A program made the translations under genes and the position numbers. Below, one piece after another: positions 1-37,433 of a DNA stretch of 37,433 bases (positions within the stretch are counted from its first letter, which is position 1; every line of letters starts with the position of its first letter). Source of the DNA: an uncultured Arenicella sp. GTDB lineage: Bacteria > Pseudomonadota > Gammaproteobacteria > Arenicellales > Arenicellaceae. The notes under the pieces were generated by a model. The model was not told the DNA's origin, did no database searches, and was given only the letters and a program-made list of their open reading frames with translations. Where the stretch lies: positions 1 through 37,433 of the forward strand of contig CALINO010000069.1 in assembly GCA_938045295.1 (NCBI GenBank), written 5' to 3'.

Positions 1-711
1 AAGCTCTTGGTCTTCTGGGTACACTAAAATGGTGTCACCTTTCGACAACATGCCAGCCCCATAATTAAGACTAACCGAGCTGTCTTCATGAATAATCATT
101 ACTCTGATTGGGTGCAATGCGGCCGTCACTTGATCAACCAACTTATCTGTTGCCAGACTAACGGCATCATTAAGCACAGCATTGGAGTTTGAGTCTTGGC
201 TATTAGGGAGATTATTAACGGCCTTGGCATTCACGCTCGATGCAATGTCATTGGTCACATCAGCTACGCCAATCAATTTGTAATCCAGATCAGCCAGTAT
301 GCCACCGCTTTTTTCGGCGCCGCGACGTTGCTCAAACCGCTCAAGCTTAATCACGTTAACAGCCAAAATATAATCCAAGCCCACTTGAGAGCGTTCAACT
401 TGATCGTACTTATTGTCGTAAAACCCTTGCAGCGTTAAACCTTGCTTTTGCAATCGAGTCTGCAAGTCTGAATACCCCAATATCGTAAATTTTCGCGTAG
501 CAGCAAGCGATTCATTAAGCTCTTTGCGAAACGCAGCCACCACATCCGCTGAGGCTACCCCTGTTGAATTTGGCCCCACGAATTTAATGTCGCCCACTGA
601 AATAGTGCCTACTTGCTGGGCATTAACAGAAAACTGTGCAGACATGGCAAAGACTGACAGCCACACCAACGTTGTGCGCTTGATCGCGCTAATCATTTTT
701 TTTGTTTTCAC
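1..711 (-). CDS. CsgG-like secreted protein, C-terminus cut by window edge
   Basis: This is an open minus-strand frame of 237 codons that runs off the left edge of the window. GTG at 709-711 is chosen as the start because GAGG lies 7 nt upstream; an in-frame ATG at 694-696 is the alternative. The protein begins with a basic stretch and a hydrophobic signal peptide ending near VNAQ, so it is exported. The body reads like the CsgG/FlgT-type periplasmic fold: a DYILAVNVIKLERF strand, a segment like DVTNDIASSVNAKAV, then IRVMIIHEDSSVSLNYGAGM followed by SKGDTILVYPED, which resembles the 'N-G-x-x-x-G-M-x-x-G-D-x-x-x-V-Y' stretch near the end of CsgG-like proteins. The family call is by eye and the role (envelope or surface assembly) is an inference. 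Confidence 0.6.
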   Translation of the reverse strand, partial: MKTKKMISAIKRTTLVWLSVFAMSAQFSVNAQQVGTISVGDIKFVGPNSTGVASADVVAAFRKELNESLAATRKFTILGYSDLQTRLQKQGLTLQGFYDNKYDQVERSQVGLDYILAVNVIKLERFEQRRGAEKSGGILADLDYKLIGVADVTNDIASSVNAKAVNNLPNSQDSNSNAVLNDAVSLATDKLVDQVTAALHPIRVMIIHEDSSVSLNYGAGMLSKGDTILVYPEDQEL

Positions 712-1377
712 TTTCCAACCTCTATTTCCAACCCTAAATACTATTAGGCATAAAACACGCAAACCTTGACTGCAAAACCAGCCGTTACGAATTCAGTATA
801 TCAGCCATGCTTTTGCGCCAGCATTCCAAACCGGCCAACTGAGACCTACCAATACATTACTGTGTAATGTTATACCGATTTTCACCTACTTTAATAGCAA
901 AAATAGCCTAACAAGTGTAATGAAATGCAAAATATAGCACATATCGATCTGTTAGCTCCATCAGCCCGAGCGGCTCATTAAAAATAACTCACTGATTATA
1001 CAGGCCTCTGCGCCCTGTTACAGCAAGGCTTGACAACAAAATAAGCGAGGGATTTGCTCAAGCAAGCGCTGCGTGCTATAACTATTTTTAAGGGGGGGCA
1101 TAAACTGTTTGGCATTAGAGTAATCTTTACTCGTTTTTTCTAATACTTAACACCACTTGCCCTGCTTTCAAATGTTGCTGTGGTGGCGCATGAGATCGCG
1201 AATCTTTGATTTATTAATTAGCTGAATTGGCAGGATTTCATTACGGCTGACTAATTGGTCAATTGAAAAGGGGAAGCATTCAGGTGTGAATGCCTATTTC
1301 ATGCAATACAAGGCTCATTTGGAATTTTTCCTTGGCGCAATGATGTGTCAGGGGTATTAATTACCGGGGGGGTATTC
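712..1377. other. Intergenic region with one palindrome, no gene seen
   Basis: This 666-nt gap separates the divergent CsgG-like gene from the TAXI receptor gene. I find no convincing coding frame and no RNA gene. The left part should hold the promoter of the minus-strand gene and contains the perfect inverted repeat ACATTAC-TGT-GTAATGT at 854-870. The right part should hold the receptor gene promoter, but no clear consensus boxes stand out. Confidence 0.5.
854..870. promoter_or_regulatory. Perfect inverted repeat, possible operator
   Basis: ACATTAC-TGT-GTAATGT is a 7-bp perfect inverted repeat with a 3-nt spacer, about 145 nt upstream of the CsgG-like gene start. A half-site-like GTGTAATG recurs near 915. 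The symmetry suits a dimeric regulator; which one is unknown. Confidence 0.3.
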
Positions 1378-2451
1378 ATGAAAGTATTTAAAGCAAGCAC
1401 GGCGTGTGCCAAAGGGCTTCTTAGCCGTTCACCAATCAACGCACCTGCATTACTAATGGCACTTATAGCGGCCATTGCATCCACACCAACAGTCACCAAT
1501 GCAAGCGAGTCTACGCGGTTTATTAACGTGGGCACGGGCAGCCTGAACGGGGTATATCACCCATTAGGGGAAGCCGTTTGCCGAACAATGAATCAATCTC
1601 TCAGAGAGACCAACATCCACTGCAGCGCCAGTAACACCAACGGCTCAATTTCTAATCTTGAGGCATTGTCCACGGGAGAGATAGACTTTGGCGTCATTCA
1701 ATCGGATGACCAGCATCGCGCGTATCACGCAGGCACCATTGACAACAATAAAAACTTGCGCACTATTTTGTCGTTGCACAATGAGCAGTTCACCATCGTC
1801 ACAACGCCCAACGCAAAGATCAGCTCTTTTGATGACTTGCAAAAAAAACGTGTCAGCATCAGCAAAAGCGACACGCAGCACCAAAGCATTATGACCAGTT
1901 TGATGCAACTAAAAGGGTGGTCAAATCAAGATTTTGCTAGCATGCAAGCATTAACCCTTGAACAACAAGCGCACGCATTATGCGACAAAAAAATTGACGC
2001 TTATGTGGTGACAATCGGTCACCCAGCTCTGGCTTTAAAGCAAGCTGAGTATGGCTGCGATATTAAAGTCGTTGGCTTATCCAGCTCTGACACACAAACA
2101 CTGATTGCGCAAAATAGCGCTTACACTAACACCGTCATACCCGCTGGGTTGTATAAAGGCAATGAACATGATGTTGCCACCATTGGCACAACCGCCTCCT
2201 TAGTGGCTTCGTCTGATGTAGAACCAGAAGTGGTGTATGAGTTAGTAAAAAGCGTGTTTAAAAACATAGGGGCCATTAACAAAATGCACCCGGCGTTTAA
2301 GTCACTCAACACTCAGTCACTGCTTGAGTCTAACCCGTCTGTTCCAACCCACGTTGGCGCCATTCGATTTTTCTCTGAGCAAGGCTTGCCGTTAAACAAC
2401 CATTTCTCACCAGAGAGCATTGTCGTTGCTTCTAACTCTATTGGCGGGTAA
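1378..2451 (+). CDS. TAXI family TRAP transporter solute-binding protein
   Basis: This is a periplasmic substrate receptor of the TAXI class, which normally feeds a fused DctQM (4TM-12TM) TRAP permease. ATG 1378 is preferred over the in-frame GTG at 1345 because a run of G lies about 6 nt upstream and a basic N-terminus plus hydrophobic signal peptide follows. The hallmark is the segment FINVGTGSLNGVYHPLGEA near residue 50, followed by ALSTGEIDFGVIQSDDQHRA. The 357-aa length is normal for the family. No TRAP permease gene lies beside it: the next gene is on the other strand and a terminator follows directly, so it is a single-gene unit. TAXI proteins bind glutamate, other carboxylates or unknown ligands; the ligand here cannot be deduced. 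Confidence 0.88.
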   Translation: MKVFKASTACAKGLLSRSPINAPALLMALIAAIASTPTVTNASESTRFINVGTGSLNGVYHPLGEAVCRTMNQSLRETNIHCSASNTNGSISNLEALSTGEIDFGVIQSDDQHRAYHAGTIDNNKNLRTILSLHNEQFTIVTTPNAKISSFDDLQKKRVSISKSDTQHQSIMTSLMQLKGWSNQDFASMQALTLEQQAHALCDKKIDAYVVTIGHPALALKQAEYGCDIKVVGLSSSDTQTLIAQNSAYTNTVIPAGLYKGNEHDVATIGTTASLVASSDVEPEVVYELVKSVFKNIGAINKMHPAFKSLNTQSLLESNPSVPTHVGAIRFFSEQGLPLNNHFSPESIVVASNSIGG

Positions 2452-2473
2452 TCGCCCCCTTGCATAAAAGACG

Positions 2474-2515
2474 CCCATCGCTGAAGACAATAAGTCAGCG
2501 ATGGGTTTCTTTATT
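2474..2515 (+). terminator. Intrinsic terminator after the TAXI receptor gene
   Basis: CCCATCGCTG (2474-2483) pairs perfectly with CAGCGATGGG (2496-2505) across a 12-nt loop and is followed by TTTCTTTATT. It lies 22 nt past the stop codon. Confidence 0.85.
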
Positions 2516-2547
2516 GGCTAATAGTCACAACCTATTTAGGCGAACCA

Positions 2548-3666
2548 TCAATAAGGGTTATCGATTCTCACTGGTGACTTCTCCAAATCTCCGTTCAACA
2601 ATTGCTTGAGCGCATAATACGATGGCATTTTTCGCAGCTCACCATCGCGGTGATCCACCAATCCATAACCCGGGTTAATTAACTGCCACCAATACACATT
2701 TTCCACCCAGCCGGTTTGCCACGCAATTTGATAATACAGCGTTAAGTATTCGGCTTGAGTTTGCTCATCGCAAGTGCGAGTTGGGTTACCTGAATTGGGT
2801 GTATAGGGTTTGGTATCAAGCAACGGCCAATTGGTTTCAGTAATCCACAGCTTATCTGCACACCGGTTCGATAAACTGGTCATGGCCTTCGCTAAACGCA
2901 ATTTATTTTCAAGATCAAAAATGCCGTATTGTGTGCCGTAAGGGGAATGGCGACGGTTCACATACAATAAGGCGGCATTGCCATCTAAACGAAAACGCCG
3001 CCAATTCCACAGCGTTCGCCAACTCAACAGTGGCTCAAAATCAATGATAGAAGAGCCTAAAAATTGAATGCCTTCAAATTCAGCGCGCAACGCTTCGGCT
3101 CTTTCTTGCAATTCCAGCGCTTGCCCAGAATGCACGCAACCCCACTTAGTTCGGTTAACCGCATTGCCAATCCAATACGTGTCAGTCAAATGATTGGTGG
3201 CCGCTATAATGTCGCGCAGTTGCGATTGCCACTGATCTAAATTGGACACACTGTCGCGACTTTGCAATACATTGATGACAAAATCACAATCAGGGAAAAG
3301 CGTCATGAAACGCACGTAATCGGGCAATGCGTCAGTGTCCCAGCTGGGGATGCGCAGTAATAAGCGTTTTACGCCCAGCTCTTCGACCATCTCCACCATG
3401 TGCGGCGCATACTCCCAGTCCATGCACACACTCAGGCCAACAAACTCTTCGGCGCTTTTGGCCGACGGCTGTTTGCGCAAGGTGTTATAGCGCCAAATAA
3501 TGGCGGGCAAAGCAAACAAATTACTGAGCGCCACTTTCACGTACTCAACAATATTGCCCCAGCCTGAGCGAGGCTTTTCGCCGTCAGACATTTTATAGGG
3601 TTGGCAAGAATAAGGGTCCCACCAAGAAGGCTGATGTTGGGTACGCTGAATTTCTCTGTGCTTCAT
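2548..3666 (-). CDS. Putative clan-A (beta/alpha)8 glycoside hydrolase
   Basis: The 372-aa product appears cytosolic, with no signal peptide. The order of motifs fits a TIM-barrel glycosidase related to the GH39/GH5 type: LSVCMDWEYAPHMVEMVEEL, then VKRLLLRIPSWDTD early on, a repeated W/Y-rich core, and WITETNWPL about 100 residues from the end, whose Glu sits where clan-A enzymes keep their nucleophile. A late VYWWQLINPGYGLVDH strand is also typical. I chose ATG 3666; an in-frame TTG at 3705 would overlap trmB. No strong ribosome site is seen, so it may be translated by coupling with trmB, which ends 23 nt upstream. The substrate is unknown. Confidence 0.6.
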   Translation of the reverse strand: MKHREIQRTQHQPSWWDPYSCQPYKMSDGEKPRSGWGNIVEYVKVALSNLFALPAIIWRYNTLRKQPSAKSAEEFVGLSVCMDWEYAPHMVEMVEELGVKRLLLRIPSWDTDALPDYVRFMTLFPDCDFVINVLQSRDSVSNLDQWQSQLRDIIAATNHLTDTYWIGNAVNRTKWGCVHSGQALELQERAEALRAEFEGIQFLGSSIIDFEPLLSWRTLWNWRRFRLDGNAALLYVNRRHSPYGTQYGIFDLENKLRLAKAMTSLSNRCADKLWITETNWPLLDTKPYTPNSGNPTRTCDEQTQAEYLTLYYQIAWQTGWVENVYWWQLINPGYGLVDHRDGELRKMPSYYALKQLLNGDLEKSPVRIDNPY

Positions 3667-3688
3667 AGTAAGGCTACGCTTTATAAGG

Positions 3689-4375
3689 TTAGGCTTTTTT
3701 CTCAAATACCAAATCCCACACGCCGTGACCTAAGCGCACACCGCGCGCCTCATACTTGGTTCCTGGCCGGTAATTTGGTTTAGGGGCGTAACCTTCAGCC
3801 GTGTTCTGCAAACCGGCATTAGCCGTCAGCACCTCAAGTATGTGCTCGGCGTAATGCTCCCAGTCGGTTGCCACATGAATGCGGCCGCCAGGCTTCAACT
3901 TGGTTAGCAAGGTATTCACAAAGGCAGGTTGAATAAGCCGGCGTTTATTGTGGCGCTTTTTGTGCCACGGGTCAGGGAAGAATATCTGCATTCGATCAAG
4001 GCTGGCATCGGGTATTTGTTGCTCAAGCACCTGCACCGCATCATCGCCAGACACTCGCACATTACTCAGTTCACGCTGTCGAACCTGCACCAGCAAGCTG
4101 CCTACTCCCGGCTTATGAACTTCAATGCCAAAGAAATTACTGTCAGGGTCGTTTTCAGCCATCTCAGCCAACGACACGCCATTGCCAAAACCAATCTCTA
4201 AAACAACCGGGGCGTCTCGACCAAACAAAGTATTGAGATCTAATATTTGTGCCTTCAAATCCACCCCAAATTCAGGCCAACTTTGATCAATGGCGTTCTG
4301 CTGCCCCTTGGTTAGCTTACCTTCGCGCTTAACAAAACTGCGAATTGGGCGCATTTTTTTATCGATGTCGTTCAT
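3689..4375 (-). CDS. trmB: tRNA (guanine-46-N7)-methyltransferase
   Basis: TrmB uses S-adenosylmethionine to methylate N7 of G46 in the variable loop of many tRNAs. At 228 aa it has the expected length. SAM motif I is VLEIGFGNGVSLAEMA (about residues 58-73), followed by FFGIEVHKPGVGSLL, the tRNA-recognition signature FFPDPWHKKRHNKRRL (132-147) and HVATDWEHYAEHIL near the end. The start ATG is followed by a basic N-terminal arm, as usual. It is the first gene of a minus-strand pair with the glycoside hydrolase gene. Confidence 0.96.
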   Translation of the reverse strand: MNDIDKKMRPIRSFVKREGKLTKGQQNAIDQSWPEFGVDLKAQILDLNTLFGRDAPVVLEIGFGNGVSLAEMAENDPDSNFFGIEVHKPGVGSLLVQVRQRELSNVRVSGDDAVQVLEQQIPDASLDRMQIFFPDPWHKKRHNKRRLIQPAFVNTLLTKLKPGGRIHVATDWEHYAEHILEVLTANAGLQNTAEGYAPKPNYRPGTKYEARGVRLGHGVWDLVFEKKA

Positions 4376-4486
4376 TATTTAGAGTGTTAATACAAATTAT
4401 GCCCAGTATTTTACCGTTTTATGGCCCTTCAGGTCTCTATTAGTGAGTAATTCATTTATAATCCGCGCTCCACTGGCAACAGTGGA

Positions 4487-4689
4487 GTTCTCAGGGCGGG
4501 GTGAAAGTCCCCACCGGCGGTAATGGTGAGTGTGTATTTAATGCATACCGCTTAGCCCGCGGGCGCTCTCTGCGATTCTTTTCATGACGTGTCAATTGAA
4601 ATATCGAACGTGGCGTAACAACCACTCAGAGAGGACAGCAGACTTTGGTGTGATTCCAAGGCCGACAGTGACAGTCTGGTTATGAGAAT
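4487..4689 (+). promoter_or_regulatory. FMN riboswitch (RFN element)
   Basis: The conserved core is plain: TCAGGGCGGGGTGAAAGTCC (4491-4510) followed by CCACCGGCGGTAA, then AGCCCGCGGGCGC, GGACAGCAGACTTTGGTGTG and the closing CCGACAGTGACAGTCTGG. The P1 helix closes with GTTCTCA (4487-4493) against TGAGAAT (4683-4689). The variable arm between GGGCGCTCTCTG and CAGAGAGGACAGCAG is longer than in Escherichia coli. Known RFN elements bind FMN and switch off riboflavin genes. The element sits 132 nt upstream of the lumazine synthase gene start and has no poly-U terminator after it, so control of translation is more likely. Confidence 0.96.
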
Positions 4690-4777
4690 AAGGCATTAAA
4701 CTCAAGCAAATTGAGTGAATTTGGGTACGCGTTACTCGCCATTTACGGTGAAGGCGCACCTGCATGCCTTGTTTGCC

Positions 4778-4807
4778 CTCAATTACATTTGATTTTCGTT
4801 AATTGAG
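4778..4807 (+). promoter_or_regulatory. Possible start-sequestering hairpin of the FMN riboswitch
   Basis: CTCAATTA (4778-4785) pairs perfectly with TAATTGAG (4800-4807) just upstream of the ATG at 4822, covering the only purine-rich ribosome-site candidate (TTGAGA). A competing CTCAA at 4701-4705, directly after the aptamer, could pair with TTGAG at 4711-4715 or at 4803-4807. This looks like a riboswitch expression platform, but that is an inference. Confidence 0.4.
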
Positions 4808-4821
4808 ATACACACTAAAAT

Positions 4822-5283
4822 ATGAACACTTCAATTCCATCCATCGCACAGCGTAATCGCGTGGCCTTTGTACAATCTTGCTGGCATCGCGACATTGTTG
4901 ACCAGCTGCGCGATTCTTTCAGCAGCGAATTCAGCACACTGAGCGACAAAGAAATAGACTTTATCGAAGTGCCGGGCGCTTACGAAATTCCACTGCATTG
5001 CAAAGCCTTAGCCGAAACCGGAAAATACGCCGGCATTGTTGCCGCAGGCTTAGTGGTTGATGGCGGCATTTACCGCCACGACTTTGTCGCTAGCACCGTT
5101 ATTGATGCGTTAATGCGGGTACAGCTAGACACCGGTGTCGCCGTCTTTTCAGCCGTGTTAACGCCGCACAATTTCCACTCGCATGAAGAACACACAAACT
5201 ATTTTAAACAACACTTTGTAGGAAAAGGCAAAGAAGCGGCGCAGGCTTGTGCGACAACACTCAATGCATTGGGTGACATCTAG
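4822..5283 (+). CDS. ribH: 6,7-dimethyl-8-ribityllumazine synthase, type II (RibH2-like)
   Basis: Lumazine synthase condenses 5-amino-6-ribitylaminouracil with 3,4-dihydroxy-2-butanone 4-phosphate, the next-to-last step of riboflavin synthesis. The 153-aa protein has W21 in the substrate pocket, EVPGAYEIPLH (49-59), DGGIYRHDFVA (80-90, with the catalytic-type His86) and AVLTPHNFHSHEEH (111-124). This HDFVA / LTPHNFH pattern matches the RibH2 branch first described in alphaproteobacteria rather than the housekeeping RibH1 form. Gene length and start are normal, though the ribosome site is weak. It stands alone under an FMN riboswitch with no other rib gene nearby, so a second RibH encoded elsewhere is likely. 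Confidence 0.92.
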   Translation: MNTSIPSIAQRNRVAFVQSCWHRDIVDQLRDSFSSEFSTLSDKEIDFIEVPGAYEIPLHCKALAETGKYAGIVAAGLVVDGGIYRHDFVASTVIDALMRVQLDTGVAVFSAVLTPHNFHSHEEHTNYFKQHFVGKGKEAAQACATTLNALGDI

Positions 5284-5369
5284 GCCTGATACATGAGCAA
5301 AGCCGCGGCGTTTGAATTTTGGCTTATTAAAGCGCATGACAAGCCAAGCTTCTAAATCTGTAAAAGTAG

Positions 5370-6473
5370 CTAAGAAGGCAAATAACCGGCCAATAAACCG
5401 TATTGATTCAACGCCTCACGTTGCTGCTGCCCTAACTTTCCGGCATTAAAGGCTGGGGCTTTGGCGGCATCAACGCGGTAACTCATATCAGCAAACGCTT
5501 CAGTAAATTGAGCATTGTCATTCACGGTTTTGCGAGTTCGGTATGAGAACTGGGCAATATCGGCTGGGCATATTTGTTGGCTAAAACGTGCGAACCCTCT
5601 AAATTCAAACGCCTCCTCAATAAATCGGTCGCTGAGTTTTAATATGGCATTAAACAACTCATGCAAGAATTCGTTTTGCTGATTGGTTTCGCAAACCACG
5701 CTGACTTTACGGCCTATCAACTCAACCAAACTGGTGGCAAGGCTGTCACTTTTCTCAAAACCGATAAGGTACAGAGTGCGGTCGTCAATACGGTGGGTTG
5801 ATTGCAATATCGGGCGCAAGCCACTGACCGACACTCGAGACAGTACTTGCTCTACTTTCTCTGTTTGCTCTATTTGCTGTGAGCCCAGATCATTGTCAGG
5901 CTCACCGACCAGCGTAAGCGCTCTGTTTTTTTCTGCTGTTTTTTCGGCCATTTCAGCGGCCAGTAACGGTAAATCAATATGGCAATTAAACGGCGTGGCA
6001 ATGCCTACTCTATCGGTATTCGGCACCTCAATACTAAGTCTAAAGTGTTCTCTTAGTTCATGCTCACGAACCTTTTTAACGGCCAGTAGTGCGGTTTGTA
6101 CCACTTCTGAGGTGGGTGTGCTTGGCTCTAACAACCAACGCCGCCCGTAAACAATTTTAGGCTGCTTAGCGTTTTTGGGGTCTGCCAAATTTGCCGAATA
6201 ATTCTCTTGCCCAATAACGCCGCACATTAAGTACACCGTGTTGTTATCTTGACCAGCAAACAACACATAATCTTTGGGTAAGCTAATCAACGTCAAAATA
6301 GCTTCGACGCTTTCTAAAGTTCGGTTTACATCCAAATACTGCTGCGGAATAACCTGTTCACCTGACGCCGCTTTCACCGCAGGCGCAAACGGCAACGGTG
6401 TTTCACCAAACTCATTTTCATTAGCCGCCGGTTCAGTGTCACAATGTGGCTGCTGCAATGCTGACATATTCAT
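5370..6473 (-). CDS. Uncharacterised cytoplasmic protein, 367 aa
   Basis: I do not recognise this family. The protein lacks a signal peptide and clear membrane spans. It opens with an acidic, low-complexity 45-residue tail, followed by a mixed alpha/beta body with segments such as YVLFAGQDNNTVYLMCGVIG, YGRRWLLEPSTPTSEVVQTA and TPFNCHIDLPLLAAEM. The C-terminal third is rich in helices and contains RFIEEAFEFRGFARFSQQIC. No catalytic motif was identified. It is a single minus-strand gene, convergent with ribH and followed only by a short gap. Codon use looks like that of its neighbours. Confidence 0.7.
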   Translation of the reverse strand: MNMSALQQPHCDTEPAANENEFGETPLPFAPAVKAASGEQVIPQQYLDVNRTLESVEAILTLISLPKDYVLFAGQDNNTVYLMCGVIGQENYSANLADPKNAKQPKIVYGRRWLLEPSTPTSEVVQTALLAVKKVREHELREHFRLSIEVPNTDRVGIATPFNCHIDLPLLAAEMAEKTAEKNRALTLVGEPDNDLGSQQIEQTEKVEQVLSRVSVSGLRPILQSTHRIDDRTLYLIGFEKSDSLATSLVELIGRKVSVVCETNQQNEFLHELFNAILKLSDRFIEEAFEFRGFARFSQQICPADIAQFSYRTRKTVNDNAQFTEAFADMSYRVDAAKAPAFNAGKLGQQQREALNQYGLLAGYLPS

Positions 6474-6972
6474 GGAGTAGACTCTTATTTAATCGCCGCT
6501 CATGCGGTTAGAACAACAAGCGTAATATGCACGATCAATATTGTGATTATGTGAAATAAGCAGACCACGATTGCCGCCAAAAACTTGCTTTTATTTATTT
6601 CACTTTTTCATCGTAATGTAACACTGCAAGCCGATACTGTGATTCATCGGTAAACGTTGCCAATAACAAGCAACGAATTTGCAAACACCAAAGCTGAATA
6701 GCCAAGGTTTGCACGACATTATTTCGAACCGCCGGTGTGCGTGCCAGCTACAAGATAGAGTATGAGCGCTACCGGCCTAGTAGGAACATCAGCATGCATG
6801 GAATACGCTTGTTTTGCAGCGCTCTTATTCTAGAGTGCAGTAAAAGAGGTGCCGCGAATGGATTCGCTAATGCTGTAAAAACTGCTCTCTTTTGCCTGAC
6901 TTGCCTTAAGCTTTTTTTACCCTGCTTGCTTTACCTTACTTTGCTTTACCCTGCTTGCCATAAACAGTGACT
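6474..6972. other. Intergenic region with a degenerate pyrimidine repeat
   Basis: This 499-nt gap between two minus-strand genes shows no convincing gene; the small plus-strand frame at 6737-6970 has no ribosome site or family look. The right end (6918-6959) holds three degenerate copies of a 14-15-nt unit, TTACCCTGCTTGCT, TTACCTTACTTTGCT and TTACCCTGCTTGCC. The left end should hold the promoter of the 367-aa gene. Confidence 0.5.
6918..6959. repeat. Three degenerate 14-15-bp tandem repeats
   Basis: Units TTACCCTGCTTGCT, TTACCTTACTTTGCT and TTACCCTGCTTGCC lie end to end just downstream (minus sense) of the secreted CxxC protein gene. The origin is probably slippage. Confidence 0.5.
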
Positions 6973-7806
6973 TTAATTTTCATCATCGTGCAACAATAAA
7001 TAAAGAAATGGCAGTGAAACAAGCGGCCTAATTGCGGAATTAAAGTTAATGTTTTGATGGTTGCGACTTGCGGTTAAGCGAGTGCTAAAGCGCTGACTTC
7101 GCACCTCGCACTGCCCGCACCGCAACTCAACAAAATACTCGCTTGCCGCAGTGCGACGCAGCTCAGAAAATTGATACGCCACCACTGCCGAATCCCCCCC
7201 AAGCACAAGCTCTTGACTGTCAATCAACTGTTGAGTATTGGCGTTCAACAGCACGACGGATGCTCGAACCGAACGCGGCGCATCCTGTTCGGCTGAGCTA
7301 TTAACCGAGTTACTCAACACATTGACCGTACCCGACACCTGCCCTAAGGTTTGCAACTCAGTATTTAACGGGCTGACCAAATCATCTGGGTCAATATACA
7401 CTGAGTTCGCCAATCCAAAACGCGTACCATCAGGTGAATAGTACTGGGTTCGCAATACGCCCGAACAACCAAGGCATTTGTATTGAATGGTGTAATCAAC
7501 GGCATCAACACTAATACCGTCAATCGAAAACTGAGCGTCTGTTTGGCCGGGCTGCACCACCACCACCACACTGCGCACACTAATAATGGGGCGAATAATT
7601 CCAAAGACAGGCGTCACCACAAAGGCGTGATTACGAACGCTTATTTCGATTTGCAAAGACTGGTCAGCCGGGGCATCAAGGTTAATAGCCCCGTCTAATG
7701 AGCGAGTTTGTGCGTGCAACGCTTGAGTGCTTAATAAGGCAAACACGCACATCACCGTGAGAAACACCCACCGGTTTAGCTCGAAAAACATCAGTACTCG
7801 CCCCAT
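6973..7806 (-). CDS. Secreted protein with duplicated CxxC module
   Basis: The 277-aa product starts MGRVLMFFELNRWVFLTVMC and has a signal peptide ending near ALHAQ, so it is exported. AGGG about 9 nt upstream supports ATG 7806. Two halves of similar plan can be seen. The first runs through SLQIEISVRNHAF and VDYTIQYKCLGCSGVLRTQY; the second runs through RASVVLLNANTQQLIDSQEL and EYFVELRCGQCEVRSQRF. Each ends with a beta-strand carrying C-x-x-C. This suggests a tandem beta-sandwich with a metal site or disulfide in each copy. A further hydrophobic stretch, PLVSLPFLYLLL, sits at the very C-terminus. No family is recognised; the function is unknown. Confidence 0.72.
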   Translation of the reverse strand: MGRVLMFFELNRWVFLTVMCVFALLSTQALHAQTRSLDGAINLDAPADQSLQIEISVRNHAFVVTPVFGIIRPIISVRSVVVVVQPGQTDAQFSIDGISVDAVDYTIQYKCLGCSGVLRTQYYSPDGTRFGLANSVYIDPDDLVSPLNTELQTLGQVSGTVNVLSNSVNSSAEQDAPRSVRASVVLLNANTQQLIDSQELVLGGDSAVVAYQFSELRRTAASEYFVELRCGQCEVRSQRFSTRLTASRNHQNINFNSAIRPLVSLPFLYLLLHDDEN

Positions 7807-7946
7807 GACTCATTCCCTCATTATTTTGTTTGTCATCTCATTACCAATTACGGCACTACTAATTTCTTCGCCGCACGACACACAAGCACAAAAAGATCAA
7901 AATTCAACACTCAATTAGAGTGAAAACCATATTTTACGCATTAAAA

Positions 7947-7970
7947 GTACAAAAATATTAACTTTTGTAC
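7947..7970. promoter_or_regulatory. Inverted repeat upstream of the PspA-like operon
   Basis: GTACAAAA (7947-7954) and TTTTGTAC (7963-7970) form a perfect 8-bp inverted repeat with an 8-nt spacer. It lies just upstream of the likely -35 box of the pspA-like gene, where an activator or second repressor dimer could bind. Confidence 0.4.
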
Positions 7971-7988
7971 CAAGTTCTCTGTACTTTA

Positions 7989-8016
7989 CTGACAACAATT
8001 GTTGTTATCATTATCA
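7989..8016 (+). promoter_or_regulatory. Likely sigma-70 promoter with embedded palindrome
   Basis: CTGACA (7989-7994) and TTATCA (8011-8016) are 16 nt apart and could serve as -35 and -10 boxes for the pspA-like gene. The 14-bp perfect palindrome ACAACAATTGTTGT (7992-8005) overlaps the -35 box and spacer, an ideal repressor position. No -24/-12 sigma-54 promoter of the classic psp type was found. Confidence 0.4.
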
Positions 8017-8068
8017 CCTCTAAGATGAGTACCGTTCAACGGATAAACTTATTTTAGGAGGTTATATC

Positions 8069-8713
8069 ATGAACTTATTTAAACGATTAACGACGTCAGT
8101 AACGGCCACATTAGAAGGGGCTGTAGGGCAATTGGAAAACCACGACGCTATTATTGAGGCTAATATCAAGAAAACACGTCAAGCCGTGGCCAGAACCCAA
8201 GCTCGCCTTGCAACCTTACACCAGCAACAAGCCAACTTTGAGTCTCAACTGGCACAGGCTAGCGAACAAGTTAATACCTGGGAAGAACGCGCGCGTTCGC
8301 TTATGCAAGAAGATGAAAACAAAGCATTGCAATGCTTAAGCCGACGTAATCAAAGCGAAAATGATGTACAGCGCCTACAAGCCACGCTCGAGCAACAACA
8401 CGTGCTGATTAGTAAAGTCGGCGATAACCTACAAAAACTGAAAGGCCAGCTTGACGAAATGACGCAGCGGCACAACCTGATGCGTTCTCGCCAGGCCGTA
8501 GCACAAAGCAATAAAATGGCCGCCAGCACGCATCAAAGCCACCACATTAACGACACCTTTGAGCAATGGGAGGCGACTATTCTGGAAAATGAAATTATCA
8601 CGGATGTGTCGCTTGATGCCGACCCACTGCAAACCCAATTCGAGCAACAAGAAAGCGAAAGCCGATTGCGAGAACAGCTTAAAGCACTAGGCAACACACA
8701 ACCCTCTAGCTAA
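8069..8713 (+). CDS. PspA/IM30 (ESCRT-III-like) family protein
   Basis: PspA-family proteins coat and protect the inner membrane under stress. This 214-aa protein has the usual plan: the N-terminal amphipathic start MNLFKRLTTSVTATLEGAVG, then a long coiled coil (about residues 25-150) rich in Gln, Glu and Arg, with IIEANIKKTRQAVARTQARL and ENKALQCLSRRNQSENDVQR in the places conserved in PspA. The C-terminal part is acidic and variable. A perfect AGGAGG (8056-8061) sits 7 nt before the ATG. It forms an operon with the membrane protein gene 14 nt downstream, which uses a near-identical ribosome site. No pspB, pspC or pspF lies nearby, so this is a PspA-like paralogue rather than the classic psp operon. 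Confidence 0.85.
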   Translation: MNLFKRLTTSVTATLEGAVGQLENHDAIIEANIKKTRQAVARTQARLATLHQQQANFESQLAQASEQVNTWEERARSLMQEDENKALQCLSRRNQSENDVQRLQATLEQQHVLISKVGDNLQKLKGQLDEMTQRHNLMRSRQAVAQSNKMAASTHQSHHINDTFEQWEATILENEIITDVSLDADPLQTQFEQQESESRLREQLKALGNTQPSS

Positions 8714-8727
8714 ACGAGGAGGTTATT

Positions 8728-10110
8728 ATGAATACCGTATCAACGTCGACTCATCTCAATAACGAGCATCATCTCAACTCTGCCCCTGACAGTTCACACG
8801 CAGACTTGGCCAATAATTCAGGCGCGCTCACTGTAGAGCGCCGCTTTTCACTGTCCACACTGCTTCGGCTTTTTGGCACTTGCGCCGTTATTGCTTCGTT
8901 ATCATTATTTTTATTAGAGGGCTGGACCGAGGGCAATGACTTAAACCGCTACCTTAAGTTACTGGCTCAAACCGGTTTAATCACTGGAGCGGGCATTTTC
9001 CTCAGTTTTGTAATAAAAGAAGTCAAAGGCGCGCGCTTGTTCTTTGGGCTGGGGCTGGTTAGTGCTGTGGCAAACTTCACCATCTTAGGCGCACTGACCT
9101 ATTCGGTGTATCAGCTCGATGGCTCGCTCACAAAGTATCCGTCAATGCTGCAATGGCAAGCCTTGGATATGTCGGTATTTATTCCGGTATTGGCCGCAGC
9201 GGTGGTGTTCCTGAGCCTATTGTCTCGCTTTAGCTTCAGCATTTTTGCTCGCCAACGCGCCGCCACATTAACCACCGCCTTCTTAGGGCTTAATGCCTTA
9301 CTGTTATTGCCAGTAAGAGACGCGATGTATGTCTCGGTAATGGCGGCCGTAGCGTTATTGTGCGCACTCAAATTTACCGCAAGCATCATTAAAGACCCGG
9401 ACGTCACCATTACCACTGAAACTAAGTATGCCTTAGCGTGCCTATTTTTACCCGGGCTTATCATTATCAGCCGCGCACTCAGCTTGTACGCCGTGGATGA
9501 GGCCGTGCTATTAAGCTTGTTTGGTATAACGTATTACTCGTTAAGGCAGCTCTCGCTTATGCTTGACAGTTCAAGCTCAATGCAAAGGCCAATCGCGCTG
9601 TTTCAATACCTGCTGGCGCCAGTGATCGGCGTGCTATTAGCAACCCTGATGCCGCATCACATTGATTCGATCAATCATCTGGTGTTTTCATTAGTCATGA
9701 TCGCCATCACCTGCGACATCGTAACCAGACAGCGTGCACTTAGCACCACCGAACCAAGTTTTGCGGGCGCGCTGATTGCCATTACCAGCATAGGCTTAGT
9801 GTTTATTAATACCGCTATCGCGCTAGACAGCCACAACTGGGTGACTATTATAGCCAGCTTATTGGTGGCTATCGCCTTATTTGCATTAGTTAACTTCTAC
9901 CAACCACGCTTAGGCCACATGAAAGGCAGCCACGTTGCCGCCATGATCGGCGTAGTGGCCAATGGCTTATTGTTAGTGAGCCACTTTGTGTCATTAATCA
10001 ATGTGGGCGCTTGGGCCATCATTGGCGGGCTTGGTATTGGTTTGATTTTAGTGGCATCACTATACGAGCGCTTCGGCTTTCGCATTAAGCCTCAGAGTCA
10101 CAAGGCATAA
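8728..10110 (+). CDS. Polytopic membrane protein paired with PspA-like gene
   Basis: The 460-aa protein has a polar 40-residue N-terminus (Ser, Asn and His rich, presumably cytoplasmic) followed by roughly 14 hydrophobic segments, starting at LLRLFGTCAVIASLSLFLL and ending with AIIGGLGIGLILVASLYERF. Loops are short and no transporter signature is recognised. AGGAGG (8717-8722) lies 5 nt before the ATG, copying the upstream gene's leader (GAGGAGGTTAT...). Being in the same operon as the PspA-like gene suggests it recruits or is protected by that protein; this is inference. The family is not identified. Confidence 0.75.
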   Translation: MNTVSTSTHLNNEHHLNSAPDSSHADLANNSGALTVERRFSLSTLLRLFGTCAVIASLSLFLLEGWTEGNDLNRYLKLLAQTGLITGAGIFLSFVIKEVKGARLFFGLGLVSAVANFTILGALTYSVYQLDGSLTKYPSMLQWQALDMSVFIPVLAAAVVFLSLLSRFSFSIFARQRAATLTTAFLGLNALLLLPVRDAMYVSVMAAVALLCALKFTASIIKDPDVTITTETKYALACLFLPGLIIISRALSLYAVDEAVLLSLFGITYYSLRQLSLMLDSSSSMQRPIALFQYLLAPVIGVLLATLMPHHIDSINHLVFSLVMIAITCDIVTRQRALSTTEPSFAGALIAITSIGLVFINTAIALDSHNWVTIIASLLVAIALFALVNFYQPRLGHMKGSHVAAMIGVVANGLLLVSHFVSLINVGAWAIIGGLGIGLILVASLYERFGFRIKPQSHKA

Positions 10111-10129
10111 ACACCACTAGAATAAATCT

Positions 10130-10189
10130 TTGGCCACCCAGTTGGAGCGAATCATGAGTGCATGATTAATAACACACTGCGGTGGCCAA
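10130..10189. repeat. Nested inverted repeats between membrane protein and regulator genes
   Basis: An outer perfect 9-bp repeat, TTGGCCACC (10130-10138) and GGTGGCCAA (10181-10189), encloses an inner perfect 7-bp repeat, AATCATG (10150-10156) and CATGATT (10161-10167). There is no U-tract after it, so it is not a standard terminator. It could be a 3' end structure or an operator pair. Confidence 0.5.
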
Positions 10190-10261
10190 TCGGCCTTCAA
10201 TAACCTCATAAAATTATTTGAATACTAAAATCTTTTAATCAGCGGAGAACTAGAAAAACCC

Positions 10262-10993
10262 ATGGCACGCTCTTCTCATATTATTGACGCACTGAAGCTG
10301 GAACTTCGATCAAACGGCATTCATTACAAACACCTTGCTGACAAGTTAGGCCTATCAGAGTCCACCATAAAGCACATGTTCTCCAGCAAAAATTTCACCC
10401 TTAAACGCCTTGACGATGTGTGCCAAGTGCTGGGCATAGAGTTAAGTGACTTGGTGGCACAACACGAGGCACGCGTGCCTAAAATCGAACAGCTCTCTTT
10501 AGAGCACGAACACGAGTTGGTTTCTGATGCCGCGTTATGCTTAGTGGCTTACTGCGTAGTGAATAATTGGAGCTTCGAGCAAATCATGGAAACTTACGAT
10601 TTAAGCGAGCCCGCCTGCATTCGCTATTTGGCGCAGTTAGACCGCATGAAGATGATTGAACTGCTGCCAGAAAATAAAATCAAACGCCTAATATCCAACA
10701 ATTTCACCTGGCATAAAAACGGCCCCATTGAACGTTTTTTTAAGCAAGAAGCGCAAGAGCGTTTTCTCAGTGGTTCGTTCTCTGGTGACGACGCCGCCAG
10801 AATCATCAAACTCGGCGACTTATCCGACAAGTCCATTCTGCAGATCATCGAGCGGCTAGAAAACATCAGCGAACTGTACGACGAACTCAATACCGAAGAC
10901 AGCAAGCAAGCGTTCAGCAAACGCCACGGCACCAGCATGGTGCTCGCCATTCGTAAGTGGGAGTTTTACGCGTTTAGGCAGTTTTTAAAATAG
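10262..10993 (+). CDS. XRE-family helix-turn-helix regulator
   Basis: The N-terminal 65 residues form a Cro/C1-type HTH: the recognition region is HLADKLGLSESTIKHMFSSK followed by LKRLDDVCQVLGIELSDLV. The remaining 175 residues form an all-helical effector domain of unknown type, with a winged-helix-like stretch (WSFEQIMETYDLSEPACIRY, then LDRMKMIELLPENKIKRLIS) that reads like a second DNA-binding or regulatory unit. The length of 243 aa is normal for such two-part regulators. GGAGAAC about 11 nt upstream is an acceptable ribosome site. It lies 151 nt downstream of the PspA operon on the same strand, so it may control that operon's palindromes; no direct evidence. Confidence 0.8.
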   Translation: MARSSHIIDALKLELRSNGIHYKHLADKLGLSESTIKHMFSSKNFTLKRLDDVCQVLGIELSDLVAQHEARVPKIEQLSLEHEHELVSDAALCLVAYCVVNNWSFEQIMETYDLSEPACIRYLAQLDRMKMIELLPENKIKRLISNNFTWHKNGPIERFFKQEAQERFLSGSFSGDDAARIIKLGDLSDKSILQIIERLENISELYDELNTEDSKQAFSKRHGTSMVLAIRKWEFYAFRQFLK

Positions 10994-11455
10994 TTACCGT
11001 TTACTTAGCTTTAGGTGCAATGCGTGCATTTCAACATCGCCCACTACTTGCCCTTTATGGCCATGCAACGAATCGGAAAAGGTGATGCCGTCGGCTAAAT
11101 AGTCTTCGGCAATAAAGCACTGGCCGGCGGTAAAATCTTGCAAGTCGCCATTTCTTAAAGTCACTCGAAAAGTGCCTTGTAAAATGATCAACAGCGTTGG
11201 GTCTCCGGCCACATGAAAGCCAGATTCATAGTCAGCCCCACTGCTTCTTAAGCGAAAATTGATGGCCGTTATTTGCTCTGATAAACGGCGTTGCTCGTCG
11301 CCATTAAGTTCAATGGTTTTTTCGCCGAACTGCGAAGCTCCTTGGCCATCATTTGTGACGGTTTTGATGATCATTTTTTGGGGGAACATGGTGCTATTAG
11401 CTTGGTTAAGAACAATGCCATCACAATACCCCATATCAAGGCTTGTTGATCGCAT
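10994..11455 (-). CDS. Cupin-fold protein
   Basis: This is a 153-aa small protein with a beta-barrel cupin pattern in its second half: SGFHVAGDPTLLIILQGTFR, then VTLRNGDLQDFTAGQCFIAE, and a final strand VGDVEMHALHLKL. The usual metal-binding His pair of motif 1 is reduced to one His, so metal binding is uncertain. Start ATG 11455 has AGG 8 nt upstream; ATG 11389 is an alternative. It is convergent with the XRE gene, with stop codons nearly touching, and divergent from the AI-2E-type gene. The substrate is unknown. Confidence 0.65.
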   Translation of the reverse strand: MRSTSLDMGYCDGIVLNQANSTMFPQKMIIKTVTNDGQGASQFGEKTIELNGDEQRRLSEQITAINFRLRSSGADYESGFHVAGDPTLLIILQGTFRVTLRNGDLQDFTAGQCFIAEDYLADGITFSDSLHGHKGQVVGDVEMHALHLKLSKR

Positions 11456-11518
11456 ATTTAGGCCTTACTATGAGCTACTACGATATTTTGAGCCTAATTT
11501 TTGAAAGGACGAAAATCA

Positions 11519-12610
11519 ATGAACCTTGATACTCGAGCTATTTCGATTTCGCTGGTCATACTGGCCACCATTGGTGTTTTCTACGTAATGGTGGTGGGTA
11601 AAGCGTTTTTAGTGCCATTGGCGGTGGCATTAATGATTTGGTATGTGATTAATGCCATGAGCCGTACTTACACCAAGCTGATACCGTGGGTTAAAGAACC
11701 CAATTGGTTGACCATGGTGCTATCAATCGTCAGCATTGGTTTATTTATTGCGCTGACGATCGATTTAATACAAAACAATGTGGCTAACGTACAAGACTCA
11801 ATACCGCGCTACCGCGATAATTTTCAGGCCATTTCTGGCAAGGTAAACGGCTTACTGCCCGCGCAATTGTTAGAAAAATTGCCCAAAATACCAGAACTAC
11901 TGCAGAGCATTAAGATTGCGCCGTTATTAACCAGCTTTACCGACATTTTAGTGGCCATGATTGGCAACGTAACCTTAGTACTGATTTACGTGGCCTTTAT
12001 GTTGGCGGAGCAAGGCACGTTTAAAAAGAAGATTCAGGAAATTTTCCCCGACCAAGGCGATCGTGGTTCGGTGATGAGTATTTTGTCGCACGCTCAAGAA
12101 GACATTCAAACCTACCTGTGGATCAAAACCCTAACCAGCTCGATCACCGGCATCATCAGTTACATTGTGCTTAAAATGGTGGGTGTGGACTTTGCAGCCT
12201 TCTGGGCGTTCAGCATCTTTATGTTGAATTTTATCCCGACCATTGGCTCAATCATCGCCACATTATTTCCAGCCATGTTGGCACTCATACAGTTTGATAC
12301 CTTTCATCAATTTTTCATTGTGCTCATTGGCGTCGGCTCTATTCAGGTGGTGGTTGGCAATCTGTTAGAACCCAAATTAATGGGTAATACATTAAATGTA
12401 AGCCCATTTGTGGTGATGATGAGCCTGACGCTGTGGGGCAGTATTTGGGGCATCGCCGGTATGTTTTTAAGTGTGCCAATCACTGTGATGATGCTGATTA
12501 TTTTCGCGCACTTTGATAAGACGCGCTACATTGCCGTGCTGCTGTCGGGTGATGGCAGCTTAAAGTTCGCTAAACATACGGAACAAGCGTTAGAGAAGAT
12601 CACGAATTAA
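11519..12610 (+). CDS. AI-2E family transporter (PerM/TqsA-like)
   Basis: The protein is a 363-aa inner membrane protein of the AI-2E/UPF0118 family, whose members export autoinducer-2 or act as permeases or sodium/proton antiporters. It has about eight hydrophobic segments, beginning with ISISLVILATIGVFYVMVVG, a large soluble region around residues 85-130 (YRDNFQAISGKVNGLLPAQL), and the family signature FWAFSIFMLNFIPTIGSIIA followed later by GNLLEPKLMGNTLNVSPFVV. ATG 11519 is preferred over the upstream TTG 11501 because AAGGACG lies just before it. It is monocistronic and ends in a terminator. Its substrate cannot be read from sequence. Confidence 0.88.
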   Translation: MNLDTRAISISLVILATIGVFYVMVVGKAFLVPLAVALMIWYVINAMSRTYTKLIPWVKEPNWLTMVLSIVSIGLFIALTIDLIQNNVANVQDSIPRYRDNFQAISGKVNGLLPAQLLEKLPKIPELLQSIKIAPLLTSFTDILVAMIGNVTLVLIYVAFMLAEQGTFKKKIQEIFPDQGDRGSVMSILSHAQEDIQTYLWIKTLTSSITGIISYIVLKMVGVDFAAFWAFSIFMLNFIPTIGSIIATLFPAMLALIQFDTFHQFFIVLIGVGSIQVVVGNLLEPKLMGNTLNVSPFVVMMSLTLWGSIWGIAGMFLSVPITVMMLIIFAHFDKTRYIAVLLSGDGSLKFAKHTEQALEKITN

Positions 12611-12654
12611 GTAATTATTTAACTCGTAGGTCAGCAAAACCCTAACAATATAAA

Positions 12655-12690
12655 AAAAAGGCGATGCACATCAGTGACATCGCCTTTTTA
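12655..12690. terminator. Bidirectional intrinsic terminator
   Basis: AAAAAGGCGATG (12655-12666) pairs with CATCGCCTTTTT (12678-12689) across an 11-nt loop. Its A- and T-runs make it work on both strands between the convergent AI-2E-family gene and metK. Confidence 0.88.
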
Positions 12691-12734
12691 GTGATCGTTG
12701 CTTTGATCTTTTATTTCTAGCCTTTCAACTAAAA

Positions 12735-13913
12735 TTAACCCGCTTTTAGCAAGCCCGCCGAATCACGCAGTACATCGGCTTTGTCTGTGGCTTCCCACTT
12801 ATATTCAGGCTCAGTACGGCCAAAGTGGCCATACGCGGCTGTTTTCTTATAGATGGGGCGCAACAAATCCAATGTCTGAATAATGGCCTTAGGGCGCAAG
12901 TCAAAATGCTCGCTCACTAATGCTTCAATTTGCGCTTCAGGAATCTTTGCGGTGCCAAAGGTGTTAACCATTAAGCTCACAGGCTTGGCCACCCCAATAG
13001 CATAAGCCACTTGCACTTCACAACGCTCGGCCAAACCAGCGGCAACCACATTCTTTGCCACATAGCGGCCTGCATAGGCAGCCGAACGGTCAACCTTAGA
13101 AGGGTCCTTACCAGAGAATGCACCACCACCGTGATGCGCGGCTCCGCCGTACGTATCCACAATAATTTTACGACCGGTTAAACCGCAATCGCCCACGGGC
13201 CCACCAATCACAAAGCGGCCGGTTGGGTTAATCAAGTACTTAGTTTGCGCTGAAATCATGTCAGCCGGCAAAGTAGGCTTAACAATTTCTTCAATCACCG
13301 CTTCAACTAAGTCATCTTGACCAATGCTTTCATCGTGCTGGGTAGACAACACCACCGTGTCGATGAACTTAGGCTTACCGTTTTCATAGCGAACCGTAAC
13401 CTGAGATTTAGCGTCGGGGCGCAACCACGGCAATTGGCCGTTTTTACGTACTTCCGATTGTTTTTTAACCAAACGATGAGAATATTCAATCGGCATTGGC
13501 ATTAACACATCGGTTTCCGAACAGGCATAACCAAACATCAAACCTTGGTCACCCGCACCTTGATCTAAATCAAGCCCTTCACCTTCATTAACGCCTTGCG
13601 CAATGTCAGGTGATTGACGGTCTAGCGTCATCATGATGGCGCATGACTTTGAGTCAAACCCCATGTCTGAGTCGTTGTAACCAATCTCATTAATGGTTTC
13701 ACGCACACGCTCAACCACGCCATCAAGACCACGTTTGCTGGTGATTTCACCAGACAGCACCACCAAACCTGTGTTAACCATGGTTTCACAGGCTACGCGT
13801 GACGCAGGGTCTTCTTCAAACAAGTAATCTAGAACGGTATCGGAAATTTGGTCAGCCACTTTATCCGGGTGGCCCTCAGAAACAGATTCCGAGGTAAATA
13901 GAAAATCACGCAT
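12735..13913 (-). CDS. metK: S-adenosylmethionine synthetase
   Basis: MetK makes S-adenosylmethionine from methionine and ATP in the cytosol. The 392-aa protein has the family landmarks in order: [14 protein letters not shown] (residues 12-25), the substrate loop [16 protein letters not shown], the phosphate-binding [19 protein letters not shown] and the C-terminal YGHFGR. Length and start are normal; AAGG lies 8 nt before the ATG. It is flanked by a terminator on one side and a divergent gene on the other, so it forms a single-gene unit. I see no SAM riboswitch in the leader. Confidence 0.97.
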
Positions 13914-14023
13914 ATTTATACCTTTTCATTAAAACAAGGGTATTTCACCAAAATAGTCGAGGGAGTCTACCACTGGCTATGATTTAATACAGCCTTTATA
14001 TCGCTAATTACACTAATTTCATT

Positions 14024-14641
14024 ATGGTCACTCGCCTTCCCAGCTGGTTATTTATCACTTTAGCACTCCCAATTATGGGCTTCGCACTCATGCCCATTAT
14101 GCGCGCCGCTTTGGGCATTGATGACACCATTCAAATTAGCTATTTAACCACCATCATGTTGTTAATTGGTGGGCTAATGTGTGGCTTAACTGGCATGTTA
14201 TTACTAACTCGGCGGCAACCGGACATTCAACACAAACCAAACAGCAATACAACCAATGAAAACCCCAAGGCCGCGCTGATACATGCAACGGGCTTACTGG
14301 TGTTCACGGGCATACCACTGGCTAATTTTTTGGCGTGCTATTTTTTCTGGGTTAGGTACCGACAAAGCAGCGCAACACTCGACACTCACGGGCGAGAGGC
14401 CATCTGCCAACAGCTAACATTTTACTTGTTCTTAATGATGTGTCTGTTTATGGCGCTATTGTACGTCGGTGTGTTTGCGCTCATGCTGTTGTTAGTGCTG
14501 CATTTCATTGTCAGCGTCATTGCCACTTTGCAAGCCTTGCGCGGAAAGCTGTTTCGTTATCCCGCCAATATCAACATTATTGATCGCAATATCGATTCAA
14601 CTGACAACACGAACACTACTAACAAGGCCAACACTGATTAG
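14024..14641 (+). CDS. DUF4870-containing membrane protein
   Basis: This 205-aa membrane protein has two N-terminal spans (WLFITLALPIMGFALMPI and TTIMLLIGGLMCGLTGMLLL), a polar linker, then a DUF4870-type domain from about residue 85: ALIHATGLLVFTGIPLANF, the HGREAICQQLTFYLFL stretch, and the closing IATLQALRGKLFRYPANINI. The function of DUF4870 proteins is not established. The C-terminal tail is Asn/Thr rich. The gene lacks a clear ribosome site before ATG 14024. It is divergent from metK and convergent with hemL, from which it is separated by 30 nt. Confidence 0.72.
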   Translation: MVTRLPSWLFITLALPIMGFALMPIMRAALGIDDTIQISYLTTIMLLIGGLMCGLTGMLLLTRRQPDIQHKPNSNTTNENPKAALIHATGLLVFTGIPLANFLACYFFWVRYRQSSATLDTHGREAICQQLTFYLFLMMCLFMALLYVGVFALMLLLVLHFIVSVIATLQALRGKLFRYPANINIIDRNIDSTDNTNTTNKANTD

Positions 14642-14671
14642 CCATACGCCAGCACTGACTCTGCGCAGTTA

Positions 14672-15946
14672 TTACAGTGTCGCCATCACTTGAGCCGCAA
14701 TATCAATGGTGTCGGCAATGTCATTTTCACTGTGCGTACATGACACAAAGCCAGCTTCAAATGATGACGGCGCCAGATACACACCTTTTTCCAACATGCC
14801 GTGAAAGAACTTATTGAATCGTTCGCCATCGCACGCCGTGGATTCAGCAAAACTGCTGACGCTTTTTTGATCGGTGAAGAAAAAACCAAACATGCCACCC
14901 ACGCCTTGCGCATACAGCGGAACGTCGGCACTTTGCGCCACGTTTTTCAGGCCAAGCAGCAAACTCTTGGTTTTCACCGTTAGGTTCTCAAAGAAATTTG
15001 GCGCCGAAATTAGTTCCAATGTTTTAATGCCAGCCGCCATTGCCACTGGGTTACCAGATAAGGTACCCGCTTGATACACCGGCCCCTCTGGAGATATATG
15101 GCTCATGATATCGGCTCGACCACCGAACGCGCCCACTGGCATACCACCGCCAATCACCTTACCAAAACAGGTTAAATCGGGCGTAATACCATAGTGGCCT
15201 TGTGCACCTTGCAAACCCACTCGAAAGCCGGTCATTACTTCATCAAAAATAAGTACTGCACCGTACTGGCTGCATAATTCGCGCATGCCTTCTAAGTAAC
15301 CCGGCTTGGGAGCAATAAAATTCATATTGCCGGCAATGGGTTCAACAATCACGCCCGCGATCTCATCACCCAACTCTTTGAACACCTCTTGTAAACGATC
15401 AAGGTCGTTAAATGGCACGGTAATGGTCAATTCAGCCAGCGCCGATGGCACCCCTGGCGAAGTTGGCACGCCCAAGGTTAATGCGCCGGACCCAGCTTTG
15501 ACTAACAAACTGTCTGAATGGCCATGATAACAACCTTCAAATTTGATGATTTTGTCTCGGCCCGTAAAGCCGCGCGCTAAGCGCAATGCGGTCATGGTGG
15601 CTTCGGTGCCCGAGCTGACCATGCGCACCTTATCAATGCTGGGAATGAGCTCACATATTTTTTGCGCCAAGGTGGTTTCTGACTCGGTCGGTGCGCCAAA
15701 GCTTAAGCCATTTTCAGCCGCCTCTTGCACCGCCTTTATAACCTCAGGGTGGGCATGACCTAAAATCATCGGCCCCCAAGAACCTACGTAATCGATGTAC
15801 TGCTTATCATCGGCATCCCAAATATAAGGGCCTTGTGCCTTTTTAATAAAGACGGGTTCACCACCCACGCTTTTGAAGGCGCGCACGGGCGAATTTACGC
15901 CACCGGGGATGTATTTTTGAGCAATGGAAAAGCGAGAGTCAGACAT
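14672..15946 (-). CDS. hemL: Glutamate-1-semialdehyde 2,1-aminomutase
   Basis: HemL is a PLP enzyme that turns glutamate-1-semialdehyde into 5-aminolevulinate in the C5 route to haem. The 424-aa length is standard. Visible motifs are the N-terminal [20 protein letters not shown], the cofactor-region [40 protein letters not shown], and the active-site lysine in [16 protein letters not shown]. The substrate-proximal [16 protein letters not shown] is also intact. It is a minus-strand gene; the AT-rich two-gene insert lies directly upstream of it, 57 nt from the start codon. Confidence 0.97.
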
Positions 15947-16003
15947 AATGGTTCAATCAGTTCACAAAGTCGGGCAAAAATATTAGCACGGCTTTGCCAA
16001 CAA

Positions 16004-17155
16004 TCAATCTTTTAAAGGAAGAGTTTCTATACCCATCTCTATAAACTCATACATTTCATCTCCCATAGAAAAAGTACTTTCTCCCCATTTGACATAAGCT
16101 AGAGCAGTAAAATCTGCACCACGAAAAGAAAACCTTTCTTGTGATGGTATGCAAGAATTAGGAGGGAAGGGAGGGTTAGCCCCATTATTACCTCCAAATA
16201 AGCTAGGATCACAGTTATTTTGTGGGTATCCGGTCGAACCATCAATCAAATTATTACAAAACCATTGAGTTTGATTTTTTACGGATCCAAAATCACAATA
16301 GTTTATGCGAATATTATGTTTATCAAACTTTTGACTTAATAAAAAATCACCAATCCGGGTAGGATGATAAACCTGTTGATACCAGCTGGCACCAGCAACA
16401 TAATCAATATTAAATGAGTTATCTGGGTTTAAAAACCGAATAAAATCTTCTGGAACTATCTCTATTGCATTAGAACCAAGTATTTGCTTTATTCTATCTC
16501 GCGCATCTGTTCGATTGCCTTGATTGTTGCTTTCAACATTAGTGCCACCTATTCCAATTACTTTTATTAATTCATTAATTGGCGTAGCTATGCAATTTGG
16601 TATTCCAACTCCGTTAGGAAATTGAGTTGAAATACTATTTGGCTCAATACAATTAGAACGATCAATAGCGTCCTCTACTACATTCCAAGGCCCACCAACA
16701 ACTATATTTAATAATTCACCAGAGCAAGTGAGATCAAGCGCTTGAGATATTATTTCATTTTCTAAATCGCCTCCTGTTTTCACAATTAAGCTTGATTCGC
16801 CTGCAAGTGATAAAAGGTTTTGAGTGAAAGATGTATCCAAATTAATATCATCATCACTATCATTTCCAAAAGCCACAAAATCATAGAACCCTATATTTCG
16901 CCACCCAATCACGATCGGTATTTCTTGAACTCCATTGGGGTCTAAATTCCTAAATGGAGAGTCTGGGCGCAATGAGTCTGCTACATCATCGATATAAAAG
17001 ACCTTTGGTAGTAATTCATTTAAGTCGCAGTCTTTTATGGGTACAACATAAAAATCTTCATCTCCAAGATCAAAAACAACAGCTTTACTAGCAGCAAACG
17101 TATAGCCAATAAAAAGAGTAAATATTAACGACAACAGTCCTTTTGATTTTATCAT
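16004..17155 (-). CDS. Secreted protein of unknown function in AT-rich insert
   Basis: The 383-aa product begins with MIKSKGLLSLIFTLFIGYTF, a clear signal peptide ending near AAS. ATG 17155 with AGGA just upstream is preferred to the in-frame 17209 start. It lies 5 nt after the methyltransferase stop, so the two are co-translated. Segments such as EIPIVIGWRNIGFYDFVAFG and ELLNIVVGGPWNVVEDAIDR faintly recall nucleoside-hydrolase-like (DUF1593-type) folds, where a GGP-like loop follows a buried strand; this is only a resemblance. The protein is rich in Asn and Cys, has several C pairs in the last third, and is encoded with unusually AT-rich codons. Confidence 0.6.
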   Translation of the reverse strand: MIKSKGLLSLIFTLFIGYTFAASKAVVFDLGDEDFYVVPIKDCDLNELLPKVFYIDDVADSLRPDSPFRNLDPNGVQEIPIVIGWRNIGFYDFVAFGNDSDDDINLDTSFTQNLLSLAGESSLIVKTGGDLENEIISQALDLTCSGELLNIVVGGPWNVVEDAIDRSNCIEPNSISTQFPNGVGIPNCIATPINELIKVIGIGGTNVESNNQGNRTDARDRIKQILGSNAIEIVPEDFIRFLNPDNSFNIDYVAGASWYQQVYHPTRIGDFLLSQKFDKHNIRINYCDFGSVKNQTQWFCNNLIDGSTGYPQNNCDPSLFGGNNGANPPFPPNSCIPSQERFSFRGADFTALAYVKWGESTFSMGDEMYEFIEMGIETLPLKD

Positions 17156-17160
17156 TTTTC

Positions 17161-18153
17161 CTAATGGGGGTATTCTGTTTCTATAATCTTTGTTGAGTCT
17201 ACAGGCCACGTCAAATCGGTATCCGATATTTTTCTTGCTATGACTGCTGAATGAATGTAAGCATCGCCATCTTTAACTCCAACACTGCCTTCATAAACGC
17301 ATTTTGGCACAATAGAAACCGGATCAATTAGTTCAGTTTTTAAAATTTCGAACCCAGTTGCCTTATTAAACATAGAGTACCAAGCATTATCAGAGAACCG
17401 ATAATAATCCCATGGCAAATCATGTAGCGGATAAGCGTGATGCGTAAAGATCATAACAATACCGCCCTTTTTCATCACTTTATTTATTTCCAAAACAACC
17501 TTCCAAGGCATGAGTAAGTGCTCGAACACGTTTAATGAATAAACTAATTCATATTTATCATGCTGAACAAAGTCACTTAACTGATGTGCATCGCACACAA
17601 CGTCAACACACTCGCCTTCAAGTACATCAACTCCTGTAAAATCTATTCCACTTGGTAAGTAAGAATCTCTGTTATTAACACCAGAGCGCGCTCTAGAACC
17701 AATTTCAAGAGCCGTTTTAACATCCTTACCCTCTACATAGTCTTTAAAGAAATTAGGCACAAAATTGCGGTACGGACCTCTTTCAATACCATGTATATGA
17801 AGAAGGCTGCATTCATGAAATTGTACCGACAAACCAGTTCCAGTATAAAACCTCAGTTTCATTGTTAGAACGTCATCAGGCAAGTCGTCGAATAACTTAA
17901 TAAAGAAACGACAACGTTTTACATTATCATTTTTGTGAGCCAATGCTACATCTTGACTATCTCTTAACTCAAACGAAACCGATCTCCAAGCACCACTTTT
18001 GGTAGAGTATAAAATTTTTGAAAAAGAGGACTTTTCAAAATATGCCCACCCCCCAATGAAAACAACACCGTTATATTCGTTGAATTGTTCAATGTTGTAT
18101 TTGAAACCTTGTTTAGGGGCAAGCTTGTTTTTTACTTTTTGGGCTATATTCAT
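17161..18153 (-). CDS. Class I SAM-dependent methyltransferase in AT-rich insert
   Basis: The 330-aa protein has two parts. The first 125 residues form a beta-rich region of unknown type (YNGVVFIGGWAYFEKSSFSK), like an accessory domain found on some cell-surface glycan enzymes. From about residue 140 a Methyltransf_11-type Rossmann domain follows: motif I is ALEIGSRARSGVNNRDSYLP, an acidic strand end is DFTGVDVLEGECVDVVCDAH, and the post-motif region is SLNVFEHLLMPWKVVLEINK ending in KKGGIVMIFTH. The acceptor is unknown. Codon use is markedly AT-rich, unlike hemL and folD on either side, which suggests horizontal gain together with the next gene. Confidence 0.72.
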   Translation of the reverse strand: MNIAQKVKNKLAPKQGFKYNIEQFNEYNGVVFIGGWAYFEKSSFSKILYSTKSGAWRSVSFELRDSQDVALAHKNDNVKRCRFFIKLFDDLPDDVLTMKLRFYTGTGLSVQFHECSLLHIHGIERGPYRNFVPNFFKDYVEGKDVKTALEIGSRARSGVNNRDSYLPSGIDFTGVDVLEGECVDVVCDAHQLSDFVQHDKYELVYSLNVFEHLLMPWKVVLEINKVMKKGGIVMIFTHHAYPLHDLPWDYYRFSDNAWYSMFNKATGFEILKTELIDPVSIVPKCVYEGSVGVKDGDAYIHSAVIARKISDTDLTWPVDSTKIIETEYPH

Positions 18154-18330
18154 GGAAATTTTATTTGATCTTAAATTTCTATTTAATCGGTTTACTCAAT
18201 AGAGACTAAATATAACACTGAAATCTAATTTAATTACTCTACATTAAAAATTAAACTGCCCTGTACAGGCCATCATCAGAGCAAAACAATCTCTTTTAGG
18301 TACTTCAAACCTAAATATTAGAGTTGAGCC

Positions 18331-19209
18331 TTAACCGCGCATGCGCGCCGCTTTAATGGTGTTTTTCATTAACATGGCGACTGTCATTGGGCCAACGCCA
18401 CCGGGCACCGGCGTGATAGCGCCTGCGATCGGTTCAACGCTGGCATAATCAACGTCGCCCACCAGTTTATAGCCTCTGGGCTTAGTGGCGTCGTCAACAC
18501 GATTAATACCCACATCAATCACGGTGGCGCCTTCTTTGACCATATCGGCTTTTACAAACTCAGGCACGCCAATGGCCGCAATGAGAATGTCGGCCTGACG
18601 CGTAAAATACGCTAAGTCTTTGGTACCACTGTGGCAACAAGTGACGGTGCAATTGGCTTTTTCACCTTTTTGCACTAACAAGCTCATCATGGGCTTGCCC
18701 ACAATATTACTGCGGCCAATCACCACCGCGTGCTTGCCTGACATTTCAATGCCGCTGCGCACAATCATTTCAGGTATACCGGTGGGCGTGCACGGGGTTA
18801 AACAATCAAGACCAATGCTTAACTTACCCACATTCACCGGGTGAAAACCATCCACGTCTTTACTGGGGTCAATGCGTTCAGTAACGGCATCTTCGTCCAT
18901 GTGTTTAGGCAATGGCAGTTGAACCAAGATGCCGTGCACAGAATTATCCGCGTTCAGTCGATCTATTTCGCTCATCAACTCAGCTTCACTGATGCCCGCT
19001 GGGTGAGTCACTTTAATCGATTTAATGCCGGTTTCTTCGCACGCTTTTACCTTGCTGCCAACATAGGCTTTTGAAGCCGGGTCTTCACCCACCAACACCA
19101 CCACCAAGCATGGCTGAATGTTCTGAGATATAAGCTCATCAGCTTCCAGTTTGGCTTCGGCACGAATTTCGGCCGCAATTTTTTTTCCGTCAATAATTTT
19201 TGCAGTCAT
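18331..19209 (-). CDS. folD: Bifunctional methylenetetrahydrofolate dehydrogenase/cyclohydrolase
   Basis: FolD interconverts 5,10-methylene- and 10-formyl-tetrahydrofolate with NADP in two steps in one-carbon metabolism. The 292-aa product carries the signatures VGEDPASKAYVGSKVKACEE (residues about 40-59, with the catalytic Lys), GILVQLPLPKHM, the Rossmann stretch VIGRSNIVGKPMMSLL and the closing PVPGGVGPMTVAMLM. It lies 45 nt before tatC in minus-strand order (tatC first), so it may be read through from the his-tat operon. Confidence 0.97.
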   Translation of the reverse strand: MTAKIIDGKKIAAEIRAEAKLEADELISQNIQPCLVVVLVGEDPASKAYVGSKVKACEETGIKSIKVTHPAGISEAELMSEIDRLNADNSVHGILVQLPLPKHMDEDAVTERIDPSKDVDGFHPVNVGKLSIGLDCLTPCTPTGIPEMIVRSGIEMSGKHAVVIGRSNIVGKPMMSLLVQKGEKANCTVTCCHSGTKDLAYFTRQADILIAAIGVPEFVKADMVKEGATVIDVGINRVDDATKPRGYKLVGDVDYASVEPIAGAITPVPGGVGPMTVAMLMKNTIKAARMRG

Positions 19210-19254
19210 AGCTTGTCGGTGATCTGTAGCAAGTTAATTCAATTAAACGATGGC

Positions 19255-20010
19255 TCACTCAGAGTCGTCGTTATTTTTTATTTTTCTCTTTTCTACCCTT
19301 TTGGCAAAAAACAACCCAACCTCAAACAGCAAGCACACGGGTAAAGCCATCATTATTTGCGAAAGAGGGTCAGGCGGGGTCATTAGCATGGCCATCACAA
19401 ACGCCGCCAAAATAAAGTAGCCTCGGTTGCGCGCCACTTTTTCTGGCGAAATCACGCCCATGCGGCTCAATATCACAATGGCCACCGGCACCTCAAACGC
19501 CACACCAAACGCGATAAACAGGCTCAATGCAAAGCTCATGTACGAGGCAATGTCGGGCATGTATTCAACGCCGTCCGGCGCAAACATGGCAAAGAATTTA
19601 AATATGAGGGGAAACACCACGGCGTAGGCAAACAAGATACCTAAATAAAACAACAGCGTGGTAGACACCACCAACGGCACCACTACGCGTTTTTCATTTT
19701 GATACAAGCCTGGCGCAATGAATGCCCACACTTGGTACAACACAAACGGAATGGAGAGCGCGAATGCCGCGGCAAAGGTCAGTTTAAAAGGAGTGAACAC
19801 CGTTGAGTGAGGGGCAGTTGCAATCATCGAACCGCCCTCAGGCAAGCTGGCCAATAACGGCTGAGCAAACCAAGAATAAATTTCTCTGGCAAAAGGCAAC
19901 AAACACACAAACACGATGAGCACCGCACCCACCGCCCATAACAAGCGGTTACGCAGCTCAATAAGGTGAGACACAAACGGTTCAGACGGTGGCGATTCTT
20001 GCTGGGTCAC
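19255..20010 (-). CDS. tatC: Sec-independent translocase subunit TatC
   Basis: TatC is the polytopic receptor for twin-arginine signal peptides in the inner membrane. The protein is 251 aa with six hydrophobic segments. Known conserved parts are visible: the N-terminal FVSHLIELRNRLLWAVGAV, the periplasmic-loop region HSTVFTPFKLTFAAAFALSI, FVLYQVWAFIAPGLYQNEKR, and the late FVMAMLMTPPDPLSQIMMAL. It is preceded by tatB (58 nt) and tatA in operon order, completing a TatABC set; a charged tail (KRVEKRKIKNND) ends it. Confidence 0.97.
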   Translation of the reverse strand: MTQQESPPSEPFVSHLIELRNRLLWAVGAVLIVFVCLLPFAREIYSWFAQPLLASLPEGGSMIATAPHSTVFTPFKLTFAAAFALSIPFVLYQVWAFIAPGLYQNEKRVVVPLVVSTTLLFYLGILFAYAVVFPLIFKFFAMFAPDGVEYMPDIASYMSFALSLFIAFGVAFEVPVAIVILSRMGVISPEKVARNRGYFILAAFVMAMLMTPPDPLSQIMMALPVCLLFEVGLFFAKRVEKRKIKNNDDSE

Positions 20011-20068
20011 GTGGGGTTTCTTCTGTTTTTTATCTGGCTTTTAATAGCCGCTTTATTGGCCTTGATGG

Positions 20069-20431
20069 CTAATTAGACTTACCGTTATCAACATTATCAG
20101 TTGGGTCAATTGGCTCAACATCTGCATCCTCATGAACACGGCTTGGCTTATCAACGCCCACTTTGTTCTCAGCAGAATCAGCCAGATCGCGCCCAAACTG
20201 CTTCAGGTCATTTTTAAAGTCACTTATTTCGCGCTTTGCGGCTTCAATATCGGCAAACGGGGTGCCATCAATTTCACTTTTCATTTCTGAACGCAGCCGA
20301 TACACGCTTTGGCGTGCTTTACGAATGAAAAAGGCGGCCTGCTTTGCCACTTCGGGCAATCGTTCAGGCCCCATCACCAGCAGTAACACCACGGCAATAA
20401 CCAACAATTCCCAGAAGCCAATGTCAAACAT
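20069..20431 (-). CDS. tatB: Sec-independent translocase subunit TatB
   Basis: TatB works with TatC in recognising Tat substrates. The 120-aa protein has the short N-terminal span IGFWELLVIAVVLLLVMGPE with the conserved E8/P23-like elements, followed by an amphipathic helix (RLPEVAKQAAFFIRKARQSV) and a variable acidic tail. The pattern FDIGFxELLVI with the GPERLPE motif separates it from TatA. It starts 10 nt after tatA ends, and tatC follows 58 nt further. Confidence 0.95.
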   Translation of the reverse strand: MFDIGFWELLVIAVVLLLVMGPERLPEVAKQAAFFIRKARQSVYRLRSEMKSEIDGTPFADIEAAKREISDFKNDLKQFGRDLADSAENKVGVDKPSRVHEDADVEPIDPTDNVDNGKSN

Positions 20432-20441
20432 GAGCGCTGAC

Positions 20442-20648
20442 TTACTTTTTCTCTTCTTGAGTTTCTGAGTCTGCCTCGTTCAAAGCATCGTCATTTTTTT
20501 TGTCGTCGTCGTTCAGTGCTTTTTTAAAACCCTTAACCGCACCGCCAAGATCGTTACCAACGCCACGCAGTTTTTTGGTGCCAAAAATCAGCGCCACAAT
20601 CACTAATACAATCAACAACTGCCAAATCGATATTCCACTTAAACCCAT
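20442..20648 (-). CDS. tatA: Sec-independent translocase subunit TatA
   Basis: TatA forms the size-variable translocation assembly. The 68-aa protein has the usual span [18 protein letters not shown], the [20 protein letters not shown] hinge and amphipathic helix, and an acidic tail. It lies 14 nt after hisE and starts the tatABC block, which continues the his transcription unit, as is common in gammaproteobacteria. Confidence 0.95.
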
Positions 20649-20662
20649 GATTAATTCCTCTA

Positions 20663-20986
20663 TTAATTAGTTTTACGTGCGGCTTTTTCGGCCAGCCCGC
20701 TGGTGCCCATTCGACGAGCCAGTTCATCGACCACTTGCTCAGCTTCTAAACCTTGCTGAGCTAAAAGCACCATAGTATGAAACCACAAATCAGCGACCTC
20801 ATAGATTATTTTTTCGGCATCACCGTCTTTCGCGGCCATCACCGTTTCAGTGGCCTCTTCACCCACCTTTTTTAAAATAGCGTCTAAACCCTTGCTATAT
20901 AAAGATGCCACATAGGAAGTGTTTTCATCGGCATTTAAACGCGACTTTAGCACTTCATGCACTTGATTTATAACATCATTACTCAT
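20663..20986 (-). CDS. hisE: Phosphoribosyl-ATP pyrophosphatase
   Basis: HisE hydrolyses phosphoribosyl-ATP to phosphoribosyl-AMP, step two of histidine synthesis. The 107-aa protein shows the all-helical MazG-like pattern: [20 protein letters not shown], then [20 protein letters not shown] and [17 protein letters not shown]. It is separate from hisI, as in Pseudomonas, rather than fused as in enterics. Its ATG overlaps the hisI stop by 4 nt (ATGA), so the two are translationally coupled. Confidence 0.96.
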
Positions 20987-21369
20987 TTATTGTATATCTC
21001 AGAAGGGTCTTTGAGTACCGGCTCAACGCTTTGCCATTCACCATCATTGTACACTTTATAAAAGCAGCTGCGTCGACCAGTATGGCAAGCAATACCACCC
21101 TTTTGTTGCACTTTCATTAAAATCACATCGGCATCGCAATCCACACGCAGCTCTTTGACCACTTGCTGATGGCCAGATTCTTCGCCTTTACGCCATAATT
21201 TTTGTCGTGACCGAGAATAATAAACGGCAAAACCTGTGTCAGCGGTTTTTTGCAAGGCTTCGCGGTTCATCCACGCCACCATCAAGTTTTCACCCGACTC
21301 CGCGTCTTGCGCAATGGCGGGCACTAAACCCGCGTCGTCCCACTTAATTTGTTCTAACCAATCAGACAT
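20983..21369 (-). CDS. hisI: Phosphoribosyl-AMP cyclohydrolase
   Basis: HisI opens the purine ring of phosphoribosyl-AMP, step three of the histidine pathway. The 128-aa protein carries [18 protein letters not shown], the [18 protein letters not shown] motif, and the metal-binding [20 protein letters not shown] followed by TGRRSCFY, where the cysteines bind zinc. It sits 51 nt after hisF and overlaps hisE. Confidence 0.97.
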
Positions 21370-21420
21370 TTACTCTTACCTTTCGCACCTAATTCCACTT
21401 ACAAGCCCACAACGCCACGT

Positions 21421-22203
21421 CTAAAGGCGCACGTGTATTCCGGCATCGCGCATCGCCTCTTTGGCCTGCTGCACGGTGTATTCGCCAAAGTGAAATATGC
21501 TGGCCGCGAGCACCGCATCAGCGCCACCAAGCTTAACACCATCAACTAAATGCGTTAAGTCACCCACTCCGCCAGAGGCGATCACGGGTACGCTCACCGC
21601 GTCACTCACGGCTTTGGTTAGGCTTAAATCATAACCGGCCTTGGTGCCATCGCCATCCATGCTGGTGAGTAATATTTCACCGGCACCGTAGTCACTCATT
21701 TTTTTAGCCCATTCAACCGCATCAATGCCGGTTTGTTTGCGCCCACCATGGGTGAATATCTCCCAGCGATCGGCACGATCACCTCGGTCAACACAATGCG
21801 TTTGCTTAGCGTCGATCGCCACCACAATGCATTGTGAACCAAAGTGACCACTGGCTTCTTGAATAAATTCAGGCTTAAATACAGCCGTGCTATTAACCGA
21901 TATTTTATCCGCACCGGCGTTTAACAGCCGGCGCACATCAGCAAGTTCTCGCACCCCACCACCCACGGTAAGAGGAATAAATACTTGGCTCGCAACCTCT
22001 TCAACCACATGCAAAATAGTGTCGCGATCATCGGAGGTGGCGGTAATATCTAAAAAGGTGATTTCATCCGCGCCTTGCTCGTTATAGCCTTTCGCCACTT
22101 CAACTGGGTCGCCCGCATCGCGAATACCCACAAAGTTAACGCCTTTAACCACGCGGCCATTATCAACGTCTAAACAAGGAATGATTCGTTTGGCTAACGA
22201 CAT
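21421..22203 (-). CDS. hisF: Imidazole glycerol phosphate synthase, cyclase subunit
   Basis: HisF takes ammonia from HisH and PRFAR to make imidazole glycerol phosphate and AICAR. The 260-aa TIM barrel has [20 protein letters not shown] (with the catalytic Asp11), [54 protein letters not shown] (second catalytic Asp) and [18 protein letters not shown]. It follows hisA by 4 nt. Confidence 0.97.
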
Positions 22204-22207
22204 GGCT

Positions 22208-22948
22208 CTATGCGCTTAATTTGCTGTCTAAATAGGCTTGGCCTTCGGCAAAGTCCAAAGTGCCCTCGTAAATGGCTCGGCCCGTAATAACACCGGAAAT
22301 GCCGGACTTCTCAACCTTTTGCAACTCAATCAAATCGTCCATATTGGTCACACCGCCAGAGGCGATGATCGGAATATCAACCGATTCAGCCAAGCGTTGT
22401 GTGGCTTCAAGGTTTACACCTTGCATCATGCCATCACGTGCAATGTCAGTATAAATGATGGCTTGTACGCCGTCATTTTCAAAGCGCTTAGCCAGATCAA
22501 CCACATTGTGCTCAGTCAGCTTTGCCCAGCCATCAACCGCAACAATGCCATCTTTCGCGTCTAAACCGATGATCAAATGCTGCCCATATTGCGCGGCAAT
22601 TTGACTGATGAATTCTGGCTCGTTGGCCGCACGCGTACCGATAATGACGTATTGAACGCCGGCATCTAAGTACGCTTGGATGGTCTGCTCATCGCGAATA
22701 CCGCCGCCAATTTGAATCGGCACATCTGGGTATTTTTCAGCAATCGCGTTAATCACATCAGCATTGGCTGGCTTGCCAGCGAAAGCGCCGTCCAAATCCA
22801 CCAAGTGAATGCGTTTAGCACCAAGCTCAACCCATTTATCGGCCATCGCCAAGGGGCTGTCGCTGAATACGGTGGAGTCATCCATTAGGCCTTGGCGCAA
22901 GCGTACACACTTGCCTTCTTTAATATCAATTGCGGGTATTAATAGCAT
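22208..22948 (-). CDS. hisA: ProFAR isomerase
   Basis: HisA isomerises ProFAR to PRFAR. The 246-aa barrel has the catalytic Asp in [72 protein letters not shown] and [18 protein letters not shown]. It is paralogous to HisF and placed right before it. The 67-nt gap to hisH is the longest inside the his block and has no terminator. Confidence 0.97.
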
Positions 22949-23015
22949 AATAATTTAATCTGTCTTACAACTCACGGAGGTAACTGGGCAACAACAATAC
23001 AAAACGCACGGCGCT

Positions 23016-23672
23016 TTAGGCTTTGCCATTCCAGTCAGTAAAATTTTTCAATAACTTAAGCCCATTATCGTGGCTTTTTTCTGGGTGAAATTGCACGGCA
23101 AACACATTATCGCGGCCAACCGCGGCAATGAATTTATGACCGTAATCCGCACCGCCATACACCATGCCTAAATCAGCATCGGGCGCAGAATTAGCACAAT
23201 AGCTGTGCACAAAATAAAAATAAGACTCATCGTCAATGCCGTGCCACAACGGGTGATCGCGCAGCTGAAAAACGCTGTTCCACCCCATTTGTGGTATCTT
23301 TAAACGCTCATCCTCGGCACTTCTGTCGGCATGAAAATGTTCAAAATGGCGCACCGAACCATTAAACAAAGACAAGCCTTGTTGGCCGCCGTCTTCTTCG
23401 CAATAATCAAACAGCGCTTGCATGCCCACGCAAATGCCGAGCATGGGTTTTTCATCTAACGCCGTACTTATTGCTTGCTCTAGGCCACGTTCTTTAAGCT
23501 CATTAAACCATGTGCCCACGGCGCCTTGACCGGGCAGCACCACTTTATCGGCTTGTGCTATCTGGCTGGCATCGCTAGTGAGAATCACGTCGGCATTGTC
23601 AGCCACGGTGGTCACAGCCTGTTTTACCGAGCGCAGGTTACCAACGCCTAAATCAACAACCGCTATCTGCAT
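23016..23672 (-). CDS. hisH: Imidazole glycerol phosphate synthase, glutaminase subunit
   Basis: HisH supplies ammonia from glutamine to HisF. The 218-aa class I glutamine amidotransferase has the nucleophile Cys in KPMLGICVGMQALFDYCEED, the oxyanion region VVLPGQGAVGTW, and the His-Glu pair in NVFAVQFHPEKSHDNGLKLL. The catalytic set is complete. It starts 9 nt after hisB ends. Confidence 0.97.
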   Translation of the reverse strand: MQIAVVDLGVGNLRSVKQAVTTVADNADVILTSDASQIAQADKVVLPGQGAVGTWFNELKERGLEQAISTALDEKPMLGICVGMQALFDYCEEDGGQQGLSLFNGSVRHFEHFHADRSAEDERLKIPQMGWNSVFQLRDHPLWHGIDDESYFYFVHSYCANSAPDADLGMVYGGADYGHKFIAAVGRDNVFAVQFHPEKSHDNGLKLLKNFTDWNGKA

Positions 23673-23681
23673 GGTTAATGC

Positions 23682-24275
23682 CTACAAACTGCCTTTGGTT
23701 GAAGGGATAACACCGGCACTGCGCTCATCAAGTTCTAACGCCATACGTAATGCTCGGCCGAATGCCTTGAAAATAGTTTCTGCGATGTGATGTGCGTTTT
23801 TGCCACGCACGTTATCAACGTGCAACGTTAAGCGGGCATGGTTTACAAAGCCGTGAAAGAACTCATCAAACAGGTCCACATCAAAACCGCCAATGCGGGC
23901 ACGACGATAATCAACGCTGTGCATGCACGTGGGCCGACCCGAAAAGTCAACCACAACGCGGCTCAACGCTTCGTCTAAGGGCACATACGCATGGCCATAA
24001 CGACGAATGCCTTTTTTATCACCCAATGCTTGATCAAACGCTTGGCCTAACGTAATGCCAATATCTTCAACCGTGTGATGATCATCAATGTGCAAATCGC
24101 CTTTGCACGTAATATCAAGATCAATCAAACCGTGTCGGCCAATTTGATCCATCATGTGCTCAAGAAATGGCACACCGGTATCAAAGTTGGTGTTACCAGA
24201 ACCGTCTAAATTGAGTTTGACTGTAATTTGTGTTTCGCTGGTATTGCGAGTGACTTCTGCAATTCGATTGCTCAT
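23682..24275 (-). CDS. hisB: Imidazoleglycerol-phosphate dehydratase
   Basis: HisB dehydrates imidazole glycerol phosphate. The 197-aa product is the monofunctional form without the phosphatase domain. Manganese-binding motifs are intact: [35 protein letters not shown], and late [23 protein letters not shown] 24275 is chosen, giving [11 protein letters not shown] as in related proteins; an upstream in-frame TTG at 24308 would add 11 residues. It is the first gene of the his-tat block; hisG, hisD and hisC are not in the window. Confidence 0.96.
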
Positions 24276-24435
24276 GCTAGTGATACAAACCGTAAAATAT
24301 GATTGCAATCCAAGAAAAAGATCGCAAATAGTAGGACAATAATACTAATTTTAGCATTGTTCGCCCCTTCGACCTATAGTAAATAATGCCGTATTAAGCC
24401 GATTGATATTAATACCTTAAATTAGGCCGGTGACA

Positions 24436-24723
24436 ATGAACCTTAAAAATATTCAAGGTAACCTAACTCTTATGCCCGAACTAAAATCCTTAAGCATTCC
24501 GTACGTTGATGCTATTCCGAACAAATACCGGCGCTATATTCGCGACAAAGCCATTGACCGTGCCCGCACCCGAATCATTGTCGCGGGCAATGACCCAAGA
24601 AAAATGAAACAAGAAGACTTGGAAGTGGTGGTTAAAGAAGAAGAAGATAAAATCAAAAGCTCGATTCGCGACAAGGGCTTACTAGCCGTACTGGCATTGC
24701 TTGGGCTTAATTTATTCGGCTAA
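24436..24723 (+). CDS. Small uncharacterised protein, 95 aa
   Basis: This gene is divergent from hisB. The product is soluble for most of its length, with a basic/acidic helical middle (YRRYIRDKAIDRARTRIIVA, then EDLEVVVKEEEDKIKSSIRD) and a hydrophobic tail LLAVLALLGLNLFG that may anchor to the membrane. No family is recognised. ATG 24436 is chosen over GTG 24430, as both share the GGCCGGTGA leader. The last six codons and stop are the first copy of a 21-bp tandem repeat. Confidence 0.6.
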   Translation: MNLKNIQGNLTLMPELKSLSIPYVDAIPNKYRRYIRDKAIDRARTRIIVAGNDPRKMKQEDLEVVVKEEEDKIKSSIRDKGLLAVLALLGLNLFG

Positions 24724-24786
24724 GGGCTTAATCTATTTGGCTAAAGGCTTAATCTATTTGGCTAAAGGCTTTATTTACTCAGCTAA
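24703..24786. repeat. Four 21-bp tandem repeats, each with a stop codon
   Basis: Four consecutive 21-bp units start at 24703, 24724, 24745 and 24766. Each reads like GGG CTT AAT CTA TTT GGC TAA in the frame of the 95-aa gene. The first unit is the end of that gene; the next two are near identical and the last has diverged. The duplicated stop codons mean the real gene ends at the first. Confidence 0.92.
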
Positions 24787-24814
24787 CCGATTTAATTCAC
24801 TTACTAGGATTACG

Positions 24815-25207
24815 ATGATTTTCAAACAAGCTTTTCGAATCGCATTCGTCACATTAATTTGGAAACAGTACAAAGCCGTTATTATTTCCACACTGCTGCT
24901 GTTTGCCTTTTTCTTTATTGTCTCCAGTGTGCACAACGATTATTTAACCGCCACGGCACAAGAAAATAGAGACCGCATTACCTTTATTTATAAGTGGGCG
25001 GCCTACGCAATCGGGGTTATTGCGTATTTCGCATTTCACATGATTCGAGGGCGCATGCAACCGAAAAAGAAGGGCATGAAAGCCAAAATTGAACAATCAA
25101 AGCAAGACGAAAATACCGGACAAGACCCTTTTGCCGCCATACGGGAGCGCAAAAAATTACGCAGCCGAGCTGAGTTTTTGATGGACGAGAACGACCCCAA
25201 GCGGTAA
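24815..25207 (+). CDS. Uncharacterised two-span membrane protein
   Basis: The 130-aa protein has two hydrophobic spans, AVIISTLLLFAFFFIVSSV (about 21-39) and KWAAYAIGVIAYFAFHMI (about 58-75), and a charged cytosolic tail with KKKGMKAKIEQSKQ and DPFAAIRERKKLRSRAEFLM. ATG 24815 has AGGA 6 nt upstream. A longer in-frame start at 24701 is unlikely because its first 28 codons are just the tandem repeat read in a second frame. The family is not recognised. It follows the 95-aa gene and probably shares its transcript. Confidence 0.68.
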   Translation: MIFKQAFRIAFVTLIWKQYKAVIISTLLLFAFFFIVSSVHNDYLTATAQENRDRITFIYKWAAYAIGVIAYFAFHMIRGRMQPKKKGMKAKIEQSKQDENTGQDPFAAIRERKKLRSRAEFLMDENDPKR

Positions 25208-25342
25208 ATGTAACCACAAGTTAAACATCGCAAAGCGGGTTCTAGACTGGCACAGAAAAGCGCTAAAGAAACACGACAAAACAACACTCAAATAACATTC
25301 TAAATGTGCTTAATTAAGACTAAAAGGAAAAACCAGTAGGCA

Positions 25343-25462
25343 GAAAAAAGGCCTGCTGGGGGGGTTGGGAGCCCCAGCAGGCCTCAAAATGAAGGGCTTT
25401 CTGCCCCCCCAAACAACTCATTCAAGCTCGGGTTGGATTTACCTGAATGAGTAAAACTGTTG
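25343..25462 (-). ncRNA. Candidate minus-strand small RNA
   Basis: A consensus-like promoter (TTGACA at 25492-25497, 17 nt, TAATTT at 25469-25474, minus sense) would start RNA near 25462. The RNA would fold ACTCATTCA (minus sense, from 25452 to 25444) against TGAATGAGT, pass a G-run, and end in a 13-bp GC-rich hairpin followed by U6. That makes about 120 nt. No coding frame with a ribosome site is seen inside. I cannot match it to a known sRNA family. Confidence 0.45.
25349..25384 (-). terminator. Strong intrinsic terminator, minus strand
   Basis: AGGCCTGCTGGGG (25349-25361) pairs perfectly with CCCCAGCAGGCCT (25372-25384). On the minus strand it is followed directly by six U; on the plus strand no U-tract follows. 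It can end the candidate sRNA and readthrough from the fructosamine-kinase-like gene. An outer stem, GGCAGAAA (25339-25346) and TTTCTGCC (25398-25405), encloses it. Confidence 0.8.
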
Positions 25463-25468
25463 TGTCTT

Positions 25469-25497
25469 AAATTAGACCATAACTGACAAAATGTCAA
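25469..25497 (-). promoter_or_regulatory. Sigma-70-like promoter for the candidate sRNA
   Basis: Read on the minus strand: TTGACA, 17-nt spacer, TAATTT. The -35 is a perfect consensus and the spacing is ideal. Confidence 0.5.
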
Positions 25498-25624
25498 TTA
25501 AATGTGAAGGTTTTTTTGAGGGATTACGCTTAGGAAATACAAAGCCGAATTGAAATAGAATACAGTCATCCTTATTTCCCCCAAAAGAGTTGGCTATTAC
25601 AACCAAGCCCCCTTACTTGCCACT

Positions 25625-25654
25625 AAAATACGCCTTAACATGACGTCATGTCAA
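25625..25654 (-). promoter_or_regulatory. Second minus-strand promoter-like site with palindrome
   Basis: Read on the minus strand: TTGACA (25649-25654), 18-nt spacer, TATTTT (25625-25630). The perfect 14-bp palindrome ACATGACGTCATGT (25638-25651) overlaps the -35 and spacer and could be an operator. Confidence 0.35.
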
Positions 25655-25693
25655 GCATAGAGCAAAAAAAGTCCCTCTTTGTTAAAAACCGGC

Positions 25694-26569
25694 TTACACC
25701 AGCGCCCTCAAACTCGACTCAACCAAGCTCTGATAATTTAAACCAAACAAATTTACGTGATTCAATGCATGATAAAGATTATACACCGCGCTGCGTGTAA
25801 CTTCGTCTTCAGGCTGTGGCATATGCGATCGGTATTGAGCATAGAATTCATTAGGAAAGCCACCAAAGAGCCGGGTCATGGCAATATCTACTTCTGGGTC
25901 ACCGTAGTAGGGTGCCGGGTCATACAATATTGGCGATTTCAATAACGAACAAAAAGCCACATTCCCCGACCACAGATCACCGTGCAGCAAACTTGGTTGC
26001 ACATCACCGCTATCTATATGCACGCTTAGAGTTGCCATAACGGATTCAATTTTAGCCACGAAAGATGCAGCAAGCCCGGCGTCTGCCGCCCACCGTAGCT
26101 GCGGTTGCAAACGCTGACTGGCGAAAAACTCCAGCCAATCCGTTGAAAACTGATTGCGCTGTTGAGAGCGGCCAATGTAATTGTCATGCAACCAGCCATA
26201 CTGCTGGCTTTTAATGCCGTGCTGCTGATACAACAAAGTTGCCGCCAGCGCAGCAGCACGATGGTTGTGCGCCAATGGGCAGAGTTGGTGGTACGACAAC
26301 GCCAACAAGCCGCCCCCATCGACCTGGCGGTAATCGATAACGGCTGGGTAGGCGCGCGCACCAAGTGCGTGTAACGCATTGAGCGAATCGAACTCGCTGC
26401 GCAAGATGTCGGACTGATGATTGGCTTTAATAAACACCGGCTTACCCAGCGCCGTGCTGGCACGGTAGCACTCATTAATATCGCCGCCCGTTACCGCATC
26501 GAGTACAACGTGCTTTTCGCTGACTTGCAATAAGTCACTGGCGAATTCAAGCAGGTGAGCGTTGTTCAT
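25694..26569 (-). CDS. Fructosamine kinase family protein
   Basis: The 291-aa cytosolic protein belongs to the fructosamine/ketosamine kinase branch of the APH-like kinase fold; known members phosphorylate sugar-modified lysines to undo protein glycation. Visible motifs are GGDINECYRASTALGKPVFI with the ATP-site Lys, FDSLNALHALGARAYPAVID, the catalytic loop SLLHGDLWSGNVAF and the metal-binding YDPAPYYGDPEVDIAMTRLF. The gene overlaps gluQ by 23 nt at its start, so translation is coupled. The true substrate is not shown by the sequence. Confidence 0.9.
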   Translation of the reverse strand: MNNAHLLEFASDLLQVSEKHVVLDAVTGGDINECYRASTALGKPVFIKANHQSDILRSEFDSLNALHALGARAYPAVIDYRQVDGGGLLALSYHQLCPLAHNHRAAALAATLLYQQHGIKSQQYGWLHDNYIGRSQQRNQFSTDWLEFFASQRLQPQLRWAADAGLAASFVAKIESVMATLSVHIDSGDVQPSLLHGDLWSGNVAFCSLLKSPILYDPAPYYGDPEVDIAMTRLFGGFPNEFYAQYRSHMPQPEDEVTRSAVYNLYHALNHVNLFGLNYQSLVESSLRALV

Positions 26570-27434
26570 AAAATACTTGCCTTACTTGCTCAAGGCTTAC
26601 TTGCGACAGTAATTGAGTGGCGGTTAGTGGCTCGTCACACTCAAGCAGCCCAACCGACTGAGCCAATGTTGCAATTAATGCTTCGGGCGTTTTACCCGAG
26701 CCCAACCATTGCGTTAACGACAATGAGCCATCTCGTTTTGACATGCGCTTACCATCATCGCCCAACATCAACGGGGCGTGGTGATAATCAATGGCATGAA
26801 CCGCACCGCCAATGAGACTCAACAAATACTGCTGGCGCTGAGTGCTTGACGCTAAATCGGCGCCTCTAATCACTTCTGTGACTCCTTGATCAAAATCATC
26901 AACCACCACCACCAACTGGTAAGCAAACAAACCATCAGCTCGGCGCACAACAAAATCGCCGCAATCACATTGCATCTCATCGGCGACCCGAACCCGCACG
27001 GCGGGCATTTTTTTCAACGCTCGTTGACTCGCCTGATCAGCCGTAAGATCTCGGCATGAGCCAGGGTAAACGCCGGGCGCACCGTGCGGCGCACTGGCCG
27101 CCAACTGAATGTCTTTTCGAGAACAAAAACAAGAGTAGGTTAAGCCACGCTCAGACAATGAGGCCAGCACCTCAGCGTAAAGACCCAAGCGGTGAGATTG
27201 GTATACCACCTCGCCGTCCCAATCCAAGCCCAAGCGCTCCAAGTCGCGCAATATGCGCGCATCACTGCCTTTGATTACTCTGGGCGCATCAATGTCTTCC
27301 ATGCGCATAAGGAAAGCACCGCCTTGCAAACGAGCATGTAACCATGCAAGCAGAGCGGTGCGTAAATTGCCTAAATGTAAGTCGCCGGTCGGGCTAGGGG
27401 CATAACGACCAGTGACGCCAACGTCAGTATTCAT
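26547..27434 (-). CDS. gluQ: Glutamyl-Q tRNA(Asp) synthetase
   Basis: GluQ-RS attaches glutamate to queuosine in the anticodon of tRNA-Asp. The 295-aa protein is a truncated GluRS catalytic domain without an anticodon-binding part. It begins TGRYAPSPTGDLHLGNLRTA with the HIGH-type HLGN (20-23), has MRMEDIDAPRVIKGS, zinc-site cysteines in YSCFCSRKD and PGSCRDL, and a KMSKS-type KRMSKRDGSLSL. In many relatives it follows dksA; here it leads the pair with the fructosamine-kinase-like gene. Confidence 0.95.
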   Translation of the reverse strand: MNTDVGVTGRYAPSPTGDLHLGNLRTALLAWLHARLQGGAFLMRMEDIDAPRVIKGSDARILRDLERLGLDWDGEVVYQSHRLGLYAEVLASLSERGLTYSCFCSRKDIQLAASAPHGAPGVYPGSCRDLTADQASQRALKKMPAVRVRVADEMQCDCGDFVVRRADGLFAYQLVVVVDDFDQGVTEVIRGADLASSTQRQQYLLSLIGGAVHAIDYHHAPLMLGDDGKRMSKRDGSLSLTQWLGSGKTPEALIATLAQSVGLLECDEPLTATQLLSQVSLEQVRQVFYEQRSPA

Positions 27435-27484
27435 AACGCTAGAATAACATCAGCCGAACGCCCGAGGTAATGACAAGCCCCAAT

Positions 27485-27516
27485 AAAAAAGACCTCAACT
27501 CATAAAGAGTTGAGGT
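27485..27516 (-). terminator. Intrinsic terminator of the bufferin operon
   Basis: ACCTCAACTC (27492-27501) pairs with GAGTTGAGGT (27507-27516) over a 5-nt loop; on the minus strand six U follow (27485-27490). It lies 70 nt past the DoxX gene stop. Confidence 0.88.
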
Positions 27517-27586
27517 GAAATGCAATTGCCTAGCTTAGGGGAAATACGTGGCAACTGCTTGGGTAGAAGAGCCTGTCTTGCTTAGC

Positions 27587-28003
27587 TTATCGGTCTTTAA
27601 ACAACCAATAATCTATTGATAACTTATCACCGCCGTAACCGGCGATCATGCCAAGAATCATCATCCAGAAGTAATGCTGAGGGTCTGGCAAAACAAAGAA
27701 CTGAATCACCGCACTCATCACCAATAAGCCGAGCGCACCGATGCGGGTGAACAAACCCAAAATCAGCAAAACGGGTAATACTAATTCACCCGCCGTAGCC
27801 AAAAATGCGGCCGGCTCAGCAGGCAAAAATGGCAAAGCAAAATCGTCTTCGAATAATTCCACCGTCTCTTCATAATCATCAAGCTTTGCCAAGCCTGAAC
27901 TGAAGAAAACATAATAGCCAAGGTAAATTCGAGCCCATAGGTTTGCCAACGGCGCAATCACTGCACGGCATAAGCGGCAAAATGATAGATAAATGTTTGT
28001 CAT
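27587..28003 (-). CDS. DoxX family membrane protein of the bufferin operon
   Basis: The 138-aa protein has four hydrophobic spans, with the DoxX pattern LWARIYLGYYVFFSSGLAKL, then FLATAGELVLPVLLILGLFT with RIGALGLLVMSAVIQFFVLP, and YFWMMILGMIAGYGGDKLSI. DoxX proteins are often found at the end of DUF692/DUF2282 clusters and are sometimes named BufD there. A role in handling modified peptide or metal at the membrane is likely but unproven. It starts 122 nt after the BufB-BufC fusion ends and is followed by the operon terminator. Confidence 0.88.
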   Translation of the reverse strand: MTNIYLSFCRLCRAVIAPLANLWARIYLGYYVFFSSGLAKLDDYEETVELFEDDFALPFLPAEPAAFLATAGELVLPVLLILGLFTRIGALGLLVMSAVIQFFVLPDPQHYFWMMILGMIAGYGGDKLSIDYWLFKDR

Positions 28004-28125
28004 TGTTTTCTCTTATTGGTTGAGCATTATTAATCACTGAGAACCACAACAGTAAAGCTGTGCGGTTCGTTCTAAGCCATTCAACTTATAACAGCTTTGG
28101 GCCCAGTTTATAAAGATTTATAGCG

Positions 28126-29778
28126 TTATTTCTCAGCTTTAAAATTAAGCAATTGCTTTTCAAATAGAAAAGCCAAGTTTGCCGATAACTCATTCATTTC
28201 TATAGACCCGCTCAACCGATCAATTGCTTGCAATAAATTTTTAGATTTTTCAATTTGCTCTATTAGCGCGCGCGCTGTGTCACTCAAACGCTCTGCCTGC
28301 ACACGCTGATGTTGTTTAAACACCAACAGTGTGTCTTGAGATTGTTGTAGGTCAATCGCTACCTGGCCTGAGAAGTCAGGCAAGGATTGACGATGTATTT
28401 CATAAATGGGGTACTGAGAATCGATCAGCACCGCACTGTTATTCAAACCAACCGCCATGCTTAATAAAGCCTCTTGCGTGACCGAAGCCGGGTCAATGTG
28501 CTCAGGATCACTTTGATGCGCGTAGTACGCCGAGTGCAGTGCCCACTCATATTTTATTAAATCTGCCAAATAAGGTAAGCCAGACAACGCCTCGAACTTA
28601 CCCAGCACCGTTGTTAATTCACCGCCATACTCATGCACATTGCCAATGCTTGGTGGGCTTACCTGGATTAACGTTTGCGACATTTGCTTAAAAAACTCTT
28701 TGCCCACCACGCCGGCAGTGGCTGGAAAGACTTCCAACAAATACTCCAGTAAGGCACCGAATGCATTGTTTTGATAAATACCAATGCGATGTTGGTGAAC
28801 ATCGACCGCGCACTGAGTTGCATCATTTAACTGCAGCACATCATCAAGAAAGGCCTGCTGAGTACCGCTCAAATCACTATTGAAATCGTTATTAGGTGCT
28901 TTCGCCGCCGATACGGGTTCACAATGCGCAGTATTCGCGGCAGTAGAGCACGGCGTGTTCGCGATTAAAACATTGGCTTTCTCACACTCGGCCACTAAAA
29001 CGGCAAATTCGGGGAAGTCTGAATCCCACTCAAACAATGTGGGGCGAACACCGTGTTGCTCTAATGCGCTGCGATACAATTCCCACACCGGCTCATACAC
29101 TGGCTGATTATGAGTATCAATTAGCACGGTTTCGGACTCGCCCTCAATCTGACGATCAACCTCGGTGTAACCGGCCAAATGGTATTGCGCGATGGCATCA
29201 GAGTTCAACTCACGTAAATAGGCACGCGGGTCGCGCCCAACATTGACTGAACTGACGTGGATGTTATTCACGTCCACCAACAAACCACAGCCAGTATTGT
29301 GCGCCAGTTGGTTTAAAAATTCTGGTTCAGAAATTTGCAGTTGGTCAAAAACAAAATAGTTAGACGGGTTTTCAACCAGCACTTGTCGCCCCAACACTTG
29401 TTGCATTTGATCGACGTGCTCACTCATGATTGTTAACGCCTGCTCAGTCAACGGCAATGGTAACAAATCAGGAATGTGGCGGTGAGAATAAGCGCTCCAC
29501 GCCAAATGCTCTGAAACCAAGATAGGGTCAAGCAGGTCAACCAATGATTTCAGTTGTTGTAAGTGTTGCGAATCCAAAGCATCGGCTCGCCCTAAAGACA
29601 AGCCGACACCGTGCAAACTTACTGGGTAATGGTCGCGCAGCTCACGTAAACGCTCCCGGGCGATAGAGTGGCCGAAATAATTTTCTGAATGCGCCTCAAT
29701 AAAGCCCAATTCAGGCCGCTGAGTAAGCACATCATTAAAGAATTCAGGGCGAATACCTAAACCACACTGCGTCTGCAT
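28126..29778 (-). CDS. MNIO (DUF692) enzyme fused to DUF2063 partner (BufB-BufC fusion)
   Basis: One 550-aa chain joins two proteins that are usually separate. Residues 1-275 are a DUF692 (MNIO) TIM barrel, a multinuclear-iron oxidase that modifies Cys in precursor peptides. Likely ligand residues are in FIEAHSENYFG (27-36), HGVGLSLG (56-63), SEHLAWS (89-95), VENPSNYF (135-142), LLVDVNNIHVSS (166-177), YHLAGYTE (199-206), DTHNQPVYEPVW and LFEWDSDFPE. A linker (about 275-300) leads to a DUF2063 domain, seen in DDVLQLNDATQ, RIGIYQNNAFGALLEYLLEV and LPYLADLIKYEWALHSAYYA; this partner class binds the precursor. It follows the 93-aa precursor gene by 39 nt. Confidence 0.93.
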   Translation of the reverse strand: MQTQCGLGIRPEFFNDVLTQRPELGFIEAHSENYFGHSIARERLRELRDHYPVSLHGVGLSLGRADALDSQHLQQLKSLVDLLDPILVSEHLAWSAYSHRHIPDLLPLPLTEQALTIMSEHVDQMQQVLGRQVLVENPSNYFVFDQLQISEPEFLNQLAHNTGCGLLVDVNNIHVSSVNVGRDPRAYLRELNSDAIAQYHLAGYTEVDRQIEGESETVLIDTHNQPVYEPVWELYRSALEQHGVRPTLFEWDSDFPEFAVLVAECEKANVLIANTPCSTAANTAHCEPVSAAKAPNNDFNSDLSGTQQAFLDDVLQLNDATQCAVDVHQHRIGIYQNNAFGALLEYLLEVFPATAGVVGKEFFKQMSQTLIQVSPPSIGNVHEYGGELTTVLGKFEALSGLPYLADLIKYEWALHSAYYAHQSDPEHIDPASVTQEALLSMAVGLNNSAVLIDSQYPIYEIHRQSLPDFSGQVAIDLQQSQDTLLVFKQHQRVQAERLSDTARALIEQIEKSKNLLQAIDRLSGSIEMNELSANLAFLFEKQLLNFKAEK

Positions 29779-29817
29779 TATTACCCCAGCGCAATCAAAT
29801 GCGCTTCAGTTATGACT

Positions 29818-30099
29818 TTATACGTCGCTATCTGCGGCCGCTTTTTTCGCTGGCTTTACGTTGGCACCAACAATCTTCTCACAGGTTCCTTCTGGTACGT
29901 AAATCCACTCTTGCGGGTCATTGTCTACCGCTGCTTGCCCTGCACAACTATGACCATTAGCACCACAATCGTTCATGCCAGCTTTAACAATACCCTGACA
30001 CTTCTCATAACCTTCCTTGCCAGCATGTGACAATGATGGTGCTGCTGCTAACGCAACCGCTACGATTGATGCTGCCGTGATGTTCATTTTAGTTTTCAT
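29818..30099 (-). CDS. DUF2282 bufferin precursor (BufA1-like)
   Basis: The 93-aa peptide has a signal sequence ([20 protein letters not shown]) and a core with four cysteines at 34, 45, 52 and 73, in [21 protein letters not shown] and [11 protein letters not shown]. This is the DUF2282 pattern of BufA-type bufferin precursors, which MNIO enzymes convert to thiooxazole-bearing, copper-binding peptides in the periplasm. GAGG lies close before the ATG. A Lys/Ala-rich tail ends it. The modifying enzyme gene follows by 39 nt. Confidence 0.9.
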
Positions 30100-30150
30100 T
30101 GATATTCCTCTTATTCAATTAATTAAATACAACTGTACTACTTAAAACAA

Positions 30151-30186
30151 AACGGTTTTGTGCAAATCGTTTCGCACAAAACCGTT
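30151..30186 (-). terminator. Intercistronic terminator-like hairpin in the bufferin operon
   Basis: On the minus strand AACGGTTTTGTGC pairs perfectly over 13 bp with GCACAAAACCGTT (10-nt loop) and is followed by a U-rich TTGTTTT. It lies between the two precursor genes and may stop part of transcription. Confidence 0.65.
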
Positions 30187-30200
30187 GTTGCTTACTGCGG

Positions 30201-30231
30201 CCATTGAGCGCCTCATGCAAAAGCTCAATGG
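30201..30231 (-). repeat. Hairpin after the first precursor gene
   Basis: CCATTGAGC (30201-30209) and GCTCAATGG (30223-30231) form a perfect 9-bp stem 11 nt past the stop codon of the 134-aa precursor gene. Without a U-tract it is more likely an RNA-stabilising 3' stem than a terminator. Confidence 0.55.
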
Positions 30232-30241
30232 ATCGAACCAA

Positions 30242-30646
30242 TTAGCTTTCTTCAGTCGCTTCTAATGGCTCACCATAGCGATCAACCAAACGACCACCGG
30301 TCACTGACTCGTCAGTTTGTTCGGCGATTTTCTTACAAGCCTTAGCTAATTTTTTCTCTTTCGTACCTTCCGGTGCTTCAACTTCGCCAGCGCAAATTGC
30401 TACGATGTTGCCGCAAGTTCCGGCTGGCACTTTAATCCAAGCACCGGGCATATTGTCTTCTGCAGCGTTGCCTTGGCAAGAAATACCCAACGACTTAACT
30501 GCACACGTATTTTTACCACCTTTAACAACGTCTGCGCAACGCTCAGATTTAGCGGCCGACGCCACCGGTGATACGCTCATCAACGCAGTAGCCAAAACTG
30601 ATGTTGCTAATGCGGCACCCAATGTGTTATTTGCTTTATTTTTCAT
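30242..30646 (-). CDS. Second, C-terminally extended DUF2282-type precursor
   Basis: The 134-aa protein starts at ATG 30646 (GAGG 8 nt upstream) with a signal peptide ending near VASAA. Its core repeats the precursor cysteine spacing: C37-x10-C48, C57, and C78 after exactly 20 residues, as in the 93-aa paralogue ([30 protein letters not shown]). It then adds about 50 residues with two more cysteines (C85 in [10 protein letters not shown]104 in [10 protein letters not shown]) and a hydrophilic end [18 protein letters not shown]. It is the first gene of the bufferin operon. The tail has no match I recognise. Confidence 0.8.
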
Positions 30647-30674
30647 AGTTTGAAACCTCTGTAGTACAAAAATG

Positions 30675-30703
30675 TGATTACCTTGTTTTATAAGAACCGG
30701 CAA
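30675..30703 (-). promoter_or_regulatory. Likely promoter of the bufferin operon
   Basis: Read on the minus strand: TTGCCG (30698-30703), 17-nt spacer, TAATCA (30675-30680), about 30 nt before the first precursor ATG. The boxes are fair sigma-70 matches; no ECF-type box was seen. Confidence 0.4.
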
Positions 30704-30735
30704 GAAACAGATTCATTACATCATTATGTCTATTA

Positions 30736-30775
30736 AACAGTAAAAAAACTGTTAATCTACGATTGAATTAACAGT
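30736..30775. promoter_or_regulatory. AACAGT inverted-repeat array, possible operator
   Basis: AACAGT occurs at 30736-30741 and 30770-30775 and inverted (ACTGTT) at 30748-30753. The last two form a perfect 9-bp repeat ACTGTTAAT-N10-ATTAACAGT. The array sits upstream of the bufferin promoter and near the divergent hydrolase gene. Confidence 0.4.
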
Positions 30776-30846
30776 CTTTAATCACGCCCTTTAATCCTTT
30801 ATGTTCGGTGCTGTTATTTTTAGCACTAGGCCTAGCGAACCAAATC

Positions 30847-31797
30847 ATGCATGAATATATAAAAGAGTCTAACATTTACACTGTAGACGCACTGTATTTT
30901 AAAAACGACCTTGCCGCCATTCACCTAATACGTTCTGGTGACCGTTTGTGCATCATAGATACGGGCACTCAATACTCGGTTCCATACGTCAAGCAAGCCA
31001 TTGAACAGCTTGGTTTAAGTTTTGACCATGTTGACTACATTATTCTTACTCACATTCATTTGGATCATGCTGGCGGCGCCAGCGCACTGATGCACGTTTG
31101 CCCAAATGCTGAACTTATTGTGCACCCCAAAGGGGCGCGCCACATGGTAGACCCAAGCAAGCTGATTAACGGCACAATTGCGGTGTACGGCGAAGATAAG
31201 TTTAAAGAATTGTATGGCCAAATTAACCCGATTGATGCCGCCCGAGTTATCGAAGTAAAAGACGCGCAAACCCTGCATTGGGCTGACCGCCCGCTTCACT
31301 TTATCGACACCCCAGGCCACGCCAGCCACCATCACTGTATTATTGACCAACAAACAGGAAGTGCATTTACCGGCGACACGCTTGGCATTTCATACCCGGC
31401 ACTGCGTGATAAAGACAACGCGTTTTTAATGCCCACCACCACACCGGTACAATTTAACCCCGATGCCCTGCATCGCTCCATTGACAAGGTCATGAGCTTT
31501 CAACCAACAACGCTGTACCTCACCCATTACAGCGCCATCTCGCCAACAGCCCACATGATTGCGGGTTTGCACGAGCAAATTGACGATTTTGTCATGCTAA
31601 CCCAACAAGCCGCTGAACAAGACAACGCCCCATTTGAAACACAGCTCACTGACTCAATACAACATTATTTGATTCGCCGATGCATGAATGAACTCCCTGG
31701 CCTTAATGCAGACACAGTTCATCAATGGGTGGGCTTAGATGCCGAATTAAATGCCCAAGGCCTGGCTTTCTGGTGGCAACACAAGCGTGTGGCATAA
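30847..31797 (+). CDS. Metallo-beta-lactamase-fold hydrolase
   Basis: The 316-aa cytosolic protein has the full di-zinc site: LTHIHLDHAGG (H-x-H-x-D-H), DTPGHASHH with the third His, TGDTLG with the bridging Asp, and a later LTHYS with the last His. The first strand region reads AAIHLIRSGDRLCIIDTGTQ. The substrate class is open; glyoxalase II-like or lactonase-like are possible. ATG 30847 is preferred to an in-frame GTG at 30808, although no ribosome site is clear. It is divergent from the bufferin operon and may be unrelated to it. Confidence 0.85.
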   Translation: MHEYIKESNIYTVDALYFKNDLAAIHLIRSGDRLCIIDTGTQYSVPYVKQAIEQLGLSFDHVDYIILTHIHLDHAGGASALMHVCPNAELIVHPKGARHMVDPSKLINGTIAVYGEDKFKELYGQINPIDAARVIEVKDAQTLHWADRPLHFIDTPGHASHHHCIIDQQTGSAFTGDTLGISYPALRDKDNAFLMPTTTPVQFNPDALHRSIDKVMSFQPTTLYLTHYSAISPTAHMIAGLHEQIDDFVMLTQQAAEQDNAPFETQLTDSIQHYLIRRCMNELPGLNADTVHQWVGLDAELNAQGLAFWWQHKRVA

Positions 31798-31911
31798 AAA
31801 GCATCGCTAAAGATTCACTTTTTTATTAATCAAGTATTTTCTCATTCGATAAAGCGTTAGAATTCGCGCCATTGGCTCAAAACAAGACTTCGCCACACAG
31901 AGAGAACCGCC

Positions 31912-33654
31912 TTGAAAGAACAATTACACGCCCTGTTTAGTCAGGCCATTGACAGCTTAAAATCCAACGACGTTATTCCGGCCGACCACGAAACGGCCTT
32001 AGTGTTTGAGCGCACTCGGCAAAAAGAACACGGCGATTTGGCGTGCAATGTTGCCATGACGCTGGCAAAGCCGGCTCGCAAGAACCCTCGCGAGCTGGCG
32101 GACTTAATCGTACAAGCACTGCCCAGCGATCCGTTAATCAACAAAGTAGAGATCGCTGGCCCCGGGTTTATCAATGTGTTTTTGAATAACGAAGCGCACA
32201 CCTCCGCCTTGGCTAGCATTTTTGCTCAAGGCGACCAATTTGGCTTAGCCGAGCCAAATTCAAAACAAAAAATCATGCTTGAGTTTGTGTCGGCCAACCC
32301 AACCGGCCCGTTGCACGTAGGCCATGGCCGCGGAGCCGCTTACGGCGATGCGCTCGCTCGAGTCTTAGCCGCTGCCGGCAATACCGTTGAACGCGAGTAT
32401 TATGTTAACGACGCCGGCCGCCAAATGGACATCTTAGCGGTCAGCGTGTGGGTTCGTTATTTGCAAGCCATTGATATCAACGTAACGCTGCCCGATAACG
32501 CCTATAAAGGTCAGTATGTTGTCGACATGGGGCAATCGTTAGCCAGCCTCCATGGCAAGCGCTATGAAATTACACGCGATGAGTTCGAGCAAGCACGAAC
32601 TGGGCTGGATGACGAAGCCGCATTGGATGCCACCATTAGCCTGGCCAAAGACAAGCTCGGCAATGACGGGTTTGCCTTGTTTTTTGATCTGGCGCTTAAT
32701 TCAATTTTAGATGACATCAAACAAGACTTAAGCGAATTTGGCATTGACTACGACACCTGGTATTCAGAACGCTCGTTATTTGAAACGGGAAAAATTGATC
32801 GCGCGATCAAAAAACTCAAAGCCTCTGGTGATGTGTATGAGAAGGGCGGTGCATGGTGGTTTCGCACCACTGAGTACGGCGACGAAAAAGACCGCGTGGT
32901 GGTTCGTGATAACGGTCAACCCACGTATTTCGCGTCTGACATTGCCTACCATCAAGACAAATTGGATCGCGGCTTTGACCTTGCCATCAATATCTGGGGT
33001 TCAGACCACCACGGCTACATTCCGCGGGTAAAAGCGGCCATGCAAGCTTTAGGCCTAGAGCAAGACAAACTCAAAGTATTGCTAGTGCAATTTGCCGTAC
33101 TGTACCGTGGCGGAGAAAAGGTAGGTATGTCGACCCGCAGCGGCGAGTTCGTCACCTTGCGTGAACTGCGCGATGACATTGGTTCTGACGCCGCACGATT
33201 TTTCTATGCCCAACGCAAGTCTGAACAACACATGGACTTTGACTTGGACTTAGCAAAAGCGCAAAGCAACGAAAACCCCATGTATTACGTGCAATACGCA
33301 CACGCTCGCATCTGCCGTTTATTTGAAAAGGCCAACGAACAAAAGATCAACACAAGCAATCTTGACCAAGCCGATTTCAGTCAACTGTCGAAAAGCCAAG
33401 AAATAGACTTATTGGCCTCGTTGCAACGTTTTCCTGAAGTGGTAGAGAGAGCAGCACAGCAGTTTGAGCCGCATCAGATTACATATTATTTAAAAGAGGT
33501 AGCGACGGCCTACCACTCTTATTACAATTCAAACAAAGTGCTGGATGCCGAAGAACCTCTTCGCACCGCCATGCTTGCTTTGAGCGCTGCCACCAAGCAG
33601 GTGATTCGCAACGGCTTAAACATCATTGGCGTGGGCGCTCCTGAATCAATGTAA
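31912..33654 (+). CDS. argS: Arginyl-tRNA synthetase
   Basis: ArgRS charges tRNA-Arg. The 580-aa class I enzyme starts with TTG at 31912: MKEQLHALFSQAIDSLKSND aligns with the N-terminal domain of relatives and no ATG fits better. The domain order is the N-terminal tRNA-D-loop domain (KVEIAGPGFINVFL at 78-91), HIGH-type HVGHGRG (135-141), YYVNDAGRQMD, the GEKVGMSTRSGEF loop replacing KMSKS, and the DALR anticodon domain ending with AALSAATKQVIRNGLNIIGV-like residues. It is followed 36 nt later by the SPOR gene, as in many gammaproteobacteria. Confidence 0.97.
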   Translation: MKEQLHALFSQAIDSLKSNDVIPADHETALVFERTRQKEHGDLACNVAMTLAKPARKNPRELADLIVQALPSDPLINKVEIAGPGFINVFLNNEAHTSALASIFAQGDQFGLAEPNSKQKIMLEFVSANPTGPLHVGHGRGAAYGDALARVLAAAGNTVEREYYVNDAGRQMDILAVSVWVRYLQAIDINVTLPDNAYKGQYVVDMGQSLASLHGKRYEITRDEFEQARTGLDDEAALDATISLAKDKLGNDGFALFFDLALNSILDDIKQDLSEFGIDYDTWYSERSLFETGKIDRAIKKLKASGDVYEKGGAWWFRTTEYGDEKDRVVVRDNGQPTYFASDIAYHQDKLDRGFDLAINIWGSDHHGYIPRVKAAMQALGLEQDKLKVLLVQFAVLYRGGEKVGMSTRSGEFVTLRELRDDIGSDAARFFYAQRKSEQHMDFDLDLAKAQSNENPMYYVQYAHARICRLFEKANEQKINTSNLDQADFSQLSKSQEIDLLASLQRFPEVVERAAQQFEPHQITYYLKEVATAYHSYYNSNKVLDAEEPLRTAMLALSAATKQVIRNGLNIIGVGAPESM

Positions 33655-33690
33655 GTTTACGTTACTGTGAGATGTTTCTAAGTCAGTGTT

Positions 33691-34278
33691 ATGCCACAAG
33701 CTAAACGAATAAAGCCAAAGCCTAAATCGGCCAAGAAAAAACGTCAGAAACCCAGAAATATTCCGTGGGGCTTGCTGTTAGTAGTACTGATTACCGGCAT
33801 TGTATTAGGCAAGTTAATCCATGGTGCTCAGCAAGGCGATTCGGGGTTTGGCACGGGCTTAAAAGCTTTATTTGAAAAAGGCCAACACGAACAAGACGAA
33901 GACACCCAAGCCATTCAAGACTTGGTAGCAAAAAGCAGCGAAAAGGAGTTCGATTTCTATGAGGTGTTGCCCGATATTGAAAAGGTAATGCCCGATGACT
34001 TGCCCGGCGCTTCGGGTTCACGCCCGCGAGACGACATTGATTATTATGTGCAAGCGGCGTCGTTTCGTAAAAACGCCGATGCTGAAAAGCTGCGTGCACG
34101 GCTGGCATTAAAGGGCTTTAAGTCCATGACCCAATCTAGAACCTCAGAGCAACGTGGCACTTATTACCGCGTAGTGTTAGGCCCATTTCCAGATAAGCGC
34201 AAAGCCAAAACCACCAAAAATAAACTCAAACGCTTAGGCGTTAACCCTATTGTCACTTCAATTAAAAAAACCAAGTAA
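33691..34278 (+). CDS. SPOR-domain protein, FtsN-like
   Basis: The 195-aa protein has a short, very basic cytosolic tail (KRIKPKPKSAKKKRQKPRN), one span (WGLLLVVLITGIVLGKLI), a periplasmic linker and a C-terminal SPOR domain (about 115-190) with YYVQAASFRKNADAEKLRAR and TYYRVVLGPFPDKRKAKTTK. SPOR domains bind denuded glycan strands at the division site. Its position after argS and its architecture fit an FtsN-type division protein, but the N-terminal FtsN motifs cannot be confirmed by eye. Its stop overlaps the next start (TAATG). Confidence 0.88.
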   Translation: MPQAKRIKPKPKSAKKKRQKPRNIPWGLLLVVLITGIVLGKLIHGAQQGDSGFGTGLKALFEKGQHEQDEDTQAIQDLVAKSSEKEFDFYEVLPDIEKVMPDDLPGASGSRPRDDIDYYVQAASFRKNADAEKLRARLALKGFKSMTQSRTSEQRGTYYRVVLGPFPDKRKAKTTKNKLKRLGVNPIVTSIKKTK

Positions 34279-34877
34279 TGAGCTTTACCAAGCAATTGGC
34301 GCAACGCATTACGGCACTGCACGCCCACTACACGGCCGAGTGGCATAACAACCCTAAGGCCAAACTTCCAGATAACGATTTTGATCGGCTTGTTGCCGAG
34401 CAGCATCAACAAAATTTTGACCTGTGGCACGAAGAAGACAACGCTCGAGAGCCCAACGCCGAAGACGCAACCATTGCACGGGTGAAACGCAACATTGATA
34501 CGCTCAATCAACGTCGTAACGACATGATTACGCACATTGATGAATGGCTGGCCGCCAACGAACTGGCGGACTTTCAAGATGACACACTGCCGTGGAATTC
34601 CGAAACCTTAGGCAGCATCATCGACCGGCTATCGATTTCAAGTTTGAAGGTATTCCACATGGCCGAACAGGCCGAGCGCACTGACGCCAACAAAGATCAT
34701 GTAGCCAAATGCAGCCATAAGCTTGAGGCCTTGCGCGTTCAACAAACGGACTTAGCCCAAGCCTTGCAAATTTTCGTTGAAGACATTGTTGCCGGGCGCA
34801 AACAAAACAAGCTTTACCGGCAATTCAAAATGTATAACGACCCTAACCTAAACCCCAAAATTTACGGTGCACGCTAA
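34278..34877 (+). CDS. DUF4254 family protein
   Basis: The 199-aa soluble, helical protein has the DUF4254 features: NFDLWHEEDNAREPNAEDAT, then VKRNIDTLNQRRNDMITHID, NSETLGSIIDRLSISSLKVF, and the C-terminal KLYRQFKMYNDPNLNPKIYG. The biochemical role of this family is not known; members sit near glycosyltransferase or envelope genes in several phyla. It overlaps the SPOR gene by 1 nt and so is translationally coupled to it, hinting at a cell-envelope link. Confidence 0.85.
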   Translation: MSFTKQLAQRITALHAHYTAEWHNNPKAKLPDNDFDRLVAEQHQQNFDLWHEEDNAREPNAEDATIARVKRNIDTLNQRRNDMITHIDEWLAANELADFQDDTLPWNSETLGSIIDRLSISSLKVFHMAEQAERTDANKDHVAKCSHKLEALRVQQTDLAQALQIFVEDIVAGRKQNKLYRQFKMYNDPNLNPKIYGAR

Positions 34878-34925
34878 AACGCCATTAGCGAGAAAATTGA
34901 AATGACTTGGCAGAGTTATTAGAGA

Positions 34926-35447
34926 CTATTGCGTGGTTACGCCGGCATTATTGGCTTTTAGCTTTAGTTCTTTTTTACGCAACGCCAAGCGCTTTTCTTC
35001 AATTTCGAGCAAACTGGCTTGAATCTCTATTTGCTCTTTTCTCAACGCGTCTATTTGTTGCTCTTTCTGTTGCGCCTTTGCTGGCTTGGTCTGTTGCTCT
35101 GGCACGTCACTGGCAACCGCCTCCGCCTCTGGCTGTTCTTGCGCCACCTGCGGCTGATTGAGCTCTTTAAGCTTGCGAGCGTAGCTGCCTTGGCAAACCC
35201 GATTGGCCAGCTTTATTTCACGCGTCTCACACATATTGACCAGTTGCGAATCACACCACTTGCCACCGTCTTTAATCAATACCGATTTATCTTTTCGCGC
35301 TGAACACTGCACCAACACTTGCGGCTGACCAGCACTGCTCTGAGACTTAACAATAGACACCAGTTTAGCGGATGCGAACGACGGCAAGCCTAGGGCAATC
35401 ATCGCGCACAGTACCGCGCACGCTTTGTTATATCTGATTTTTTTCAT
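34926..35447 (-). CDS. Secreted coiled-coil protein, Cys-containing N-terminal half
   Basis: The 173-aa product starts at ATG 35447 with a GGGG ribosome-like site; an upstream GTG at 35465 is less likely. The signal peptide (KACAVLCAMIALGLPSFASA) shows export. The mature first half has four cysteines (VQCSARKDKS, KWCDSQLVNMCETRE, NRVCQGSY), perhaps two disulfides. A Pro/Gln/Glu linker leads to a C-terminal coiled coil rich in Gln, Glu, Lys and Leu (IDALRKEQIEIQASLLEIEE). The family is not recognised. It is convergent with the DUF4254 gene. Confidence 0.68.
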   Translation of the reverse strand: MKKIRYNKACAVLCAMIALGLPSFASAKLVSIVKSQSSAGQPQVLVQCSARKDKSVLIKDGGKWCDSQLVNMCETREIKLANRVCQGSYARKLKELNQPQVAQEQPEAEAVASDVPEQQTKPAKAQQKEQQIDALRKEQIEIQASLLEIEEKRLALRKKELKLKANNAGVTTQ

Positions 35448-35679
35448 CGCAGTGCACCCCGACACAGTGTAAATTAAAACAAATTATCGACTTAAATGAC
35501 GGCTTACGTCTTGCTAAGTCTTTAGCGGCCCTCTAACAAGAAGGCCTAGACTTGTATGCTATATAAATATATCATTATGTCAAATGATTTTTTATTAAGT
35601 TTGGTTTGCTAATATTCTCGATACTTGCAAACGCAGCAATAAATAACGCATAACACTCAAGAGCATGCCCACTTAACGT

Positions 35680-37104
35680 ATGGATAAAGCACATATTGTT
35701 TTAATGACACTTGTGGCCTATAAGGTGCTCTTAATTGGTATTGGCATTTGGGCGTCTAAGCGCACTCAAAGTAGCCATGACTTCTTTCTCGGTGACCGAG
35801 GGCTTGGCCCCATTGTTGCCGCCCTCAGCTATTCCTCCAGTGCCGCATCGGCTTGGGTGCTATTAGGCTTAACCGGCATTGCCTACCAACACGGGCTATC
35901 TACCATTTGGGTGCCTATTGGCTCCATATTAACCGTATTCATTACCTGGATTTGGGTTGCCCCGCGCTTAATGACATTCAGCCGCCAACACAACCACATA
36001 TCGCTCACTGAAGTGATTGCCCACGGCCAAACAGGTCGCTTACGCACAATCACACTGTTTCTGTGCAGCATCATTGTTGTTACGTCATTTATTTTTTACA
36101 TCGCCGCACAATTCCAAGGGGCGGGCAATACCTTTGCCACCACCTTTGATATATCCATGACCAGCAGCATTATCATCGGCGCGGTGATCATCATGGTCTA
36201 TACCCTGTTAGGTGGCTTCTGGGCCGTCAGCGTGACTGATGCCGTACAAGGTTCATTAATGGCACTTGCCGCCATTGTGATGCCAATAGCCGCTTACGTG
36301 GCTGTCGGCGGCATAGAAGGGTTAATGCTCGGGCTTGCCAGCTCCGGCAATAGCCATCTTTTAAGTTTCAACGCTGGGCATGCTGGCTGGTTGGCCGTGG
36401 GCTTTGTGGTTGGCGGTTTGAGCATCGGCATTGGCACCTTTGGGCAACCTCACTTGATGGCTCGAATTATGGCATTGCGTGACAAAAACGCGCTGCGCCA
36501 TGCTCGCACCATTGCTTGTTCTTGGTATGTGGTCGTGTTCATGGGCATGTGGTTTGTTGGTTTAACGGGCCATGTTTTGCATAACAACATCGGCAATTCC
36601 GAAGACATTTTCTTCATTATGCTCGACGGCCTATTTCCACCAATTTTGTCCGCCGTTTTTTTGGCGGCGGTATTGTCCGCCATTATGTCTACCGCAGACA
36701 GCCAATTACTGGCTGCCGCCACCGCCATCGCCAATGACTTAGGGCTGGGCAAGCAAAACCCACAAAAGCTACTGCTAATATCGCGAATCACGATTGTCAT
36801 ACTGGTTGCTTTAGCGGTAGCGCTTGCCTTGCAACTGCCAGCGCAAATCTTTGAGCGCGTACTGTTTGCTTGGATGGCATTAGGAGCCGCCTTTGGCCCC
36901 AGCTTATTCGCTCGCTTAGCGGGCATGCCGGTAAAAGCACTGGGAACAATACTCTCAATCAGCCTTGGATTTGGCCTAACCGTCATATTGTCATTACTGC
37001 CTAACACCCCCGGCGATGTGGCTGAACGCTTAATTCCAATTATAACGGCGTTTATCGTCTTACTCATATTTCGTGATAAAAACCTCGGCCAGGAGCCACA
37101 TTAA
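35680..37104 (+). CDS. Sodium:solute symporter (SSS family, PutP-like)
   Basis: The 474-aa membrane protein has about 12-13 spans. The SSS signatures are visible: DFFLGDRGLGPIVAALSYSS (about 31-50), SAASAWVLLGLTGIAYQHGL, WIWVAPRLMTFSRQHNHISL, a central FGQPHLMARIMALRDKNALR, and the Na-site helix FLAAVLSAIMSTADSQLLAA. This is closest by pattern to the proline symporter group, but the substrate is not fixed. It is in an operon with an alpha/beta hydrolase gene 1 nt downstream, so the substrate may be an ester or amide that the hydrolase acts on. Confidence 0.9.
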   Translation: MDKAHIVLMTLVAYKVLLIGIGIWASKRTQSSHDFFLGDRGLGPIVAALSYSSSAASAWVLLGLTGIAYQHGLSTIWVPIGSILTVFITWIWVAPRLMTFSRQHNHISLTEVIAHGQTGRLRTITLFLCSIIVVTSFIFYIAAQFQGAGNTFATTFDISMTSSIIIGAVIIMVYTLLGGFWAVSVTDAVQGSLMALAAIVMPIAAYVAVGGIEGLMLGLASSGNSHLLSFNAGHAGWLAVGFVVGGLSIGIGTFGQPHLMARIMALRDKNALRHARTIACSWYVVVFMGMWFVGLTGHVLHNNIGNSEDIFFIMLDGLFPPILSAVFLAAVLSAIMSTADSQLLAAATAIANDLGLGKQNPQKLLLISRITIVILVALAVALALQLPAQIFERVLFAWMALGAAFGPSLFARLAGMPVKALGTILSISLGFGLTVILSLLPNTPGDVAERLIPIITAFIVLLIFRDKNLGQEPH

Positions 37105-37105
37105 A

Positions 37106-37433
37106 ATGCTAAAAAGTTACGCCAATTTAGAGCTCGGGCAAACTCACTTTCGTCAATGCGGGCAAGGGCAAACCGTCATTTTGTTGCACGCCTCACCCAT
37201 GTCATCGGCATTTATGCAGCCGATAATGCGCAGTCTGAGTGATGAGTTTCATGTGATTGCCCCAGACACTCCTGGGTACGGCCAATCAGACCCGCTGCCA
37301 CAAGACGTATTGCTGTCCAGCGACGATCTAACGCCATACGTCGAGTGGCTGTCGCAATTCATTAGTGCCTTGAATCTTGATGACATTGTTCTTTATGGCA
37401 CCGCAACGGGGGCACAACTGGCAATCGAGTACG
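37106..37433 (+). CDS. Alpha/beta hydrolase-fold protein, 3' end cut by window edge
   Basis: Only the first 109 codons are present. The start follows the symporter stop by 1 nt. Typical parts are the oxyanion-region strand VILLHASPMSSAFMQPIM, the DEFHVIAPDTPGYGQSDPL segment and the nucleophile elbow LYGTATGAQLAIEY. At the usual G-x-Ser-x-G elbow the sequence is G-T-Ala-T-G (Ala100), so the catalytic Ser is missing. It could be a non-hydrolytic member or a variant lineage. The rest of the catalytic triad lies outside the window. Confidence 0.82.
   Translation, partial: MLKSYANLELGQTHFRQCGQGQTVILLHASPMSSAFMQPIMRSLSDEFHVIAPDTPGYGQSDPLPQDVLLSSDDLTPYVEWLSQFISALNLDDIVLYGTATGAQLAIEY

Follow-up and report, generated by a model that had tools for sequence, protein, structure and literature searches.

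We describe a bufferin (Buf1) operon, recognized by its sequence, in an uncultured Arenicella sp., in which two DUF2282 precursors, one of them extended by a conserved tail, are encoded together with a maturase that unites BufB and BufC in a single chain. It lies on the minus strand of the window (the whole stretch of DNA that was analysed, 37,433 nucleotides), where the gene set spans positions 30646-27492 and runs from the two precursors through an MNIO-DUF2063 fusion and a DoxX gene to a terminator-like hairpin; its products are probably copper-binding peptides. An initial annotation had proposed an operon of this kind from the nucleotide sequence, and domain profile matches and a hairpin scan recovered all of its features in place.

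Operon layout and known relatives

The features of the operon are the following:
30693..30720, minus strand: promoter-like site TGTAAT-N16-GGTTCT, ECF-sigma-like, 74 bases upstream of the bufAx start codon
30242..30646, minus strand: bufAx, the long bufferin precursor with the tail, 134 aa, with putative signal peptide and six Cys (PF10048, 46.4 bits)
30201..30231, minus strand: 9-bp inverted repeat directly 3' of bufAx
30151..30186, minus strand: terminator-like hairpin between the precursor genes, a 13-bp perfect stem and then TTGTTTTAAG; proposed partial terminator
29818..30099, minus strand: bufA, short bufferin precursor, 93 aa, with putative signal peptide and four Cys (PF10048, 82.2 bits)
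28126..29778, minus strand: bufBC, fused maturase, 550 aa (MNIO 5-270, linker about 272-305, DUF2063 306-390)
within 28126..29778, minus strand: C-terminal region of bufBC, HvfC-like, reaching about residue 534
27587..28003, minus strand: doxX, 138 aa (PF07681, 70.7 bits)
27492..27516, minus strand: terminator-like hairpin with T-run, 3' of doxX

Both precursors exceed the DUF2282 (PF10048) cut-off of 22.4 bits, BufAx with 46.4 and BufA with 82.2, and have four core cysteines each (positions 37, 48, 57 and 78 in BufAx; 34, 45, 52 and 73 in BufA). The shared core described in the initial annotation reads C-x10-C-x8-C-x20-C in the 134-residue and C-x10-C-x6-C-x20-C in the 93-residue protein, and the tail with two more cysteines that it ascribed to the first precursor, Cys85 and Cys104, comprises 56 residues beyond the fourth core cysteine. 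The annotation had also considered that this precursor could be transcribed independently and be unrelated to DUF2282 by profile, which would have refuted its reading; its score lies well above the cut-off, and it sits behind a promoter-like site that is conserved in the genus. Sec signal peptides were read by eye on both precursors. With assumed cut sites that leave residues 32-134 of BufAx and 27-93 of BufA, the calculated average masses of the mature peptides before any modification are 10639.9 and 6895.6 Da. The 550-residue chain matched both domains assigned to it, DUF692 (MNIO) and DUF2063, and the DoxX gene is followed by a hairpin with a T-run (27516-27492), as proposed. A longer hairpin between the precursor genes (30186-30151), followed by a T-rich stretch, is additional to the earlier description. 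In the operon region, a terminator scan found 5 sites against a mean of 3.8 in shuffles, so that single terminator-like sites are weak evidence; the gene set as a whole is beyond chance, since it recurs across the genus.

In Caulobacter vibrioides, the bufferin 1 operon, CC3254-CC3257, is described as DUF2282-DUF692-DUF2063-DoxX, which are the same four kinds of gene in the same order (PMC3511200). Its promoter is likewise of the ECF type and shares the kind of -35 box and the 16-base spacing, but the Caulobacter operon encodes one short precursor, keeps the MNIO and its partner as separate genes and is under sigma-F with NrsF. The operon described here has two precursors (one tailed), a fused enzyme and another -10 box, and no NrsF was found in its genome. 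Tandem precursor genes and several precursors per MNIO pair have already been reported for bufferin clusters, as have DUF2282 proteins of 30-835 residues (PMC12452194). The bufferin fusions presented there are to cytochrome c, FGE-sulfatase, MerC or another bufferin domain, and neither the present tail nor an MNIO-DUF2063 chain was found in the main text of that study.

Single-chain enzymes of related build have been described in a preprint (PMC13419390). The engineered HvfBC also joins an MNIO and a DUF2063 partner in this order, but lacks a linker and acts on a repeat-type (oxazolin) precursor, whereas BufBC is natural and has, across the genus, a linker of 26-40 residues. MovX of Vibrio is a natural single chain of an MNIO and an RRE-type domain, but the preprint's account of it mentions no DUF2063 domain, and its substrate and reaction are different. 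We found no mention of a natural MNIO-DUF2063 chain in the literature listings and text passages covered, although supplementary mining tables may hold such chains, and none of the papers listed for Arenicella paired with bufferin terms was pertinent.

The fused enzyme and the tailed precursor across genomes

Residues 5-270 of BufBC match MbnB_TglH_ChrH (E 8e-95), and residues 306-390 match DUF2063 (E 4e-13; 50 bits, cut-off 27.2). The chain scores 337.3 bits against MNIO_BufB (NF050167), above the curated cut-off of 310, and its match to HvfC over residues 307-534 (45.5 bits), the one indication of an RRE-type domain in the partner half, stays well under the cut-off of 142. The model (pTM 0.83) has low confidence at about residues 281-300, which coincides with the linker, a stretch that varies in the genus between 26 and 40 residues, counted between fixed columns. 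In fold searches, the MNIO half resembles TglH, MbnB and 3bww; the matches listed by Foldseek and VIA-align fall on this half, so that the partner half was barely probed, and phmmer at E up to 1 found no solved structure for it. The Foldseek, VIA-align and phmmer results are compatible with a kinship of the partner half to NGO1945, to which it may be related. Nine putative iron-site residues, read from the alignment to 3bww, are invariant in 17/17 fused enzymes. Three of them are putatively equated with N175, D242 and H244 of HvfB, itself outside the alignment, where these residues are essential (PMC13419390).

Across the genus set, which comprises the genome at hand and 17 others, a fused enzyme covering both domains was found in 17 of 18 genomes, the exception being G014. 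Beyond the genus, no spanning match was found in the order: of the 109 genomes searched, 48 gave a match, and 31 of these lie outside the genus. In a class sample of 369 genomes, 220 of them with a match, 12 candidate regions were examined among the matches listed; two hold separate, Pfam-confirmed fusions, so that at least two exist elsewhere in the class, and the other ten have no single frame covering both domains. One of these fusions (G324, 587 aa) adjoins a short Buf1 precursor and the other (G199, 568 aa) a Cys-rich peptide that resembles Buf2 by eye. The two MNIO-DUF2063 chains rule out that the fusion is a unique invention of the Arenicella lineage. As judged from these sequences, the fusion is a rare event that has recurred, and it does not depend on the long precursor, since both chains pair with other precursors. 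On plasmids, of 30 records listed among 351 that matched, 28 are annotated with two separate genes and two are unannotated.

Within the genus, both precursors occur in 10 of 17 operons (counting G011, which is split across two contigs), the long one alone in six (G001, G002, G004, G009, G012 and G016) and the short one alone in one (G005). A short copy lies elsewhere in the genomes of G001, G009 and G012, and no match to another precursor was found in those of G002, G004 and G016, absences that are not firm, since completeness is 78-98% for some of the genomes. Going by these gene counts, the fused enzyme is accompanied more often by the long precursor than by the short one, and the enzyme family occurs with either; the long precursor is not essential, since G005 keeps the fused enzyme with the short precursor alone. 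The distribution indirectly supports the view that the enzyme family may handle both kinds of precursor.

Of the 18 genus genomes, all but G005 and G014 encode the long precursor with its tail. All six cysteines are invariant in the 16 sequences, as are A29 and A31 of the A-x-A that closes the signal peptide, and a GGRLV block near the C-terminus. Invariant columns make up 32/48 of the core, 13/46 of the tail and 7/34 of the signal peptide. For six hand-picked pairs, omega of the tail was 0.11, 0.03, 0.04, 0.05 and 0.39, with one pair saturated; these values are rough, because three of the five pairs have a dS above 1.

The initial annotation regarded the extended precursor class as uncommon, and scans of the order, class, phylum and named genomes indeed found it in this genus only. 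In 61 relatives beyond the genus, matches to the long precursor stop at or before residue 90. A few profile matches in the class sample pass position 100, all of them across stop codons except that of G463, which was rejected as a tailed relative, as its precursor has four cysteines and a tail of a different sequence. A scan of named genomes with two core patterns, which a tailed precursor with an altered core could escape, returned 14 loci, all attributed to this genus. Besides the genome at hand, a tail-only scan of 398 phylum genomes gave two matches, both weak and partial; one runs across a stop and the other lies within a 622-residue frame. None of the 16 tails matched a Pfam family in the search that the annotation had suggested, no tailed precursor was found in viral contigs, and the best Foldseek match of the precursor model had an E-value of 5.

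In the best model of BufAx, the region of residues 71-130 is predicted with a pLDDT of about 75-87 and contains helices at 78-85 and 97-105 and a strand at 119-121; the five models disagree, with mean pLDDT from 65.6 to 47.8. Our guess is that the tail may fold into a small cap that a Cys85-Cys104 disulfide holds together.

Candidate promoter, hairpin and surroundings of the locus

The motif TGTAAK-N16-GGTTCT precedes the long precursor without mismatch in 9 of 16 operons, among them the one described here, and with one mismatch in the other 7, counts that are not independent because the motif was derived from those same sequences. The telling part of this candidate promoter is the fixed 16-base spacing amid diverged DNA. 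The -35 box and the spacing resemble those of the sigma-F promoter reported for Caulobacter, GTAACC-N16-CGAA (PMC3511200), and of RpoE7 of Sinorhizobium (PMC6180224), but the -10 box differs from both (GGTTCT here, CGAA in Caulobacter). In G005, which lacks the long gene, the -35 box is kept and the -10 box is not. The short precursors within the operons have no promoter of this motif type of their own, with at least four mismatches in 9 of 9. The genome at hand has 10 matches to Sigma70_r4_2 above the cut-off. NrsF is the anti-sigma factor of the known bufferin ECF systems; no match to it (PF06532) was found at E up to 0.001 in this 99.4% complete genome, and the Caulobacter control was positive.

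A wider regulon does not emerge from the motif, since its 23 exact matches in the 18 genomes equal the 23 of a reversed control pattern. Bufferin promoters account for 9 of these matches. Of the remaining 14 sites, 11 have an ORF of 60 aa or more that starts within 200 bases on either strand, many of these ORFs probably being spurious; one site, in G017, precedes a second DoxX gene (23.7 bits, cut-off 23.6), and by eye the sites otherwise share no theme.

In 12 of 15 operons, the gap 3' of the long gene shows unusually strong folding (at or below 8 of 200 shuffles), whereas 2 of the 11 gaps between bufBC and doxX that served as controls do so; four gaps of less than 40 bases and the split operon of G011 were left out. 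The control gap of the genome at hand reached 10 of 200 shuffles, and the three operons without unusual folding 3' of the long gene are those of G001, G012 and G015. A single stem of at least 7 pairs is found in 9 operons, and its sequence differs between species. With an ECF-like promoter ahead of the long precursor and, in most operons, a hairpin behind it, these sequence patterns make it likely that partial termination yields an excess of precursor.

Divergent from the operon lies a metallo-beta-lactamase-fold gene (30808-31797, plus strand), which is found upstream in all 17 bufferin-bearing genomes of the genus. We disfavour it as a part of the system, as it is found at the same position in G014, a genome devoid of bufferin genes. 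There, it is separated by 113 bases from a tRNA-synt_1c gene, presumably GluQ-like, and the bufferin set is absent between them. Beyond the tRNA-synt_1c gene, the neighbouring genes correspond to those of the window, and those past the lactamase-fold gene do not; G014 may have lost the operon or never have had it.

A model for the operon and its alternatives

Taken as a whole, the operon is best explained, in our judgement with fair probability, as a metal-stress operon of the Buf1 type. Transcription from the single ECF-type promoter would yield mostly transcript of the long precursor, and the hairpin would allow a part of the transcription to continue into the short precursor, BufBC and DoxX, so that the enzyme would be outnumbered by its substrate. 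The partner half of BufBC, consisting of DUF2063 and an RRE-like region, would grip the signal peptide of either precursor and maintain the active iron centre, while the MNIO half would convert the two central core cysteines (48 and 57 in BufAx, 45 and 52 in BufA) to 5-thiooxazoles. The peptides would be exported by Sec, cleaved after the A-x-A type site and bind copper in the periplasm, with their outer core cysteines in a disulfide; the tail of BufAx would most likely fold as a cap with a Cys85-Cys104 disulfide.

Gene content, conservation, the promoter and hairpin patterns and the iron-site residues are read from the sequences themselves; the chemistry, the export and the copper role of the peptides we infer by analogy with studied relatives. 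In Buf1, the central cysteines are reported to be modified and the outer ones paired, and the signal peptide to be part of recognition (PMC12452194); PME1-dependent MNIOs install 5-thiooxazoles (PMC13097082). The partner is described as required for the active mixed-valent iron state, and a laboratory HvfBC fusion as markedly more active than co-expressed HvfB and HvfC (PMC13419390), which may explain the natural fusion. Against our explanation, we count the missing NrsF and a -10 box unlike that of known bufferin ECF systems, the three operons (G001, G012 and G015) without unusual folding 3' of the long gene, the operon of G005, in which the fused enzyme persists with the short precursor alone, and a tail model that is moderately confident at best, with five models in disagreement.

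The alternatives chiefly concern the tail. Its cysteines could be further targets of the enzyme, so that Cys48, 57, 85 and 104 would all become thiooxazoles and the copper capacity would roughly double. Both are invariant in 16/16, MNIOs of this group are reported to modify many cysteines in repeat precursors (PMC12538549), and the local sequence is compatible with their modification because little conservation surrounds the modified cysteines of DUF2282 substrates (PMC13097082). However, they come as a single pair, as for a disulfide, in surroundings that by eye are unlike the core cysteine motifs, and the modification described for Buf1 is limited to the two central cysteines (PMC12452194), which leaves us regarding their modification as unlikely. 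Correspondingly doubtful is the broader proposal of a six-Cys bufferin class with the tail as a second modified metal site, in which one promoter and a single-chain enzyme would give rise to two copper peptides differing in capacity.

The tail might instead have no metal role and act before or during modification, as a docking or follower part that, for instance, guides the precursor to BufBC or delays its export. While its conservation alongside the fused enzyme in the genus, the invariant GGRLV block and the existence of follower peptides in RiPPs (PMC12452194) would fit such a role, the enzyme of G005 occurs without a long precursor and the two fusions outside the genus accompany other precursors. 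The tail is therefore dispensable for the fused enzyme, and we find such a role quite improbable. Least of all do we expect that the long precursor is no substrate and acts otherwise, unmodified, with the short one alone being processed: this possibility has been raised for genomes with several precursors (PMC12452194), but 6 of 17 fused-enzyme operons hold the long precursor alone, and in three of these (G002, G004 and G016) no match to a further precursor was found in the genome.

Whichever role the conserved tail plays, with it a large family of probable copper-binding peptides gains a feature that has yet to be studied. The operons of the genus, with long precursors only, short only or both, are natural pairs for testing the substrate rules of one enzyme family. 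As MNIO partners are often weakly bound and HvfB needed an artificial fusion, the natural single-chain BufBC would lend itself directly to work on the active iron state.

A conserved neighbour of the bufferin operon

Upstream of the operon, one divergently transcribed gene adjoins it in the window:

30808-31797, plus strand, metallo-beta-lactamase-fold gene

This gene lies upstream of the operon in all bufferin-bearing genomes of the genus (17 of 17), and it is also kept in G014, a same-genus genome from which the bufferin genes are absent.

Additional bufferin genes in the genus

Genome G005 carries two bufferin loci, one with the fused enzyme and the other, L049 (contig C1), with an MNIO gene, a separate partner gene and a DoxX gene in the ordinary, unfused arrangement. 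In G011, contig C47 ends with a complete long-precursor copy, and the start of contig C44 (L051:1-107) also matches the long-precursor tail, reflecting either an overlap of the two contigs or a second copy. In G009, the short gene is missing from the bufferin operon, and a stand-alone short DUF2282 precursor is found on contig C14 (L125:4200-5032), followed by a Sigma70_r2 gene and a 200-aa ORF with no family assignment.

Promoter motifs and a Sigma70_r2 gene

In G017, a second doxX gene (L106:1049-1459, contig C254) that scores barely above its cut-off is preceded by a perfect match to the operon's promoter motif. TGCAAGCAA and, at the same spacing, CGATCT lie 5' of the short precursors at L050 (G001, contig C25) and L049; these sites differ from the operon motif by three mismatches and perhaps represent a second ECF-type promoter serving other bufferin copies. 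Region 4 of the Sigma70_r2 gene in G009 scores below the cut-off; together with the adjacent short precursor and the 200-aa ORF, this gene possibly forms an ECF unit away from the operon of that genome.
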